In this document: positions 1 to 64,000 of the stretch, piece after piece
Position numbering within the stretch: position 1 is the stretch's first letter
How the letters are laid out: every line of letters begins with the position of its first letter
Source of the DNA: Fervidobacterium nodosum Rt17-B1
Lineage (GTDB): Bacteria > Thermotogota > Thermotogae > Thermotogales > Fervidobacteriaceae
DNA length: 64,000 nt
Direction: 5' to 3'
Assembly (NCBI RefSeq): GCF_000017545.1
Contig: NC_009718.1
Span: 1,426,001 to 1,490,000, forward strand
Made by a program: the position numbers and the translations under genes
The notes under the pieces: generated by a model
Seen by the model: the letters and a program-made list of their open reading frames with translations, nothing else
What the model was told of the DNA's origin: nothing
Database searches by the model: none

Positions 1-40
1 GCTTGTTGAGTTAGGATAATAAATAAAAAATTAATTTGAT

Positions 41-77
41 AAAAAGCGGACAAACCTAAAAAGTTTGTCCGCTTTTT
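41..77. terminator. Bidirectional hairpin terminator
   Basis: A perfect 15-bp stem (41-55 with 63-77) closes a 7-nt loop. The stem has a GC-rich core flanked by A and T tracts, so it can end transcripts from either side. It probably serves a gene lying left of the window. Confidence 0.85.
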
Positions 78-199
78 ATCGTATAATTAGTAAAGAGGAA
101 TCTATTTTCTATAAAGTAATTATGAGTTTGTTTGCGAATTACAATATTTTGAAAGGTGAAGTTACATCTTCTATAAATCACAGTAGTTCGCATAAAACA

Positions 200-225
200 A
201 AAAAGTGCCATTATTGGCACTTTTT
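200..225 (-). terminator. Terminator of the DUF2520-MeaB-mutase operon
   Basis: An 11-bp stem (200-210 with 215-225) with a 4-nt loop and A/T tracts lies 20 nt past the stop of the minus-strand gene at 247. It is the natural end of the three-gene B12-mutase operon. Confidence 0.85.
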
Positions 226-246
226 CATATAGAATACTCAAAGGGT

Positions 247-1053
247 TTAAAGTACAATTTTTCGAAGAATTTTTACAAATTGTTGGTATAAATCCTCGTT
301 TATCCCGTACTTTTCTTTGAAAAACTCTTTAAAAACCTTTCCTTCTTCTTCTACCACTTTCCAATCTTTTCTCTTAACAGGTCCAGTTAAAGCATCTTTT
401 AAATCATACTTTGATATATTTTTACTGACCGATTCCATCAGTGTTGATATTATTTTTCTAGCGTTTTCATTATCTATTCCTATATCTTCGTATATTTTTA
501 AGGACAAATACGCAAGTGCCATAGGAAAGTTGCTCGATATAACCGCCGCAAGATGATATAAAGCTTTGTCATGTGTTGAAATTGTTACATACTTTCCTCC
601 GACTAATTTTACAATTTTCTTCGCTATTTCTAAGCCTTTTTCGGAACCTTCTATCCCAAATAAAACGTCTTTAAAAGAGTAATATTCATCTGCAACTGAG
701 CAATTAGGATGCATAGAAACAGGGGACCATTCTTCAGGAAATATTGCGGATGAATGAAACCCACTGAAATGTACCGCTATTATATTATTGACTTTTCTCT
801 CCAATTTTTGTTGTATATAAGGTAATACTGAATCATTTACTCCAAAAAGTACGATACCATCCAATAGAAAATCATCATCGTAAGTAACTGGTATACCGTC
901 TAACTCTTTAGCAAGTTGTTCGGCTTTTGCTCTATCTCTTGAAAGAATATGCCCAAATTTTGTTTTTCCCTTTAATTGTCTTGCTATAGAGCTGGAAACT
1001 TTTCCAATGCCAACTATATTTATAAATAATTTTGATGGGCTTTTCGTGCTCAT
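247..1053 (-). CDS. DUF2520 family Rossmann-fold oxidoreductase-like protein
   Basis: 268 residues. The N-terminus has a short Rossmann dinucleotide-binding start (NIVGIGKVSSSIA, about residues 12-24). It continues as a ProC/ketopantoate-reductase-like fold, with a helical C-terminal half containing HLAAVISSNF, typical of DUF2520 proteins. The substrate is unknown; the family is usually described as NADP-dependent dehydrogenase-like. It is the last gene of a minus-strand operon behind meaB (gap about 9 nt) and the mutase small subunit, and a terminator follows. Its place there hints at a role in acyl-CoA or amino-acid metabolism, but the sequence alone does not show this. The family call is good; the function is open. 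Confidence 0.75.
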   Translation of the reverse strand: MSTKSPSKLFINIVGIGKVSSSIARQLKGKTKFGHILSRDRAKAEQLAKELDGIPVTYDDDFLLDGIVLFGVNDSVLPYIQQKLERKVNNIIAVHFSGFHSSAIFPEEWSPVSMHPNCSVADEYYSFKDVLFGIEGSEKGLEIAKKIVKLVGGKYVTISTHDKALYHLAAVISSNFPMALAYLSLKIYEDIGIDNENARKIISTLMESVSKNISKYDLKDALTGPVKRKDWKVVEEEGKVFKEFFKEKYGINEDLYQQFVKILRKIVL

Positions 1054-1062
1054 AATCTTGGT

Positions 1063-2001
1063 TCATTCCTCTTTATCACATATTTTTCCAATTACAAAAT
1101 CAACTAATTCTAAGACATTCTTTCCATCAACGCTGTACTTATCAAGCAACTTGGATATTTTTTTATTCAATATAGTTTCCACATGCTTCTTGATTCTTCT
1201 TTGAGCTCTTAAAGAAATTTCACCACTCTGATATAAAAATTCACGGTGATTTTGAATTTCATTGTAAAGTTCATCAATTCCTTTTCCTGAAGTTGCTACG
1301 CACATAACTATAGGCTTTTTGCTATCTGAATAAGATAATATTGTTTCTAGGTTTATTTTTAGTATTTCTGCGCCTTCAAGATCGGCTTTGTTTATGACAA
1401 ATATATCGCCTATTTCCATTATTCCAGCTTTCATAAGTTGAATTTCATCACCGCTTCCGGGCGAAAGAACTAGTACAACAGTGTCTGCTACATAAGCAAT
1501 ATCTATTTCGCTCTGACCAGCACCGACAGTTTCAATTATTATATAATCGAATCCAAATAACTTATAGAGTGTAATCACACCAAAAATTGAGTCGTTTAGA
1601 CCTCCAACATTACCTCGACTCCCCATGCTTCTTATAAATACGTCATTATCTGTAAAATGCCTTTTCATCCTTATCCTATCACCCAACAGTGCACCACCAG
1701 TAAATGGGCTTGAAGGGTCAATTGCTATTATACCTACGCTCTTTCCATCTTTTCTTATCCTTGTAACATAAGAATCTGTCAATGTACTTTTTCCAGCTCC
1801 TGGACTACCGGTTATTCCAATGATATGTGTTATTCCATTCTTCTCTAAAAGAATATCTTTAAAATTTTTTTCAATTTCAAAGACTAACTCCGGATTATTC
1901 TCAACCATAGTTATAGCCCTTGAAAGGGCAAATTGATCCTTTTCGATGATTTTATCGGTGAGCTTTAATAAGATTTCCGACTCTTTGGAAAATTTTTTCA
2001 T
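1063..2001 (-). CDS. meaB: Methylmalonyl-CoA mutase-associated GTPase MeaB/ArgK
   Basis: 312 residues, the usual length for the G3E family MeaB/ArgK GTPase that protects and reloads adenosylcobalamin-dependent mutases. Walker A is [12 protein letters not shown] near residues 62-73. The switch region is rich in Gly ([13 protein letters not shown]), followed by the ETVGAGQSE block (Walker B/G3 region) and NKAD as the guanine-specificity motif. The gene overlaps the mutase small subunit by 4 nt, so translation is coupled, which fits a chaperone-client pair. Acts in the cytosol. No mutase large subunit is present in the window. Confidence 0.93.
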
Positions 2002-2417
2002 GCTTGCTCTACACCTTGCTTAACGACCTCGTTAATTTTTTCTACAACTTCTGAAATTGGAGTTCCTGGGCCAAAGACAGCTTTAATTCCCATTTTCAAG
2101 AGTTCTTCGGCATCATCGGCTGGTATGATTCCTCCAACAAATACTGGAACATGGAAATCGTATTTTTCCATCAATTCGAGAACTTTTTTACATACGCTCA
2201 TATGTGCGCCAGAAAGGATAGATAAGCCTATAATATCGACGTCTTCTTGCATAGCTGCTCTTATAATCTCCTCTGGAGTTTGTCTTAACCCAGTGTAAAT
2301 AACTTCCATACCAGCATCTCTTAGACCTCTTGCCACAACTTTAGCACCTCTATCATGCCCGTCCAGTCCGGGCTTTGCGATAAGAACTCTAATTCTTTTC
2401 CCTTCCATAATCATCAC
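1998..2417 (-). CDS. Methylmalonyl-CoA mutase small (B12-binding) subunit
   Basis: 139 residues, a free-standing cobalamin-binding domain. The base-off B12 signature D-x-H-x-x-G is present as GLDGHDRG at about residues 17-24, and a second conserved block, SILSGAH, sits in the middle. GG near FVGGIIP completes the nucleotide-loop pocket. Such domains pair with a separate catalytic large subunit to interconvert succinyl-CoA and methylmalonyl-CoA. Start: GTG at 2417, with ATG codons two and four residues in; GGGG stands just upstream and fits the inner ATG best. First gene of the operon with meaB and a DUF2520 protein. Confidence 0.9.
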
Positions 2418-2448
2418 CCCACAACCTTAGATTTTTGTTTACAAACCT

Positions 2449-2476
2449 ATTTTATCACTCAAAAAATCTTTTTCAA
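2449..2476 (-). promoter_or_regulatory. Candidate sigma-A promoter of the mutase operon
   Basis: On the minus strand TTGAAA (2476-2471) is followed after 16 bp by TAAAAT (2454-2449), about 30 nt ahead of the first gene's start region. Confidence 0.55.
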
Positions 2477-2795
2477 ATATTGGAAAAAGTTAAAAAACAA
2501 ATTAAATTACACCAAAGTTATTCAATGAAGCTAATAATTTAAATCATTTAATTAATGCGTATTTTTAGTCTGTTTTATTTTGAAAAAAGCCTTAACCAAA
2601 ATTTGAAATAGAATATTTTACATATAGATTAAAGCAATCGATGAAAATAAAAGGATGTTAAAAGCACAGATTACACATTGAGACATTAATAAATACTATC
2701 GTAATTTATCGTAAAGCGATAAATCTAATTAACAAATAATTTTTTCATTATTCGATGGATGTTATTATGCATTGCATAATAATTAACAAAGTTGA
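2477..2795. other. Intergenic AT-rich stretch
   Basis: About 320 bp with no open frame of note. It may include eroded 5' sequence of the broken gene that follows, but I recognise nothing in it. Confidence 0.5.
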
Positions 2796-3546
2796 TACTT
2801 TACTTGTAACATAAAAATTGGAAGATATTTAGAATTTGAAAAGCTTCCTATTACAGGATTAAGGTATTCTTATATGATAAACGATGGAACTTTTGGTTTA
2901 TATGTCTTTTCAACATTTGAAAATTTACCTTCTTCAACACCATCTTCGTATGTCTATACCGTAAAATCAAATTTAAATGATGAAACAAAAATGTTGATTT
3001 TAGCTTCAATGAAAAATAACAACTCACACATTGTTTTCGAAAATCAAAAAGTTATTGACCAATTCGCGTATGCCTTAAATTGGTATGGAAATGTGTTGTG
3101 GCTTGATTACGGAGTTTTAGTAACATATCAGAAAGCAAAATATTTAATTGTTGATAAAATTTTAGAAGATGGTGTTCATCTCAAATGGCCGTTTGTTTAC
3201 ACGACTTCATTATCGCTTGTTTATCAAGTACCATCTTCTAGTCTTATAGTTCATAACTACACAGCTTTTGAGACTGAAAATAGGAGTACATTTAAATTAC
3301 CAGTTGAAGGTTTAGGAGAAGTTGAAATAGAAGAAAAAGTACCGAGTATTTTTGAAGATGTTTTTGGTGCAGAATATCAAATTGGAAACAATGGACTTGA
3401 ATGTAGAATCTGAGGAATTTGATGTTATGTACGAAGGTTTATATAATTTTGATGATTACACATCACTTTTTGCAAGAGGATTATACAATAAATTAGGTGA
3501 TAATGATAAAAATTTACTAATGCTTGGGATAAAAGCTAGTTATTAA
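2796..3546 (+). pseudogene. Decayed, frameshifted gene of unknown function
   Basis: Two frames read through one another. The first is open from 2796, without a good start or ribosome site, to a stop at 3413. A second frame, open until 3546, carries on with the same amphipathic, Tyr/Phe-rich style (EGLYNFDDYTSLFARGLYN) and ends in LGIKASY. The joined product resembles a beta-rich envelope protein and the final aromatic residue would suit a beta-barrel end, but I do not recognise the family. The missing 5' end plus a frameshift near 3400 argue for a pseudogene. A good terminator directly follows, as expected for a once-active gene. Confidence 0.6.
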
Positions 3547-3551
3547 TCTTC

Positions 3552-3576
3552 CTGGGGGGTTCTCCTCCCAGATTTT
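3552..3576 (+). terminator. Terminator after the decayed gene
   Basis: An 8-bp GC-rich stem (3552-3559 with 3564-3571, one G-U pair) is followed by ATTTTT. It directly precedes the ribosome site of the next gene. Confidence 0.7.
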
Positions 3577-3588
3577 TGGAGGAATACA

Positions 3589-4065
3589 GTGAGGATAATA
3601 GAAAAATATAAGAACAGAAAATTATATGATACGAATATGAAAAAATTTATCACTTTAAATGATGTTGCAAATTTTGTTAAAGAAGGGGAGACGGTAAAAA
3701 TCATCGATAGCCTGGGTAATGATATTACCCAGGAGATTTTTTTGAAAGCAAGAATAAAAGGTAAGATTTTTTGTAGCCTAAAAAAGGAAATGATAGAAAG
3801 ATTAATCCAGGGTTTTATTAAAATTTTTAAAGGAAATACAGACGACTTTATTGAAATACTTCTTGATCTTGTAAATCAAGGGGTATTGCCTGCAGATATT
3901 GCAAAAGAACTAGGAAATGCTGTAATCAAGCATTTTAATGAATTTGAAGAAAATATGAAAAAGGATATAATAGAACTTATTAAATCAACAGGTTTTGTTT
4001 CAAAAGAAGAGTATGATAAGTTAAAGGAAGAATACGAAGCTTTAAAGAAAAAATGTGAAAATTAA
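3589..4065 (+). CDS. PHA-accumulation-regulator-like DNA-binding protein
   Basis: 158 residues. The first 60 match the N-terminal DNA-binding domain of polyhydroxyalkanoate synthesis regulators (PhaR type: IEKYKNRKLYDTNMKKFITL, then a DITQEIF block). The remainder is a charged helical segment, with a Lys/Glu-rich probable coiled coil at the end. Start: GTG at 3589, 7 nt after GGAGGA. In PHA producers this family senses granules; no PHA synthase or phasin gene is near, so the job here may be different. It stands alone, convergent with the XRE-cupin gene. Confidence 0.8.
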   Translation: MRIIEKYKNRKLYDTNMKKFITLNDVANFVKEGETVKIIDSLGNDITQEIFLKARIKGKIFCSLKKEMIERLIQGFIKIFKGNTDDFIEILLDLVNQGVLPADIAKELGNAVIKHFNEFEENMKKDIIELIKSTGFVSKEEYDKLKEEYEALKKKCEN

Positions 4066-4107
4066 TTTTTTTAATATTTGTGTAAAAAATCTATTTCCAT
4101 GTTTTTT

Positions 4108-4635
4108 TCATATTGTTTGGATCCAAAGTATTTTTGCTTTTTCCTTCCCTGGGTTTCTGAGATAGTGGATACAATCTGCCGAGTAGTAAAAACAATCTCC
4201 TTCATTTGCCCTGTATTTTTTTCCATCGATATAAATTTCTACAGAGCCCTCGATAACATACCCGAACTCATCACCGTCGTGATAATCTTCTTGTTCTGTT
4301 TGTGAACCTGGTTCAAGCTCAACAATTTTTGCATCTATTTCTTTGTCTTCTATTCCATCCATTAGAATATCAATTTTTACACCTTTTGGTAATTCGTACA
4401 TAGGTACCCTTTCATTTTTTTTGAAGATAATTTTCTTCTGTTCATCGCTAAAGAAGTGCTTTAAATCTGTACCTAATACCCTTAAGACCCGTTCTAATGT
4501 TTCAACAGATGGTGAAACTTTATCGCTCTCTAACTGTGATATAAAACTTCGTGATAAATCACATCTATCGGCCAATTCTTCTTGTGTGTATCCCCTTGCT
4601 AATCTTAGGCGTTTTATCTTACTTCCAATTTTCAT
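4108..4635 (-). CDS. XRE-family regulator with C-terminal cupin domain
   Basis: 175 residues. A helix-turn-helix of the Cro/XRE type fills residues 1-60 (IKRLRLARGYTQEELADRC...SRSFISQLE). A cupin_2 sensor domain lies at about 100-175 (DEFGYVIEGSVEIYIDGK...GDCFYYSADCIHYL). Such HTH-cupin proteins, for example PuuR, often respond to small metabolites including polyamines. It lies just downstream of speE and speD but behind a terminator, so it is a separate unit; control of polyamine genes is a reasonable but unproven guess. Start ATG, with GAGGTG 6 nt upstream. Confidence 0.88.
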   Translation of the reverse strand: MKIGSKIKRLRLARGYTQEELADRCDLSRSFISQLESDKVSPSVETLERVLRVLGTDLKHFFSDEQKKIIFKKNERVPMYELPKGVKIDILMDGIEDKEIDAKIVELEPGSQTEQEDYHDGDEFGYVIEGSVEIYIDGKKYRANEGDCFYYSADCIHYLRNPGKEKAKILWIQTI

Positions 4636-4696
4636 GATTTCACCTCAACATACTTTAACTAGTTCTCTTGTTTAATTATAGTTATATTTTAGCATA

Positions 4697-4724
4697 AAAA
4701 ACGGCAGGGATAACCTGCCGTTTT
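4697..4724 (-). terminator. Terminator of the speD-speE operon
   Basis: A stem of about 11-12 bp with a GC-rich core (4697-4708 with 4714-4724) and a 5-nt loop, with a T tract on both sides, 10 nt past the stop of speE. Confidence 0.85.
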
Positions 4725-4733
4725 GTTAATTTT

Positions 4734-5621
4734 TTATTCTTCTATGTATTTTTTTACGAAATTCGGAAGTGCAAATGCAGCTATGTGTATTTCTTCATTG
4801 TAATATCTTAACGGTTCTCTGAAATTTTTTACTTTATCTGGATTGAAATCTTTAACTGGGTCAATTCCTGCTTTTGAAGCGTAAGTGTAAGACCAAATAC
4901 CTCCGGGATACGTTGGCATAAAGCCAAGGTACATCTTTACAAGCGGGAAGTTTGCCTTAATTCTTTTGTAAGCAGTTGAACCCCATTCGTAGTCGTATGT
5001 CATGCCTTCAGTTTGAGCACACAAAATACCATCTTCTTTCAAAGCTTCGTTACATGCCTTGTAAAAGTCAAGCGTGAATAGGTGCCCACCTTCCCCTGCT
5101 GTTGGGTCGGTTGAGTCAATTATAATAACGTCAAACTCGTTTTTAAATTGCCTTACGAACTTCGCACCGTCTTCGTAAACAAGCTCTACTCTTGGGTCTG
5201 TTAACTTTGATGCGGTGTATGGGAGATATTCCATAGCAGCTCTTACAACAAGTTCGTCAATCTCACACATTACCGCTTTTTCAACGGATGGGTGTTTTAA
5301 AACTTCTCTTATGCTTCCACCGTCACCGCCACCGATAACAAGGACTTTCTTTGGATTTGGATGCATAAACATTGGTACGTGAACGAGCATTTCATGGTAC
5401 ATGAATTCATCGATTTCCGTTGTCATTGTAATACCATCTAGTGAAAACACTCTTCCATAAAATGGTGCTTCAAATATATCTATTCTTTGATACTGACTCT
5501 GGGCTGAGTACAAATATCTATTAACTTTCATGAATAATCCACCGGGATCTTTCGAATACCATTCCATATACAACATATGTCTACCGGGTTTTAATTCTTT
5601 TTCGAGTCCTTTATCAGCCAT
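4734..5621 (-). CDS. speE: Spermidine synthase (polyamine aminopropyltransferase)
   Basis: 295 residues, the standard size. The SAM-type methyltransferase fold carries VLVIGGGDGGSIRE (about residues 91-104) for decarboxylated SAM, then CEID. The aminopropyltransferase signature DSTDPTAGEGGHLFT follows, with an aspartate as catalytic acid. It transfers aminopropyl groups to putrescine or related amines; Thermotogales aminopropyltransferases are known for broad acceptor use and long polyamines. It lies 41 nt behind speD, which supplies the aminopropyl donor, and a terminator follows. Start ATG, with AAGGAGGTG 7 nt upstream. Confidence 0.95.
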   Translation of the reverse strand: MADKGLEKELKPGRHMLYMEWYSKDPGGLFMKVNRYLYSAQSQYQRIDIFEAPFYGRVFSLDGITMTTEIDEFMYHEMLVHVPMFMHPNPKKVLVIGGGDGGSIREVLKHPSVEKAVMCEIDELVVRAAMEYLPYTASKLTDPRVELVYEDGAKFVRQFKNEFDVIIIDSTDPTAGEGGHLFTLDFYKACNEALKEDGILCAQTEGMTYDYEWGSTAYKRIKANFPLVKMYLGFMPTYPGGIWSYTYASKAGIDPVKDFNPDKVKNFREPLRYYNEEIHIAAFALPNFVKKYIEE

Positions 5622-5662
5622 TCAGAGCACCTCCTTTTCGAAGTTTTTAAACTATAAAAACA

Positions 5663-6076
5663 TTAGAATATTTCTGCCATTTCTGCTTCAACAGCTTTAT
5701 GTGGTGCGTTTTCAGGAATTCCGACTTCATCGTATTTTCCTCTAAGGTGCTCAACGACATGTGCCCTTTGCGACTTGAATATCTTCTTTAAGTAAGAAAA
5801 AGCTTTCCATGGGTCGACATGGTCACCACATGTGAACAAGTCAACCGCTGCGTAACCGTACTCTGGCCATGTGTGGATCGTAAGATGTGACTCACTTATT
5901 ACTACCACACCGCTTACTCCGTAGGGGAGGAACCGGTGGAAAGAAGAATTAACTATTGTCGCACCAGTTTCGTAAGCTGCTTGTTTCATATGAAACTCGA
6001 TTGCGTCAATATTATCGAGCATTTCCTTGTCACAATCGTAAAATTCTGCGATAATATGTCTACCCAAACTTTTCAT
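5663..6076 (-). CDS. speD: S-adenosylmethionine decarboxylase proenzyme
   Basis: 137 residues, the short bacterial/archaeal SpeD type. The self-cleavage site is visible in [17 protein letters not shown]: cleavage between Glu and Ser yields the pyruvoyl cofactor. The later FTCGD Cys and the HTW His are the usual catalytic residues. It produces decarboxylated SAM for SpeE, the next gene. Start ATG at 6076 with GGGGAGGGAT upstream. First gene of the polyamine operon. Confidence 0.96.
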
Positions 6077-6400
6077 GTTAATCCCTCCCCATTTAAATTT
6101 TGATTATTGTTTATTTATGAGATATTTGGTAAAAGATAGAGATTTGTTTTTGTGCATTTAAATAAACACGATTATTCCATTTATATAATCATGTTTACTT
6201 AAGTGAACAAAATACGTCAGTATTACGGACAATATTATATACAATAAATCGGTTTTTTATGGTTACGTCCATGTAACGATTGTGGTAATTTTTGGTTTAA
6301 AAAATTTCCTTTATAAAACGTATGAAGTATAATAATTTGCATTTTTATTTTCAGAAAAATTAGGATATATAGATTGACAAAGGAGGTATTTAAAAAGTTT
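6077..6400. other. Divergent intergenic region between speD and the transporter
   Basis: About 320 bp of AT-rich DNA that must hold both promoters. A short inverted repeat (GTTAC...GTAAC) lies near 6263-6278, and a TATAAT-like element near 6328 suits the plus-strand gene. I see no convincing riboswitch. Confidence 0.4.
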
Positions 6401-6988
6401 ATGAATCAAGTAGAGAAGAAACTCATGACATTTACGACCCTTTTTATCACTGGTATTGTTATTTCAAACGTTATAGCATCTAAAGTTGTTAAAATAGGTT
6501 TATTTGTCTTCCCGGCCTCTATTATAAGCTATACTTTTACGTTTATTATTTCAAATATGGTTTCAGAAAGCGTAGACAAAAAGTACTCAAAACAGCTTAT
6601 ATATATGGGTTTTCTTGCACAAATAACCGCAAGTTTGTTGATAATATTAGGTTTGTTCATGCCTTCCGCTAACACTGAAAGAGGAGAAGCGTACAAGATA
6701 ATTCTTGGAATGAATTGGCGCTTTACGATAGCGAGTTTATCAGCTTATGGGACATCGCAATTAATTAACCATTATGTTTTTAACAAAGGCTTATTTAAAA
6801 GTCCGCTTACTGCAAATCTTGTTTCAGTTGGCATCGCACAATTTTTCGATACATTAGTATTTACCTACGTTGCGTTTTTAGGTGTTTATAAAGGACTCTG
6901 GGGAATGATATTGTCTCAGTATGTAATTAAGGTTATAATTGTTATAGTTACGAATCCTGTTTTTCTATTAATCAAAAAGGCTAAATAA
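6401..6988 (+). CDS. VUT-family (YhhQ/queuosine precursor type) membrane transporter
   Basis: About 195 residues with roughly six hydrophobic segments. ISNVIASKVVKIG, FTFIISNMVSESV and the later VSVGIAQFFDTLVFT are the blocks of the VUT/YhhQ family, whose known members import queuosine precursors. The open frame extends to a TTG at 6374, but AAGGAGGT (6380-6387) would then lie inside the gene. I therefore prefer ATG 6401, although the spacing of 13 nt is long. It heads the long co-directional run up to secF. The substrate is inferred from the family. Confidence 0.78.
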   Translation: MNQVEKKLMTFTTLFITGIVISNVIASKVVKIGLFVFPASIISYTFTFIISNMVSESVDKKYSKQLIYMGFLAQITASLLIILGLFMPSANTERGEAYKIILGMNWRFTIASLSAYGTSQLINHYVFNKGLFKSPLTANLVSVGIAQFFDTLVFTYVAFLGVYKGLWGMILSQYVIKVIIVIVTNPVFLLIKKAK

Positions 6989-7015
6989 AGCTTTCAGGAT
7001 ACTTGAGGTGATAAG

Positions 7016-7753
7016 GTGTATATAATTGAGACTTACGGTTTTGACGGTGCGACAAATATGGCTTACGACGTGGCATTGGGAGAGTTAGCCGATGATGTGA
7101 TTTTACGTTTTTACACATGGAAAAATCCAACTTTATCGTTGGGAAAGCACCAAAAAACCGATGATTTAGATTTTGAATATATAACGGCGAAAAATTTTGA
7201 CATTGTGAGAAGACCATCTGGTGGAAGGGCTGTTTTGCATTGGGATGAAATTACTTACTCTGTTATTATTCCAAAAAATCATGAGTTATTTAACACGACA
7301 GTTTTGGAACTATACAATTTTTTGTCAGAATTACTAGTTAAAGGATTAAGAAAAGTTGGATATCCTGTTGAAATGGTTGAAGGGAAGAAAAAAACTGCGA
7401 GTCACGTTTGTTTCCAAACGCCTTCGGCTTATGAAATAGCCTTGAATGGAACAAAAGTTGTTGGAAGTGCTCAAACACGAACCCAAGATTACATATTGCA
7501 ACATGGTTCAATTGTTTTAACACCGCACGACGAAATTAAATACTGCTTCAAGAGTACAAAAAGTCTTGATATACCATTGATTGGTCTATACGATTACAAA
7601 TATGTATCGTTTGATGATATAGTTAGTGGGATAAAAGAATCATTTGGAGATTTCTTTGGTCAGCCAAAGCACTTTTTGAACCAAGACGTTTTATTTGAGA
7701 AGATAAATGATAAAATGCATACATTTAAGATAGTGACAAATGAGTCGGTTTAG
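7016..7753 (+). CDS. Lipoate/biotin protein ligase family protein
   Basis: 245 residues. It has the LplA/BirA-type catalytic fold, with the invariant RRPSGGRAVLH block (about residues 64-74) and GSAQTRTQDYILQHGSI, typical of lipoate ligases that attach lipoate or octanoate to E2 or H proteins. GTG start at 7016. It lacks an obvious C-terminal accessory domain, as in two-component LplA or LipM/LipL types. No lipoyl-domain protein or lipA lies in the window, so the target cannot be named. It follows the transporter by 27 nt and overlaps the reading frame start region of rsmI. Confidence 0.85.
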   Translation: MYIIETYGFDGATNMAYDVALGELADDVILRFYTWKNPTLSLGKHQKTDDLDFEYITAKNFDIVRRPSGGRAVLHWDEITYSVIIPKNHELFNTTVLELYNFLSELLVKGLRKVGYPVEMVEGKKKTASHVCFQTPSAYEIALNGTKVVGSAQTRTQDYILQHGSIVLTPHDEIKYCFKSTKSLDIPLIGLYDYKYVSFDDIVSGIKESFGDFFGQPKHFLNQDVLFEKINDKMHTFKIVTNESV

Positions 7754-7766
7754 AAAGGTTGATTTT

Positions 7767-8510
7767 ATGGTGAACAAAAGCGAAAATAACAAAGAATACG
7801 GAATGCTATACATTGTTGGAACACCTATTGGAAATTTGAAAGATATAACATTCAGAGCTTTAGAGGTTTTAAAAGATGTTGATATTGTAATTGCAGAAGA
7901 CACCAGACGGACGAAGAGTCTTCTGCAATATTTTGGTATCGAAAAGTACATAGAATCGTTTAACGAACACAACTCTTACAAAAAGATAGATAAGATAATA
8001 GAAATTATAAAGTCAGGGAAGAAAGTGGCTCAGGTTTCCGATGCAGGAATGCCCGTTATTTCCGATCCAGGTTACAACCTTGTCAAAAGATGTCACGAAA
8101 AAGGTATAAAGGTAGAAGTTATACCAGGACCGAGTGCCTTAACAAGTGCGGTAGCTGTAAGTGGGTTCAGAGGAACTCACTTTTATTTTATAGGGTTTAT
8201 GCCAAAAGATAAAAATAGAAGAAGGTTGTTAAGGAAATTAGAGCAAGTAAGAAATTTAGGATTAATAGAATCTTTTGTCTTCTTCGAAAGCCCGGAAAGA
8301 CTTTTAAAAACACTTGAAGATATAAAAAGTATACTCGGCAGTTGCGAAGTATTTATAGCAAGAGAACTAACGAAATTTTACGAAGAACACTATTTTGGGA
8401 CAATTGAAGGAGCTTTAGAAAAATTCAAAAATGTTAAGGGAGAACTAACAGTCATTGTTAAGTTAAATTCCAACGAAGGAAATGAAGAAAGTGATGATGG
8501 TGATAAATAA
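7767..8510 (+). CDS. rsmI: 16S rRNA (cytidine-1402-2'-O)-methyltransferase
   Basis: About 247 residues. It has the tetrapyrrole-methylase (SPOUT-unrelated, class III) fold with YIVGTPIGNLKDIT near the start, AEDTRRTKSLL, and VSDAGMPVISDPG, the RsmI hallmarks. It 2'-O-methylates C1402 in the decoding centre. An upstream in-frame ATG exists at 7740, but ATG 7767 has GAAAGGT about 8 nt ahead and is preferred. It is followed by rsmD with a 1-nt overlap of stop and start, so two 16S methyltransferases are co-translated. Confidence 0.95.
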   Translation: MVNKSENNKEYGMLYIVGTPIGNLKDITFRALEVLKDVDIVIAEDTRRTKSLLQYFGIEKYIESFNEHNSYKKIDKIIEIIKSGKKVAQVSDAGMPVISDPGYNLVKRCHEKGIKVEVIPGPSALTSAVAVSGFRGTHFYFIGFMPKDKNRRRLLRKLEQVRNLGLIESFVFFESPERLLKTLEDIKSILGSCEVFIARELTKFYEEHYFGTIEGALEKFKNVKGELTVIVKLNSNEGNEESDDGDK

Positions 8511-9058
8511 TGCTTAGGATTGAGAGTGGGGAATTAAAAGGGAAGTTAATAAAAACAGTCCCAGATCCACGAACTCGTTATACATCAGCTATACTAAGGA
8601 GAAGTTTAGTCAACATAGTCGAATTTGAAGGTAAGATTTGCGCGGATGTTTGCTGTGGAAGTGGTTCTGTTGGATTTGAAATGCTCAGCAACGGAGCAAA
8701 AGAAGTTGTTTTTGTCGACGTTTCAAATAAGGCTATTTCGACCGTTAAAGAAAATGCTAAAAACCTTGGCTTGGATGACAAGATAAAAATATACAAAGAA
8801 GATGTTAGGAGATTTTTGGAAAGTTACGGAAACGTTTTTGATATAATATACTCAGACCCTCCTTATGAACTTGGCTTGGTTAATGATATTGTTCAAAGAG
8901 TACACAACGTGATGCATGAAACTTCCATTTTCATCCTTCAATGTTCAAAGAGAGAGATACCAGATGAAAATATCTTAAAATTCATTAGAGTATTTAAAAT
9001 AAAAGAATACGGAGATTCTTTTCTCGTTTTTTTGAGAAAATGTGATATAATTAAATAG
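8510..9058 (+). CDS. rsmD: 16S rRNA (guanine-966-N2)-methyltransferase
   Basis: 182 residues, the family's usual size. It has the N-terminal GELKGK and TRYTSAILRRSLVNI block, the SAM-binding motif DVCCGSGSVGFEML, and the catalytic SDPPY at about residue 115. It methylates G966 of 16S rRNA during small-subunit assembly. Starts at ATG 8510 overlapping the rsmI stop. Confidence 0.93.
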   Translation: MLRIESGELKGKLIKTVPDPRTRYTSAILRRSLVNIVEFEGKICADVCCGSGSVGFEMLSNGAKEVVFVDVSNKAISTVKENAKNLGLDDKIKIYKEDVRRFLESYGNVFDIIYSDPPYELGLVNDIVQRVHNVMHETSIFILQCSKREIPDENILKFIRVFKIKEYGDSFLVFLRKCDIIK

Positions 9059-9103
9059 AAATTAGAAAAATTTAATACTTAAATGTTAATTGAGGTGGTA
9101 TGT

Positions 9104-9751
9104 GTGCCTTTCTCATTTGCAAAGAAAGAAAGGGAAGTAATAGAAAAATTAATACAGCTTTCCAGAAAAACCATTGAAGCGACAATGGCTTTAAAAGATT
9201 TTTTCACGTGCTATTTTTCCCCAGAATGTGAAAGACAGAGAGAAGTATTTTTATTAATCAAAACAATTGAGCACGAAGCCGATGAGATAAGAAGGTTTAT
9301 AATATCAGAATCCTACAAAGGATTATTTTTACCCGATATGAGGGAAGTAATTCATTCTTTGAGTGAGAGCATAGATAAAATAATCAACAAATGTGAATCG
9401 GTAAGTAAAATAATCGATTATCAGCAACCTAATGTGCCAGAAAACATAAAAGATAAAATTCTTAGTCAGCTTGAATGTGCTGTAAATGCTTCTAAATCAT
9501 TCTATAAATCTGTTGAAGAATTGTTTAATGACATTGATAAGGTCAATGCTTATATACTTGAAGTTGAAAAATACGAGCATGACGAAGATATGATTGAGGA
9601 AGTTGCACTAAAGGAAATTTTCTCTTTAGATTTACAACTTGCTGAGAAAATGCAACTTAAAGAATTAATAATAAACATAGGTGATATTGTCGATAGAACG
9701 GAAGATGCTTCAGATATACTGGAGGTATTGTTATTAAAACTAGCTTATTAA
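9104..9751 (+). CDS. DUF47 family (PhoU-like) protein
   Basis: About 215 residues, nearly all helical, with the E-H-E-A-D-E-I-R-R block (about residue 53) characteristic of DUF47/PhoU-related proteins. These usually sit beside Pit-type phosphate or other ion transporters as regulators, but no such transporter is adjacent. The open frame begins at ATG 9083, yet TGAGGTGG (9091-9098) sits just before GTG 9104, which I take as the start. Its stop overlaps the signal-peptide region of the next gene. Confidence 0.8.
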   Translation: MPFSFAKKEREVIEKLIQLSRKTIEATMALKDFFTCYFSPECERQREVFLLIKTIEHEADEIRRFIISESYKGLFLPDMREVIHSLSESIDKIINKCESVSKIIDYQQPNVPENIKDKILSQLECAVNASKSFYKSVEELFNDIDKVNAYILEVEKYEHDEDMIEEVALKEIFSLDLQLAEKMQLKELIINIGDIVDRTEDASDILEVLLLKLAY

Positions 9752-10713
9752 GTTTACTCTTGGTTTTGGTTACCATTTCACTATCATTTCCAGCGCAGTA
9801 TTATGTGTATTATAACAACGGAATACCTGTTTATAGAACTATAAAAGAAATAAAACCTTTCTTTGAATATACAAAAGTCTCGGAAGTTTATTGGGAAAGA
9901 CCTGTGCCAGAAATAGTTAAAATAAGAGATGGAGAACTTTCAGTTGTTCTCATTCACGGAATTGACCCTATGGAAGTTAACGGTAGTTGGACTTTATACA
10001 AAGAATATTTTGTAAATACATGGAATAGTTTATTGCCTAAAAATTGTGGTCTTTACATATTTATATATCCAACGCTTGATGTGCCACTTGAAGAAACGGC
10101 AAAAATTTTAGTCGATGAAATAATCAAATTGAATAAAAAAGTAAATATATATGCTCACAGTATGGGTGGAATTCTTCTGAGATATGTGCTTCAAAATGAA
10201 GAATTTAGGGAATTTGTGAACAAAATCATCTTCGCTGGAACACCTCATCTTGGAACACCGCTTGCTAATTTTGTAGTTTTGGACAAGAGCGTTTTGAAGT
10301 TTCATCCAAAATGGGACATAATAAAGACCGTAATTTTAATGGCTAATACTGCGTGGGTTTTTATTGATGCGCCAAATTATAAATACCTGACATTTGGATT
10401 TGAAAAACCTGAAATTCCAGAAAATATCAATTTTATGAATTTTGCAGCCAAAATAAACGCAAACACAAGTAGCATAGTTAAAAATTTAATAAATACTGAT
10501 TTTTTTTCATCTATTGCGTTGCAAATTCTCGAAAGTACTATAAAGATAATTTATCCAAAAGATTCCGATTTTACTCAAAATGATGGGATGGTACCACTAT
10601 TCAGCGCGACATACTATGGTAATGAAAAGGTATTTGAAGGATTTGACCACGCAGACTTAGCCATTAGCGAGACAATTGTTAAGGAAGCGATAAAATACTT
10701 TTTTGGAGAATAA
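9733..10713 (+). CDS. Secreted alpha/beta-hydrolase (lipase/PGAP1-like esterase)
   Basis: About 326 residues. It has the nucleophile elbow AHSMGG (GxSxG type), the HGIDP oxyanion block (VVLIHG), DGMVP near the acid residue, and FDHADLA with the likely catalytic His. The nearest ordinary start, TTG 9760, would cut the signal peptide. Reading from ATT 9733, 6 nt after GGAGGT (9721-9726), gives KTSLLSLLLVLVTISLSFPA, a textbook signal sequence, so an ATT start is likely. It overlaps the end of the DUF47 gene by 19 nt. The substrate is unknown; family relatives hydrolyse lipid esters. Confidence 0.82.
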   Translation: MKTSLLSLLLVLVTISLSFPAQYYVYYNNGIPVYRTIKEIKPFFEYTKVSEVYWERPVPEIVKIRDGELSVVLIHGIDPMEVNGSWTLYKEYFVNTWNSLLPKNCGLYIFIYPTLDVPLEETAKILVDEIIKLNKKVNIYAHSMGGILLRYVLQNEEFREFVNKIIFAGTPHLGTPLANFVVLDKSVLKFHPKWDIIKTVILMANTAWVFIDAPNYKYLTFGFEKPEIPENINFMNFAAKINANTSSIVKNLINTDFFSSIALQILESTIKIIYPKDSDFTQNDGMVPLFSATYYGNEKVFEGFDHADLAISETIVKEAIKYFFGE

Positions 10714-10757
10714 AAATTATGTAAAACAAACAAGAAAGTATTAGAGGTGAGTTTAAG

Positions 10758-11261
10758 ATGATTCAAAAATATAGATTAAATAGTTTTACGTACATTGTAT
10801 TGGTTTTTGTATTAACTTTACTATTTTTCTCATGTTCGGTGCCTTTTATTCCTGAAGTACCTCCTTCAAGCTACTCCCAAGAGGCTGCAATAAATGTTTT
10901 GAGTAACAAGTATTACTTAATCGATAGTGGATACATAGAAGGTTTTGGTGATATTTACCTCGGTGAAGGTAGATATGCTATATTTGACGGAGTTGATGGA
11001 ATATTCATGGTCTTCAAATACGACGATGAAGAACACGCAAAAGAAAGTTGGAATAAAATCACAAAGAAATACAACAATCCTTTCAAGTTAAAGTATTTCA
11101 AGGTAAATATGGGTGATTATGGCGTTTTTACTTTGAGGCTAGAAAATACCGATTTGTATGTTTGGTACAAGGATAATTGGTTGATAGTTATTTCTGGAGA
11201 TAAAATCGATAATTTTGTGAAGGATGTCAACGAGATTTATAAGACTATAAAAGCTCGATAA
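10758..11261 (+). CDS. Putative lipoprotein of unknown function
   Basis: 167 residues with a lipoprotein signal peptide: a long hydrophobic stretch ending in LLFFSC (cysteine near residue 26). The mature part is about 140 residues, mixed alpha/beta, with many aromatic residues (FGDIYLGEGRYAIFDGVDG; YVWYKDNWLIVISG). I recognise no family. It has a good RBS (GAGGTGAG) and sits between the secreted hydrolase and rnhB. Confidence 0.7.
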   Translation: MIQKYRLNSFTYIVLVFVLTLLFFSCSVPFIPEVPPSSYSQEAAINVLSNKYYLIDSGYIEGFGDIYLGEGRYAIFDGVDGIFMVFKYDDEEHAKESWNKITKKYNNPFKLKYFKVNMGDYGVFTLRLENTDLYVWYKDNWLIVISGDKIDNFVKDVNEIYKTIKAR

Positions 11262-11304
11262 GAATTGATTTTTTATCAAAAAACAACATTAGGGGTTAAG
11301 TATT

Positions 11305-12042
11305 ATGAGTACAAAAGGGACAATTGACTATTCCATTATAGGTGTTGACGAAGCTGGCAGGGGCCCAATTTTTGGTCCGGTAGTTGCGGCTGCTGTTTTT
11401 TTTGATGAGGGTATATACATAGAAGGGATAACGGACAGCAAAAAACTTAGTGAATCCAAAAGAGAAGAGCTGTATGAAAAAATATCTTTTAGCGCAAAGT
11501 TTGGAATCGGAATAGCCACACCAGACGAAATAGATGTATACAATATACTTCATGCGACTGAATTAGCGATGAATAGAGCGCTGGAAATACTTTCTTATTA
11601 TATCAAGATAGATGAAGGAAAAAATATTTATGTTGATGGAAAGGATTTGAGACTGAATTTTCCTTCTAAGTGTATTGTAAAAGGTGATGAAAAAGTTTAT
11701 CAAATATCGGCTGCATCAATTTTGGCAAAAGTGACACGGGATAGGATAATGAAAAAGTTTGATAAAGAATTTCCAGAATATAATCTATCAAAACACAAAG
11801 GATATGCTACTTCTGAGCATATTGAATTACTAAAAAAGTATGGTCCCACTCCGTATCATCGTTTAACCTTTGATCCAGTATTTCAATTGGTAACTCCTTC
11901 TTTGTTAGATAAATGGTTAACTGAAAACATGATTACTTTAGAAAGATACATTATTTTAATAAAATCAATGGAGGTGGACTTGTTTGGCAATAGACGAGAC
12001 GTCAGGAAAAAGAGCAGAAAGACAAAATATGGAAAATATTGA
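11305..12042 (+). CDS. rnhB: Ribonuclease HII
   Basis: 245 residues. It opens with [20 protein letters not shown] (the D-E-x-G-R-G active-site motif), and YVDGKDLR and [14 protein letters not shown] supply further acidic and structural residues. It removes RNA from RNA:DNA hybrids and single ribonucleotides. About 30 C-terminal residues extend past the usual end. The last 59 nt overlap the start of thyX in another frame, an unusually long overlap that depends on the TTG start chosen for thyX. Confidence 0.94.
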
Positions 12043-12730
12043 TTTTTCAAAATTTGAGAAGAATATACTCGATAAGGGTTTCGTTAGATTAGTTGACATG
12101 ATGGGTGATGATTATGCGGCGGTAAAAGCGGCACGTGTTTCTTATGGTCAAGGACTTAAAACACCGGAACGTGATAAAGCACTTATTATATACCTTATGG
12201 AACATGGTCACGAAACACCATTTGAGCACATTGTCTTTACATTCCACGCAAAAGCCCCACTCTTTGTCGCAAGACAATGGTTTAGACACAGGATAGGTTC
12301 ATTCAATGAAATAAGCCAAAGATATACAGAGATAAAAGACGAAGAATTCTATATCCCTTCCAATGTTCGTGTAAACGTACCAGAAGATAGACAAAAAGCA
12401 GTTCAATTAAACGACGAAGAACTTTTGCGCAAAGTTATTGATATGATGGAAAATGTATTTGATGAAAGCTATAAAATTTACAAAGAGTTGATAGGCTTAG
12501 GTGTAGCACGTGAACTTGCAAGAATAGTCTTGCCATTAGCAACATATACACAATTTTATTGGACGGTAAACGCAAGAAGTTTAATGAACTTTTTGAACTT
12601 GAGAGCAGATTCACATGCTCAATGGGAAATTCAACAATACGCTATAGCAATAGCCGATATATTTAAAGAAACTTGTCCATGGACATACGAAGCATTTATA
12701 AAATACGGCTATAGAGGTGATTTATTGTGA
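11984..12730 (+). CDS. thyX: Flavin-dependent thymidylate synthase ThyX
   Basis: 248 residues. The ThyX motif is present as [14 protein letters not shown] (about residues 95-108), and [17 protein letters not shown] gives the C-terminal dUMP/FAD contacts. It makes dTMP using methylene-tetrahydrofolate, NADPH and FAD; folD, one gene further on, makes that folate. TTG start at 11984, 8 nt after GGAGGT. A later ATG at 12029 would shorten the N-terminus by 15 residues and cut the overlap with rnhB from 59 to 14 nt, but has no comparable ribosome site. Confidence 0.95.
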
Positions 12731-13083
12731 AACTTAGTGAGTTACTCAAAATAGTTGAAGGTGAAATAGTGGTCAATAGTGGTGTAAATCCTGAAGAAAT
12801 AGAGATAGAAAAAGTTGCAGCATCTGATTTAATGAGTGATGTTCTTGCGCTTTCTGAACCCGGGTCTTTACTGGTAACAGGTTTAGCAACTCCACAGTGT
12901 GTTAGAACAGCTGGAGTTGTTGGGATTCCTGTAGTTTTAATTGTTAGAAACAGGGATATAATGCCTGAGACAAAAGCAGCTGCCGAAATGTCTGGAGTGG
13001 TTCTTTGTGTCACGAAGAAAGGTATGTACGAAGTATGTGGAATACTTTATAACACTGGACTGAAACCCGTTTATGCACAATAA
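12727..13083 (+). CDS. DRTGG-domain protein
   Basis: 118 residues forming a single DRTGG-type domain: [16 protein letters not shown] at the start, DLMSDVLAL in the middle, [10 protein letters not shown] towards the end. Stand-alone DRTGG proteins are common in anaerobes, often near hydrogenase or redox genes, and have no established activity. GTG start at 12727 overlapping the thyX stop by 4 nt, so it is translationally coupled to thyX. Confidence 0.75.
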
Positions 13084-13136
13084 TTTAATTATAAGTTAGT
13101 TAATATTTTTAGAAGTAAGTGAGGGGAAGTGTTTTT

Positions 13137-13955
13137 ATGTTTATCAATATAGAACCTTTGTATTCTTCAATGGTTGAAAATATAAAAGAACGTGTATCTA
13201 AACTTTCTAAACCTCCAAAGTTGGTTGCAGTTACTTGTCAACCTGATTCTTCAACATTGGCGTACTTAAGAAGCCAAGAAAAACAAGCAAAAAGATTTGG
13301 AATTGATTTTGCGGTGTATGAAGCACCAAAAGCGATGGATTTGAAAATTCTTTTACCAAAACTCTCAGCAGATGGTTCCGTAAACGGAATATTTTTGACG
13401 CACCCGTTACCATCTGATATTTCTGAGTACGAGGCAGTTTCTTTAATATCACCGGATAAAGATATTGAAGGACGCCATCCAATTAACCTTGGTAACATTT
13501 TGTATGACAAACCAGTATTCCCTCCATGTACAGCGGAGGCGGTTTTAAGGATAATAAATTACCTCACAAATCCATCGGGTAAAAAGATAGCGGTAATTGG
13601 TCGAAGTGTCACGGTTGGAAAACCTCTTGCTATGCTTCTTCTTCAAAAAGGTATAGATGCAACAGTTACAATTTGTCACTCAAGAACAAAAGATATTGCT
13701 GAGATTACCAAAAATTCGGATATTGTAGTTGTTGCTATAGGAAAAGCGAAGATGTTTGGAAAAGATTACTTCAAACCTGGTACAATAGTTATAGATGTTG
13801 GAATCAACGTTGAAGGGGATGAGATTGTTGGAGATGTTGATCCATCTGTTTCTGAAATTTGCGAATTAACACCGGTTCCAGGCGGAGTTGGTCGTATTAC
13901 AACTCTTGTATTAATGGAACACACTGTGAAAGCGGCAGAAATGTCGTTAAAATAA
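13137..13955 (+). CDS. folD: Methylene-tetrahydrofolate dehydrogenase/cyclohydrolase
   Basis: About 272 residues, near the usual 280-300. The catalytic lysine lies in the SQEKQAKRFGI block, PDKDIEGRHPINLG is the family signature, and VIGRSVTVGKPLAMLLL is the NADP-binding site. It ends with PVPGGVGRITTLVLMEHTV. It interconverts methylene-, methenyl- and formyl-THF and would feed ThyX. An upstream GTG (13119) is in frame, but ATG 13137, with GAGGGGAAG about 8 nt before it, is a better start. Confidence 0.96.
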   Translation: MFINIEPLYSSMVENIKERVSKLSKPPKLVAVTCQPDSSTLAYLRSQEKQAKRFGIDFAVYEAPKAMDLKILLPKLSADGSVNGIFLTHPLPSDISEYEAVSLISPDKDIEGRHPINLGNILYDKPVFPPCTAEAVLRIINYLTNPSGKKIAVIGRSVTVGKPLAMLLLQKGIDATVTICHSRTKDIAEITKNSDIVVVAIGKAKMFGKDYFKPGTIVIDVGINVEGDEIVGDVDPSVSEICELTPVPGGVGRITTLVLMEHTVKAAEMSLK

Positions 13956-13969
13956 AAGGAGGTATTGTT

Positions 13970-14359
13970 ATGAGGATGATTTTTGCAGGCGCACCTGATG
14001 CAGGTGCGACGACAGGAACAACAGCTACTTCAACAAGTGGAGCAGGAGCATTGATGCAAATGCTCATAATGCTTCTTATATTCTTTGCAATGATGTATTT
14101 CTTGGTTATTTTACCTCAAAGAAGAAGAGAAAAAGAATTTAAGCAAATGGTTGAATCCCTTAAAAGAGGAGACACAATTATAACAACTGGTGGAATTGTT
14201 GGAAAGATAATTGATATCAAAAAGGACACAATAAAAGTTAAGAGTGCAAACTCAACTGAGCTCGAAATTCACAAAGCTTACATTGCAAAGGTTATTAAGG
14301 AGAAAGAAGAGGTAAAGGAAGAAGAAAACGATAATTCCAAGGAGAATTCTAAAGAATAA
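13970..14359 (+). CDS. yajC: Preprotein translocase subunit YajC
   Basis: 129 residues with a single transmembrane helix (LIMLLIFFAMMYFLVILPQRRREKEF) and the conserved VESLKRGDTIITTGGIVGKI block. It has a charged, Glu/Lys-rich tail. It precedes secD and secF, its normal partners in the Sec holotranslocon. ATG at 13970 follows AAAGGAGGT, which fixes the start. Confidence 0.95.
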   Translation: MRMIFAGAPDAGATTGTTATSTSGAGALMQMLIMLLIFFAMMYFLVILPQRRREKEFKQMVESLKRGDTIITTGGIVGKIIDIKKDTIKVKSANSTELEIHKAYIAKVIKEKEEVKEEENDNSKENSKE

Positions 14360-14380
14360 ACATCAAGGGAGGGTATTACT

Positions 14381-15805
14381 ATGCGAAGTGACCGTGTAAG
14401 ACTCATAATTTCATTAGCACTACTGGTCGCAGCCGTTGTGGCATTGTTATTACCAGGGGGAAGACAAGCAACAGGTATTGCTAAGCTTTTCAGTAGAATC
14501 AAACTCGGTTTGGACCTCAGCGGTGGTGTAAGGCTTGAGTACAGAGTTGATATTGAAAAAGGTGTAGAAAATCCAAGTGCTGTAGTTGACGATGTGTGGA
14601 CAGTTCTCAGAAATAGGCTTGACTCGGCTGGATATACGGAAGCAGTAGTAAAGAAAAGTTTCAGGGAAAATAATTCATTTATCATAGTTGAAATTCCTGA
14701 TGCAACTGACACATCATTTGCTGAAAAATTGGTTGGTTCAACCGGTCTTTTGTGGTTTGGTCAGGCAATCGACGAAAGAGATTACGATCCAACTACTAAT
14801 CCTGATGATGTGAACCTTGCTACTAGGGAAGGAGCACAATGGTATTCAGATAAAGACGGAAAAAAATGGTACTTAATAAAGAAAGAAATCAATAACAGAA
14901 AAGATCTTGTCCTTTCTGGTCCAAGAATTTCCGAAGCAGTTCCTACTGTTGACCAAAAAGGTGTTGCAAATTATGTTGTATCGTTCACCTTGGCAAGAGA
15001 ATACGTTGAAGTATTTAAAAATATAACAAAAGAGCTTTATGTACCAGAACAAGTCCTCAATAGTGGTACGACACAATATCAAATGGCTTTAAAGAAGAGA
15101 CTCGCAATAGTACTTGATGACAAAGTTCAATTTGTAGGATTTGTTGTAAGCCCAATAGAAGATGGTAAAGGACAGATTAGAGGTAATTTCACATTTGACG
15201 AAGCTAAAGAGCTTGCAGCGATTTTGAGAAGTGGGGCACTACCTGCAAGACTTGAGAAAACTTCTGCAAGCCTCGTTTCACCACTTCTTGGTAAAGATGT
15301 ACTTAAACAATCTTTAAACGCAGGTCTAATTGGCGCGGTGTTAGTAATTATTTACATGCTTGCTTTCTATGGTGTTATGAGCTTTGTTGCAGTTATAGGT
15401 ATATTCTACGCACTTGCACTAATATTCGGTTTCTTGGCCGGTACGGGCGCAATATTAACATTACCAGGTATCGCAGGTATAATCTTTACAATAGGTACAC
15501 TTGTTGATGGAAATATAATTATTTACGAAAGGATAAAAGAAGAAATCAGAGGTGGAAAAACACCAAAAGCAGCTATAGAAGTTGCATTTTCAAGATCTTT
15601 CTGGACACTCTTTGACGCAAACCTAACGACTATAATCGCAGCTCTCTTCCTTTACTACTTTGGTACGGGAACAATAAAAGGCTTTGCTATAACAACAATC
15701 GTTGGTATCTTCTCAGCAATGTTCATGAATTTGGTATTCAGCAAATTCTTACTTGACGCAATGGCTGGAGCAATTAGAGTGAGAAAGACAGGGGGTGCAC
15801 AGTAA
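14381..15805 (+). CDS. secD: Protein translocase subunit SecD
   Basis: 474 residues. An N-terminal membrane helix is followed by the periplasmic head (LGLDLSGGVRLEY, then RNRLDSAGYTEAVV) and five C-terminal helices with GTLVDGNIIIYERIKEE, the RND-type motif with the functional Asp. It uses the ion gradient to complete protein export. Its stop overlaps the secF start by 1 nt. Confidence 0.97.
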   Translation: MRSDRVRLIISLALLVAAVVALLLPGGRQATGIAKLFSRIKLGLDLSGGVRLEYRVDIEKGVENPSAVVDDVWTVLRNRLDSAGYTEAVVKKSFRENNSFIIVEIPDATDTSFAEKLVGSTGLLWFGQAIDERDYDPTTNPDDVNLATREGAQWYSDKDGKKWYLIKKEINNRKDLVLSGPRISEAVPTVDQKGVANYVVSFTLAREYVEVFKNITKELYVPEQVLNSGTTQYQMALKKRLAIVLDDKVQFVGFVVSPIEDGKGQIRGNFTFDEAKELAAILRSGALPARLEKTSASLVSPLLGKDVLKQSLNAGLIGAVLVIIYMLAFYGVMSFVAVIGIFYALALIFGFLAGTGAILTLPGIAGIIFTIGTLVDGNIIIYERIKEEIRGGKTPKAAIEVAFSRSFWTLFDANLTTIIAALFLYYFGTGTIKGFAITTIVGIFSAMFMNLVFSKFLLDAMAGAIRVRKTGGAQ

Positions 15806-16701
15806 TGAAAATCGATTTTGTTGGTAAACGATACTTCTTTATGGCATTATCAGCTGTCCTTATAATTGTTTCAATAATAAGTTTTTTCACCAAGGGATTT
15901 AATCTTGGTTTAGAATTTATCGGTGGAAGCGAAATAGTTGTTAAAGCATCAAAAGATATGACTGTCGCAGACGTAAGACAAAAGATTTCCTCACTTGGTC
16001 AAGAATTTACAAATGCAAGGATACTTGAAGTTCATGCATTGGGTCAAGAAACAGATAAAACATTTTCAATAGTTGTTGCCCCAAAAGACGAAAAAGGACA
16101 ATTGAGAGTTTACACAGCGGACGAAAAAGCGGAGATTTCGAAAAAGATAGAAAACTTACTTAATGCAAAAGTTGCGTCTTTCAATGAAATTAGTGGTGAT
16201 GCAGCGAATGAAATAAAAAATCTTACATGGAAGGCTATAGTATTTACTCTACTTGGTATACTTGTTTACGTTGCTCTTAGATTCAAATTTTCATTTGGTG
16301 TTGGTGCAATATTAGCACTCATACACGATGTTATAATAACAATGGGATTTTATTCTATATTCGGGATTGAAATGAACATCGCAGCTATTGCAGCGTTACT
16401 AACCCTTGTCGGTTACTCTGTTAATGACACTATTATCGTATTCGATAGAATAAGAGAATTTGGAAAGAAATTCAGAGGTAAAGACATAGCGACAATTGTA
16501 AACGATAGTATAAATTCTGTCTTAGTAAGAACTATAAACACATCGTTAACAACCTTCTTTACGGTTTTAATGCTCTTGCTATTTTCAACAGGTGGAATCA
16601 AATCGTTTGCTTTTGGAATGACTATAGGTGTTGTTGTAGGTACATACTCGTCAATATTCATAGCATCCCCAGTAGTAATTAAGTGGGTCAAATCGGTATA
16701 A
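15805..16701 (+). CDS. secF: Protein translocase subunit SecF
   Basis: 298 residues. The N-terminal helix is followed by NLGLEFIGGSEIVV (the SecF counterpart of the SecD head motif), then five membrane helices with VGYSVNDTIIVFDRIRE and RTINTSLTT. Works with SecD and YajC. Last gene of the long plus-strand run, followed by a terminator at 16752. Confidence 0.97.
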   Translation: MKIDFVGKRYFFMALSAVLIIVSIISFFTKGFNLGLEFIGGSEIVVKASKDMTVADVRQKISSLGQEFTNARILEVHALGQETDKTFSIVVAPKDEKGQLRVYTADEKAEISKKIENLLNAKVASFNEISGDAANEIKNLTWKAIVFTLLGILVYVALRFKFSFGVGAILALIHDVIITMGFYSIFGIEMNIAAIAALLTLVGYSVNDTIIVFDRIREFGKKFRGKDIATIVNDSINSVLVRTINTSLTTFFTVLMLLLFSTGGIKSFAFGMTIGVVVGTYSSIFIASPVVIKWVKSV

Positions 16702-16751
16702 TTATGATAAAAATTGTCTTAAAATAAGAATTATAGTTATGGAACACAAAT

Positions 16752-16776
16752 CGGGGATCCACATCCCCGGTTTTTT
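16752..16776 (+). terminator. Terminator of the yajC-secD-secF operon
   Basis: A 7-bp GC-rich stem (16752-16758 with 16763-16769), 4-nt loop, then GTTTTTT. Confidence 0.88.
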
Positions 16777-16847
16777 ATAAAAGTAAAAGAGACTTGTGCA
16801 GTCTATAAATTCAGTTAAAAATTAATATTTAAAAGGAGGTTGGGATT

Positions 16848-18797
16848 TTGATACTACTATTTTCCTCGATAGCTATAGGTACTGTACTGATTATCTATCT
16901 AACGTTATCAGTACTTGACAAAAGTCCAGGAAACGAAAAAACAGAGAGGATTTCAAACATAATCCAAAAAGGTGCACGCTCGTTCTTGTTCCAGGAGTAC
17001 ACCGTATTTTTTCCAATAGTCATAGTTTTAGCTCTTTTATTTACATTCACTACAGGATATAAACAAGCGCTTTCGTTTATTATTGGTTCAGTTTTTTCGG
17101 TTTTAGCAGGCTTTTTTGGTATGATGATAGCTACTAAATCTAACGCGCGTACCGCATGGGGTGCGACAAAAGGTGTTGGTGAAGCATTAGATATAGCATT
17201 TTCTGGTGGAGCAGTTATGGGGCTAACCGTTTCCGTCTTAGGTCTTCTTGGTTTAAGCATAGTTTATCTAACATTTGGACTCCAAGCAGTCAGTTATTAT
17301 TCACTTGGTGCATCATTTGTGGCTTTATTTGCGAGAGTTGGTGGAGGTATATACACAAAAGCAGCGGATGTTGGTGCGGATATCGTGGGAAAAGTTGAAT
17401 CAAATTTACCAGAAGATGACCCAAGAAACCCTGCGGTTATAGCCGACAATGTCGGAGATAACGTTGGTGACGTTGCAGGAATGGGTGCGGACCTTTACGA
17501 ATCTTACGTTGGTTCGATATTTTCAGGAATAGCACTTGGTTATATTTTATTTGGAGATAAAGGAATCTTAAACACACTTTACATAGTAGGTTTTGGTTTA
17601 ATTGCATCGATACTTGCGATCATCTTAGTTAAGGTTCTTTCAAAAATGAATACAGAACCTGCCTTGGCATTGAGAAGTGGCACAATTGCGTCAAGTGTTG
17701 TGTTTTTAATATTTTCCTTGGCATATGCAATTATAGAGAAAAACTTAAATCTCTTCTGGGTAGTTCTCATCGGTAACATCGTCGGAGTAGCTATAGGCCT
17801 TATCACCGAATGGTACACTTCTGGAAAGAAAGTCGAAAAATTGGCGCACTCTGCTATGATGGGACCAGCGAACGTTATCATCAGCGGTACGGCCCTTGGA
17901 ATGGAATCAACAGCGGTAATAACGATAATTATTGCTGTAGGAACGTTATTAGCTTACAAAATTGCAGGGCTTTATGGCATAGCCATGGCAGGCGTTGGTA
18001 TGTTGGCAACACTTGCTATGAACCTTTCCGTTGATGCGTACGGTCCTATAGCGGATAACGCAGGTGGAGTTGCGGAAATGTCAGGTTTAGATAAAAGTGT
18101 CAGAGCAATTACTGATAAATTAGATGCTCTTGGAAACACAACCGCGGCAATGGGTAAAGGTTTTGCGATAGGTTCAGCGGCCCTCACAGCTATAGCATTA
18201 TTTGCGAATTTTGGTTCAACTGCTCACGTTCAAGAAATAAATCTTCAAGATCCTAAAATGTTCATTGGAGCACTTATTGGTGCGATGCTGACATTCTTCT
18301 TCTCAGCACTTACAATGAACGCTGTTGGTGATGCGGCAAACGATATGGTTGAAGAAATCAGAAGACAAATAAAAGAGATACCGGGCATACTTTCTGGTAC
18401 GAGCGAGCCAGATTATCAAAGTTGTATAAAAATAGCAACGAAAGGTGCCTTGAAACGAATGGTACTTCCGGCAATCTTAGCCATTCTCGCACCAATTATT
18501 CTTATGGTAGGTCTTGGGGTTCAAGCAGTCGCAGGTTTACTTATCGGTTCAACAGTGACAGGTGTCGCACTTGCGATATTCATGGCGAATTCAGGAGGAG
18601 CATGGGACAATGCCAAGAAATATGTTGAAGAAGGGCACCTAGGTGGTAAAGGCTCGTTTACACACAAAGCAACTGTTGTTGGTGACACAGTTGGTGACCC
18701 TTACAAAGACACAGCTGGTCCGTCTCTCAATATTCTTATTAAATTAATGGCAATAACATCGATAGTATTTTACTCAATAGTGGGGAGGTGGCTATAA
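16848..18797 (+). CDS. hppA: Membrane-bound ion-pumping pyrophosphatase
   Basis: 649 residues with about 15-16 membrane helices. It hydrolyses PPi to pump H+ or Na+. Active-site blocks are GGGIYTKAADVGADIVGKVE, DDPRNPAVIADNVGDNVGD, DLYESYVGSI and a C-terminal GDTVGDPYKDTAGP. The LGNTTAAMGKG block has Ala where K+-independent enzymes carry Lys, which points to the K+-dependent class. Thermotoga homologues in that class pump Na+, so Na+ is the likelier ion, but this is inference. It abuts the PFK-like gene with no gap, suggesting a PPi-linked glycolytic unit. RBS AAAGGAGGT; TTG start. Confidence 0.95.
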   Translation: MILLFSSIAIGTVLIIYLTLSVLDKSPGNEKTERISNIIQKGARSFLFQEYTVFFPIVIVLALLFTFTTGYKQALSFIIGSVFSVLAGFFGMMIATKSNARTAWGATKGVGEALDIAFSGGAVMGLTVSVLGLLGLSIVYLTFGLQAVSYYSLGASFVALFARVGGGIYTKAADVGADIVGKVESNLPEDDPRNPAVIADNVGDNVGDVAGMGADLYESYVGSIFSGIALGYILFGDKGILNTLYIVGFGLIASILAIILVKVLSKMNTEPALALRSGTIASSVVFLIFSLAYAIIEKNLNLFWVVLIGNIVGVAIGLITEWYTSGKKVEKLAHSAMMGPANVIISGTALGMESTAVITIIIAVGTLLAYKIAGLYGIAMAGVGMLATLAMNLSVDAYGPIADNAGGVAEMSGLDKSVRAITDKLDALGNTTAAMGKGFAIGSAALTAIALFANFGSTAHVQEINLQDPKMFIGALIGAMLTFFFSALTMNAVGDAANDMVEEIRRQIKEIPGILSGTSEPDYQSCIKIATKGALKRMVLPAILAILAPIILMVGLGVQAVAGLLIGSTVTGVALAIFMANSGGAWDNAKKYVEEGHLGGKGSFTHKATVVGDTVGDPYKDTAGPSLNILIKLMAITSIVFYSIVGRWL

Positions 18798-19799
18798 ATG
18801 AGGAGAATAGGTATACTCTCAGTAGGTAACGACTGTCCAGGTTTAAATGCTGCGATAAGGTCAGTTGTAGTAAATGCAATTGAAAAAGAGATAGAGGTAA
18901 TGGGAATAAAAGATGGTTTTGAAGGGTTACTTAAAGATAAAGTGGATATACTAGTTAGAGACGACGTTTCTGGTATACTCCACAGAGGTGGAACGATACT
19001 TGGGACTTCGCTATTTATCCCAGAAAAAGACGAAGATTTAGTAACTATAAAAAACAAAACAACTCAATATGGCATATCAGGATACATTATTTTTGGAGGA
19101 AGAAACGCGGTTAAAAGTGCTTTGAACTTGCAAAAGTACGGAATACCAAGCATAATAGTTCCAGCAACGATAGACAATGATTTATCGTTTACCGACTTCT
19201 CAATAGGTTTCATCACAGCACTTGAGCATGTGACTCAAGCACTTGATATTATCCACTCAACAGCTGAATCACACCACCGTGTAATGATAGTAAAGACAAT
19301 GGGAGCACCGGGTGGATGGCTTGCGACATTTGGAGGACTCGCAGGTGGAGCCGATTTTGTTGTAACAAGTTCTGATGCTGTAGATCCAAAAGAACTTGTC
19401 ACAACAATTCAACACAGATACGAAAGCGGAAAAAGATTCTCGATCGTAGTTGTTGAAGATGGAGTAAAACTACCAGATGAAATATTAGATGAATGCAAAT
19501 GCTCATATGAAACAGACCCAGCTGAAGTTATAGGACTTTACATAGAAAGAAAATTAAACATCGAATGGCGTTACACAAACCTTGGCTATATCCAAAGGGG
19601 AGGCGTGCCAGCTGCAATTGATAGAATTATTGCAACGCAGATGAGTGCTCGTGCTGTCGAACTAGTAAAAATGGGTAAATTCTACCATGCGGTTGGAGTT
19701 AAAGGATTCATAGTTACAGAAGTACCTTACAGCGAAACAATGCTTAACGTGAGACCTGTAGATTACTACATTAAGCAATTGGCGAAAATTTTCTACTGA
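18798..19799 (+). CDS. Phosphofructokinase-A family protein with altered active site
   Basis: 333 residues, clearly of the PfkA fold: GNDCPGLNAAIRSV, LHRGGTILGTS, VPATIDNDL and IQRGGVPAAIDRIIA. Several normally invariant positions differ. The GGDGS/GGDDT phosphate-donor motif reads GGRNA (100-104), GTSR reads GTSL (Leu 72), MGR reads MGA (170), and HIQRGG reads YIQRGG. TIDND with its catalytic aspartates is kept. It may be a divergent PPi- or ATP-dependent kinase, a kinase of another sugar phosphate, or a regulator. It starts 1 nt after hppA, so the two are co-translated, and a terminator follows. Confidence 0.85.
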   Translation: MRRIGILSVGNDCPGLNAAIRSVVVNAIEKEIEVMGIKDGFEGLLKDKVDILVRDDVSGILHRGGTILGTSLFIPEKDEDLVTIKNKTTQYGISGYIIFGGRNAVKSALNLQKYGIPSIIVPATIDNDLSFTDFSIGFITALEHVTQALDIIHSTAESHHRVMIVKTMGAPGGWLATFGGLAGGADFVVTSSDAVDPKELVTTIQHRYESGKRFSIVVVEDGVKLPDEILDECKCSYETDPAEVIGLYIERKLNIEWRYTNLGYIQRGGVPAAIDRIIATQMSARAVELVKMGKFYHAVGVKGFIVTEVPYSETMLNVRPVDYYIKQLAKIFY

Positions 19800-19823
19800 T
19801 GGTAATGTTAAAATAACAAACGA

Positions 19824-19860
19824 AAAAAAGCAGCCCTACAAGATGGTGGGCTGCTTTTTT
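19824..19860 (+). terminator. Terminator of the hppA-pfk operon
   Basis: A 13-bp stem (19824-19836 with 19848-19860), 11-nt loop, A tract before and T tract after. It may also stop the facing small gene. Confidence 0.88.
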
Positions 19861-19886
19861 ATTAAAAATATTTATTAGAAATTAAT

Positions 19887-20147
19887 TTATTTTCCTTTCC
19901 ATTGGTTACAGCTTTCCGACGCAGTTTTATATTGGTTAATCCATAAACAATTCCCGATTGTTTTTTTAGAAACGGCTATAAATTTTCTATTCTCAAACCT
20001 TCTATGTCCACTCCAAAAAATACAAGTTAGACATTCTTTAATGTGAGGTTCTCTCTCATACATTTTTGGCACATGCAATGGAAAGCGGATTTCCATTTCT
20101 TTATTTTTACCATTGGTGTGAGATTGCATAAAAAATGAGTGTTTCAT
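19887..20147 (-). CDS. Small Cys-containing hypothetical protein
   Basis: 86 residues from ATG 20147; the frame continues upstream to a TTG. The C-terminal half has ECLTCIFWSGHRRFENRKF, then GNCLW and SESCNQW: a CxxC plus two single cysteines with nearby Trp, resembling small zinc-binding or Fe-S-like domains. I recognise no family. GGGGGAG lies 12 nt before the ATG, a long spacing. It is isolated, convergent with the pfk-like gene. The pattern looks too ordered for chance but is unproven. Confidence 0.5.
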   Translation of the reverse strand: MKHSFFMQSHTNGKNKEMEIRFPLHVPKMYEREPHIKECLTCIFWSGHRRFENRKFIAVSKKTIGNCLWINQYKTASESCNQWKGK

Positions 20148-20581
20148 TATTCTACCATTCTCCCCCAAAATTTTTATCTTACTATCTAAGGTTAATCTCA
20201 ATGCAATTATAATATATAAATTTTTTTAAAAATTTACTTATAAGTAACTTTTTAATGTGTTTTTTTGTTAATTTACACTTAACTCAATTATATCTTCCTT
20301 TTAGGAAGTATAATTATTGTTCATAAAATGCCAATAAACAATTTTAAGTGAAAAACAAATATAAATATAGATAATTAAAGAAAAAATTTTTTTAAAGAAA
20401 AAATTTTTTTTTAATTAATTATTTTTGATAATAACAATCTGAAAAAAACTTATAATTTTTAATGATTAAGTGATAGAATTTTTTTATGAAGTGCGGTAAC
20501 GTTACCAAAAATGATAAATGAATAATAATGAATAATTAGGATAACTAAAATAATTATTATAAATGTAAGGGGGTTGAGGTT
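20148..20581. other. AT-rich regulatory region ahead of the sugar symporter
   Basis: A very A/T-rich region. A short tandem duplication (AAAGAAAAAATTTTTTT-like, about 20385-20412) lies in it. TATAAT at 20451-20456 is a plausible -10, with TTGATA upstream at a poor 20-bp spacing. The palindromic operator at 20495 is described separately. Confidence 0.45.
20495..20506. promoter_or_regulatory. LacI-family-type operator of the sugar symporter
   Basis: A perfect 12-bp palindrome, GGTAACGTTACC, with the central CG typical of LacI/GalR operators. It lies about 40 bp after the candidate -10 and 75 bp before the symporter start, where a bound repressor would block transcription. No LacI-family gene is in the window. 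Confidence 0.65.
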
Positions 20582-21946
20582 ATGGCTGAAAGATTGCCGA
20601 TGTGGAAGAAGTGGATGTATGCTCTTGGTCAGCTTGGTTGGTCACTTGTGAGTTTTGCTATTGGAAATGCGCTTGTTTACTTTTACATGCCGCCAGAAAC
20701 GGTTAACTTTCCACAATTTATTCAAAGAGGTATTGTATTTGCGGGTTTGACTATTGTTGGACTTGCTTTGGGAGTTTCAAGGTTTTTTGATGCGGTTACA
20801 GATCCAATTGTCGCGACGCTATCTGATAGAAGTAAATTAAAACTTGGTAGGAGGCGAGGATTTTTAGCAATTAGTGTTTTACCGTTTGCGATATTTTCTT
20901 TCTTACCTTTCTTACCTCCTTCGGCTAATAATTTTGCGTTAAATACCGCTTGGTTATTCGCAACTGTGATAATTTTCTATTGGTTTATGACTATGTACGT
21001 TACACCTTTCTTTGCTTGGATGAGTGAATTGGGGCATGATCCAAACGAAAGGTTACTTCTAAGTACACTTATTTCTATTACATGGGCAATTGGTTATGTA
21101 ATTGGTACACAAGTCTATTTGTTCCAGACTTTGCTTGAAAAAGCAGGCTTTGAACCGGTAAGGGCATTTCAATTGGTAGTTATTGTCTATGGGATAATAG
21201 GTTTTGTGTTAATGCTTTTGCCAATTATATTCATCGATGAAAAGCGTTACTGCGAAAGTCATACCGTAAATGAAGGCGGTTTAGAGGCAATTATAACCGC
21301 GTTCAAGGAGAAAAATTTCTTAATATTTGTATTTCAAGATTTGCTCTATTGGGTTGGTTTGACTGGTATTAGCCTGGGACTTGTTTATTACGTTACGGTT
21401 TTATTGGGACTTCCAAAAGAGCAAGCTTCACAAGTGCAGCTTATAATGTTCTTATTATCCTTTATATTCTATGTTCCAGTCAACTTTTTAGCTAAGAAAT
21501 TTGGTAAGAAAAAACTTTTAATGATTGGCTTTATCATCTTCGCAATTGATTTTGTATTTGTTTCGATGCTTGGTAAGTACAATGTATCTCCAATTATACA
21601 AAGTTACATTGTGGCTATTCTTTCTGCTATTCCTTTGGCTATATTTGGTATACTTCCGAACGCAATGGTTGCCGATATTGCGGAAGCTCACGGAAGGGAA
21701 ACAGGAAATTACAAGGCTGCAGTTTTCTTTGGAGCAAGGACTTTCATGCAGAAGATGGGCCAAACGGTTGCTGGACTTATCTTTCCATCGTTATTTATCC
21801 TTGGCAAAAACGAAGTTAATGAAATGGGACTTAGAATTAGTGCTATAGTATCCCTTTCGTTTATGATTCTTGGATATATACTGTTGATATTCTACAATGA
21901 GAAGAAGATACTGAAGACCTTAGGTTTTGCGTTTGAAGAAAAATAA
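20582..21946 (+). CDS. GPH-family sugar:cation symporter
   Basis: 454 residues with about 12 membrane helices. It is of the glycoside-pentoside-hexuronide (MelB-like) branch: FFDAVTDPIVATLSDRSKLKLGRRRGF is the signature loop between helices 2 and 3, with the Asp residues that bind the coupling cation. It is preceded by GGGGTTGAGG and a LacI-type operator, so it is probably induced by its sugar. The substrate is not deducible; alpha-glucosides are an attractive guess because aglA lies in the same window with a related operator. A terminator follows. Confidence 0.9.
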   Translation: MAERLPMWKKWMYALGQLGWSLVSFAIGNALVYFYMPPETVNFPQFIQRGIVFAGLTIVGLALGVSRFFDAVTDPIVATLSDRSKLKLGRRRGFLAISVLPFAIFSFLPFLPPSANNFALNTAWLFATVIIFYWFMTMYVTPFFAWMSELGHDPNERLLLSTLISITWAIGYVIGTQVYLFQTLLEKAGFEPVRAFQLVVIVYGIIGFVLMLLPIIFIDEKRYCESHTVNEGGLEAIITAFKEKNFLIFVFQDLLYWVGLTGISLGLVYYVTVLLGLPKEQASQVQLIMFLLSFIFYVPVNFLAKKFGKKKLLMIGFIIFAIDFVFVSMLGKYNVSPIIQSYIVAILSAIPLAIFGILPNAMVADIAEAHGRETGNYKAAVFFGARTFMQKMGQTVAGLIFPSLFILGKNEVNEMGLRISAIVSLSFMILGYILLIFYNEKKILKTLGFAFEEK

Positions 21947-21966
21947 TCATAATAATCATTAACAAT

Positions 21967-21990
21967 AAAGTGGCTCTTAAGAGCCACTTT
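21967..21990. terminator. Bidirectional terminator between convergent genes
   Basis: A 10-bp stem (21967-21976 with 21981-21990) with a TTAA loop, shared by the symporter gene and the facing CYTH gene. Confidence 0.85.
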
Positions 21991-21991
21991 A

Positions 21992-22552
21992 TTATTCTAA
22001 ATTCATCATTTTCCTGACTTTTTCAATCAATTTTTCAGGTTTTATCTGACTAATTACGGCTATATTTTTGTTAGTAAAGGTTTTGAACTCTTCAATCGAC
22101 ATATCTTTTCGGAGATTAAACACGCTTTCGTATTTTTCGAATTCGTCCTCTGTTTCAATCTCCGCCATATATTTTATGTTTACACGGTAAGGTTTATCAA
22201 TTTCTAAAAATTCATCCAAAACAACCTCTGCTGGCTTGAATAATAGAAAGTATCTTATTTTCACAACTACTGGGCTTTTTGAAAGTTCACCAAAAAGCTC
22301 ATTTGCTGGACTTATCTCGTGCTCTTCCTCAATTCTTGTAAAATCTTCCCTGAGGTCTGATTTAAAAGCAACTATCCACTTTTCGTTTCCATGCTCATCT
22401 ACGGTGTACCTTACCCTACATTCTCTATCAGTTTTAATTGGGCATTTTTCTAAATACCATTGGATTACACCTAATTTTGCCAATGAACTTTTTATTAGAT
22501 TTTTTGCAAGCGTTTCATCGACGAAATATTTTTTCTCTCTTTCTATTGCCAT
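21992..22552 (-). CDS. CYTH-like (triphosphate tunnel metalloenzyme) domain protein
   Basis: 186 residues. It starts with AIEREKKYFV, a form of the E-x-E-x-K entry motif. VIQWYLE, ECRVRYT, a lysine-containing strand WIVAFKSD, EEEHEIS, VVKIRYFL, VVLDEFLE and YMAEIETEDEF follow in the order expected for the eight-stranded CYTH barrel. Relatives hydrolyse triphosphates or cyclise ATP. It is the last gene behind the copper ATPase and HMA protein; a role with them is not evident. Confidence 0.7.
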   Translation of the reverse strand: MAIEREKKYFVDETLAKNLIKSSLAKLGVIQWYLEKCPIKTDRECRVRYTVDEHGNEKWIVAFKSDLREDFTRIEEEHEISPANELFGELSKSPVVVKIRYFLLFKPAEVVLDEFLEIDKPYRVNIKYMAEIETEDEFEKYESVFNLRKDMSIEEFKTFTNKNIAVISQIKPEKLIEKVRKMMNLE

Positions 22553-22585
22553 GAAAACGTTCTCCCTAGATGAAAAGGTAAGATT

Positions 22586-22792
22586 TTATTGAATAATTGC
22601 TTGTTCTACTGGATAGTCTATTTCTTCCAATTTTTTGACAACTTTTTCGATATTTTCCGTGTCTATTATTACTTCTTTCTCAGCGACTTTCACTTCAAAG
22701 TCTTTCTCTCCAATTTCTTCAAGTGCTTTTTGAATTCGCATTTTACAGTGGTTGCATGAAATATCAGGAACTTTCAACAAATACCTTGCCAT
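22586..22792 (-). CDS. Heavy-metal-associated domain protein (copper chaperone-like)
   Basis: 68 residues, a single ferredoxin-like HMA domain with the metal-binding motif ISCNHC near residues 11-16. It is of CopZ size and would pass Cu(I) to the ATPase encoded just upstream. Start ATG with GAGGAAGG upstream. It lies 53 nt behind the ATPase gene. Confidence 0.88.
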   Translation of the reverse strand: MARYLLKVPDISCNHCKMRIQKALEEIGEKDFEVKVAEKEVIIDTENIEKVVKKLEEIDYPVEQAIIQ

Positions 22793-22845
22793 AATAACAC
22801 CTTCCTCTCTTAAGTGTTTTTAAGTATTTTTAAACAATGTTAGAC

Positions 22846-25038
22846 CTAACTGCAACATGAAGGCTTCTTTTCTTTTCTAATTCTCATGGAATTAATTATA
22901 ACTGTAATTGAACTCATCGCCATGGCGCCTTCTGCTATAGCTGGGTGCAATAATCCAAACATCGCAAGTGGAATAGCCAAAACGTTGTAGAAAAACGCAA
23001 AAAGTAAATTTGTTTTGATAGCTTTGAACGTTAATTTAGATATTTCTATCGCATCAACAACTTTTGATATTCCACCTTTTGTAATAATTATATCAGAATT
23101 ATCTAACGCAATGTCACTTCCACTACTTACGGCTATTCCTATATCCGCGCTTTTCAGAGCTGCTGCATCGTTTATACCATCGCCTACCATTATAACTTTC
23201 TTGCCTTTAGCTTGAAATTTTCTAACGATATCCAATTTTTCCTCAGGTTTGACGTTTGCAAATACTTCTTTTATTCCGAGTTTTTCTGCAACAAATCTTG
23301 CGGTATTTTCATTATCGCCAGTAACCATAACAGGGGTTATACCCATTTTGCTTAATTTGTATATCGCTTCTCTTGAATCGTGCCTTATAACATCTTGGAT
23401 CGCAAAGAAACCTAATATATTTTCGTTTTTTCGCACTTCCACAATTGAGCAACCGTTTATTGTGTAATCTTCGTAAGCTGATATATTTTCAGTTTTTCCT
23501 ATGAAATAAAAATCACCATTCACTCTTGCTCTTACGCCTTTTCCGTGCAGTTCTTCAAACTTTTCTATTTCAATATCGTTATTTTTATTATTAATTTGCG
23601 TTCTCAGATAATCAACTACAGCTTTTGCAAGAGGATGGTTGGATAGATTTTCGATAGCCAGTATTTTTTCATACTCGCTTTCTGGCAAATCTGTGTAAAT
23701 TACCTGTGGTTTCCCTTCTGTCAATGTTCCAGTTTTATCAAAGAGTACATATCCAACCTCTTTAGCTGTTTGAATAGCCTCGGCGTTTCTTATAAGTAAT
23801 CCTTTTTTTGCAGCCAAAGAAGTTCCGACAATTAGCGCCATCGGAGTTGCAAGACCAAGTGCGCAAGGACAGGCTATAACAACGGTTGTCAAAAATACGA
23901 AAACCGCAAACGAAAGTGGATCTGATGTATGGAGCGTCCATGGAAGAAAACTTCTTATGCTTTGAGTTAGCATATTGAGATTTTCAAAATTGAAATACCA
24001 AACAAAAGCACTTATTGTAGCTAATGATATTATCATTGGTACAAACCAGTTTGTTATCCTGTCTGCTAATGCTTGAATTGGAACCTTTGCGCCTTGAGCT
24101 TCTTGAATAAGATTTATTATCTTCGATAAAAAAGTATCTTCACCAACTTTTGTCACTTTAATCTTTATAGCACCTGTAAGATTTAATGAACCACCAACAA
24201 CTTCATCGTTTACTTCTTTTGAAACAGGTATCGATTCACCTGTAATCATAGACTCGTCTATGGATGTACTACCTTCGACTATAATTCCATCTACTGGAAT
24301 TCTTTCGCCTGGTTTAACGACAACTATGGAGCCTTCTTTTATTGCCTCAACCGGCATTAAAATTTCACCTTTGTCCGTTATTACAAGCGCTTCCTTAGCT
24401 TGCAGATTAATTAATTCTCTTACTTGTTTCGATGCTCTGTCTCTAAGATACGATTCTATGTATCTTCCAAGAAGATGCAAAGAAACTATCACAGCACCAA
24501 TTGTACCAAAAGGAAGGATATTAGTGCCAAAATAAGTCAAGATATTTGTTGACCAAGCTGTAGCAGAACCAAAAAGAATAAGCGTATCCATATTTGAGTG
24601 TTTATGCAAAAGGGCGATGCTAGCTCCTTTTATTGTGTCTCTACCAGCGTAAAATATGACTATTGCGGAAACGATTAATTCAATCTCTTTGAAATAAGGA
24701 ATATGTTTACCACTCGTGTGTAAAAACATAAGAATCATTAGAGGAATGGTCAATGCCAAAGCAATTATCATGTTAGATTTTATTCTTTTCAATCTCTTTT
24801 CTTCTATCATTTCTATAGGTTCGTCAGAAACACCGTATCCAACATTTTCGACAGCTTTTTTTAATTTTTCTTCATCTACTTCTTTTTCAAGTACAACAAA
24901 AGCGGTATTTGTGGCTAAATTTACCGCAGCAAATTTCACACCTTCAACTTTTGAAAGTGATTTTTCAACTATTCTCGCACAATTTGCACAAGTCATACCT
25001 GTTATTTTCAATGTCCTTTTCTCTTCTTTTAATTCCAT
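22846..25038 (-). CDS. copA: Copper-translocating P1B-type ATPase
   Basis: About 730 residues. One N-terminal HMA domain (ITGMTCANCA), the P-type actuator motif MITGESIPVSKE, transmembrane metal site CPC in ACPCALGLATPM, phosphorylation site DKTGTLTEGKP, and hinge GDGINDAAALKSADIG. It ends in SCCS, a possible extra metal ligand pair. It exports Cu(I)/Ag(I). ATG 25038, with GGGGTGGT 6 nt upstream, is preferred over the 30-codon-longer open frame, whose extra part lies partly inside the insertion sequence. That insertion begins 31 bp upstream of this start. Confidence 0.94.
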   Translation of the reverse strand: MELKEEKRTLKITGMTCANCARIVEKSLSKVEGVKFAAVNLATNTAFVVLEKEVDEEKLKKAVENVGYGVSDEPIEMIEEKRLKRIKSNMIIALALTIPLMILMFLHTSGKHIPYFKEIELIVSAIVIFYAGRDTIKGASIALLHKHSNMDTLILFGSATAWSTNILTYFGTNILPFGTIGAVIVSLHLLGRYIESYLRDRASKQVRELINLQAKEALVITDKGEILMPVEAIKEGSIVVVKPGERIPVDGIIVEGSTSIDESMITGESIPVSKEVNDEVVGGSLNLTGAIKIKVTKVGEDTFLSKIINLIQEAQGAKVPIQALADRITNWFVPMIISLATISAFVWYFNFENLNMLTQSIRSFLPWTLHTSDPLSFAVFVFLTTVVIACPCALGLATPMALIVGTSLAAKKGLLIRNAEAIQTAKEVGYVLFDKTGTLTEGKPQVIYTDLPESEYEKILAIENLSNHPLAKAVVDYLRTQINNKNNDIEIEKFEELHGKGVRARVNGDFYFIGKTENISAYEDYTINGCSIVEVRKNENILGFFAIQDVIRHDSREAIYKLSKMGITPVMVTGDNENTARFVAEKLGIKEVFANVKPEEKLDIVRKFQAKGKKVIMVGDGINDAAALKSADIGIAVSSGSDIALDNSDIIITKGGISKVVDAIEISKLTFKAIKTNLLFAFFYNVLAIPLAMFGLLHPAIAEGAMAMSSITVIINSMRIRKEKKPSCCS

Positions 25039-25061
25039 ATCATACCACCCCACCTTGTGAA

Positions 25062-25069
25062 AATAAAAA
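25062..25069. repeat. Left target-site duplication of the ISL3 element
   Basis: AATAAAAA, identical to 26553-26560 on the other side of the element. Confidence 0.9.
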
Positions 25070-26552
25070 GGCTCTTTGTCAAGTAGTGGGGTGGGTATTC
25101 TGAATGCCCACCTTTTTAGCTTTTTCAAGCATACATTAAATGTTATTAATGTATATTATAGGCAATCAAATCTAAAAAAACTAATACCACTTTTGCCCAC
25201 TCATATAGTGGGTTTTTAAATATTCAACTTTTTCAACTTATCTACCACAACTGTACAAAATCCTCTTCCTGAATCTTTCAAAATTCCTGTATCCAAATCC
25301 ATTCCTCTTTAATACTTTTATCTTGTTGTTAAAACCCTCTGTCGTACTATTCGTATATGGAACATCAAATGCATTTACTATCTCAGAAAACCAGCTCCTA
25401 AAAACCTTTACACATCTCATAAATTCAGAAAGTCCACTTTGCTCTGCTCTCTCTATCCACTTTTTTAATACGAGTCTTGCTTCTTCAGAATTACTGCTCT
25501 TTAACACTCTCTTAAATTCTTCTTTGAGTTGATGGGCTTTCCTCAAATCTTGACTATACCAAAACATTACTTCTAATTCTTCTCTTTGCTCAGGCTCAAG
25601 TTCTTCATAATTCTTCAATAACAACTTCCTACTCCTCTTAAAATATCTCCTCAAATTACTTCCTAATTCCTTTTGTACCCTTTTCCTCACATTTTCTAAA
25701 GCCCAATAAACGTATCGGGTAAAATGAAATTTGTCTATCACTATTTTAGCGTTTTTAAAATATGTTTTTGCTACCTCTACAAATGGTCTCCACATATCAC
25801 AGATAAAATATTTTACTTTATCTCTACCTTTCAGCCTCTTAAAATACTCAATTAAAATATTTTGCTTTCTATCTTTCAAAATCTCGATTATTTGCCCTTT
25901 TACAGGATCTACAAATATACATTGATATTTTGCTCCACCTGCATTGCCTTTAAACTCGTCTACACATATTGCTTCAGAAGAAAACTCATCTACAGTTTGA
26001 CCTGGATTTACTTTATCAAACAATCTCATAACTGTTGTCACTGAAACATTTGTGTATTTTGCTACCTCCTTCATACTTGTTAAACTTCCAAGTTGACTTA
26101 TAATATATGCTGCAAGTCTATTTGTCATCCTTTGAGATTTGCCTAAAAAACTTATGTGTTCAAAAAACTTCTTCCCACATGCTTTGCAGACATATCTTCT
26201 CTTTCTTATAATCAAATATGTTTTCTTGCCCATTATAGGTACGTCTTTTACCTTCTGTGTGTGATAATCATGTACCTTACTTGTAATATTACCACATTTA
26301 GGACATTTGTGGGGCTTTTGTACCTGACTTATGTGAAGTTCTATTTCACTTTCATTCTCATTCATTTGGTGAAGAATAATATCTTTCGATTTTAAAAGTT
26401 CAGTGATATAATTAGATTTGAGCACTTATTCTGGATGCCTCCTTTCTTTTTGAGTGTTTTTTTTGTCATAAAACAGTTTTTATTATAGCAGGCATTCAGA
26501 ATAAGTGCTATATTTTTTCCTTTTTACCCACCCCAATATTTATTATAGAGCC
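25070..26552 (-). mobile_element. ISL3-family insertion sequence, complete, 1483 bp
   Basis: The ends match as inverted repeats: both begin GGCTCT and share GGGGTGGGTA at positions 19-28 inward, with a less conserved middle. The element is flanked by a perfect 8-bp target duplication AATAAAAA (25062-25069 and 26553-26560), the length expected for ISL3. One transposase gene lies inside. Intact ends, duplication and transposase point to recent insertion. Confidence 0.93.
25238..26425 (-). CDS. ISL3-family transposase
   Basis: 395 residues, full length. N-terminal zinc-binding domain (CPKCGNITSKVHD, then YVCKACGKKF), a helix-turn-helix (TSMKEVAKYTNVSVTTVMRLF), then the DDE core: CVDEFKG, FICDMWRPF and STTEGFNNKIKVLKRNGFGYRN. 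No stops or frameshifts, so it is probably active. ATG start with GGAGGCATCC upstream. Confidence 0.95.
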   Translation of the reverse strand: MLKSNYITELLKSKDIILHQMNENESEIELHISQVQKPHKCPKCGNITSKVHDYHTQKVKDVPIMGKKTYLIIRKRRYVCKACGKKFFEHISFLGKSQRMTNRLAAYIISQLGSLTSMKEVAKYTNVSVTTVMRLFDKVNPGQTVDEFSSEAICVDEFKGNAGGAKYQCIFVDPVKGQIIEILKDRKQNILIEYFKRLKGRDKVKYFICDMWRPFVEVAKTYFKNAKIVIDKFHFTRYVYWALENVRKRVQKELGSNLRRYFKRSRKLLLKNYEELEPEQREELEVMFWYSQDLRKAHQLKEEFKRVLKSSNSEEARLVLKKWIERAEQSGLSEFMRCVKVFRSWFSEIVNAFDVPYTNSTTEGFNNKIKVLKRNGFGYRNFERFRKRILYSCGR

Positions 26553-26560
26553 AATAAAAA
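26553..26560. repeat. Right target-site duplication of the ISL3 element
   Basis: AATAAAAA, the partner of 25062-25069. Confidence 0.9.
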
Positions 26561-26596
26561 TAAATGGTAAAACCCTCAAAAAGATTTTACCATTTA
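26561..26596 (-). terminator. Hairpin after the diguanylate cyclase gene (terminator or operator)
   Basis: A 12-bp perfect inverted repeat (26561-26572 with 26585-26596) with a 12-nt loop, AT-rich, followed on the minus strand by TTTTTATT. It can end the cyclase transcript. It also covers the -10 of the candidate copA promoter, so it could instead be a repressor site. Confidence 0.6.
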
Positions 26597-26612
26597 TTTT
26601 ATATAAAGTCAA
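26584..26612 (-). promoter_or_regulatory. copA: Candidate original copA promoter, displaced by the insertion
   Basis: On the minus strand TTGACT (26612-26607) is followed after 17 bp by TAAAAT (26589-26584). Without the ISL3 element this would lie roughly 60 bp before the copA start. Confidence 0.55.
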
Positions 26613-26616
26613 TTAG

Positions 26617-27156
26617 CTAAAACTTATTGTTATTATTTTCCTTGCTATCTTGAGGTTTAATTTCTATATTTTTTGCTAAGTAAAATTTTAAATCATTTGT
26701 CTTGGCATAGTACATAGCCATATCGGCTTTCATAATCAAATCATCAGGTGATTTTGCATCATCGGGATAGATAGCTATGCCAAAATTTCCTGAAATTTTT
26801 TTAGAATAGCTGTAAAATACATCTTTTTCAATCTCTCCTAATATTCTTTCTAAGAAATTTATATAATCTTTGCAGTCGTAAAGCAAGAATATGAATTCAT
26901 CCCCACCTACCCTTGATACAAAATCACTTTTCCTTACAACGTTTCTAAATCTTTCAGCTAGAACTTTTAGAACGTAATCTCCTGCATCATGACCGTATTT
27001 ATCGTTTACAGGTTTAAATTTTTTCAAGTCTAAATATAATAAGCATACATATTTATTTTCTCTTTGAGCAAGCGTTAACATTCTTTCCAGCTCAATTTCA
27101 AGAAATCTTCTGTTTGGTAATCCGGTTAACGGATCGTGTAGTGCTAAATATTCCAA
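26617..27156 (-). CDS. GGDEF diguanylate cyclase domain (3' part of a split gene)
   Basis: 179 residues holding a complete GGDEF domain: DPLTGLPNRR at the start, LDLKKFKPVNDKYGHDAGD, the catalytic RVGGDEF, and the RKSD inhibitory site five residues before it. It makes cyclic di-GMP. The frame has only a TTG start without its own ribosome site and overlaps the preceding sensor frame by 13 nt. Together they read as one protein interrupted by a frameshift at a run of six A on the coding strand near 27160-27165. Confidence 0.85.
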   Translation of the reverse strand: MEYLALHDPLTGLPNRRFLEIELERMLTLAQRENKYVCLLYLDLKKFKPVNDKYGHDAGDYVLKVLAERFRNVVRKSDFVSRVGGDEFIFLLYDCKDYINFLERILGEIEKDVFYSYSKKISGNFGIAIYPDDAKSPDDLIMKADMAMYYAKTNDLKFYLAKNIEIKPQDSKENNNNKF

Positions 27157-28265
27157 ATTTTTTCGAATATCAATCCCAACTGATTAGCGAATGTTTTCCC
27201 TATTTCTACAGAAAGCTGACCAAAAGCATTTTCACTTTCAAAGTTATCTAAATTCAGAAAAGCTACTATTTCATTGTTAATTACTATTGGAATGGCTAAT
27301 GTTGATTTTATCTCTTCTGTTTTACCAGAATCTCTCAGTTGTTCAATTTTCTCATCAGGTAAATTCTGTTTATCGAAACTTCCAATCCTCTTTATTATCT
27401 TTAATTCTCTTGTATATCCTTGAGCCAATTCTTCTGGTTTGAGTTTTATTTTTGAAAGTGTTTCAAAATCATATCCAACTACCGCGGAAAAAACAAAAAA
27501 GTCATTTTCTTTTGTCAATACACTTCCCGCTTGTGCTCCAGGAATGATTTTTACAGCATAATCAAGCAATAATTGATATGTAGGCTCAAGAACGCCTTTA
27601 AGTAAAGATTGGGAAAGTTCACTAATTGCTTGCAAGGCTTTTTTGTGAGTTTCTTCCACTTTTCTGTAATTTCTCTCTGCTATGAGAACTACAGAAATTA
27701 GTAACAACAATACTATGGAAAAAACACTTAAAGCGATACTTATATCGGCTATGCTTGGTTTTATGTAATAGCGCAGATTGTACACAAAAGGTTTGCCAAA
27801 CTTATTAATTTCCAAATTCTTTACTCCCATGTAATCGACTATTTTTTGTGCAGAAAATACAGCTATAGCTACTTTGTCTTGGATATTTTTCTCACCAAAG
27901 CTATCGTATATTTTGAATTCCACATATATCTTTGTTTGGTCAGATGAAATTTTATACAAAGAGTCAAATTCTGGTTTTTTATTTTCAATATGTACCTCTT
28001 CCGTAAAGGGGTAATTTTTTGTAATTCCCTCGAATTGTTCCACTAAAAATTTTTTATCATCATTAATCACAGCATCATACATTTCGTCCCACTGGAAAAA
28101 ACTGAGCGATATAGAATTTGAAAATAATTCAACATTTCTTTGAAAGGTACTTTTAAATGTTTCCACAAAAGAATTTAGGTATAAATTCAAAAATGTATAT
28201 GGTACTATTATTAACACAGTGGTGATAATAGTAAAATAAATAATCTTGTTTATATTTTTTCTCAT
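27144..28265 (-). CDS. Membrane sensor with GAF domain (5' part of a split diguanylate cyclase)
   Basis: 373 residues. A first membrane helix (IIYFTIITTVLIIVPYTFLN), an extracytoplasmic sensor of about 130 residues containing FFQWDEMYDA as in CHASE-type sensors, a second helix near residue 180, then a GAF-like domain (about 210-370). The end, LGLIFEKIWNI, runs into a stop just where a linker to the GGDEF domain is expected. In the -1 frame it continues directly into that domain. If the frameshift is real, sensor and enzyme are separated and c-di-GMP synthesis through this protein is probably lost or reduced. Confidence 0.85.
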   Translation of the reverse strand: MRKNINKIIYFTIITTVLIIVPYTFLNLYLNSFVETFKSTFQRNVELFSNSISLSFFQWDEMYDAVINDDKKFLVEQFEGITKNYPFTEEVHIENKKPEFDSLYKISSDQTKIYVEFKIYDSFGEKNIQDKVAIAVFSAQKIVDYMGVKNLEINKFGKPFVYNLRYYIKPSIADISIALSVFSIVLLLLISVVLIAERNYRKVEETHKKALQAISELSQSLLKGVLEPTYQLLLDYAVKIIPGAQAGSVLTKENDFFVFSAVVGYDFETLSKIKLKPEELAQGYTRELKIIKRIGSFDKQNLPDEKIEQLRDSGKTEEIKSTLAIPIVINNEIVAFLNLDNFESENAFGQLSVEIGKTFANQLGLIFEKIWNI

Positions 28266-28391
28266 TTTCTTTCAAAACCTCCAAAAGAGTTAAAAATTAA
28301 AAATTTCCCGAATCAATTTTACCACACTTTGGTATTAATATAGTATAATTTTGGTAAGACTATGTTAAACTATTCAAAGGAGGCAATTTTT

Positions 28392-29321
28392 ATGATTTTC
28401 ACTCTAACTATGAATCCATGCCTTGATAGGTACATTTATGTTGATGATTTGATCGTTGATGATACTATAAGGGCAAAGAAAATAGTTGATTACCCTGCAG
28501 GAAAAGGTATCGATGTTTCGAGGGTTATCAGAGAACTTGGAGGAGTTTCTATAGCTATCGCACTCGTTGGAGGAGATACTGGCAGAAAACTCGAAGAGAT
28601 GCTTGACAAGGAAGGGGTTATATACAGCTCGATCAGAGTTCCTCAAGAAACGAGGATGAATATAATTTTAGAGTCAAACAAAGGGCAGTATAGAATAAGT
28701 ATGCCCGGGGAAAAGATTAGCGTTAAAAAACTACAAGTTGTCCTCGAAGTTCTTCAAGCGCTTGTTCGAGAAAAAGATGTTGTTGTAGTTTCAGGTAGTC
28801 TTCCGAAAGGCGTTGCTGCAGAATTCTACACGGGGATTATCTTTACGCTCAAGCAATGGGGAGCAACTGTTTACTTCGATGCTGATGGAGACAAGCTAAA
28901 AGCAGGACTAATCGGTCAACCTGACTATATAAAGCCTAACTTACATGAATTTCAAAGACTTATTGGAAAGCACGTAAGTACTCGTGAGGAAATAATAAGT
29001 GAAGCAAAGAAAATTATAGACATCCACGAGCTTCAAGGTATTCTGCTTACACTTGGTGGAGAGGGTGCGTATCTTATCACAAAAGAAAAAGTATTGTTCA
29101 CAAAAACAATAAAAGTTAATGTAAAAAGTGCCGTAGGCGCGGGTGACTCGTTCCTAGCTGGATTTGTTTTTAAAAAGGCAGAAGATGCAAGCGATGAAGA
29201 AGCGTTAAGATGGGCAAATGCCGCGGGAACTGCAGCAGTTATGACCCCTGGTACCAGATTGTGTAGAAAAGCAGATGTAGAAAGATTAATAGATAGAATA
29301 GAAGTGGAAAGAATTGAGTAA
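28392..29321 (+). CDS. PfkB-family sugar-phosphate kinase (1-phosphofructokinase/tagatose-6-phosphate kinase type)
   Basis: 309 residues. TLTMNPCLDRYIYVDDL at the start and AGKGIDVSRVIRELGG are the FruK/LacC subgroup signature. VSGSLPKGV and the anion hole/catalytic base SAVGAGDSFLAGF complete the ribokinase fold. It phosphorylates a ketohexose phosphate to the bisphosphate; fructose-1-phosphate or tagatose-6-phosphate are the usual substrates. ATG 28392, 8 nt after AAAGGAGG, is chosen over an in-frame ATG at 28362. Stands alone, ended by a strong terminator. Confidence 0.88.
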   Translation: MIFTLTMNPCLDRYIYVDDLIVDDTIRAKKIVDYPAGKGIDVSRVIRELGGVSIAIALVGGDTGRKLEEMLDKEGVIYSSIRVPQETRMNIILESNKGQYRISMPGEKISVKKLQVVLEVLQALVREKDVVVVSGSLPKGVAAEFYTGIIFTLKQWGATVYFDADGDKLKAGLIGQPDYIKPNLHEFQRLIGKHVSTREEIISEAKKIIDIHELQGILLTLGGEGAYLITKEKVLFTKTIKVNVKSAVGAGDSFLAGFVFKKAEDASDEEALRWANAAGTAAVMTPGTRLCRKADVERLIDRIEVERIE

Positions 29322-29328
29322 AATACAA

Positions 29329-29356
29329 AAATGCGGGCATAGAAATGCCCGCATTT
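29329..29356. terminator. Bidirectional terminator between PfkB kinase and aglA
   Basis: A 12-bp perfect stem (29329-29340 with 29345-29356) and AGAA loop followed by GTTTTTT; aglA faces it from the other side. Confidence 0.9.
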
Positions 29357-29369
29357 GTTTTTTGCAAAT

Positions 29370-30788
29370 TTAATTTTCGATTATCTTTTTCATTTCTGCA
29401 ATTACAAACGGATAAAGTTCATCGATTAATTTCTTAACTTGCTCACTACTTTTTGTTCTCCAGTCCCGTTCAATTATATCCGCGACGAGTTTTGTATCTT
29501 TTTTCAAAAACGCCTCAAGCGCTTGTTTAGCTAATAAAACTCTTGGCTTTATATACCAGTTAATAACTCTCTCTGGTAGGTGTGTTTCTTCAAATTCGAT
29601 ATTTTCACCACTCACCCATGCGCATATTTCAACAGCAACATCATCGTCTATACCTTTTATCTTACCTTTGTTTATCATATTAACGACGAATCGCCTTTTT
29701 GTACCATTCACAACGCTATCAATAAATGGAACATGCTGTTCGCCACTTAGTTTTTCACTATCAAGTAATTCATTAACCATGTTTTTCCAATCATCTTCTA
29801 GCCAAGGCATTAAGTTCATGGAATCTTTTACTTTTTCCAACGTAAGACCATTTTCGATAGCTGTTGCAAATTGGTTGATGATTTCGACAACTTTGTATAA
29901 TTGTTCTACATACCATTTCCAACCTAATTCCGAATCGGCACCACCCCATGGTTCACCATACCATCTTTTCTTTGTTTCTAAATCCCTGTGGTATTTCCAT
30001 GTCGAATTTCTCACAGTATCGCCTATTGGGAATAGTCCATAAAAATCGTACATATCCCATGCAACAGGTGACAATTGGTCGTCAAATGGATTTGATGGCT
30101 TGTGTTGAATTTTACCTTTGTATTTATCGATTTCCGGGTAAAGATCTTTCCCATCTTTTGTTGTAAATTTTGTTAGCCAAATACCGTGGTTGACACCACC
30201 CACTTGCCAATCATATTCTTTCACCCCAATTAAATTGGCCAAACTCTCAACTGCATAGTGCCCGTGACAAAAGCCTACCATTTTTATTGATGTTTGCGTC
30301 GAAACCAGGGTTGTACCTTCAAACACTGGATTTGCAGCTTGCAAATACCAGGCGTTAGGTGCAAATTTTTCAATCATCTTAGCTATTTTCAAAAAAAGTG
30401 AAAATTGATTCCAATTTGTTAGATTAAGATAGTCAGAAACGAAGTTATAATTTTGTGCGTCGATACCTCTATAATACCCATGCTTTTCACCAATTGCTCT
30501 AACTTTATCAAGGTAATCGTGACCTCCAGCCATAGCGGTGTTAATTACAAAATCTGCTCCCTCTATGGCTTTTTGCATATCAGTTGTTGTTTCAATGTCA
30601 AGATTTGCATCAAATACTCGAGATAATTCCTTCGTAAGAACATACACGTTATGAAGCCTTCTTTCATCGATATCCATAAGTACAACATGCGAACCTTTTA
30701 ATTTTTGAACTTTGCACAGATCGGAGACAATTTTCATAGAAAAAACAGCACTACCAGCGCCGATAATGGCTATTTTTAAATTCTCCAT
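29370..30788 (-). CDS. aglA: GH4 alpha-glucosidase, AglA type
   Basis: 472 residues. NAD-binding IGAGSAVFSMKIVSDLC at the start, then DFVINTAMAGGH, YYRGIDAQNYN, LQAANPVFEGTT, the metal-binding GFCHGHY cysteine/histidine motif, and GVNHGIWL. These blocks agree closely with Thermotoga AglA as I remember it, an NAD+/Mn2+-dependent alpha-glucosidase using a redox elimination mechanism. It cleaves maltose and similar alpha-glucosides in the cytosol. A LacI-type palindrome lies about 100 bp upstream. RBS is GGGGGTGAT. Confidence 0.93.
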   Translation of the reverse strand: MENLKIAIIGAGSAVFSMKIVSDLCKVQKLKGSHVVLMDIDERRLHNVYVLTKELSRVFDANLDIETTTDMQKAIEGADFVINTAMAGGHDYLDKVRAIGEKHGYYRGIDAQNYNFVSDYLNLTNWNQFSLFLKIAKMIEKFAPNAWYLQAANPVFEGTTLVSTQTSIKMVGFCHGHYAVESLANLIGVKEYDWQVGGVNHGIWLTKFTTKDGKDLYPEIDKYKGKIQHKPSNPFDDQLSPVAWDMYDFYGLFPIGDTVRNSTWKYHRDLETKKRWYGEPWGGADSELGWKWYVEQLYKVVEIINQFATAIENGLTLEKVKDSMNLMPWLEDDWKNMVNELLDSEKLSGEQHVPFIDSVVNGTKRRFVVNMINKGKIKGIDDDVAVEICAWVSGENIEFEETHLPERVINWYIKPRVLLAKQALEAFLKKDTKLVADIIERDWRTKSSEQVKKLIDELYPFVIAEMKKIIEN

Positions 30789-30886
30789 AAAATCACCCCC
30801 AAAAATTTTTTGAGAATTTTTCGACGTAATTTATTTAAAATTATAACACCTCAAATCTAATTTTTTTATTATTTATTTCTTTTTTT

Positions 30887-30896
30887 GAAACGTTTC
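30887..30896. promoter_or_regulatory. LacI-type operator upstream of aglA
   Basis: The 10-bp perfect palindrome GAAACGTTTC shares the AACGTT core with the site before the symporter. It lies 99 bp upstream of aglA, between it and the IS110 element. Confidence 0.55.
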
Positions 30897-31081
30897 CAAA
30901 AAGGTGTAAAAATTTTCAAAAAATGTGAGAAAATATATATGCACAACTTCACCTTAGAGATTTCCGGTAATAAGTCAAGAGGAGAAAAAATAGAAAAATA
31001 AAAAACCTAGTCAACACTTTGACTTTCAATAACTTAATATTTCACTTTCATTCTTCACATACTTGATTTCGTTCTTTTTAC

Positions 31082-32239
31082 CTATTTCATCGGTACATAC
31101 GGTACGTTGTTCTTTAGTAAATAATACACTAAATTTACTAATTTCCTTGCAGTTAATATTAGCGCTCTCATGTGTTTGTGTGTTGTTGCTTCTGCGTACT
31201 TTTTGCGATAATATTCTTTGTATACAGGATCGTATGTCTTTACTCCGTTCGCTGCCATTACTAGGTATGTTCTTAGATACTTGTTCCCTTTTTTCGTTAG
31301 TTGGTTGTTTTCTGATTTGTAATTTCCACTTTGATTGATTGTCCATACAAGCCCTGCGTATGATGCTAACGCTGAGGCTTTTTCGAAACGATTGATGTCT
31401 CCTATTTCGGCTATAATTCCAGCTGCAGTTATTTCTCCTATCCCTTTGACTGTTGTTAGTGTGTTCGAAATTACTTTAAGTAATTTACTTATTTCTTTCT
31501 TTACTAGTTCGATTTGTTTTTCATAGTGCTGTATCAAATCGATAGTGGAAACAATAGATATTCTCAGAGTGTTTGAAGGATTAACAGACAACCTCAAGGC
31601 ATCTTTAGCAAGAGTTTGGAGTTTTTCTGCTAAGACTTGTGAAGAGACATTGTGTCTGGAAATTTTCGCAATATATTCAAATAACTCTTCAATTGGCATG
31701 TTTGCGATTTCTTCGATTGTATAATCTTTAAGCAGGCATTCGAAAGTCTTATTTAGTTTAAAGTCAAGTTTAGGGAAATAAAGAGAAACATACGAATAGA
31801 GCCTAAGTTTCAATCGAGCGATATCTTCGTTGAACTTTAAATAAAGTCTGGTGAGATTACGAAGCTCAGAGATGATATATGAGTTATTGACAAAAGGGAC
31901 TAAAGACTCAGGAAATTTAGAAGCGATAGAGAAAATAAGTTCAGCATCGATTTTGTCAGTTTTAGGACGATTGAGAATTTTGCGATAGAGCTTAATGTTA
32001 TCAGTTTTAACCCAAAAGACAGGTACGTTGTTTTGAAAGAAGAAGTTAGCGACATTAAAAGAAAAAACACCAGTTGATTCAAGGACAAGAGAAAAATCGG
32101 AAGAAGAAGCAAAAGCTTTGTTAAAAAGTTCAACAATACCTTGAGGAGAGTTCTCAACAGTCCCACTACCGATGAAATCAGAAAAGAAAGAAAGATAGTT
32201 CTTTGAGACATCAATAGCTAAAATAGCCAAAGGAATCAC
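31082..32239 (-). CDS. IS110-family transposase (RuvC-like DEDD plus C-terminal serine domain)
   Basis: 385 residues. The DEDD N-terminal domain shows ILAIDVSKNYL, VLESTGVFS and KTDKIDAELI. The C-terminal transposase_20 domain has VKGIGEITAAGIIAEIGD and ASYAGLVWTINQSG, with Ser and Gly residues suiting the recombinase serine region. No interruptions. It is predicted to act with a bridge RNA encoded just upstream. GGAGGTGAT precedes the start. Confidence 0.95.
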   Translation of the reverse strand: MIPLAILAIDVSKNYLSFFSDFIGSGTVENSPQGIVELFNKAFASSSDFSLVLESTGVFSFNVANFFFQNNVPVFWVKTDNIKLYRKILNRPKTDKIDAELIFSIASKFPESLVPFVNNSYIISELRNLTRLYLKFNEDIARLKLRLYSYVSLYFPKLDFKLNKTFECLLKDYTIEEIANMPIEELFEYIAKISRHNVSSQVLAEKLQTLAKDALRLSVNPSNTLRISIVSTIDLIQHYEKQIELVKKEISKLLKVISNTLTTVKGIGEITAAGIIAEIGDINRFEKASALASYAGLVWTINQSGNYKSENNQLTKKGNKYLRTYLVMAANGVKTYDPVYKEYYRKKYAEATTHKHMRALILTARKLVNLVYYLLKNNVPYVPMK

Positions 32240-32246
32240 CTCCGGA

Positions 32247-32325
32247 TTGAGTACAGCCTTACAACCTCGCGGTACATAAGAAAACGAGGCAAAACATTTT
32301 CCGGCAAGTAAAAAGCTGTACTCTA
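32247..32325 (-). ncRNA. Candidate IS110 bridge RNA (core fold)
   Basis: Directly upstream of the transposase start, a 9-bp stem (32249-32257 with 32315-32323, GAGTACAGC with GCTGTACTC) encloses a second 5-bp stem (32265-32269 with 32285-32289, CCTCG with CGAGG) and internal loops. This is the position and nested-loop design expected of the bridge RNA whose loops pair with donor and target DNA. The full transcript probably extends towards 32400. The fold was drawn by eye. Confidence 0.5.
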
Positions 32326-32448
32326 GTTAGGCAATCTTATTTAAGAGAACAAAGTCTCAAGGAGGGGCAACCTGAAACTATTTTACCAGAGGTGTTAAAA
32401 AATATGCATTCAATTTTCAAAGACCAATTTTAATTTTTACCGAACTTA

Positions 32449-34008
32449 TTATACGAGATCTTTTCCGGATAAATATACACTGTAGAGTGGAGAAATTTCG
32501 GAATTCTTGAGCTGCCAGCTCTTGCCGTCAAAGATAGCGTATTTGCCATCGAAGAAGAAAGCATAAAGACTGCTATTCACCATCAAGATAGAAACAGCAC
32601 AACTTGGATAGTTGTAAATTCTCGAAGCCTTTCCGTTTTTTGTATCAAAAGTGTATACATTTCCCGCGTTTGTGCCTATGTATATCACATTGCCACTGTA
32701 TGATAGAGCCGTTATCCACTCGCCCTCGAGTTTTAAGACAGGTTTAATGCTCCACCTGTCTGTTTTCTCGAGCAAATAGACTTTTCCGAGTGAGCCTACG
32801 TAAAAGAGATTATCTTTGAGCTTTAGGTAACTGATTAAAGCGTCTTCAGTTACGATAGACGCAGTCAATTTTCCGCCTTTCAATAAAAAGAGCTTTCCAG
32901 AGCCTGAGCCGACTACGATTTCATCCTTTGCCTCAGCAACGAATCGTGCAGATGTGCCTATATTGTATGACCATTTAAGCAAACCCGTTTGAATGGAATA
33001 ATTCTCAACATTTCCATTTTCCCTTGCAACGATAAGTTCATTATTCTTGTAGGATTTTATTATCTTGGCTGAAGAGAAGAAATGCCTTGGCGACTTAGCT
33101 TTATAATCACCCGTAATTGAATATGAATATATCTCCCCCTGCCTGTTGCCTGCAAAAATCGTTGCTCCAACAACCTTCAGAGTACTTACCTCCGATGGCG
33201 AAACATTAATCTTACGCATCTTCTTAAAAGATCCAGCTTTCTTCTCAAATAAAAAAACACTGCCCAACTGTGAAACATAAAGATAGTTACCTTGACTATC
33301 GATTGCCTCGACAGGTGAATCCAAAGAAAGTACCTTTCTGTATTTAACATCCCTGCCAACTATCTGAAACTCATAAACAGTACCATTTGCTGTTCCCACG
33401 ATGAGAGAACTCTCCATAATACTCATCGCATTAACCATAGAACCCAACTCGAACATTTTCACCAAAGAAAAATCAGCTATGTTGGAAAAAACAACACGCC
33501 CATTCTCATCTCCGCTGACTAAGAAATCACCAAAGACAACGATCTTGCGTACCCACGCATCGTGGTACTTCAAACGTTTAAAAAGCTTGAAATCTTTCCA
33601 TACCAAGATACTGTTGTCCGAACCGCCTGAAAACAGATAGTTCTTGTAGAAAGATAGCGTAAAAACAGAAGCTGTATGCCCCTTTAACGTATAGAGGAAT
33701 TTTAGGTTCGATTTATCGTACACCCTAATCTCATTATCTGGCTTATACCCTCCAACAGCTATATATTTATCACTCAGCGCAACGCACCTTGCCCAGCTAC
33801 TGTGAGTTGTAACTGTGTTTAGGAGCACGAGCTCCTTACTCCACACTTTTAACGTTCCATCTGCGCTTACTGAATAAATCAAATTACCGTCTGTTTGGAG
33901 CTCCCAAACGGCATCTTTGTGACCAAAGAGGACGAAATCGAGGGGGAATGAAAGTGTTGTCAGCAAAATAACGAAGACGAAAATAGCAGGAAATGGACTT
34001 CTCTTCAT
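32449..34008 (-). CDS. Secreted WD40/PQQ-like beta-propeller protein
   Basis: About 519 residues. A signal peptide (KRSPFPAIFVFVILLTTLSFP) is followed by WD40-like repeats: FGHKDAVWELQTDGNLIYSVSADGTLKVW, then TLKGHTASVFTLSFYKNYLFSGGSDNSILVW, and at least eight weaker blades with DG or NG turns. No enzymatic residues are seen; it is probably a binding scaffold outside the membrane. ATG 34008, 13 codons inside the open frame, has GAGGT 9 nt ahead and gives a proper signal sequence. Divergent from the helicase operon; an extended -10 (TGTATAAT, 34061-34068) fits its promoter. Confidence 0.75.
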   Translation of the reverse strand: MKRSPFPAIFVFVILLTTLSFPLDFVLFGHKDAVWELQTDGNLIYSVSADGTLKVWSKELVLLNTVTTHSSWARCVALSDKYIAVGGYKPDNEIRVYDKSNLKFLYTLKGHTASVFTLSFYKNYLFSGGSDNSILVWKDFKLFKRLKYHDAWVRKIVVFGDFLVSGDENGRVVFSNIADFSLVKMFELGSMVNAMSIMESSLIVGTANGTVYEFQIVGRDVKYRKVLSLDSPVEAIDSQGNYLYVSQLGSVFLFEKKAGSFKKMRKINVSPSEVSTLKVVGATIFAGNRQGEIYSYSITGDYKAKSPRHFFSSAKIIKSYKNNELIVARENGNVENYSIQTGLLKWSYNIGTSARFVAEAKDEIVVGSGSGKLFLLKGGKLTASIVTEDALISYLKLKDNLFYVGSLGKVYLLEKTDRWSIKPVLKLEGEWITALSYSGNVIYIGTNAGNVYTFDTKNGKASRIYNYPSCAVSILMVNSSLYAFFFDGKYAIFDGKSWQLKNSEISPLYSVYLSGKDLV

Positions 34009-34132
34009 CTCGTACAACCTCACAATGACAATCATAGGGATATTCACCTTGTTCAGAGTTATTATACACCTATTGTTAAGAATCTAACTTTATCTCTAAG
34101 CAATATAAAGATTTCAATAAAATTAATTGTGA

Positions 34133-34162
34133 TTGACTTTAACAAGTCAAAAGTGATAAAAT
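34133..34162 (+). promoter_or_regulatory. Promoter with overlapping palindrome for the helicase operon
   Basis: TTGACT (34133-34138) is followed after 18 bp by TAAAAT (34157-34162). The -35 is part of a perfect inverted repeat, TTGACTT-TAAC-AAGTCAA (34133-34150), a likely repressor site. The first gene starts 66 bp downstream of the -10. Confidence 0.65.
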
Positions 34163-34227
34163 TCATATAGATATAAACTGAAACAGGCAAAGTGAAACAG
34201 TATTGTATCTGAAAGGGGATTGATATT

Positions 34228-34947
34228 ATGTCTCTTGATTCGCTAGTTGGTTATATGATGTTTTCTGTAATTATCTCTGTTGTTACTCTAGTACTTGCAA
34301 TTGCCTATGGCGTCGTGATTTATTTTGCCATAAGGAAAACAAGAGAAATGTTGTTAGAAATTCATTCATCATCAAAGCAATTATTCGAAATTGTTCAGCG
34401 CATTGAACAAAGGAGTGAAGTACTAAATACTGTGGACTTAAGGTTACAAGCCATAGAGATGCGACTGAAGGAGCTCAAGGAAGCTGTTTCTAACCAATTC
34501 TATGAAACAAAAACAAACTTATCAGAAATAGGTAGCTCCTTAGATGATACCATGAATCACATAGGGGAGATTGATTCTAAACTTATTAGACTAAACCAAA
34601 TTTTCGAACAAAATAAGGAAACTATAGAAAGACAGCTGAAAGAAATCGGAGAAAACGTTTCTAAACGATTTGATGAAACAAAACTGAATATATCCAAAAT
34701 AATTAATTCCTTGGATGAAACTAAGAGTCGAATAGAAGAAGTAGATTCTAAATTATTAAGGCAAAACCAAATTCTTGAACAATACCAAGAAACTCTAAAA
34801 GAGTTACTTGAATTAAATACTAGAACGAGCGATTTGATTTCACAAACGGAAATGCTAAAGATAGAAATTCAAAGACTCAGGGACGTTCTAAACGAACCAT
34901 TAGATCTCTCAGAGTGGGTTGATGGAAATGGAACAAGCAAAGAATGA
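34228..34947 (+). CDS. Membrane-anchored coiled-coil protein with internal repeat
   Basis: 239 residues. One N-terminal membrane helix (about 8-34) is followed by a Lys/Arg segment and then an almost uninterrupted coiled coil (about 40-220). Two tandem copies of a 57-residue unit lie at about 81-135 and 138-192; each contains an F-(Y/D)-E-T-K block, a SLD block and DSKL. The shape recalls RmuC or chemoreceptor-like coiled coils, but there is no enzyme domain. Its end overlaps the helicase gene by 29 nt, so the two are co-translated and probably work together. RBS AAAGGGGAT. Confidence 0.8.
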   Translation: MSLDSLVGYMMFSVIISVVTLVLAIAYGVVIYFAIRKTREMLLEIHSSSKQLFEIVQRIEQRSEVLNTVDLRLQAIEMRLKELKEAVSNQFYETKTNLSEIGSSLDDTMNHIGEIDSKLIRLNQIFEQNKETIERQLKEIGENVSKRFDETKLNISKIINSLDETKSRIEEVDSKLLRQNQILEQYQETLKELLELNTRTSDLISQTEMLKIEIQRLRDVLNEPLDLSEWVDGNGTSKE

Positions 34948-37900
34948 GACTATAATAAATTACATAGCCTATTTACGTGACATAAGCAGGAAGATCGGAA
35001 CCAAAACAGATTTTGCTAAGATTTTTACGAACGCCCTTAAGAGAAGGGGAATGGGCAGCTACGTGATTCCGATATCTAACAGTCAGGAGTTTAAAGTGGT
35101 ATCAGAAGATACTGTTGATATCAGGCGGAATAGTAGACTTTATGAAGCACTCCTCAAAATCTATCCGACGTTGGAAAAATATTCAGATAAGAAGTTGTTT
35201 CTCGGTGTAGGAGGTGTATTTGGTCAAAGGAAATATGCTGGTCCATTTTTAGTTGCTGAGTGCGAAATTGAAGCTTATAAAGGAAGTGGTTTTTCTTTAT
35301 ACATAGACGTTTCATCGTCAGTACTCAACTATGACCTAATTTCAAAGTTACTTGACAAAAAACGAGTTGTTGCGGATGATGAGGAAGAGTATGTTGACCC
35401 CGAGTTAGAGAAAGAAATTGAAGCTATAAGTGACATAGAGGATAAATTATCAGTCATAAGCGGAATTTCCGAGCTCTTAGAATTTGGTCAAAAAGCTTTC
35501 AAACTATTACAAGACAGTCTGAATGATTTCAAAGACATATTTGATGTTTCCAAAACGTGTTTAATCAATTTACCTGAAAATGATACCTTACATTCAAAAG
35601 ATTTTGAAGATCATGAATGGATTGATAGATTGGATTTTCTTTACAAATCAAGCAAAATTCTCTTCTTAAACGAAGGATATTTATTCATGGCTCAGGTTCC
35701 CAATGAAATATCTACCTATCAATCTTTAAGCCGATTGATCGATGAAGTTAGAAAAAATGAGAGCTTTGAGAATAGAGTGCTTGAGAAATTGCTGAACGGT
35801 TCCTTTTTCAGCGATATTCAACGTACCGAGTATGAACCAGAGGAATTTGAAAATATATCAACAGTTATAGAAAAACTTATGCCAATTCCCTTGTCACCGG
35901 CACAAGTGAGAGCCTTGCAAAATGCTTTCAGCCACGATATGAGCTACATTCAAGGTCCTCCAGGTACCGGAAAGTCTCACACGATTTCTGCAATGGTTTT
36001 AGCGGCAATATTAACAGGAAGAAAAGTCCTTGTTGTATCACAAAAACCACCGGCAGTAAAAGTTGTAAAAGAAAAAGTAGAAGGTGTTTTGAAGAATAAT
36101 GACTCTAACTTAAAGATTTTACCGCTCATATACTTTGACAAACAAACAAAAGCTGATCTTAAAGATTCATTGAAATCTCTACTGAATGAATATTCTAATC
36201 CGTATTACTTGGAATCGAGAATTAAGACTATAAGAACCAAGAAGCAAGAAATAGAAAATCAACTTCAGTCAAAGATTACTGATCTTAATAGGATTCAGAA
36301 TGAGTATGAAGAAAGTTTAAGAAAACAGAAGCACTTTATCAATTTAAGCAATGAGCTTCAAAAGATGAAAGACAAGTTCAGATATGCTTATAACTATGAT
36401 TTGTCAAAGGAGGTGTTAGCAAACGTATCTGATGACAACTTGAAGAAAATATCAAAGCTATCTGTGCTAGCGAGAAAGCTTGACAACATTTCAGAAAATA
36501 GGGTCACAATACTTTACAAAATAAACCTTGGAAAGGTTGTCATGAAAATATCACCTGTTAAACTTAGTGGAAGAGTAATATTAAACATTCTCAAAAGAAG
36601 GATTTTCCACCAATTTCTTCAAGACATTATCAACGTTGGTTCTCTGAATCTAAGTATTCGTCGCACAACAATTAAGGACCCGGCCTTTTTACAAGAGGAA
36701 ATATCAAGGATAAAGAAAGAGCTTTGGGACTTGAAAAGGCACTATATAGTGCTGGAGAATCAAGTTAGAATCTTGGAAGGTATTCGTACATCTCGTGAGC
36801 AGATAGAGTATTTTTCAAAGCTTTTATCGTACAAGAAACCAACACTAATTAAAGAATACCAGTCATATATCGACTGGGAAAAGATATTGGAAGTATTTCC
36901 TGTGTGGATTTCTGAAATCAGGAATCTCACAGAGATTTTACCGGTGAAAGCAAATATGTTCGATTTAGTTGTAGTCGATGAAGCTTCACAAGTTAACTTA
37001 GCTGAAATTATTCCCGCTTTTTATAGGGGAAAGAAAATATGTATAGTTGGTGATCATAAGCAACTCAACCTAAATGCCACAGGGTTAGATTTTCTTATTA
37101 GCAAGAATCTTGACAGACTGACGTGGGAAAAGTATCGTCCAAACAACCTGACATATCAGGAAGCTCGTGCAAAACAGCTTACTGTAACAACTTCTTCAAT
37201 ATTAGATTTCATAATGCAGGACGAGAGAGCTTTAGCACTTCCTCGTACGATGTTGGATGAGCATTTTAGATCCCTACCCGCCTTGGCTAAATTTAACAAC
37301 GAGAAGTTCTATGAGGGAAAGCTTAAAATAATGACTGAAACACCTGAAAAGATTTCATTAACGTGTTTCTTCCCAATAAAGGTTAACGGAAGGAGACAAA
37401 GCGATAAAACTGTTATTGAAGAGGCTGAGAAAGTAATAGAGATTATTACTGAACTTATCAAGTATAGAAAATGCAAAGACTTTGAACTCCATCATTTGGT
37501 ACCAAAGGATTTTACCATAGGTGTGGTATCGTTTATTAGAAATCAAGTAGAACTAATCAAAGACCTAATTTATGAAACATTCGACCCTGATACTACAGGA
37601 AAACATGATATTATTACAGGAACTCCTGAAGAGTTGCAAGGTCATGAAAGAGATATAATGATACTTTCATTGGCTTTGGATGAGAGTTCATCGAGGAGTT
37701 CAACATTCTATGAGAATAAAAATCGATTTAACGTTGCAACTAGCAGAGCTAAGTACGTTACCTTTGTTGTTTATTCAAGTGTACCTGATAATTTTGCTTT
37801 AACGAGAGCATATTTCAGCAATTTTGGATTTGAACCCAATGTCTTTGGTAGTACCGAGCAACAGAAATTTACATCACCAATAGTTTGGAAGCTGGACTTA

Positions 37901-38293
37901 ATGGCAATGGAATCGGAATTTGAAAAAATCGTATTCAAATACCTAAATGAGTACATACAAGGGAGAAAAGAAGTATCTGAACTTAAAATATTCAATCAGG
38001 TAAAGTCTTGTGGTAAGAGGCTGGATTTTGTAGTTTATAATCCTCGAAATGGTCATTATGTTGCGGTAGAAGTTGATGGAGTACATCATTTTGTTGAAGA
38101 TGGTCGAAACTATTCAGAAAGCCATATCGAAAGGATGGAAATGCTCAGAAGGGCTGGTTGGAAAATAATTAACACGCCGTACTATAAGTGGTACAATCAT
38201 GGATGGCTTGATGAAAATTCTGAAATCTTAAAAAGAGAAATAGAAAGGATCTATAAGGAACTTGATAAATCGCTTGGCATAAGAATAGATTAA
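34919..38293 (+). CDS. SF1 (COG1112/Upf1-like) helicase with C-terminal PD-(D/E)XK nuclease domain
   Basis: 1124 residues. About 340 N-terminal residues are of unknown fold. The helicase core has Walker A GPPGTGKS (346-353), DEASQ (687-691), GDHKQL (711-716), EHFRS (781-785), EELQGHERDI near 905 and NRFNVATSRAK near 940. A charged coiled-coil insert of about 300 residues separates Walker A from Walker B. The last 150 residues have a Vsr/DUF559-like nuclease: RLDFVVYN, then VAVEVDGVHHF, and ERMEMLRRAGWKII. This domain set occurs in phage-defence helicases. It is co-translated with the coiled-coil protein and ended by a terminator. Confidence 0.9.
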   Translation: MMEMEQAKNETIINYIAYLRDISRKIGTKTDFAKIFTNALKRRGMGSYVIPISNSQEFKVVSEDTVDIRRNSRLYEALLKIYPTLEKYSDKKLFLGVGGVFGQRKYAGPFLVAECEIEAYKGSGFSLYIDVSSSVLNYDLISKLLDKKRVVADDEEEYVDPELEKEIEAISDIEDKLSVISGISELLEFGQKAFKLLQDSLNDFKDIFDVSKTCLINLPENDTLHSKDFEDHEWIDRLDFLYKSSKILFLNEGYLFMAQVPNEISTYQSLSRLIDEVRKNESFENRVLEKLLNGSFFSDIQRTEYEPEEFENISTVIEKLMPIPLSPAQVRALQNAFSHDMSYIQGPPGTGKSHTISAMVLAAILTGRKVLVVSQKPPAVKVVKEKVEGVLKNNDSNLKILPLIYFDKQTKADLKDSLKSLLNEYSNPYYLESRIKTIRTKKQEIENQLQSKITDLNRIQNEYEESLRKQKHFINLSNELQKMKDKFRYAYNYDLSKEVLANVSDDNLKKISKLSVLARKLDNISENRVTILYKINLGKVVMKISPVKLSGRVILNILKRRIFHQFLQDIINVGSLNLSIRRTTIKDPAFLQEEISRIKKELWDLKRHYIVLENQVRILEGIRTSREQIEYFSKLLSYKKPTLIKEYQSYIDWEKILEVFPVWISEIRNLTEILPVKANMFDLVVVDEASQVNLAEIIPAFYRGKKICIVGDHKQLNLNATGLDFLISKNLDRLTWEKYRPNNLTYQEARAKQLTVTTSSILDFIMQDERALALPRTMLDEHFRSLPALAKFNNEKFYEGKLKIMTETPEKISLTCFFPIKVNGRRQSDKTVIEEAEKVIEIITELIKYRKCKDFELHHLVPKDFTIGVVSFIRNQVELIKDLIYETFDPDTTGKHDIITGTPEELQGHERDIMILSLALDESSSRSSTFYENKNRFNVATSRAKYVTFVVYSSVPDNFALTRAYFSNFGFEPNVFGSTEQQKFTSPIVWKLDLMAMESEFEKIVFKYLNEYIQGRKEVSELKIFNQVKSCGKRLDFVVYNPRNGHYVAVEVDGVHHFVEDGRNYSESHIERMEMLRRAGWKIINTPYYKWYNHGWLDENSEILKREIERIYKELDKSLGIRID

Positions 38294-38324
38294 ATTATCG
38301 AATTTGGAGCTGCAAATAATTCTA

Positions 38325-38345
38325 AGCCCTGGATTGTCCAGGGCT
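38325..38345 (+). terminator. Terminator of the helicase operon
   Basis: An 8-bp stem, AGCCCTGG with CCAGGGCT (38325-38332 with 38338-38345), and a 5-nt loop, followed by ATTTGTTT. Confidence 0.8.
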
Positions 38346-38453
38346 ATTTGTTTAATCTTAACCTGAACGGCGATCCAAATGTTTGCAATAAGCAGAAGAA
38401 TGTGATTAAATATTATAAGCTTCAATAACTTCTTTCTTCAAGGAGCTGGTCTT

Positions 38454-39710
38454 ACGAAACGATACTGGGTTAAACTGAATCCTATTGTCTACATCGTATT
38501 TGGCGGATTACTGTTTGCCAATTTTCTTATCTACAACAAATACATATGGCTACTCGATATAGCTGCCGCAGGTTTCGTTTGGCATTACCTTAACCTGCTT
38601 AACACTGCAAAGAGAGTCGCAGTAAACGTAAAAGCCAGGGCAAGGGTTTTTGCAAATGAACCTTTTGAGCTAAGCATTGAGTTAATCTCCAAGAACAGAA
38701 GTAGCGTAACCATTGAAGTGATTCCGCCCGTGATTATAAAAAAAGAGCCAGTCTTCATCACGCTTCAACCAGATAAAAGAGAAGTCGTCACATTCACAAC
38801 GGCATTCGGCACGAGAGGAATCAAGAAGTTGGGGGCTTATTCTGTTAGAATCAAGAGTTTCACAGAACTTTTCAGCATTTATATAACAGAGGAAATAAAT
38901 TCAGACGTGAGGGTACTGCCAAATCTGGAAGAAGCCGACGCCTCGGTTGAGAGGATATTGGAAATGTTGCCCGTTTTGAAGAGCAAGTACAAACTCGCAG
39001 AGGATATTTCGTACATAAAAAACATACGGGAATACCAAAACGAACCGATGAACCGCATCCACTGGAAACAGAGCGCAAGGATGGACAAACTGATGGTGAA
39101 GGAGTACGAATACTCAGGAACTGCGAAAAATTACATCGTCTTGGATTTGAATTTACCGGGTGGGATATATTCAAAAGAAGCTTGGAGATACATCCATAAA
39201 AAATATCAAGAAGAGTCCATCAAGGCAGTTGCGGGTTTGGTTAAGCACTTCTCCGAAAGGCACGAAAAGACTAATCTCTTCATCTCGCACTCGAAAGGCA
39301 TATACGACATCACAGACAGCGACTACGTCTTCTTCTTTGACTACCTTTCGGAAGTTGAGGGAGCTATCGATAACAATAATTCCACCACGGAACTGCTCGA
39401 GCATATCATAGAAGGCGTTCAGCCGACTGATACGGTGCTGGTAATAAGCATGTTCTTGACGAAAGAGGAAGTGGAGAAACTGATTAGACTGCGTTCAAGA
39501 TGCGGCAGGGTTCTTGTCCTACTCATGCCGTATGGATATCGCGAAGCGACAACGAAAAAATTCAAGTCGTACTTTGACGTCCCGGTTGAAATCAGAGAAC
39601 TCTACAAATTCGCAAGAACACTGGAAGAGGAGAACATAATCATCCAGATATGGCACGAGAACACGAGCTTGGTGGAAGGGCTGTTGAAGATATCAGGTTC
39701 TGAAATGTGA
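38454..39710 (+). CDS. DUF58 family protein, apparent ACG start
   Basis: 418 residues when read from ACG 38454. Two N-terminal membrane helices (PIVYIVFGGLLFANFLIY and the following WLLDIAAAGFVWHYLNLL) precede a beta-rich region and the DUF58 block NRIHWKQSARMDKLMVKEYE, which continues into a von Willebrand A-like fold. DUF58 proteins work with MoxR ATPases; moxR lies 1.5 kb away facing it. No ATG, GTG or TTG gives this N-terminus; AAGGAG (38440-38445) sits 8 nt before the ACG. The first internal ATG, 38718, would delete both helices. Confidence 0.75.
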   Translation, partial: TKRYWVKLNPIVYIVFGGLLFANFLIYNKYIWLLDIAAAGFVWHYLNLLNTAKRVAVNVKARARVFANEPFELSIELISKNRSSVTIEVIPPVIIKKEPVFITLQPDKREVVTFTTAFGTRGIKKLGAYSVRIKSFTELFSIYITEEINSDVRVLPNLEEADASVERILEMLPVLKSKYKLAEDISYIKNIREYQNEPMNRIHWKQSARMDKLMVKEYEYSGTAKNYIVLDLNLPGGIYSKEAWRYIHKKYQEESIKAVAGLVKHFSERHEKTNLFISHSKGIYDITDSDYVFFFDYLSEVEGAIDNNNSTTELLEHIIEGVQPTDTVLVISMFLTKEEVEKLIRLRSRCGRVLVLLMPYGYREATTKKFKSYFDVPVEIRELYKFARTLEEENIIIQIWHENTSLVEGLLKISGSEM

Positions 39711-39733
39711 ACAGAAGGTGAGCTGATGATATT

Positions 39734-41200
39734 ATGACATTAGCTTTATCAAAATTCTTAATTATGTTCTTTTCATTTGCCAGTATTGAAAAGAGCTTAA
39801 TACTCAATATCCATTTTTGGATATACTTAGCTCTTGCCATAATATCAATCATATTTATGTACAACAAAAAGAAACTACTCACTTCAATTTTTTCGATTGT
39901 AACAATACTATTCAGTATCTCTTTCTTGGAAACATATGTACTTGCTTGTATATCAGCACTGTTGCTCGTTTTAGCCTCGCTGAGCAAAAAATACTCGAAC
40001 AAATGGTTGATAAGCTTTATCTACATATTTATCCTCAGCTTAACGCACCATTCACTGTCTCCGATTCTTGCTCTGATCTACATCTTGCTGACATTCCCTG
40101 AATTGATGCAACCTAAGAGAAATGGAGAAAATAAAATATGGATATTTGTATTGTTGATAGCATTAATCTTTATTGCTCCCTTACCTGATTTAAGGTTCAA
40201 CACGGACGCTTTGAAAGAAGATAACGGTGTTGTGTATACACCTAAGGATTTAAATGTTACTCCAGAACAAAGCGGAAATACTCAAGCAGTGCAAACAAAC
40301 AAGAAAAACACCGCTGAGAACTTGAACAAATCGGAAAGCTTAACTGCAGATGCTTATGCGGAGAGAATTTCGCTAATCAGAAAAATAGATTATTTTATCA
40401 ACATTGACTTCATTGTCGGACTCGTAATAGGCTTGATATTCATAGCATACATCTTTACATCTGTCCTGAGAACTTCGGACAGCAAGCAGAAAAAGAAATT
40501 GGTAAAATCACTTGTCCTAAGCTTAGCAGTTTTGATAACCTTCTTTGCAATTTTTCCATTTGTTTTGAACATAGCTGGAAATAGAACAGTAGAGAATATA
40601 AACCAGATGAGAACTGCAACGAACTCAACATCATCAGGAACATCAGGCTTAAATTCTGTTGCGCAAATCCCAAAAACTTCACAAAATAACACTGCTGAGA
40701 TTACTAAGAACAGCTTGAACGATGAACTCAACAAACTAAGGCTCATACTCATATTCAAATTCATCACAGCGGTGATTGGAGTGGCTTCTCTAATTTGGAT
40801 TGGGAAATCTTTCGTAGAGATGTTAATGACAAAAGAAGTAGCACAAGAACAGGCGGAAAGTGCCAACGCTCAGGGTGAGGCTACCGGATACAGAACACCG
40901 CACAGTTACGATGAGATATTAAAAATGAACGGTGCACAATTCGTGCACCATGCGTACCACTATATACGCCAGACATTTTATCCAACGCTCAATCACTTGA
41001 CGCCGTATGAGCTGCTTGAAAAATTCCCTTCAAAAGAATTGAGGAACTTAACCGATGCATATGTCTTGGTTGAGTATGCCTTTAAAGTTAATGTCGAAGA
41101 TGAAAATATAGAATCTCTTAAACTCAGCTTTTCACACTTTATAAAAGAAATGGAAGCATTGCTATTTGCAAGAGATGACAACAGAGAACAATTCATTTGA
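39734..41200 (+). CDS. Multispanning membrane protein with DUF4129-like C-terminus
   Basis: 488 residues. About five membrane helices fill the first 155 residues, then a polar Asn/Thr/Ser-rich extracytoplasmic loop, two more helices (about 225 and 265), another polar loop and a last helix near 345. The cytoplasmic C-terminus has LTPYELLEKFP and RNLTDAYVLVEYAF, like DUF4129 domains that accompany DUF58 and MoxR genes. It lies 23 nt behind the DUF58 gene and ends 5 bp from the facing moxR. The role is unknown. Confidence 0.7.
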   Translation: MTLALSKFLIMFFSFASIEKSLILNIHFWIYLALAIISIIFMYNKKKLLTSIFSIVTILFSISFLETYVLACISALLLVLASLSKKYSNKWLISFIYIFILSLTHHSLSPILALIYILLTFPELMQPKRNGENKIWIFVLLIALIFIAPLPDLRFNTDALKEDNGVVYTPKDLNVTPEQSGNTQAVQTNKKNTAENLNKSESLTADAYAERISLIRKIDYFINIDFIVGLVIGLIFIAYIFTSVLRTSDSKQKKKLVKSLVLSLAVLITFFAIFPFVLNIAGNRTVENINQMRTATNSTSSGTSGLNSVAQIPKTSQNNTAEITKNSLNDELNKLRLILIFKFITAVIGVASLIWIGKSFVEMLMTKEVAQEQAESANAQGEATGYRTPHSYDEILKMNGAQFVHHAYHYIRQTFYPTLNHLTPYELLEKFPSKELRNLTDAYVLVEYAFKVNVEDENIESLKLSFSHFIKEMEALLFARDDNREQFI

Positions 41201-41205
41201 TAAAC

Positions 41206-42138
41206 TCATTCTTTGCTTATAACGGCAACCTTACTTAGTATACTTTCTATAATCTCCTCTTTCGTTTCCCTAAGAATTTTCGATTCTGTAGTTTGGATTA
41301 TTCTGTGGACAAGTACGTACGGAGCAACGTTTTTAACATCGTCAGGCAAGACAAAGTCGCGGTTGTTCAAGTAAGCCCACGCCATGCTCATGTGCATCAA
41401 TGCCAGACTGCCCCTTGGGCTCGCGCCGTATTTGAGTGATTCGTGATTTCTCGTAGCATCGACTATGCTGACTATGTATTCTTTCACCTCGTCGCTAACT
41501 CTTACGCTTCTTACTTTGCTTTTTTCCTGTGCAAACAACTCACCGTTACCAACAGGTTTGAGTTCTTCAATTGGATGTCTAACTTTTTGCGATTCCAGAA
41601 CTTCCATTTCACTTTCTTTATCGGGATACCCAATGCTTATGCGTACCATGAACCTGTCAAGCTGAGCTTCTGGCAGAGGGAAAGTGCCTTCGTATTCTAT
41701 TGGGTTCTGGGTTGCGATGACAAAGAAGTTGTTCGATAGTTTTCTGGTTACGCCGTCTACTGTGACTTGTCTTTCTGCCATCGCTTCAAGTAGTGCGGAT
41801 TGTGTTCTTGGCGTAGCGCGGTTGATTTCATCGGCTAAGAGTATGTCTGTGAATATAGGTCCTTCTTTGAATGTGAATGTGTCGTTTTTCCTGTCGTAGA
41901 TGGACAAGCCTGTTAGGTCTGTGGGCAACAAGTCGGGAGTAAACTGGACACGTTTGAAATCCAGTCCTAAGGATATCGCAAGTGCACGTGCGAGGATTGT
42001 TTTGCCTACGCCCGGGACGTCTTCCAACAAAACGTGCCCGCCAGCGTACATTGCGGCAAGTACGAGTCTAATCTTTTCGTCTTTTCCCTTTATTACTTTC
42101 TTGACGTTTTCTAAAACTTTTTCATGCAATTTTTCCAT
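41206..42138 (-). CDS. MoxR-family AAA+ ATPase
   Basis: 310 residues. Walker A is DVPGVGKTILARALA, Walker B LLADEINRATPRTQSALLEAM, sensor 1 ATQNPIEYEGTFPLPEAQLDRFMV, and the C-terminal lid contains ASPRGSLALM. MoxR ATPases act as chaperones for metal insertion or assembly with DUF58/VWA proteins; here those partners are on the opposite strand. Its start overlaps the stop of the DUF6485 gene by 1 nt. Confidence 0.93.
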   Translation of the reverse strand: MEKLHEKVLENVKKVIKGKDEKIRLVLAAMYAGGHVLLEDVPGVGKTILARALAISLGLDFKRVQFTPDLLPTDLTGLSIYDRKNDTFTFKEGPIFTDILLADEINRATPRTQSALLEAMAERQVTVDGVTRKLSNNFFVIATQNPIEYEGTFPLPEAQLDRFMVRISIGYPDKESEMEVLESQKVRHPIEELKPVGNGELFAQEKSKVRSVRVSDEVKEYIVSIVDATRNHESLKYGASPRGSLALMHMSMAWAYLNNRDFVLPDDVKNVAPYVLVHRIIQTTESKILRETKEEIIESILSKVAVISKE

Positions 42139-42344
42139 TATTTTCTTCCCCTGTCTCTTATGAAGTTTTCAATCGACCTGTCCCAAGTTCTTTCCCCTTC
42201 TTTTGTGAAGAAGCAACCCGGTATTTCGCCGAGGCTTCTGTGATAAGCCACACACTCGCAGCACTTTCCTCTTTTGTCGCACGATGTGTAGGTGCATGTA
42301 CAATTCTTGAGGTTCCTTTCGAGTGATGGACAACCTGTCGGCAT
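42138..42344 (-). CDS. Small Cys-rich DUF6485-like protein
   Basis: 68 residues with CPSLERNLKNCTCTYTSCDKR and GKCCECVAYHRSLGEIPGCFF: eight or more cysteines suited to a metal or Fe-S site. The pattern matches the family now named DUF6485. ATG 42344 follows GGGGGGAAT by about 5 nt; a longer open frame to 42383 exists. Translationally coupled to moxR. A DDE insertion sequence begins within about 100 bp upstream. Confidence 0.78.
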   Translation of the reverse strand: MPTGCPSLERNLKNCTCTYTSCDKRGKCCECVAYHRSLGEIPGCFFTKEGERTWDRSIENFIRDRGRK

Positions 42345-42425
42345 CGATATTCCCCCCATTCTTGTTTTGATTTTGTTAACCAAAGGTATTGATAAATTTC
42401 AAAAATCATATTATCTTCTTAAAGA

Positions 42426-43451
42426 GGGGACACCCCCCAATATACTCTCAATAAGGAGGTATCCTGACATGACTAATATCCAACTCAAATGCCCTCATTG
42501 TGGCTCTTCTAACTTCATCAAAAACGGTCATGATAAGTTCAAAAACCAAATCTTCTTTTGCAAAGACTGCAAGCGTTACTTTAAACTTTCTTTCACCAAA
42601 AAACACAAACTCTTCTCTTTCCCTTACCCTCGTTGTGTTCATTGTAACCATGTCATGGAAATTTACAAAATCCGCCGTTATTTCGTTCGTTTCAGATGCA
42701 GAAAGTGCAACTTCAAAACTTCTGTTCCACTTTCTCTTCCTCAGCCTGTGCCTTTCAACTTTCATCCTTTCAAATTCTTCCGTTTCCCTATCTATATCAT
42801 TCTCAAAGCTTTCATCTTGTACTTCAAATACAACCTTTCTCTTCGTGCTATTAAAGCTTGCTTGAATATCAATGTCTCTCATGTTGCTATTTACAAATGG
42901 ATTATCAAGTTATCTTCTGTTATTTCGCTTTTTGAGTTTGAGAATGTATTTAAAGTTCACGGTGATGAAACAGTTATTGTATTTCGAGACAAAAAGTACT
43001 ATGTGTGGCTATTAGTTGAGCATGGTACGAATTTAATAGTAGCTTGGCATGTATCAAGATATCGTGATATGTCACAAGTTAAGATATTGTTAGATAAATA
43101 CTTTAGTCAAAGAAAACAAAACACACAAATAGAGTTAATAACCGATGGACTAAAAGCGTACGAGATAGCAGTGAAACTAAATTTTGATAATGTTGAGCAC
43201 AGAGAAGTAAGACTAGGTAAAAACAACGAATGTGAATCGAAATTTTCGTTATTTAAGATGTTTGTTAGAGCAAAAAGGAGCTTCAAGAAATTTAGCAACA
43301 TACGGTACTATGTAAATGGTTTTTGTGTAGTAAGGAACCTATGCAAGTTATATGAGAACGAAAATGAGATGATTACAGCTTTAGCTTCCATCATCACTAC
43401 TAGTTAACAGCATCTTCTGAAGTGTGGCTTACTAAAATATTGAATATCCCC
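42426..43451 (+). mobile_element. DDE insertion sequence, ends tentative
   Basis: One intact transposase gene lies between weakly similar ends: GGGGACA...CAATAT at 42426 and its inverse ...ATATTGAATATCCCC ending at 43451. No target duplication is visible beside these ends, so they are provisional. Confidence 0.5.
42469..43407 (+). CDS. DDE transposase with two N-terminal zinc ribbons (IS6/IS1-like)
   Basis: 312 residues from ATG 42469, 5 nt after AAGGAGGTATC; the open frame runs further upstream but lacks a ribosome site there. Zinc ribbons: CPHCGSSNFIKNGH...CKDCKRYF and CVHCNHVMEIY...CRKCN. A short helix-turn-helix (LSLRAIKACLNINVSHVAIYKWI) is followed by the catalytic core HGDETVIVF, LITDGLKAYEIAV and ECESKFSLFK. 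Intact. The closest type is uncertain: IS6/IS240-like or IS1-like. Confidence 0.85.
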   Translation: MTNIQLKCPHCGSSNFIKNGHDKFKNQIFFCKDCKRYFKLSFTKKHKLFSFPYPRCVHCNHVMEIYKIRRYFVRFRCRKCNFKTSVPLSLPQPVPFNFHPFKFFRFPIYIILKAFILYFKYNLSLRAIKACLNINVSHVAIYKWIIKLSSVISLFEFENVFKVHGDETVIVFRDKKYYVWLLVEHGTNLIVAWHVSRYRDMSQVKILLDKYFSQRKQNTQIELITDGLKAYEIAVKLNFDNVEHREVRLGKNNECESKFSLFKMFVRAKRSFKKFSNIRYYVNGFCVVRNLCKLYENENEMITALASIITTS

Positions 43452-43867
43452 ATAAAATTTTCCAAACCAAAAAATTCTTTCGAAAATTCGAAAAAATGTA
43501 AATGTTTCTTTCAATATTATATTCTATATTTTTATTTTTGAAATGTCAATAAAAAATAAAGATAATATAATGAACAGTTATAATCTTTAATGTATTTAAC
43601 TAATACACAATCAGTAATAATGTTTTATTATACTCAGGTTAAATAAAAATAACTTACTTTTCAAATAAACAATACAGTATAGGATTGAAAAAAGCAAAAA
43701 AGTACAAAGTTAAAAGCAAAAGCAAATGTCTTATAGCTTTTGTATATCGCGATGGCAAAAATGTTGTTACGCTTTAAGATAAAGAATAGTGAGATGCTGC
43801 ATTCAGGAATTACACAGAAATAATATTTAAAAATGTAAAAATCGAAATTGTTTATTATCACTCCATC
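43452..43867. other. Non-coding AT-rich stretch
   Basis: Over 400 bp between the insertion sequence and recF. I looked for DnaA boxes and further repeats because recF neighbours origins in many bacteria, but found none that convince. No supported gene. Confidence 0.5.
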
Positions 43868-43896
43868 TTGTCAAGTGATAAAATTTTTGATATAAT
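43868..43896 (+). promoter_or_regulatory. Sigma-A promoter of recF-rgy
   Basis: TTGTCA (43868-43873), 17 bp, TATAAT (43891-43896), 51 bp before the recF start. Confidence 0.8.
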
Positions 43897-43947
43897 ATAA
43901 AATGCAATATAAAATAATGAAATACAAACTTCCGAGGGGGTGGAAGG

Positions 43948-44967
43948 ATGGAAAAAAGAAGGATGCTTATTGAAAGCCTAAGACTTAGAAACTTCAGATG
44001 CTTCTCGGAATATGAAGTGAACTTTAAAGACGGTATCAACGTTATATATGGTCCAAACGGTGCTGGCAAAACTTCCATCCTTGAAGCAATCGCTTATCTA
44101 TCAAACCCAAGATCCTTCAGGGGAGGAAGGGATTATCACCTCATAAAATTCGGCACAAACTTTTTTGAAGTGAGTGGTAAAATTGTAAGTGGTGGAAAAA
44201 AGCACGATATTACAGTCATATATAAATCAGATGAAACGAAGAAAGAAAAGATAGCGTATCTTGATGGAAACAAGGTAAAGAGGTTCAGAGATATCCAAGA
44301 AGTATTTATAGCCATACCATTCAGCTTCAAAGATTATCTAATGATTGATGGTTATCCATCTCAAAGAAGAGAATTCTTTGACGAAATATTCTCGCTTCTA
44401 GACCTTGAATATTACGAAATTCTCAGAAATTACGAAAAATTACTCGATGAAAGAAACGCTCTTTTAGCTGAAGAGAATGTTGATAGAGAAAAGGTTTTGA
44501 AATTAGCAAATGAAATGCAGCCGTTAGCCGAAAAAATCGTTGAAAAAAGAGAAATCATGATAAATGAGTTGTCTAAATATCTTGACCCGATGTTCAAAGT
44601 AGAATATGTTTCAGAGTTCAAAGGTAAAAACATAGCCGATTATATAGATGAAGACATAGAGAAGAGAGTAACGACCGTTGGTCCACACACACATGATGAT
44701 TACGTATTCTATTACAACGGTTACATAGCTAAGTACTTTGCTTCAGAAGGGCAAAAAAGATTGCTTTACTTGTCATTGATAATCGCATTCAAAAAACTGA
44801 TAGAGGAAACAAAACTTTATGAGCCAGTATTCTTATTCGATGACCCAGGAAATGTATTAGACCCACATCTTCTCGAGAAGTTTATATCTAATTTATCCGG
44901 TCAAGTTATCATCGCTGGCTTGTCTCCACTTCTCGGTGCACACAATATAAATTTGGCTAAGGAGTGA
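43948..44967 (+). CDS. recF: DNA replication/repair protein RecF
   Basis: 339 residues, the family's size. SMC-like ABC ATPase: ESLRLRNFRCFSEYEVNF, Walker A GPNGAGKTSILEAIAYL, signature region FASEGQKRLLYLSLI, Walker B FLFDDPGNVLD. It loads RecA at gaps. It precedes reverse gyrase by 4 nt, so repair and topology functions are co-expressed. ATG 43948 with GAGGGGGTGG upstream. Confidence 0.92.
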   Translation: MEKRRMLIESLRLRNFRCFSEYEVNFKDGINVIYGPNGAGKTSILEAIAYLSNPRSFRGGRDYHLIKFGTNFFEVSGKIVSGGKKHDITVIYKSDETKKEKIAYLDGNKVKRFRDIQEVFIAIPFSFKDYLMIDGYPSQRREFFDEIFSLLDLEYYEILRNYEKLLDERNALLAEENVDREKVLKLANEMQPLAEKIVEKREIMINELSKYLDPMFKVEYVSEFKGKNIADYIDEDIEKRVTTVGPHTHDDYVFYYNGYIAKYFASEGQKRLLYLSLIIAFKKLIEETKLYEPVFLFDDPGNVLDPHLLEKFISNLSGQVIIAGLSPLLGAHNINLAKE

Positions 44968-44971
44968 TACT

Positions 44972-47900
44972 TTGATAGAAGCCATATTTAAGAACCTTTG
45001 TCCAAATTGCGGGGGAGATATAACTTCTGAGAGATTGTTGAATGGTTTACTTTGCGAAAAATGCTTGCCCCAACAAGTTTCAAAAGAATTTTTGTGTGAA
45101 CACATAAAAGAAGAAAAATATGATTTGTGCTCTTTAAAGGAAAGGTACAATGATTGGGAAAAGGTATTTAGAAAATTTATTGGATTTGATCCTTGGGAAC
45201 TTCAGAAATTCTGGGCTAGAAAATTACTCTTAGGAAGGTCATTTGCACTACTTGCCCCCACGGGAATAGGTAAAACTTCGTGGGGGCTCGCTACTGCTTT
45301 ATATTTTTCCAAAAAAGGTAAAAGATCGTACATAATATTACCTACAAAACTTCTCATTCTTCAAAGCTATGAGAAATTGAAAGATAAAGTTAAAGAATCT
45401 GATTTACTTGTTTTTGGGCTTGATGAGAGCAATAAAGAAAGAGAAGAAAAGAAAAAAAGATTGGCTAATGGTGATTTCAAAATACTAATCACCTCTTCGA
45501 TGTTTCTTTATAAAAATGTTGACCTCATCCCCAAGGATTTCGCTTTTATTTTTGTAGATGATGTTGATTCGTTCTTGAAGACGGCAAAAAATATCGATAA
45601 AGCGCTGTATCTTTTAGGATTTGACGAGAAAGACATAAGTTTTACAATGAATTACATAAAAATGAAGAGAACGCAAGCGAATGAAGAGAAAGTAAAAGCA
45701 ATGCAAGAAGAAGTAAGAAAAATTGCAAGCAAAGCTAAGGGAGTAATGGTGGTAGCGTCCGCAACTAGTGACCCAAAATCCGAGAGAATAAGATTATTCA
45801 AAGAACTCTTATCTTTTGATGTTGGCAGACCTATATTCTATTTAAGAAATGTGGAAGACGTTTACGAAGAAGTAGAAAATCTTGACGATGCACTTGTTAG
45901 AACAGTAAAAAGATTAGGGAAAGGTGGTCTTGTATTTCTTTCGTCTGATTTTGGAAAAGAACGTGTAGATTACATTAAAAACTTACTTGAGAGTAACGGG
46001 ATAAAAACCGAGACATACGAAAACTTGTCTCCAGAAGTTTTAGAAAAATACAGAAAAGGTGAGATAGAAGTTCTTATCGGTATATCTTCTTACAGGAATC
46101 CTTTGGCAAGGGGATTAGATATGCCAGAGGTTATAAGGTACGCGGTTTTTTACGGCGTACCTAAAATTGTTGTTAATCTTGATATCGAAGGTAATGTAAA
46201 GCACCTTTTACTCGCACTTTCTTCCATAAGACCGCTTATCGCAAGGGATAAGGACTTAGAGGAAAAAGTTTCCCTTGTAGATAAATGGATGAAAGCGTTG
46301 AAGAAATTTTCTTCAATGCCAAATCCTCCTGTTGATAAAGTTAACGAGCTAAAAAACGAAATAAAAAATTTCATACTTTCGAAAGAAATACACGAGAAAA
46401 TAAGTAATTCAGATGAAGTTGTTTTAAGGCAAGAAGATGAAAAGTGGATACTAGTTGTTTCAGATATAACAGGATATCTCCAAGCTTCTGGAAGGACTTC
46501 AAGACTTTACGTTGGTGGAATTTCAAAAGGATTAAGTTATATTCTTGTTGACGACAAAAAGGTTTTGAACAACCTATTAAAGAAAAGTAGATGGTGGTTC
46601 AGTACAGATATTACATTTAAAGAAGCTCGTAGCATTAACATAGATGAAATTTTAAGACAAATCGACGAGGACAGAGAAAAAGTTAGGAGGAAAGAAGGTA
46701 GACGAGACGATTTCTTAAAGCCTGTATTAGTCATAGTAGAATCACCTCACAAAGCTTGGACCATTGCAAACTTCTTTGGAAAACCAATCTCAAGAAATGT
46801 GAATGGTCAAGAACTCTATGAGGTAATAACCGAAGATAAATACCTAGTGATAACAGCTTCGTTTGGTCATGTGTTGGACTTGAACAAGGAAATAGGGTAT
46901 TTTGGCGTTATCGAGAAAGAAAAATTCATACCCGTGTATGAACCTATAGATAAAAAAGAAAGAATGATTGAAGGAATAAGAGACGCCAGCAAAGAATTCG
47001 ATATGATACTTGTGGCAACGGACCCTGATACAGAAGGAGAGAAAATCTCTTGGGACTTAAAAAATCTGTGTACACCTTTTGTGAAAGAAATCAGGAGAAT
47101 GGAATTCCACGAAATAACCAAAAAAGCCATACTCAACGCACTTAAAGAATCAAGGAATGTTAATGAAAACCTTGTGAAAGCTCAGGTCGTAAGGCGGATA
47201 TCCGATAGATGGGTCGGTTTCGAACTTTCCCAGCTTATCCAGAAAGTCTTTTCAAAAAGCTCACTTTCCGCGGGGAGAGTACAGACCCCTGTCTTGGGTT
47301 GGGTTATAGAAAGAGCGAAAGAAAATCGGAAAAAGATACATATTGTTTCTGTAAAAAGATACGGGCTTGATATAAAGTTTGAATTTGAAGACAAGCAAAA
47401 AGCTCAGAAATTTTACAATGGCCTAAAGTACATTCAGATAAACAAAAGTTCGGAAAAAATCCAAGAAAAATCACCGCTTCCACCTTACACAACAGATGCG
47501 CTATTGAAAGACGCTTCCGAAAAATACAAAATTTCCGTTTCAAGAACGATGGAAATACTCCAAGAATTGTTCGAAAGAGGATTCATCACATACCATCGTA
47601 CAGACTCTACGAGAGTATCAGATGTTGGAATAAGCGTTGCAAAAAGTTATATAGCTGAACAATTTGGTGAAGAATATTTCAAAGGAAGAACATGGGGCGA
47701 AGGTGGAGCGCACGAATGCATAAGACCAACAAGAGTACTTGATGTCGAAGATATAAAATCGATGATCTACTCAGGCGAACTTGAAGATTTTACGCCAGAT
47801 CACCTGAAAATTTATGATTTAATATTCAAAAGATTCATATCATCTCAAATGAGAAATGTTGTAGTTAAAAGTTGTGATATTACAGTCAAAGCCTTCGACA

Positions 47901-48346
47901 AAGAGCAGACATTTGAAATATATGAAGAAATCATCCAAGAAGGTTACAACAAAATATTCCCAATCAAACTTACGAAAATACCTACTGGGGAAGTTGTTGT
48001 GGTGAATTATAAATCCTTCTACAGCGTTCCGAAAGTACCTTTATTCACGCAAGGTACACTCGTAGAAGAGATGAAAAAACGTGGTCTTGGAAGACCATCT
48101 ACGTATGCCACAATTGTAAGTCGATTACTTGAGAGAGGATACGTCGTAGAAAAAGAAGGATACCTGATACCGACACCGCTAGGTGAGAAAGTGTACAAAT
48201 TCTTAAACTCCAGTCCAGAGAAATTTAAATTTGTAAGAGAAGACTTTACAAGAGAACTTGAACAACTTATGGACAAAGTAGAACTTGGCGAAGAAGATTA
48301 CCAAAAGATACTTAAAAATCTAAAAATGGAAATTGAGAGAATTTGA
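44972..48346 (+). CDS. rgy: Reverse gyrase
   Basis: 1124 residues, full length. N-terminal zinc finger CPNCGG...CEKC, helicase-like module with Walker A APTGIGKTSWG and Walker B VDDVDSF, then topoisomerase IA module from about residue 590: VIVESPHKAWTIANFFG, ATDPDTEGEKIS, and the catalytic tyrosine in FITYHRTDSTRVS. No second zinc finger of the usual cysteine pattern is evident near the topoisomerase start. It puts positive supercoils into DNA and marks a thermophile. TTG start at 44972 after AAGGAGTGAT. Confidence 0.97.
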   Translation: MIEAIFKNLCPNCGGDITSERLLNGLLCEKCLPQQVSKEFLCEHIKEEKYDLCSLKERYNDWEKVFRKFIGFDPWELQKFWARKLLLGRSFALLAPTGIGKTSWGLATALYFSKKGKRSYIILPTKLLILQSYEKLKDKVKESDLLVFGLDESNKEREEKKKRLANGDFKILITSSMFLYKNVDLIPKDFAFIFVDDVDSFLKTAKNIDKALYLLGFDEKDISFTMNYIKMKRTQANEEKVKAMQEEVRKIASKAKGVMVVASATSDPKSERIRLFKELLSFDVGRPIFYLRNVEDVYEEVENLDDALVRTVKRLGKGGLVFLSSDFGKERVDYIKNLLESNGIKTETYENLSPEVLEKYRKGEIEVLIGISSYRNPLARGLDMPEVIRYAVFYGVPKIVVNLDIEGNVKHLLLALSSIRPLIARDKDLEEKVSLVDKWMKALKKFSSMPNPPVDKVNELKNEIKNFILSKEIHEKISNSDEVVLRQEDEKWILVVSDITGYLQASGRTSRLYVGGISKGLSYILVDDKKVLNNLLKKSRWWFSTDITFKEARSINIDEILRQIDEDREKVRRKEGRRDDFLKPVLVIVESPHKAWTIANFFGKPISRNVNGQELYEVITEDKYLVITASFGHVLDLNKEIGYFGVIEKEKFIPVYEPIDKKERMIEGIRDASKEFDMILVATDPDTEGEKISWDLKNLCTPFVKEIRRMEFHEITKKAILNALKESRNVNENLVKAQVVRRISDRWVGFELSQLIQKVFSKSSLSAGRVQTPVLGWVIERAKENRKKIHIVSVKRYGLDIKFEFEDKQKAQKFYNGLKYIQINKSSEKIQEKSPLPPYTTDALLKDASEKYKISVSRTMEILQELFERGFITYHRTDSTRVSDVGISVAKSYIAEQFGEEYFKGRTWGEGGAHECIRPTRVLDVEDIKSMIYSGELEDFTPDHLKIYDLIFKRFISSQMRNVVVKSCDITVKAFDKEQTFEIYEEIIQEGYNKIFPIKLTKIPTGEVVVVNYKSFYSVPKVPLFTQGTLVEEMKKRGLGRPSTYATIVSRLLERGYVVEKEGYLIPTPLGEKVYKFLNSSPEKFKFVREDFTRELEQLMDKVELGEEDYQKILKNLKMEIERI

Positions 48347-48362
48347 GGATTTAAAAAAATTT

Positions 48363-48394
48363 AACCCCATTCAATCGGAAAATTGAATGGGGTT
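48363..48394 (+). terminator. Terminator of recF-rgy
   Basis: A 13-bp stem (48363-48375 with 48382-48394) with a 6-nt loop, followed by TATTTTT. Confidence 0.9.
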
Positions 48395-48504
48395 TATTTT
48401 TAGAGAATAGAGATATTTATAAATGAAAAAACATTTCAAAGAAAACTAAAAAACATATCTTCAGTAGACTACCAAAACCAAGTTTAGTTTTAAATGATAC
48501 ATAT

Positions 48505-49539
48505 TTATTTTATGATTTCTTCCCATGCTTTGTTGTAAAGGTCGATTTTATCACCAAGGTAATCGATTATTTCGCAGTTCTCAAGGTCTGAGATTTCGTA
48601 GATATTTGCCACTTCTTTGTAATTTACCGCATCTGTAACAGGTGATGGAATCATTAGATAATCTGAAATCTTTGCTGAGATTTCCGGTCTAAGGATGAAG
48701 TTTATGAATTTGTAAGCCAAGTCTTTGTTTTTCGATGTTTTGAGAATTACCATGCTATCTATCCAGAGTGTACCTCCTTCTTTTGGAACGAAGAATTCGA
48801 AGTTATCGCGTTCCTCTTCTGGAATTAATTGGAAGACGTTTTCTGGATAACCATGGACTGCCCAAAATTCGCCATTAACTACTCCTTGTGCGTAAGTTGT
48901 GGCGTCAAATTTGATGATATTTTCTTTCCATTTTAGTATTACTTGCTTTGCCTGTTCGATTTCTTCTGGGTTGGTTGAATTGACAGAGTATCCTAAATAT
49001 TTGAGCGCGGCTCCAAACACTTCGCGCATATCGTCAAGTAATGTGAGTTTGTTTTTTAAATCTGCGCGTTCGTATATGCTCCAGGATTTCTCAAAGCTTT
49101 TCAAGAATTTTTTGTTTACAATAATTCCTGTTGTTCCCATCATGTATGGAACGGAATATTCATGGTCTGGGTCGAATGTTGTCTTTGAAAGAACGATAGG
49201 GTCAATATTTTTTATGTTCGGTATCCTAGAAAGATCCAATTTTTCCAGCATTCCATCGTTTATCATCATTCTAACATGGTCTCCAGATGGGAAGACGATG
49301 TCGTAACCAGTCCCGCCTTGTTTGAGTTTTGAGTACATTTCTTCGTTTGAAGAGTATGTATCGTATACGACTTTGCAATTGTATTCTTTTTCGAATTCTT
49401 TTATAACCTCTTCGGGGATGTAATCCGCCCAGTTGTAAATATGCAATGTGTTTGAACGATTACAGCTAGAGACTAAATTGAAAAGAAGAAAAGAGGAAAG
49501 CAAAATTAATAAAAAAAGCAATCCAAACTTTTTCATCAT
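48505..49539 (-). CDS. potD: Polyamine ABC transporter substrate-binding lipoprotein
   Basis: 344 residues. Lipoprotein signal (LLFLLILLSSFLLFNLVSSC), then HIYNWADYIPEEVIKEFEKEY, VVYDTYSSNEEMYSKL and GYDIVFPSGD, all typical of PotD/PotF. YSVPYMMGTTGI and GGTLWIDSMVI line the binding site. It would deliver spermidine or putrescine to a PotABC permease, but no permease or ATPase gene is adjacent. A lone copy away from its transporter is unusual. GGGAGGGAG precedes the start. Confidence 0.9.
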   Translation of the reverse strand: MMKKFGLLFLLILLSSFLLFNLVSSCNRSNTLHIYNWADYIPEEVIKEFEKEYNCKVVYDTYSSNEEMYSKLKQGGTGYDIVFPSGDHVRMMINDGMLEKLDLSRIPNIKNIDPIVLSKTTFDPDHEYSVPYMMGTTGIIVNKKFLKSFEKSWSIYERADLKNKLTLLDDMREVFGAALKYLGYSVNSTNPEEIEQAKQVILKWKENIIKFDATTYAQGVVNGEFWAVHGYPENVFQLIPEEERDNFEFFVPKEGGTLWIDSMVILKTSKNKDLAYKFINFILRPEISAKISDYLMIPSPVTDAVNYKEVANIYEISDLENCEIIDYLGDKIDLYNKAWEEIIK

Positions 49540-49592
49540 CGTTCTCTCCCTCCTTAGTATGATTTTGCGATTTAATTATATCAAATAATAAT

Positions 49593-49620
49593 TTGAATTT
49601 GAATATTTGTATGGTAGAAT
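49593..49620 (+). promoter_or_regulatory. Promoter of the cobamide operon
   Basis: TTGAAT (49593-49598), 16 bp, TAGAAT (49615-49620) with an extended TGG just before the -10; the riboswitch begins 24 nt later. Confidence 0.65.
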
Positions 49621-49643
49621 AAAAACAAACCGAATAAGTTTGA

Positions 49644-49799
49644 CTACCTAGTGTGCCGGGAACACCGGTGGAAATCCGGGGCTGCCCAGCAACCGTGAGT
49701 GGGGACGAAACCTACATTGATGCCACTGGCTCATTTCGATGAGCTGGGAAGGCGTAGGGAGTAGAATGAACCACGAGCCGGGAGACCGACATTAGGTAG
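49644..49799 (+). promoter_or_regulatory. Cobalamin riboswitch (cobT operon)
   Basis: P1 closes by CTACCTA (49644-49650) with TAGGTAG (49793-49799). Inside are GCCGGGAACACCGGTGGAAATCC-like and GGCTGCCCAGCAACCGTGAG segments of the conserved core, the GCCACTGG block, and the B12 box AGCCGGGAGACC at 49776-49787. A terminator follows, so cobalamin binding should stop transcription before cobT. Confidence 0.95.
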
Positions 49800-49804
49800 A
49801 TTTC

Positions 49805-49843
49805 TTTCCTGAAAGCTTGGGCTTTTCAGGAAAATTTGTTTTT
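49805..49843 (+). terminator. Riboswitch terminator
   Basis: A 10-bp stem (49805-49814 with 49824-49833) followed by ATTTGTTTTT, the expression platform of the cobalamin riboswitch. Confidence 0.85.
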
Positions 49844-49885
49844 AAATTATTATAGCGTGGATTAGAAAGTAAGGGGGAGAGGCGT

Positions 49886-50932
49886 ATGGAAACAGGGAAG
49901 AAGATTAACAAAGAAACTTTACGTAATGATATTTTGAGAAGGCTCAATAATCTTACAAAACCGGTCGGAAGTTTGGGATATCTTGAGTACTTAGCTCTTA
50001 GAATGGGGCTTATCCAGGGTAAGGTTATTCCAGATCTTCCTGAAGATAAGAGGGTTTATGTATTTGCGGGAGACCATGGGGTTGTTAAGCAAGGGGTTTC
50101 AGCTTATCCAAAAGAAGTTACAAAGCAGATGGTGTACAATTTTCTCAACGGTGGAGCCGCTATTAATGTTTTTTCACGACACGTTGGAGCAACTGTTTAT
50201 GTTGTCGATGCAGGTGTTGATGGTGATTTTCCGATTGAATCTCCTTATCTTATCAGAGCAAAGGTTGGTTTTGGGACGAATGATTTTACGGAAGGCCCTG
50301 CGATGACAAGGGAACAAGCGTTGTTGTGTATAGAGTACGGGAGGAAAATAGCGCGCGAGGCGATAGAAGATGGTGCTGATTTGCTCGCAGTTGGCGATAT
50401 GGGGATTGGTAATACAACAACCGCCACGGCAATCGCGGTTGCTTTTGGATACGATATAAACGAGATAATCGATATTGGGACACCGATAAGTACAGAGGAA
50501 TTGAAGAGCAAGAAAAGGGCTGTTTTAAAGGCAATTGAGGTAAATAAGCCAAATCCGTCCGATCCAATCGATGTACTCCAGAAAGTTGGAAGTTTTTGTA
50601 TAGGCGAGATGGCAGGTTTTATTCTTCAAGCTGCTGAGATGGGTGTGCCGATTATCATCGATGGTTTTCCGACAACCGCTGGTTTGTTATTGGCTTGGGA
50701 GATTAATTCAGAAGTAAGGGAATATGTCTTCGCAGGTCACAAATCGAAGGTGAAAGGTCACAAGGTGATTTTAGATACCTTAGGCTTGAGACCTATCCTT
50801 GACCTAGACATGCGCCTTGGTGAAGGTACCGGTGCTGTGCTTTCTATGTCGATAATCGAAGCCGCAATAAAGATGATTAGAGAGATGGCTACATTCGATA
50901 GTGCGGGTGTTTCGAAAGGGACTGATCAGTGA
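49886..50932 (+). CDS. cobT: Nicotinate-nucleotide--dimethylbenzimidazole phosphoribosyltransferase
   Basis: 348 residues. KPVGSLGYLEYLALRMG at the start, VFAGDHGVVKQGVSAYP, DMGIGNTTTATAIA, and the C-terminal LDMRLGEGTGAVLSMSIIEAA with the catalytic Glu. It activates the lower-ligand base to alpha-ribazole phosphate. First gene of the operon; RBS GGGGGAGAGG. The stop overlaps the cobU start. Confidence 0.97.
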   Translation: METGKKINKETLRNDILRRLNNLTKPVGSLGYLEYLALRMGLIQGKVIPDLPEDKRVYVFAGDHGVVKQGVSAYPKEVTKQMVYNFLNGGAAINVFSRHVGATVYVVDAGVDGDFPIESPYLIRAKVGFGTNDFTEGPAMTREQALLCIEYGRKIAREAIEDGADLLAVGDMGIGNTTTATAIAVAFGYDINEIIDIGTPISTEELKSKKRAVLKAIEVNKPNPSDPIDVLQKVGSFCIGEMAGFILQAAEMGVPIIIDGFPTTAGLLLAWEINSEVREYVFAGHKSKVKGHKVILDTLGLRPILDLDMRLGEGTGAVLSMSIIEAAIKMIREMATFDSAGVSKGTDQ

Positions 50933-51429
50933 TGATTCTCGTAACTGGTGGTGTGAAGAGTGGGAAGAGTTCTTTCGCTTTGAAACTTTCTGAAGAGTAC
51001 AATAAAAAGGCATTTTTGGCAACGGGCGTACCTTTCGATGAAGAGATGAAGAAACGTATTGAAAAGCACAAAGCAGAGAGGGGAAATGATTTCGATACGT
51101 ATGAGGAACCAATTAACGTTCCAGATACTCTTAATAGTATCGCCGATAAGTACGATGTTATAGTCTTTGAGTGTGTTACAACATATCTTGGGAATTTGTA
51201 TTATTATGCGGTTAACATAGATAATTATTTAGATAAGCTGTTGGAATCGTTTAAGAATGTGAAATGCGAGTTGATAATTGTTACTAACGAGGTTGGTTGG
51301 GGCGTTATTCCAGAAAATGAGCTTGCAAGAAAATATGTTGAAACTCTAGGGAAGTTGAATTCAAAAATTGCTAATATATCTGACCAAGTTTATTTAGTTG
51401 TGAGTGGAATAGGGGTACGGATAAAATGA
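50932..51429 (+). CDS. cobU: Adenosylcobinamide kinase/guanylyltransferase
   Basis: About 165 residues, a little shorter than the usual 180. P-loop VTGGVKSGKSSFAL and RIEKHKAERGNDFDTYEEP, where the His (about residue 46) is the expected GMP-accepting residue; the usual Trp of this block is Phe. FECVTTYLGN and TNEVGWGVIPENELAR follow. It phosphorylates cobinamide and forms GDP-cobinamide. GTG 50929 is an alternative start one codon earlier. It overlaps cobT by 1 nt and the next gene by 4 nt. Confidence 0.92.
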   Translation: MILVTGGVKSGKSSFALKLSEEYNKKAFLATGVPFDEEMKKRIEKHKAERGNDFDTYEEPINVPDTLNSIADKYDVIVFECVTTYLGNLYYYAVNIDNYLDKLLESFKNVKCELIIVTNEVGWGVIPENELARKYVETLGKLNSKIANISDQVYLVVSGIGVRIK

Positions 51430-52088
51430 AGAGAGCAGAGAGGCAATTGATTGGTACTACTTCGTGGCTTGTACCTGGTACTTATTACGAAAACGCTCGT
51501 TTAGTTGCCCAACTTGTCGATTTCGTTGAATTATTAGTCTATACGTGGGATTCGGATACGTTTGATTTGTTCGAAAGGGAAATCGGTAAGCTCAGAACTC
51601 TCAGTGAAAATTATGGCCTTAAGTATTCCATACATTTACCAACCGATAGTTTGAAGAATGTTGGGAGTGTTTTGAATTATTTTGATGGAAAGTTGCCTGT
51701 TGTTAATTATGTCCTTCATCCTTACGATGGTGAAGAATTTTACGATTTGCTCAATGGTGATTTTGGCGGGCGGATATCTGTTGAGAATTTAAAAGAAAAA
51801 GTTGTAAATTTCAAAAGGACGGTTTTTGATATAGGGCATCATTTGCTGGGTGTGAAGGTTGATGATGCTTTTCTGAGTAATGTTGTTGAGCTTCATGTTA
51901 TGGGTATTGAGAATGGTAAAGACCATAGAAAGCTTAATTTAGAAACGCTTGAGCAGATGTATTCTATATTGGGTGATAGGATGTACGAAATTGAATACGT
52001 GTGTTTTGAGATATTCGATTTGAATGATTTAATTGACTCTTTAAAGCTTTGGAAGGCTTTTAAGAAGGTGAAGTTGTATGCAAGATAG
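51426..52088 (+). CDS. cbiR: CbiR-like cobamide-remodelling phosphodiesterase
   Basis: 220 residues, an AP-endonuclease-2-like TIM barrel. Metal-ligand candidates in order are SIHLPTDS, VLHPYDGEEF, VENLKEK, FDIGHHLLG, ELHVMGI and EYVCFEIFD. The opening, RQLIGTTSWLVPGTYYENARLVA, is as I recall for CbiR, which removes the lower ligand of cobamides so that CobU/CobT/CobS can rebuild them. The position between cobU and cobS supports this strongly. An untyped sugar isomerase-like protein is the alternative. Confidence 0.85.
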   Translation: MKRAERQLIGTTSWLVPGTYYENARLVAQLVDFVELLVYTWDSDTFDLFEREIGKLRTLSENYGLKYSIHLPTDSLKNVGSVLNYFDGKLPVVNYVLHPYDGEEFYDLLNGDFGGRISVENLKEKVVNFKRTVFDIGHHLLGVKVDDAFLSNVVELHVMGIENGKDHRKLNLETLEQMYSILGDRMYEIEYVCFEIFDLNDLIDSLKLWKAFKKVKLYAR

Positions 52089-52803
52089 TTTAAAGGATAT
52101 CTTGCTAACTTTTTCTTTCATATCAAGATTGCCAGTGAAATTAGGGGAGTTGTCTGATTGGGAAGTCAGGATGAAACGAATACCAGCTTATTTCACAATA
52201 GTTGGCTATATTCCGGGTTTGATTTATTTTACAGGGAGTTTTCTTTCTTTGAATTTTGGGATAATTGCACCTTTGTTATCTATTGTCTTGGGATTTTATC
52301 TTTTTGATTTATTCCATTTCGATGGCCTTTTAGATACACTTGATGGGTTTTTGAATCAGTCTTCTAAGAGTAGACGACTTGAGATAATGAGTAAGGGCAA
52401 CGTTGGGCCATTTGCTGTTTTCTATGGTGTTTTGTATGTAATTGTCTTTTGGGAACTGATTACGTCTATTGAACCTGTCGCTTTTGTTTTTGGCAGTGTC
52501 TTTGGGCGTTACACCATGGATGTTGTTTTAGTATTTTCAAAACCAGCAAAGAATGAAGGACTTGGCGCTATGTTATTTCCGTTTAATAGATTTCTTCTTG
52601 TACCTGCGACGTTATTTACGTTACCACTCTTATTAATCGACGTGAAACTATTTTTAGTTTCTATCTTTTCTTCTTGGTTGGTAGGTTTTTTGATTTCAAA
52701 GGTTTCGGAAAAGCAAATCGGAGGTGTAACGGGTGACGTGTTGGGTGGAAGTTGTTTGATTGGTCAGATAGTTGTTTTACTGATTTTAAATTATTTAATT
52801 TAA
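52078..52803 (+). CDS. cobS: Adenosylcobinamide-GDP ribazoletransferase (cobalamin synthase)
   Basis: 241 residues, an integral membrane protein with about six helices. SFISRLPVKLG at the N-terminus and the metal-binding FDLFHFDGLLDTLDGFLNQSSKSRRLEIMSKGNVGPFAVF are diagnostic. It ends with GGVTGDVLGGSCLIGQIVVL. It joins GDP-cobinamide and alpha-ribazole (phosphate). It overlaps cbiR by 11 nt. Confidence 0.95.
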   Translation: MQDSLKDILLTFSFISRLPVKLGELSDWEVRMKRIPAYFTIVGYIPGLIYFTGSFLSLNFGIIAPLLSIVLGFYLFDLFHFDGLLDTLDGFLNQSSKSRRLEIMSKGNVGPFAVFYGVLYVIVFWELITSIEPVAFVFGSVFGRYTMDVVLVFSKPAKNEGLGAMLFPFNRFLLVPATLFTLPLLLIDVKLFLVSIFSSWLVGFLISKVSEKQIGGVTGDVLGGSCLIGQIVVLLILNYLI

Positions 52804-52832
52804 GTTTAAGCTATTTTGAGAGGGTGAATTTT

Positions 52833-53660
52833 GTGTTTTTGATGGTGCAAGGCACTATGTCAAATGTTGGGAAATCGACAATTACACTTGCTCTGTGCAG
52901 GTATTTTACAAACAAGGGTTTGAATGTCTTCCCTTTTAAAGCTCAGAATATCTCAAGTAAATTTGTAGATATTGGTGATGTGAAGATAGCTAGCGCGCAG
53001 TATTTCCAAGCGATAGCGTGTAAGAAAGAGCCACATGTGTATATGAATCCACTTCTAATTGTTCCAAGGGGGAAGTTGGAAGCGTATTTTTTGGGAGAGT
53101 ATGTAGATTCTTTCGATTCACGTGAGTATATGTACGATGAGAAAAAACGTATATTGGAAAAGATTATTGATATACTCAAAGATTTGGAAAGGGAGAATGA
53201 TTTGGTAATAATAGAAGGCGCGGGCTCTTGTGCTGAACCGAATTTAAGAGATAGAGAGATAGTCAATATGCGTATAGCTATGTCTGTTCAAAGTTCTGTT
53301 GTGTTAGTTGCGGATATTTCTCTTGGTGGCGCGTTCGCGCAAGTTGCAGGCACTATGGAATTGTTAGAAGGCAATGAAAGAAGTCTTGTGAAGGGATTTA
53401 TTTTTAATAAGTTTCACGGTGATAAAACGTTGCTTGGTGATTTTCCAAATCAATTAGCTCAAAGGTATTCAATTGAATATTTCGGCACAATTCCTTATTT
53501 GGAGAATAAATTACCAGACGAAGATTTAAAAGTGTCTAAGTTTGGTGAATTGAATACATTAGAAGATATTTCAGCTATAGATGCTGAGATTGAAAGGATA
53601 ACTGAGCACGTTATTTCGAATATACAAATTCAAAAACTGGAGCGTATTTTAGGGTTATGA
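52833..53660 (+). CDS. cobQ: Cobyric acid synthase lacking the glutaminase domain
   Basis: 275 residues. It contains the ATP-binding synthetase half of CobQ/CbiP: MVQGTMSNVGKSTITLALCRYF, FKAQNISSKFV, and EGAGSCAEPNLRDREIVNMRIA. Normal CobQ is about 480-500 residues; the C-terminal class I glutaminase with its catalytic Cys and His is absent, and the gene ends cleanly with a 4-nt overlap into cbiB. It would have to use free ammonia or a partner for amidation of adenosylcobyrinate diamide. GTG 52833 with GAGAGGGTGA upstream is a better start than the open-frame start 27 codons earlier inside cobS. Confidence 0.87.
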   Translation: MFLMVQGTMSNVGKSTITLALCRYFTNKGLNVFPFKAQNISSKFVDIGDVKIASAQYFQAIACKKEPHVYMNPLLIVPRGKLEAYFLGEYVDSFDSREYMYDEKKRILEKIIDILKDLERENDLVIIEGAGSCAEPNLRDREIVNMRIAMSVQSSVVLVADISLGGAFAQVAGTMELLEGNERSLVKGFIFNKFHGDKTLLGDFPNQLAQRYSIEYFGTIPYLENKLPDEDLKVSKFGELNTLEDISAIDAEIERITEHVISNIQIQKLERILGL

Positions 53661-54544
53661 TGGGAATAAACGAAAAGGTTTTAGTGTTTTTACTTGCTTT
53701 GATAATTGATTTATTTTTCGGGGAGTTTCCTAGTGTTATCCACCCAGTTGTTTACATGGGACGTGTGGGAAAGTTTTTCGATAATATTTACAAATCGAGA
53801 AGTTCAAAAGCTGTTTCTTTTGTTCTTGGAATGATTTCTCTAATCGTAGAGTTGATTATTTGGGGAGGATTAGGATACTTTCTCCAAAGTTTTTCAAAAA
53901 GATTCACAATAGCGATGATTTTTGAGGTTTGTATTCTCAAATCCACATTTTCTATCAGGTCACTTTATGAGCACGTAAAACGATGTTATACAAATGATGT
54001 TGAGTTATTGAGAAAGAATGTTTCTATGATAGTCTCGCGTGATACTTCAAAGCTTGATAAGTCTCATCTTTACTCTGCGGCTGTTGAGAGTCTCGCTGAG
54101 AATATATCCGATAGTATTACTGGACCTTTGTTTTATTACGTGCTGTTTGGTTTACCTGGAGCGGTTGTTTACCGTGTTGTGAATACATACGATGCGTTGT
54201 TTGGCTACAGAAACGCAAGGTACGAATGGTTTGGCAAGTTTCCCGCGCGGTTTGACGATTTGCTTAATTTGGTACCGTCTAGGTTGACCGCGTTGTTTAT
54301 ATCTTTCTTCAATTTTAAACGTTCTTGGGAGTATATCAAAAAGTATGGTGGGATAAAGATTAACGCGACTTATCCGATGAGCGCTTTCGCTGGAGTGCTC
54401 GGTTTAGGTTTTGAAAAGATTGGTTATTACAAATTCGATGGGAAATTACCAGATATGGAAGATTTGGGAAAAGCCCTTAGATTGTACAAAAAGGTTGTTT
54501 TTCTGATAATTTTGGTGGTGGTTTTTTCATGCATGGTGGTATAA
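53657..54544 (+). CDS. cbiB: Adenosylcobinamide-phosphate synthase
   Basis: 295 residues with about five membrane helices. DLFFGEFPSVIHPVVYMGRVGKFFD at the N-terminus, ESLAENISDSITGPLFYYVLFGLPGAVVYRVVNTYDALFGYR in the middle and FPARFDDLLNLVPSRLTA are the CbiB blocks. It attaches aminopropanol phosphate, from the CobD reaction, to cobyric acid. It overlaps cobQ by 4 nt and cobD by 16 nt. Confidence 0.95.
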   Translation: MMGINEKVLVFLLALIIDLFFGEFPSVIHPVVYMGRVGKFFDNIYKSRSSKAVSFVLGMISLIVELIIWGGLGYFLQSFSKRFTIAMIFEVCILKSTFSIRSLYEHVKRCYTNDVELLRKNVSMIVSRDTSKLDKSHLYSAAVESLAENISDSITGPLFYYVLFGLPGAVVYRVVNTYDALFGYRNARYEWFGKFPARFDDLLNLVPSRLTALFISFFNFKRSWEYIKKYGGIKINATYPMSAFAGVLGLGFEKIGYYKFDGKLPDMEDLGKALRLYKKVVFLIILVVVFSCMVV

Positions 54545-55563
54545 ATGACGGGACGTTAATAGATTTTTCTATCTCAGTCAATCCTTTCATACCAGATTTT
54601 GTGAAAGAAGCACTGAAAGAGAGTGTAAAGTATGAAAGGATGTACACTTACGTTGAATGGTTAGAAGATGAGTTCAGGAAAAAGTTTGGGGTTGATTCGG
54701 TAATAGTTGCTGGTGCCACCGAGGCGTTTCATATAATCGGATGGACTTTTGTGAAAGATGCAGTGGTTATAATCCCAGAACCGAATTATACAGAATACGA
54801 GCGGGTTGCGAGATTTTCAGCGAGTAAGATTGTTAAAATTAGAGTTTTTCAAAGTGAAGAAGATTATTTTGAAAGGATAGAGAAAGTTATCTTTGAAGAG
54901 CGAAAAAATTCCAGTAGGTGTGTTTTAATAACGGGAAATCCGAATAATCCAACGGGAGAATATACGAACTTCAGCGATTTTGCAAAAGATATTTACAAAA
55001 AATACGGTAAAGAAGTGATGATAATTTTAGATGAAGCGTTTATAGATTTTGTACCTAAAGGTGAGCAATTTGAGTTGTGTGAATTGGATAATTTGGACAA
55101 TTTAATTATTGTGAGAACTTTTACGAAGATTTTAGGTGTGCCTGGTGTGCGCATTGGGTATGTTAAGAGTCGGAGTTTTAGAGAAGTATTCGAAAAATAC
55201 CGTATGCCTTGGGGTATAGGCGGGAGCGGTTACGCCGTTTTGAAGAGTTTAATAGAGAATTTTGATGATTACAAAGCTTTTTTATCAGAGTCTTCTGAGT
55301 ATTTTAAAAAAGAGCGAGAGAGATTCAAGAATTTTTCCTTTTTCAATTCAAAGACGAACTATTTAGTGATTGATGTTGGTGATTCTGAGGAATTTCAAAA
55401 GTTTATGCATAGAAACGGGTTACATGTGAGAACGATGGAAGATTTTGGGATGGACGGGTTTGTAAGAGTGGGGTTAAAGGATAGAGTCGCGAACGAAAAG
55501 CTTAGGAGGTTGGTTGAAGAATGGTATTTTCATCGTGGAGTGGAGGAAAAGACAGTGCGTTAG
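54529..55563 (+). CDS. cobD: Threonine-phosphate decarboxylase
   Basis: 344 residues, a PLP enzyme of the HisC/CobD aminotransferase fold. It opens with MHGGINDGTLIDFSISVNPF (CobD-type), has TGNPNNPTGEY, LDEAFIDFV, and the PLP-binding lysine in RTFTKILGVPGVRIGYV. It makes (R)-1-amino-2-propanol phosphate for CbiB. Its C-terminus overlaps the next gene by 43 nt. Confidence 0.93.
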   Translation: MHGGINDGTLIDFSISVNPFIPDFVKEALKESVKYERMYTYVEWLEDEFRKKFGVDSVIVAGATEAFHIIGWTFVKDAVVIIPEPNYTEYERVARFSASKIVKIRVFQSEEDYFERIEKVIFEERKNSSRCVLITGNPNNPTGEYTNFSDFAKDIYKKYGKEVMIILDEAFIDFVPKGEQFELCELDNLDNLIIVRTFTKILGVPGVRIGYVKSRSFREVFEKYRMPWGIGGSGYAVLKSLIENFDDYKAFLSESSEYFKKERERFKNFSFFNSKTNYLVIDVGDSEEFQKFMHRNGLHVRTMEDFGMDGFVRVGLKDRVANEKLRRLVEEWYFHRGVEEKTVR

Positions 55564-56162
55564 CTTTGTACAGGGCGCTTAAGGATTTCAAGGAAGTTGA
55601 GAAAGTCGATATCTTATTTACTATGTTTGATGAAAATTGCGAAAGAACTCGCGCGCACGGCTTGCCCAAAGCGCTTATTCAGGCTCAAGCTGAGAGTATA
55701 GGGGCGAAATCAGTAATTAGGTGCGCTTCGTGGGAGAGTTACGAAAGTGAGTTTTTGAAGTTTTTGGAAGAGTACGCTAAAGGCGGGATAGGGATATTTG
55801 GTGATATAGATTTACAAGAGCATAGAGATTGGGTTGAGAGAGTATGTGGTACGTATAACGTTAAGGCTTTGGAACCATTGTGGTTAGAAAAAAGAGAAAA
55901 GCTTTTGGAAGAGTTTTTGAACCTTGGTTTTAAGGCTATTATCGTGGCTGTCAAAAACGGTTTTGAGGATTTGCTTGGGTTGGATCTACACAGTCGTGAA
56001 ACTATCAAGCTTATTGAGAAACTTGGATGGGATTTATCCGGCGAAAACGGGGAGTACCATACGTTTGTGTACGATGGTCCGATATTTAAAGAACCGATAA
56101 ATTTCAAAATAGTTGGGAAGCATGTAACAGAGAAAAATGCTTATCTGGTTTTGGATATATGA
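55521..56162 (+). CDS. Dph6-like PP-loop ATP pyrophosphatase (COG2102)
   Basis: 213 residues. N-type PP-loop SSWSGGKDSALALYRAL, then CERTRAHGLP, GDIDLQEHRDWVERVC, LEPLW, and the C-terminal GENGEYHTFVYDGPIF. This is the diphthine--ammonia ligase (Dph6) family, enzymes forming an amide from a carboxylate, ATP and ammonia. Bacteria lack diphthamide, so it has another substrate; in this operon a cobamide precursor is the obvious candidate. ATG 55521 follows AGGAGG. It overlaps the cobD end by 43 nt. Confidence 0.85.
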   Translation: MVFSSWSGGKDSALALYRALKDFKEVEKVDILFTMFDENCERTRAHGLPKALIQAQAESIGAKSVIRCASWESYESEFLKFLEEYAKGGIGIFGDIDLQEHRDWVERVCGTYNVKALEPLWLEKREKLLEEFLNLGFKAIIVAVKNGFEDLLGLDLHSRETIKLIEKLGWDLSGENGEYHTFVYDGPIFKEPINFKIVGKHVTEKNAYLVLDI

Positions 56163-56179
56163 TTTGGGAGGATTAGAAA

Positions 56180-56695
56180 ATGGGGTACATACATGTTTAC
56201 ACTGGAAATGGGAAAGGGAAGACCACTGCGGCATTTGGCTTGGCGTTAAGAGCTATATGTGCTGGGAAGAAGGTTTACATAGGGCAGTTTATAAAGGGTA
56301 TGAAATACAGTGAACTTGACGCGGTAAAGTATCTTCCAAATTTGGTGATAGAACAGTACGGGAGGAATTGTTTTATCAAAAACAAGCCAACACAGGAAGA
56401 TATCGAGCTTGCAAGAAATGGCTTGAATAAAATAAAAAAAGTCATCGAGGATGGAGCGTACGATATTGTCATCCTCGATGAAGTTAATGTTGCAGTGTAC
56501 TATAATTTATTTACCGCAAAAGATGTTATTGATGTGATTAGCAAAGTTCCAAAAGAGCGAGATATGGAGATAATACTCACTGGAAGATATGCGCCTCAAG
56601 AGTTCATAGACATCGCCGATTTGGTTACGGAGATGAAAGAAATAAAGCATTATTACCAAAAAGGCGTAATGGCACGCAAGGGTATAGAGTTTTGA
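56180..56695 (+). CDS. btuR: Corrinoid adenosyltransferase, BtuR/CobA type
   Basis: 171 residues. Walker A is VYTGNGKGKTTAAFGLALRA, then VYIGQFIKGMKYSE and VILDEVNVAVYYNLF (Walker B), ending with ITLTGR-like ILTGRYAP and VTEMKEIKHYYQKGV. It adds the 5'-deoxyadenosyl group to cob(I)alamin or precursors, giving the form that the mutase needs and CobU prefers. Last gene of the operon. Confidence 0.96.
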   Translation: MGYIHVYTGNGKGKTTAAFGLALRAICAGKKVYIGQFIKGMKYSELDAVKYLPNLVIEQYGRNCFIKNKPTQEDIELARNGLNKIKKVIEDGAYDIVILDEVNVAVYYNLFTAKDVIDVISKVPKERDMEIILTGRYAPQEFIDIADLVTEMKEIKHYYQKGVMARKGIEF

Positions 56696-56708
56696 GAGTT
56701 TTGATTAG

Positions 56709-57635
56709 CTATGGTATCATATTGCCAGCTGCGATATACAAGCCATACCATTCTTCTCTTGTGAGCCATACTTCCGTTGCTTGGGCTATTCGTTTTAGTC
56801 TTTCGTGATTTGTTGTTCCCACAATTGTTTGGATTTTTGCGGGGTGTCTTAATATCCAAGCGATAGCTATTGCTTCTTTGGAGACGTTGTATTTCTGGGA
56901 AAGTTTATTTATTTCATCGTTGAGTTTAGCAAATTTCGGATCGTCTAAGAATACACCCCTTATGTTTCCTTGCTCATCCCCCCATTGGAACGGTGACCAA
57001 GCTTGGATTGTTATGCCTTTTATTCTCGAATATTCTAATACGCTACCATCCCTATTAACTGATTGTGGGAATTTTGTGTTTGTGAATATGCCAAAATCTA
57101 TCATTCCCGTATTTGTTAAACTAAGCTGGAGTTGGTTAGTTAATATTTTGTAATTAATTCCAGTACTTAGCAATTCGATTTGCATTGGGTTAAAGTTACT
57201 CACACCGAAGTATCTAACCATTCCTCTGCTGTGAAGATATGTGAAAGCTTCGCCAACTTCTTCTGGTTCCATCAATGTGTCTGGGCGATGGAGAAGGAGG
57301 ATGTCGATATAATCGGTGTTTAAACGCTTTAAACTTTTCTCAACGGAAGATATTATGTGTTCTTTTGAAAAATCGTAAAATCCACTTCGAATTCCACATT
57401 TAGTTTGTATGATGATTTTCTCTCTTGGTATTTTTACGTGTTCCAAAGCCTTTGCGAATACCTCTTCTGATTTTCCGCCACCGTAAATATCAGCGTGGTC
57501 GAAGAAATTTATTCCAAGTTCTAAAGATGTGTTTATTAGCTTTACAACATCTTCAATCGGTTTGTCCCAAATCCTCATGCACCCTAAACCGATAACTGGT
57601 ACGTCTAATTCTCCACCAAGTTTTATGTACCTCAT
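56709..57635 (-). CDS. Aldo/keto reductase, YdhF-like
   Basis: 308 residues, a TIM barrel with GLGCMRIWDKP at the start, the catalytic Asp/Tyr in FFDHADIYGGGKSE, Lys in IIQTKCGI and His in LLLHRPD. VSNFNPMQIELL and the C-terminal GTTNHERLKR bind NADP(H). The substrate is unknown. It is convergent with btuR, 13 bp apart, and belongs to a separate unit. Confidence 0.92.
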   Translation of the reverse strand: MRYIKLGGELDVPVIGLGCMRIWDKPIEDVVKLINTSLELGINFFDHADIYGGGKSEEVFAKALEHVKIPREKIIIQTKCGIRSGFYDFSKEHIISSVEKSLKRLNTDYIDILLLHRPDTLMEPEEVGEAFTYLHSRGMVRYFGVSNFNPMQIELLSTGINYKILTNQLQLSLTNTGMIDFGIFTNTKFPQSVNRDGSVLEYSRIKGITIQAWSPFQWGDEQGNIRGVFLDDPKFAKLNDEINKLSQKYNVSKEAIAIAWILRHPAKIQTIVGTTNHERLKRIAQATEVWLTREEWYGLYIAAGNMIP

Positions 57636-57697
57636 TTATCCCACCTCCTTTATTTCCTTAAATTATACCACGATATTTATAGTACTTATAATAAAAG

Positions 57698-57725
57698 AAA
57701 ATGCGTACCTTTCGGTACGCATTTT
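57698..57725 (-). terminator. Terminator of the secreted-protein gene
   Basis: A 12-bp perfect stem (57698-57709 with 57714-57725) and a TTTC loop. It follows the minus-strand gene at 57750 and insulates the aldo/keto reductase gene. Confidence 0.88.
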
Positions 57726-57749
57726 CTGTATTTACCTCTGTCTTTACGG

Positions 57750-58283
57750 TTATATCCTTGGACCTCTGTTTGGCATTCTTTGAGATGTTTTTTGTGCTGC
57801 TTGTCTGTTGCGTCTTTCTGGTATTACGTCGTCAACGTTTACTTCTTTTCCATCTATTACAACTTTTTCCGCAACTATGTATTTTGATGTGCTTGTTGTT
57901 ACTAATCGCCCGCTAATTTCAATCGATTGCCCTGCTTTAAGTGAGACTGCTCTGAATATCGGACCTGCGTGGACATCGTATACATCATTTCCAACTTGTA
58001 TTTTGAGAACAAATCCGTTTTGTACGTCCCATGATACTTCTTTGATTGTACCTTTGAATTCTTGTGTTGCGCTTAAAGTTGCATCTGCGGGAAGATTTCT
58101 GTAAAGTCTTGTTGCGGTAACTTGCTGTGTTTGAAGTTGAGTTTGAACCTGTGTCTGAGCTTGTGCTTGAGACTGAGTTGTCACTCCATAGCGGTAACCA
58201 CGATTTGCCGTTGCTGGACCGAATGCGAATATGCTACCAACCAAAAGAACTCCTGCCGTTAATACCACTAATATCTTCTTCAT
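57750..58283 (-). CDS. Secreted protein with Gln-repeat linker and OB-like domain
   Basis: 177 residues. A signal peptide (KKILVVLTAGVLLVGSIFAF) is followed by a low-complexity linker of alternating Gln with Ser, Ala, Thr, Val and Leu (about residues 37-54), then a compact beta domain (FKGTIKEVSW...GFVLKIQVGNDVYDVHAGP...GQSIEISGRLV) that looks like a small OB-type barrel. The basic tail ends NRQAAQKTSQRMPNRGPRI. Family not recognised. It follows the DUF2202 gene, another exported protein. Confidence 0.7.
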   Translation of the reverse strand: MKKILVVLTAGVLLVGSIFAFGPATANRGYRYGVTTQSQAQAQTQVQTQLQTQQVTATRLYRNLPADATLSATQEFKGTIKEVSWDVQNGFVLKIQVGNDVYDVHAGPIFRAVSLKAGQSIEISGRLVTTSTSKYIVAEKVVIDGKEVNVDDVIPERRNRQAAQKTSQRMPNRGPRI

Positions 58284-58431
58284 ACTTCCAACCTCCTTTT
58301 GCCTTCCTCATAGTTTTTTGTTTTTTCTCTTTTTTTCTCCCTCTTTACCAAGGGTAATTTAAGTATATCCGTTTAACCTTAAAAAGTACTTAATGAAAAC
58401 TTAGAATTTGCTTAATTTTTTTACTTTATAC

Positions 58432-58989
58432 TTATTTTGAAAATGCTCTTAAGTGATTTTCTGACCCATTTTTCAGATAGCCGTAAACTACCTTTATATC
58501 TTCATTGCTTGTTTTGGAAATGGCTTCTTCTAAATCTTTGATATCAAGCTTTTCAATTTTCACTCCAACGCTGAGAGCATCGGTTAATGATTTTTTACCT
58601 TCTGAAACTAATTGATTGTATAGACTTTCGAAATATGGGTACGCAAACTTTCCTATTTCATCTGTCTTAAGTGGGTTTTCTATATCGTACTTGTCAAGTA
58701 AAGCTTTAACTGCATCCATGTGGTTTTGTTCAGAGCGTGTTATGTTGTTGAATATGGGGAGTTTGTAAATTTCATAGAGTGTTTTGTATACGTCTCTTGC
58801 AAGTTTTTCTTCTTGAATCATCATTTGAAGACTTTTAATATCATCTTGAGTAAGTGTACTTGTTGGAGTGTAAGAAATCAGTCTTGTTGTTTGTGCTGCG
58901 CTTAAAGTTGTTGAAGAGAAGAGTAACATAATACCAGCTGTTAAAATTCCAAGAATCAGTGTGAGAGTTAACTTGTTTACCTTTTTCAT
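58432..58989 (-). CDS. DUF2202 ferritin-like exported protein
   Basis: About 185 residues from ATG 58989, with TAGGAGGCGAT upstream; the open frame starts 17 codons earlier. A signal peptide is followed by a helical DUF2202 domain: QMMIQEEKLARDVYKTLYE, NITRSEQNHMDAVKALLDKY and GSENHLRAF. The E-E-K-x-A-x-D, E-x-x-H and E-x-H motifs are those of a ferritin-like di-metal site. The exact function is unknown; it may bind or oxidise metal outside the membrane. Confidence 0.85.
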   Translation of the reverse strand: MKKVNKLTLTLILGILTAGIMLLFSSTTLSAAQTTRLISYTPTSTLTQDDIKSLQMMIQEEKLARDVYKTLYEIYKLPIFNNITRSEQNHMDAVKALLDKYDIENPLKTDEIGKFAYPYFESLYNQLVSEGKKSLTDALSVGVKIEKLDIKDLEEAISKTSNEDIKVVYGYLKNGSENHLRAFSK

Positions 58990-59189
58990 ACTATCGCCTC
59001 CTAAGAGCAAGGTGTGGTTTTTTTGTTGCTTGTTTCTCATTTCTCATATTTACATCCCAATTATATTCATCCAAGCTGAGAAAATCCTTATGCTTTCCTG
59101 AGAATTTGCTTAGAGTTTTTGGTATAATTTAATTGTTGTTGGAGTGGTAAAAATATATAAAATATACACTAGGATTGGAGTTGGATAAT

Positions 59190-59705
59190 GTGAAATACAC
59201 GGAGATAGCCCAAAAGCTTATCAAGAGCCCAAAGCAACGGTTAGCAGTTATATGCTATGCGCAATACGATGGGAAGATTTTATTTATTAATAGAACAAGA
59301 GAGCCTTTTTCTGGATTTCTTGTTCCACCTGGTGGAAAGGTTGAAGATGGAGAAGGGATAGAAGAAGCAATTAGAAGGGAATTTAGAGAAGAAACAGGAC
59401 TTGAACTCAACAATCTTAGGTTGAAAATGGTAACATCTGAAGAAGGACCGGAGCATTACAATTGGGTACTTTTTATATTCGTGGCAGAATTGAATAGTGA
59501 CAAATTTATCCAAAGTGATGAAGGAGAACTCGTTTGGGTGGAGAAAGATAAAATTTTTGAAGAAAATCTTTCGCCCATAGATAAAGCTTTGGCAAGGTAT
59601 ATATTAGATGGTTCAAATAAAGTGAAGCTTGCTCAGATAAAGTACTCAGAGGATAAGAGCATTGAAGATTTAAAAATCGAGGATTTAGATAGTATTTTTG
59701 AATAG
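59190..59705 (+). CDS. NUDIX hydrolase
   Basis: About 171 residues. The NUDIX box is complete in GGKVEDGEGIEEAIRREFREETGLEL. The fold start RLAVICYAQYDGKILFINR and the WVLFIFVAEL strand are MutT-like (8-oxo-dGTPase/house-cleaning branch). A 40-residue charged C-terminal tail (about 135-171) is an addition. GTG 59190 is chosen with GGAG about 9 nt upstream; TTG 59175 is possible. Confidence 0.9.
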   Translation: MKYTEIAQKLIKSPKQRLAVICYAQYDGKILFINRTREPFSGFLVPPGGKVEDGEGIEEAIRREFREETGLELNNLRLKMVTSEEGPEHYNWVLFIFVAELNSDKFIQSDEGELVWVEKDKIFEENLSPIDKALARYILDGSNKVKLAQIKYSEDKSIEDLKIEDLDSIFE

Positions 59706-59818
59706 GTTATTTACAAATTTGAATTTGGAAAGTTGTCCATACAAAAGCATTAGAAAGATAGGATAATTTAAAAATCCTTATTTGGTAAGAAAAAATGATT
59801 TCAAAGGCGTTATTCGAC

Positions 59819-59847
59819 TAGACATTATCTTGTGAATGATTTAGAAT
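59819..59847 (+). promoter_or_regulatory. Promoter of the riboswitch-controlled CoA-ligase operon
   Basis: TAGACA (59819-59824), 17 bp, TAGAAT (59842-59847), 30 nt before the riboswitch. Confidence 0.65.
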
Positions 59848-59877
59848 AAAGTTGTGAAAAAGTTAATATTCCAAACT

Positions 59878-60034
59878 GCGAAGGTGCCGAAAGGCTTAAT
59901 AGGGAACTCCGGTGAGAATCCGGGACGGTCGGGCCACCGTGAGTGGGGACGAAATGCTCAACTGGCCACTGGCTTTTTTAGCTGGGAAGGCGAGCAGAGT
60001 AGGATGAGCCACAAGTCGGGAGACCTGCCTTCGT
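59878..60034 (+). promoter_or_regulatory. Cobalamin riboswitch (CoA-ligase operon)
   Basis: P1 closes by CGAAGG (59879-59884) with CCTTCG (60028-60033). Conserved core blocks GGGAACTCCGGTGAGAATCC-like, GGCCACCGTGAGTGGGGACGAAA-like and GCCACTGG are present, and the B12 box AGTCGGGAGACC is at 60014-60025. It resembles the first riboswitch but is clearly a separate, diverged copy. Confidence 0.95.
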
Positions 60035-60043
60035 AGGATGGCA

Positions 60044-60082
60044 TTCCCAAAAACCATAGATTTTTGGGAAATTTTCTGTTTT
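60044..60082 (+). terminator. Riboswitch terminator
   Basis: A 10-bp stem TTCCCAAAAA with TTTTTGGGAA (60044-60053 with 60061-60070) followed by ATTTTCTGTTTT: expression platform of the second cobalamin riboswitch. Confidence 0.85.
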
Positions 60083-60126
60083 AAAATTCTTGAAAATCCT
60101 AGAAAAGTTGTGAGGAGGGGATTTCT

Positions 60127-61194
60127 ATGAAGATTCAAGAGTATGTGGGGAAAAGACTTTTGAGCGAACATGGTTTTTATGTACCAAGGAGCTTATTTGT
60201 CAAAGAAGAGGATATCGATTCGAAGGAACTCACTCAAAAGATTTTGGAGCTCGGCTTTCCACAGGTTTTGAAATCTCAGGTTCTTGTTGGAGGAAGGATG
60301 AAAGCTGGAGGGGTAATCATCGCAAAGAACTTGGAAGAAAGTATGAGAGCGTTGCGAGAGCTTGTGAATAAAGAGATAAAAGGTGAAATGCCGGAAGGAG
60401 TATTGATTGAAGAATTTGTGAAACACGACAAAGAGTTGTACTTTGGTATTACGATCGATAGGACGAATAGAAATATATTGATGATTTATTCTGAGTTTGG
60501 TGGTGTTGATATAGAGGAAGCATCACGAATGTTTCCAAATAAGGTTTTGAAAACTTATTCATTTAACGATTTACCGGAAGAATTTAAAGAGACCGCCAAG
60601 GTATTGTTGGATATCTTTAAAAAACTTGACTTAACGCTTTTAGAAATCAACCCAATTGGAGTTACCAAAAGTGGTTATGTGATGCTTGATGCAGTAATGC
60701 ATGTTGATGATAATGCATTATTTAGGCAAAGTTGGGCGATGGAGCAGATGAATGAAAGAGAAAATGATATGGTGTTACTCGGCGGTTCGTATGGGGTTAT
60801 AGGTTGTGGCGCAGGAATTGTTATGGCAACGATAGATATGTTAAAAGAATTTGGTTTTGAGCCTGCCAATTTTTACGACGTTGGTGGTGGCGCGACCCGT
60901 GAGAATGTTTTGGAAGCACTGAAAAAGGTTTCAAGAATTTCTAAAAAGATAGTGCTTAATATTTTTGGTGGCATAACAGATTGCTTCCAAGTTGCTGAGG
61001 CGATAGTTTTGTTTAAAGAAAGACATCCGGATGTCGAACTGTTTTTAAGGATTTCTGGGAATAAGGAGGAAGAGGCAAGAGCGTTACTTAGTAATATTGG
61101 TTTGACAGCTGTTAGTGATATGAACGAATTGATAATGTTAATCCAGAAAGAAGAGGCAAAGAAAAAGGAGTTGATGAAAGATGTTCTTTTCTAA
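60127..61194 (+). CDS. Succinyl-CoA synthetase beta-like subunit (divergent)
   Basis: 355 residues; typical SucC has about 388. ATP-grasp start (KIQEYVGKRLLSEHG, SQVLVGGRMKAGGV), then EINPIGVTKSGYVMLDAVM, and the CoA-ligase part CGAGIVMATIDMLKEFG, FYDVGGGATRENVLEAL and NIFGGITDCFQVAEAIV. The last block usually reads GGIVRCDLIA, so the subunit interface or substrate pocket differs. The probable reaction is succinate or a related acid plus CoA plus NTP to acyl-CoA. It lies under a cobalamin riboswitch, with GAGGAGGGG as ribosome site. Confidence 0.85.
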   Translation: MKIQEYVGKRLLSEHGFYVPRSLFVKEEDIDSKELTQKILELGFPQVLKSQVLVGGRMKAGGVIIAKNLEESMRALRELVNKEIKGEMPEGVLIEEFVKHDKELYFGITIDRTNRNILMIYSEFGGVDIEEASRMFPNKVLKTYSFNDLPEEFKETAKVLLDIFKKLDLTLLEINPIGVTKSGYVMLDAVMHVDDNALFRQSWAMEQMNERENDMVLLGGSYGVIGCGAGIVMATIDMLKEFGFEPANFYDVGGGATRENVLEALKKVSRISKKIVLNIFGGITDCFQVAEAIVLFKERHPDVELFLRISGNKEEEARALLSNIGLTAVSDMNELIMLIQKEEAKKKELMKDVLF

Positions 61195-62038
61195 TGAAAA
61201 AGTCTGCGTTTATGGCATAACTGGTAGATATGGAAGCTACCATACAAAGAAGATGATAGAATACGGTACTGATATTGTCTGTGGTGTGAGTAAAAATAAT
61301 GAATTTAAGGAAGTACACAATGTGCCTGTTTACAATACACTGTCCGATTATGTTAGTAGAGGTTTTAATGTCGATACGGCGATATTCTTTGTGCCTGCTC
61401 CGTATGTAATGGAAGCATTTTTGGATGCTTTCAATAATGGTGTGAAGAAATTTGTCGTAATAACAGAACATGTGCCTATCCACGATGCTTTAAGGATGGT
61501 TGATATCGTTAAGAAAAATAATCTGACGATGGTTGGTCCTAATTGTCCCGGGGTTATATATTCAAAAGAGAAAGTAAAACTTGGTATTATGCCTGAGAAG
61601 TATTTTAAAGAAGGCGAGGTAGCCATTATTTCGAGAAGTGGAACGTTGATGTACGAGATTGCGAAGTATATAGGTGAAAGTTATGGAGTTTCTATAGGGA
61701 TAGGACTTGGTGGTGATCCAGTTATTGGTTTGAATGTCTTAGAAGCTTTTAAAGAAGTCGCGAAACTTGGTTTTGAAAAGGTTGTTTTAATTGGGGAAAT
61801 TGGTGGAGAAGATGAGATTACAGGTGTTGCTGAGGCGATTAAGATGGGGTTTAAGCCAAGTAATATTGTGAGCTTTTTTGCAGGAAGACATGCGCCGGAA
61901 GGTAAAAGAATGGGGCATGCTGGTGCGATAGTCGAGGGTGAGCACGGGAAAATTAAGTACAAAGAGGAGAAGATGAGAGAATACGGTGTTAGGGTGGTGA
62001 AATTTCCATGGGAAGTGAAAAACGCATTCGCCTTGTAA
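61181..62038 (+). CDS. Succinyl-CoA synthetase alpha-like subunit
   Basis: 285 residues, normal SucD length. CoA-binding Rossmann start VYGITGRYGSYHTKKMIEYG, FFVPAPYV, MVGPNCPGVI, VAIISRSGTLMYE, GGDPVIG, and the active-site histidine loop GKRMGHAGAIVEG, which is phosphorylated in the mechanism. It overlaps the beta gene by 14 nt. Together they form an acyl-CoA synthetase (ADP/GDP-forming) whose acid may be succinate. Confidence 0.87.
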   Translation: MFFSNEKVCVYGITGRYGSYHTKKMIEYGTDIVCGVSKNNEFKEVHNVPVYNTLSDYVSRGFNVDTAIFFVPAPYVMEAFLDAFNNGVKKFVVITEHVPIHDALRMVDIVKKNNLTMVGPNCPGVIYSKEKVKLGIMPEKYFKEGEVAIISRSGTLMYEIAKYIGESYGVSIGIGLGGDPVIGLNVLEAFKEVAKLGFEKVVLIGEIGGEDEITGVAEAIKMGFKPSNIVSFFAGRHAPEGKRMGHAGAIVEGEHGKIKYKEEKMREYGVRVVKFPWEVKNAFAL

Positions 62039-62865
62039 AAGAGTATTTTGTTTCCACAATTGGTGTGTTGATAACGGCTTTGGGTGTTGTGATTTTTCTA
62101 ATTCCAAACAATATCGCAGCTGGTGGGGCATCTGGGTTGGCTATAGTTTTAAATAAATTCATTCATCTATCAGTTGGCGTTTGGATGTATTTGATAAATA
62201 TAGTGTTATTTTTAATTGCGTTTATTTTGGTTGGTTTCGATTTTAGCTTCAAGACAATTTATTGTACCTTTATGTTCAACTTTTTCATCGATTTTTTCGA
62301 CAGAATAATCCCAATTTACAAGTACAATGGCGATATGATTATCGCAGTGTTTTTTGGCGATATCTTGACAGCTATAGGTATGGCTTTGACTTTTTCTCAA
62401 AATGCATCAACTGGAGGTACGGATATACTCGCGAAAATAATGAACAAATTCTTTGGGTTTCCAATGGGGCTTGGAATATTGGTACTTGATTTTTCCATAG
62501 GTATGTCGGCGGGTTTCGCATACGATATAAATACTGGAATGTATTCTATATTGGCAATTATCGTGAATGGAACAACTATTGATTTTGTTTTGAAGGGTTT
62601 GGAGTTGTCTATAAATGTTTGGATAGTTTCAGAAAAATACGAAGAGATTAAAGAATTCGTACTAAATGGGCTTAACAGAGGAGTCACTATATTCGATGCC
62701 ACAGGTGGATATACTCAAAAGCCAAAAAAGATTCTCTTTGTGACGTTGAAAAGAAGAGAGTTACATGAATTGGTTACTAAAATAAGGGAGATAGATAAAG
62801 AAGCGTTCTTTGTTGTAAATGAAGCGCCCATGGTTTTTGGGAATGGATTTAAAGAGATTGTGTAA
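62008..62865 (+). CDS. YitT family membrane protein (DUF161/DUF2179)
   Basis: 285 residues. Five to six membrane helices with LIPNNIAAGGASGLAIVLNK and FSQNASTGGTDILAKIMNKFFG, the two repeated YitT motifs. The soluble C-terminal DUF2179 domain follows (GVTIFDATGGYTQKPKKILFVTLKRRE). Transport of a small solute is suspected for the family. It overlaps the preceding subunit by 31 nt, so it is also under the cobalamin riboswitch. Confidence 0.9.
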   Translation: MGSEKRIRLVKEYFVSTIGVLITALGVVIFLIPNNIAAGGASGLAIVLNKFIHLSVGVWMYLINIVLFLIAFILVGFDFSFKTIYCTFMFNFFIDFFDRIIPIYKYNGDMIIAVFFGDILTAIGMALTFSQNASTGGTDILAKIMNKFFGFPMGLGILVLDFSIGMSAGFAYDINTGMYSILAIIVNGTTIDFVLKGLELSINVWIVSEKYEEIKEFVLNGLNRGVTIFDATGGYTQKPKKILFVTLKRRELHELVTKIREIDKEAFFVVNEAPMVFGNGFKEIV

Positions 62866-62880
62866 ATTGTATAAAACAAA

Positions 62881-62912
62881 AGCAAGAGCACGTAACGTGC
62901 TCTTGCTTTTTG
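62881..62912. terminator. Bidirectional terminator
   Basis: A 12-bp perfect stem (62881-62892 with 62896-62907), 3-nt loop, then TTTTT; shared by the YitT gene and the facing ferritin gene. Confidence 0.9.
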
Positions 62913-62926
62913 TAAGTATTTTAAAA

Positions 62927-63415
62927 TTATCCTCTTGAGCCAACTTCTTTATCGAGCATGTAAAGCGCAGTAGGAGAATCTTGTAATTTCTGGAGTTTCT
63001 TAAGTATAAGTTCTGTTTGAGCTTCTTCTTCAACTTGTTCTTTCACAAACCAATTCAAAAATTCTTGGGTCGCGTAATCATTTTCTTCTTTTGCAAGAGA
63101 ATAGATTTTGTTTATGCTTTCAGTTATAAATCTTTCGTGATTGTAAGCTGCTTCAAATGCTTTAAGCGGGCTTTCCCAATTTGATTGTGGTTTTTCAATC
63201 GCTGGGAGTTCAACTCTTCCACCACGTTCGTATATAAATTCGTATATCTTCATCGCATGACCAAGTTCTTCTCTGGCTTGTACTTTCATCCATTTTCCAA
63301 AACCTAAGAGGTCTATTGAGTCAAAGTAAGTTGCCATTGAAAGATACAGATATGAAGAAAAAATCTCTTTACCAACTTGTTCGTTTAATGCCTTAAGTAC
63401 TTTTTCGCTTATCAT
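62927..63415 (-). CDS. ftnA: Non-haem ferritin
   Basis: 162 residues. A four-helix ferritin with ferroxidase ligands visible: LNEQVGKEIFSSYLYLSMA (Glu 16 or 17), REELGHAMKIYEF (Glu/His), FEAAYNHERFI, and FVKEQVEEEAQTELIL (Gln/Glu). It stores iron and removes Fe(II). It lies 28 nt behind the peroxiredoxin gene, so iron storage and peroxide removal are co-expressed. Confidence 0.95.
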   Translation of the reverse strand: MISEKVLKALNEQVGKEIFSSYLYLSMATYFDSIDLLGFGKWMKVQAREELGHAMKIYEFIYERGGRVELPAIEKPQSNWESPLKAFEAAYNHERFITESINKIYSLAKEENDYATQEFLNWFVKEQVEEEAQTELILKKLQKLQDSPTALYMLDKEVGSRG

Positions 63416-63443
63416 GTTTTTTCCCTCCTTTTTTTAAAAAAAC

Positions 63444-63899
63444 TTAACCTAAAACTTTTTGTATTTCTTCGTAAGGTGGTTCAACTGCTGGATTGTCCGT
63501 TACCCATTTATATATTACCACACCATCGTCAAGAACGAAAACTGCTCTTTTTGCCACTGTGTAATTTGGGATGTTGATGAAATTCTCATGTACACCACCG
63601 TATTGTTTTGCGACGTTCCCTCCAAAATCTGATAGCAATCTGAAGTTTAATTTGTTCTTTTCAGCGAATGCTTTGTTCGAGAATGGTGTATCAATGCTTA
63701 TTCCGAATACCGTTGCGTTAAGGTTGTTGAATTTTGCCATCATATCTCTGAATGTGCAAAGCTCTTTCTCACATACACTTGTGAATGCACCCGGATAAAA
63801 CGCAAGAACCACTTTTCCTTTTAATTCTGATAATTTAACAGGTTTCAATTCATGGTCAACCAATTCAAAATTTGGTGCTTTTTGTCCTAATTCTAACAT
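63444..63899 (-). CDS. Thiol peroxidase of the AhpC/TSA (Bcp-like) family
   Basis: 151 residues. The thioredoxin-fold peroxiredoxin motif FYPGAFTSVCEKELC holds the peroxidatic Cys and, five residues later, a second Cys suited as resolving residue (Bcp-type 1-Cys/atypical 2-Cys pattern). LSDFGGNVAKQYGGV and RAVFVLDDGVVIYKWV follow. It reduces peroxides in the cytosol. First gene of the operon with ferritin. Confidence 0.93.
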   Translation of the reverse strand: MLELGQKAPNFELVDHELKPVKLSELKGKVVLAFYPGAFTSVCEKELCTFRDMMAKFNNLNATVFGISIDTPFSNKAFAEKNKLNFRLLSDFGGNVAKQYGGVHENFINIPNYTVAKRAVFVLDDGVVIYKWVTDNPAVEPPYEEIQKVLG

Positions 63900-63939
63900 A
63901 TTTTTCCCTCCATTTGTTTAAAGTGATATTCTGTACTAT

Positions 63940-63968
63940 ATTATACCAAATCTAATTTTAACTGTCAA
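63940..63968 (-). promoter_or_regulatory. Perfect consensus sigma-A promoter of the peroxiredoxin-ferritin operon
   Basis: On the minus strand TTGACA (63968-63963), 17 bp, TATAAT (63945-63940): exact consensus at both hexamers and ideal spacing, about 40 bp before the start codon. Confidence 0.88.
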
Positions 63969-64000
63969 ATTTTATTTTTAATTTTTTGATTTGCATAGGG

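Follow-up and report, generated by a model that had tools for sequence, protein, structure and literature searches.

Bacterial immune systems often contain helicases fused to nucleases. Mokosh systems are defined by a COG1112 RNA helicase and a PLD-family nuclease domain (PMC11672841). In the CoCoNuTs of type III-B, the CnuH helicase carries a Vsr-like domain and the coiled-coil protein CnuA is encoded separately, and CoCoNuTs as a whole centre on McrB/McrC-type genes, CnuB and CnuC (PMC11090510). RAP domains, which bind RNA in organelles (PMC11879112, PMC8190603), have been reported from just a handful of proteomes among bacteria and archaea (PMC8190603). FASTKD4 has Asn570 where Vsr has a histidine and appears to be inactive (PMC11879112).

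We analysed a 64-kb stretch of DNA, called the window (positions 1,426,001-1,490,000 of a genome of 1.95 Mb in one contig). On its forward strand, at 34133-38345, lies an operon in which two overlapping genes stand between a promoter and a terminator; its neighbours are genes for a WD40 and a DUF58 protein. Like Mokosh, the operon encodes a UPF1-like helicase of the COG1112 type that is fused to a nuclease. The helicase core of gene 2 matches MkoA (6e-42) and MkoC (3e-41) with partial coverage, chiefly of the core, and the same two models match all of the relatives tested. However, the nuclease has the RAP/Vsr fold and not that of PLD, there is no kinase domain, and the partner is a membrane coiled-coil protein. 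The PLD nuclease domain was absent in Pfam scans of eight members (the window helicase and seven relatives), and gene 1 did not match MkoB. A preliminary description of this DNA had named Mokosh among the phage-defence systems in which COG1112-type helicases are fused to nucleases; the likeness of the helicase core stands, but the PLD nuclease domain is missing.

With the CoCoNuTs the locus shares a UPF1-like helicase, a long helical/coiled-coil insertion after motif I, a Vsr-like nuclease and a coiled-coil partner. No McrB-type GTPase or McrC homologue was found in the window operon or its neighbours (WD40, DUF58); in the relatives, neighbouring open reading frames were read and only some of them were scanned. 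The best-scoring models, PDC-S37 (a PADLOC candidate), ProA and Hhe (both NCBIfam), also combine a helicase core with a Vsr-like end, but they span 1550-1911 positions, compared to 1124 residues in the window helicase. Gene 2 scores 154 bits against a curated cut-off of 1500 for ProA and 77 against 2000 for Hhe, and PDC-S37, which has no curated cut-off, covers only parts of it. No model in PADLOC 2023, NCBIfam 2026 or Pfam fits the whole pair, so that the search recommended in the preliminary description gave no exact match to a named system. The distant large helicase-nuclease relatives that we inspected have no small membrane partner adjoining them. With the mitochondrial FASTK/RAP proteins (FASTKD4, PDB 9gek) gene 2 shares the RAP/Vsr fold and the sequence profile; unlike FASTKD4 with its Asn570, the window domain keeps both the Asp and the His, and it is fused to a helicase.

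In the literature searched, mainly open-access journal papers, we found no phage-defence system with a RAP-domain helicase. We know of no helicase-nuclease fusion with a dedicated membrane tether, and none was found in the literature searched. Within the helicase-nuclease (COG1112) kind of immunity, to which the pair would belong, we count its membrane rod and its RAP nuclease as novel.

The operon and its two proteins

The features of the locus are collected in Table 1. Gene 2 may start at TTG 34919 or, equally possibly, at ATG 34922; the overlap with gene 1 is 29 nt in the first case, as described earlier, and 26 nt in the second. The single promoter and the terminator behind the helicase gene were likewise borne out. 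The palindrome over the -35 element is real, but it is weak evidence, since about 0.18 such 7-bp inverted repeats are expected by chance per stretch of the window's length. Among the loci fetched, it occurs only in the window and in the near-identical copy of the genome G012. No Rfam families were found in the window between 31000 and 44000.

Table 1. Features of the operon, the block that contains it and the rod genes of the family (relation: overlap or gap with respect to the helicase gene)
Feature	Position	Strand	Basis or detail
Predicted sigma-70-type promoter, TTGACT-18-TAAAAT with TG	34133..34162	+	sequence
Perfect 7-bp inverted repeat TTGACTT-TAAC-AAGTCAA over -35	34133-34150	+	sequence
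Gene 1, membrane-anchored coiled-coil protein, 239 aa	34228..34947	+	ORF
Transmembrane segment of gene 1, residues 13-31	34264..34320	+	hydropathy
57-residue internal repeat, first copy, residues 74-130	34447..34617	+	self-comparison
57-residue internal repeat, second copy, residues 131-187	34618..34788	+	self-comparison
C-terminal tail of gene 1, VLNEPLDLSEW	34885..34917	+	common to homologues
Gene 2, UPF1-like SF1 helicase with C-terminal RAP/Vsr-type nuclease, 1124 aa	34919..38293	+	Pfam AAA_11, AAA_12, RAP; fold search
Helicase motif I, GPPGTGKS	35954..35977	+	sequence
Helicase motif II, DEASQ	36977..36991	+	sequence
Nuclease domain, residues 999-1124; conserved E1002, D1036, E1051, D1053, H1057	37913..38290	+	Pfam, predicted structure, alignment
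Intrinsic terminator stem-loop, then T-rich tail	38325..38345	+	sequence
Recently transferred block with the pair, 9,913 bp	32456..42368	.	99.96% identical to G012, four differences
Rod gene, window/G012			239 aa; overlap 29 nt
Rod gene, L096			142 aa; overlap 17 nt
Rod gene, L099			223 aa; overlap 4 nt
Rod gene, L101			176 aa; gap 3 nt
Rod gene, L094			124 aa; gap 17 nt
Rod gene, L139			186 aa; gap 1 nt
Rod gene, L140			174 aa; overlap 4 nt
Rod gene, L141			133 aa; overlap 4 nt
Rod gene, L142			170 aa; overlap 8 nt
Rod genes, L143	6775-7941		tandem 238 + 133 aa, common tail; overlap 4 nt; helicase frame broken

Beyond its transmembrane segment, the gene 1 product is a helical rod with a heptad-like periodicity of 3.5. 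Positive charges follow the segment, and by the positive-inside rule the rod is probably cytoplasmic. Self-comparison gives 40 identities at an offset of 57 residues, against 20 at the next-best offset tested, and at the DNA level the repeat is 73.6% identical across 148 nt; the membrane-anchored coiled-coil protein with a 57-residue tandem repeat was thus described correctly. Matches of gene 1 to SMC, ZorA, JetC and LmuB were discarded as effects of coiled-coil composition.

The Pfam scan of gene 2 gave the two helicase halves AAA_11 and AAA_12, followed by RAP at the C-terminus. The SF1 motifs I, II, III, V and VI are intact and nearly invariant across the family; the preliminary description had likewise noted a 1124-residue helicase with all SF1 motifs. 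The full-length model is only moderately confident (pLDDT 69, pTM 0.52), and its best matches in a fold search were Senataxin/Sen1 (SETX), Aquarius, UPF1, IGHMBP2 and Dna2. By its SF1 motifs and by folds of the UPF1/Sen1/IGHMBP2/Dna2 group, the protein belongs to the UPF1-like SF1 helicases of the COG1112 kind.

The C-terminal domain matches Pfam RAP above the cut-off (E 1.3e-13) and MTES_1575 below that model's cut-off. Its predicted structure (143 residues, from a seven-sequence alignment) has a pLDDT of 85 and a pTM of 0.82, and the order of its elements, alpha-beta-beta-beta-alpha-beta, is that of the PD-(D/E)XK nuclease core. Among solved structures the model resembles I-Bth0305I, AbaSI, the FAST1-FAST2-RAP module of FASTKD4, BpuSI and Vsr. 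These matches are moderate (E-values of 1e-3 to 1e-1), yet they agree with the sequence profile. In the predicted structure a Glu stands in helix 1, an Asp in a strand, and ExD and His around the next strand, as in the Vsr/EDxHD/RAP branch of PD-(D/E)XK nucleases. In our reading of the alignment, H1057 would be the counterpart of H69 of Vsr. Across 103 Thermotogota genomes, the window and G012 gave by far the best matches to the RAP model (7e-15, the next being 4e-5), and 14 control genomes gave none. The domain had been described as a Vsr/DUF559-like nuclease end; such an end is real, and with the predicted structure it is best described as RAP-type with a Vsr fold.

Ten of twelve family members retain the residues expected of a Vsr-type active site (E1002, D1036, E1051-x-D1053 and H1057). 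The other two, L094 and L102, have lost them, and L094 still has the coiled-coil partner, so that not every member can depend on cleavage. Although the target of both Vsr and Dna2 is DNA, RNA appears to be the somewhat likelier substrate, given the UPF1-like motor and the RAP-type nuclease.

The gene pair in related genomes

With the helicase sequence alone as query, just one other close copy came to light, in G012, and the species-level genome collection yielded no relative; scans of viral contigs with general SF1 motifs gave mostly unrelated matches. The scan that succeeded used an alignment exposing only three family-specific islands, two rows of which are masks and not real proteins. The full-length relatives it yielded come from Hydrogenothermaceae, Thermocrinis, one bin each of Planctomycetota and Bacteroidia, and an IMG/VR contig; copies that are shortened or broken turned up in Sulfurihydrogenibium, Calescibacterium and one bin of Nitrospirae. 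When 136 Aquificota genomes were searched with a profile, five more genomes with the family helicase were added. The family helicases are 34-52% identical to the window protein; the plasmid and phage collections held only relatives of about 21-33%, over part of the length. In the tree the window protein groups with two proteins of Hydrogenothermaceae, that is, of another phylum, Aquificota (support 97/96). Large DUF559-type helicases from G012, G014, G023, G089 and BREX plasmids were rejected as members: those included in the tree have no coiled-coil partner and form a separate deep group there. One distantly related helicase-nuclease, in the same-family genome G023 (L034:5876-9744), is split over several frames and probably decayed.

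In ten loci a gene of 124-239 codons for a transmembrane/coiled-coil protein lies on the same strand at -29 to +17 nt from the helicase start (Table 1). The synteny of the two genes across genomes, which the preliminary description proposed to check, is thus conserved. The rods align poorly along their length, yet most share the tail LLxEPhxxxEL / L(L/N)xEPhxxxEh or a weaker form of it. The tail is clear in VLNEPLDLSEW, LLKEPIDIEEW, LLMEPILDESEL, LLKEPLTEEDL and LLTEPILDESEL, weaker in LLTEEITDKDL, IKAPLDFSE and LNQPVKLLEE, and missing from the L094 rod. Rod lengths vary through unrelated internal duplications, with offsets of 57, 50, 87, 29 and 52 residues; in one case an 87-nt stretch of DNA is duplicated exactly. 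We infer that selection acts on the length of the rod and on its tail, and not on the rod sequence.

There are exceptions to the pairing. The L100 helicase is split across several frames with an apparent transposase fragment upstream, the L098 copy contains many stops, and in L097 the contig data stop within the gene. The nuclease-dead L102/L147 helicase has no rod partner and is the last gene of an SspF-, mad7/SspG-, mad8/HerA-like operon.

Defence-type genes neighbour the family in part of the loci only, and several other loci lie amid housekeeping genes. A Csx1 CARF-HEPN gene adjoins L098, MNT/HEPN genes lie beside L100, and an SspFGH/HerA-type operon (SspF, mad7, mad8-HerA) surrounds the L102 helicase. 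In L141, a CRISPR-like array (15889-16401, 8 repeats, GTTTCAATCCCCTATAGGTACAAACAAAAC) stands about 4.6 kb from the rod-helicase pair. The Bacteroidia operon with SspF-, mad7/SspG- and mad8/HerA-like genes and the nuclease-dead family helicase extends over L147:65-13727; it is a possible variant of the SspFGH/MADS modules. In an Aquificota locus (L142:4499-7933), an apparent reverse gyrase gene lies directly downstream of the family helicase and slightly overlaps it. A similar gene is present in the window at 44972-48346, about 7 kb away from the operon, which is probably a coincidence.

Distribution and transfer of the operon

The family helicase was found in 2 of 103 Thermotogota, 8 of 136 Aquificota and 1 of 392 Planctomycetota genomes; a second, much weaker match in Planctomycetota is fragmentary. 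A helicase present throughout the genus at a fixed housekeeping locus without the coiled-coil gene had been named as the case that would speak against a defence system, and with 2 of 103 Thermotogota genomes this case did not occur. In three genomes (G013, G014, G015), the flanking WD40 and DUF58 genes lie next to each other in divergent orientation, and their aligned ends are about 270-290 nt apart, compared to about 4.5 kb in the window. Therefore, the operon was inserted into the intergenic region between two divergent genes. The sites of the relatives are about 4.2 kb shorter here, which agrees with the operon having been called self-contained. The nearest empty sites are about 68% identical to the window in the flanking genes. 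A second, native WD40/DUF58 locus of the host (884.5-899 kb) is diverged and does not contain the operon.

The block shared with G012 comprises a truncated WD40 gene, the operon, the DUF58 gene, a membrane protein gene and MoxR. G012 is another species, and a control 12-kb segment is only 72-77% identical between it and the host. In G012 the block stands in a gene order conserved in relatives, i.e. at its native locus. In the window it is bounded by an IS110-like transposase gene on one side and a multicopy IS on the other, and its edge shortens the WD40 gene to 532 of 864 codons. Because the block is nearly identical between genomes that otherwise differ, is in native order in G012 and is bounded by IS elements in the window, the operon most likely entered the host genome very recently from a G012-like donor.

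Two further observations concern the block. The multicopy IS (42369-43414) begins exactly at the block end and has more than 10 near full-length copies in the host genome, with 98-100% identity. In the DUF58 gene (38454-39710), homology extends upstream of the first ATG/GTG/TTG (38718). The start candidate behind an AAGGAG site is ACG 38454, and the gene may have a non-canonical start or be impaired.

Possible function of the pair

The two genes recur together but sporadically in several phyla, most of them heat-loving, and probably form a mobile system against viruses (or plasmids) that has not been described before. We consider defence the most likely role of the operon, with moderate confidence, because a nuclease is combined with a helicase, the distribution is patchy, transfer was recent and also crossed phyla, an empty site exists and the association with defence genes is partial. 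The possible new defence system of the preliminary description gains from the conserved pair, the mobile accessory distribution and the SspFGH/HerA-type context, but its anti-phage role is something that we infer.

The gene 1 product would consist of an N-terminal membrane anchor, a cytoplasmic coiled-coil rod of evolutionarily adjustable length and a short conserved end peptide. Through a presumed contact, rod and tail peptide would tether the helicase-nuclease to the inner membrane. There the helicase may load onto RNA or single-stranded DNA of an invading phage or plasmid and translocate, passing the strand to the nuclease, which would cut it as it is delivered. We propose this membrane-tethered loading and feeding from the anatomy of the two proteins. 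It is possible, though tentative, that the coiled coil is a ruler, its length tuned by duplication, that presents the UPF1-like helicase to the invading nucleic acid, and that an active bacterial RAP nuclease, a catalytically intact relative of the FASTK RAP domain, cuts RNA.

RNase Y and the RNase E complexes are examples of membrane-tethered RNA turnover. The operon might similarly be a membrane-anchored module of RNA decay or quality control, in which the rod tethers a UPF1-like RNA helicase-ribonuclease for the turnover of cellular or stress RNA and not primarily for defence. The closest folds are indeed mostly RNA helicases (Sen1, SETX, UPF1, Aquarius), organelle RAP domains bind RNA, as cited above, and several loci lie amid housekeeping genes. 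However, presence is very patchy within the genus, the family and the phylum, there are transfer between species and empty sites, and one family member lies within an SspFGH/HerA-type operon, so that we regard such a role as rather unlikely.

A shared promoter with an operator-like palindrome, the overlap of the two genes, a membrane-anchored partner and a mobile distribution would also suit an anti-plasmid or selfish stabilisation module of the abortive or addiction type, in which a trigger sensed at the membrane frees the nuclease and the rod is the sensor or the restraint. We think this improbable: a helicase of such length does not resemble toxin-antitoxin pairs, a palindrome of this kind is close to what chance would yield, and nothing indicates that gene 1 restrains gene 2. 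That the helicase is part of a system already known, above all Mokosh (MkoA/MkoB or MkoC), with the coiled-coil gene as an accessory, is largely refuted by the missing PLD domain and is very unlikely, given that the MkoA and MkoC matches of the core, shared by the relatives tested, are limited to parts, MkoB is not matched and the nuclease has another fold.

If the pair is indeed a mobile defence system, its dedicated membrane tether would suggest surveillance at the entry point of foreign DNA or RNA. Because RAP domains are rare in bacteria (PMC8190603) and FASTKD4 appears inactive (PMC11879112), a family with intact RAP active-site residues would offer a direct route to asking what an active RAP domain cuts. 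Many of its members are thermophilic, which is favourable for structural work.
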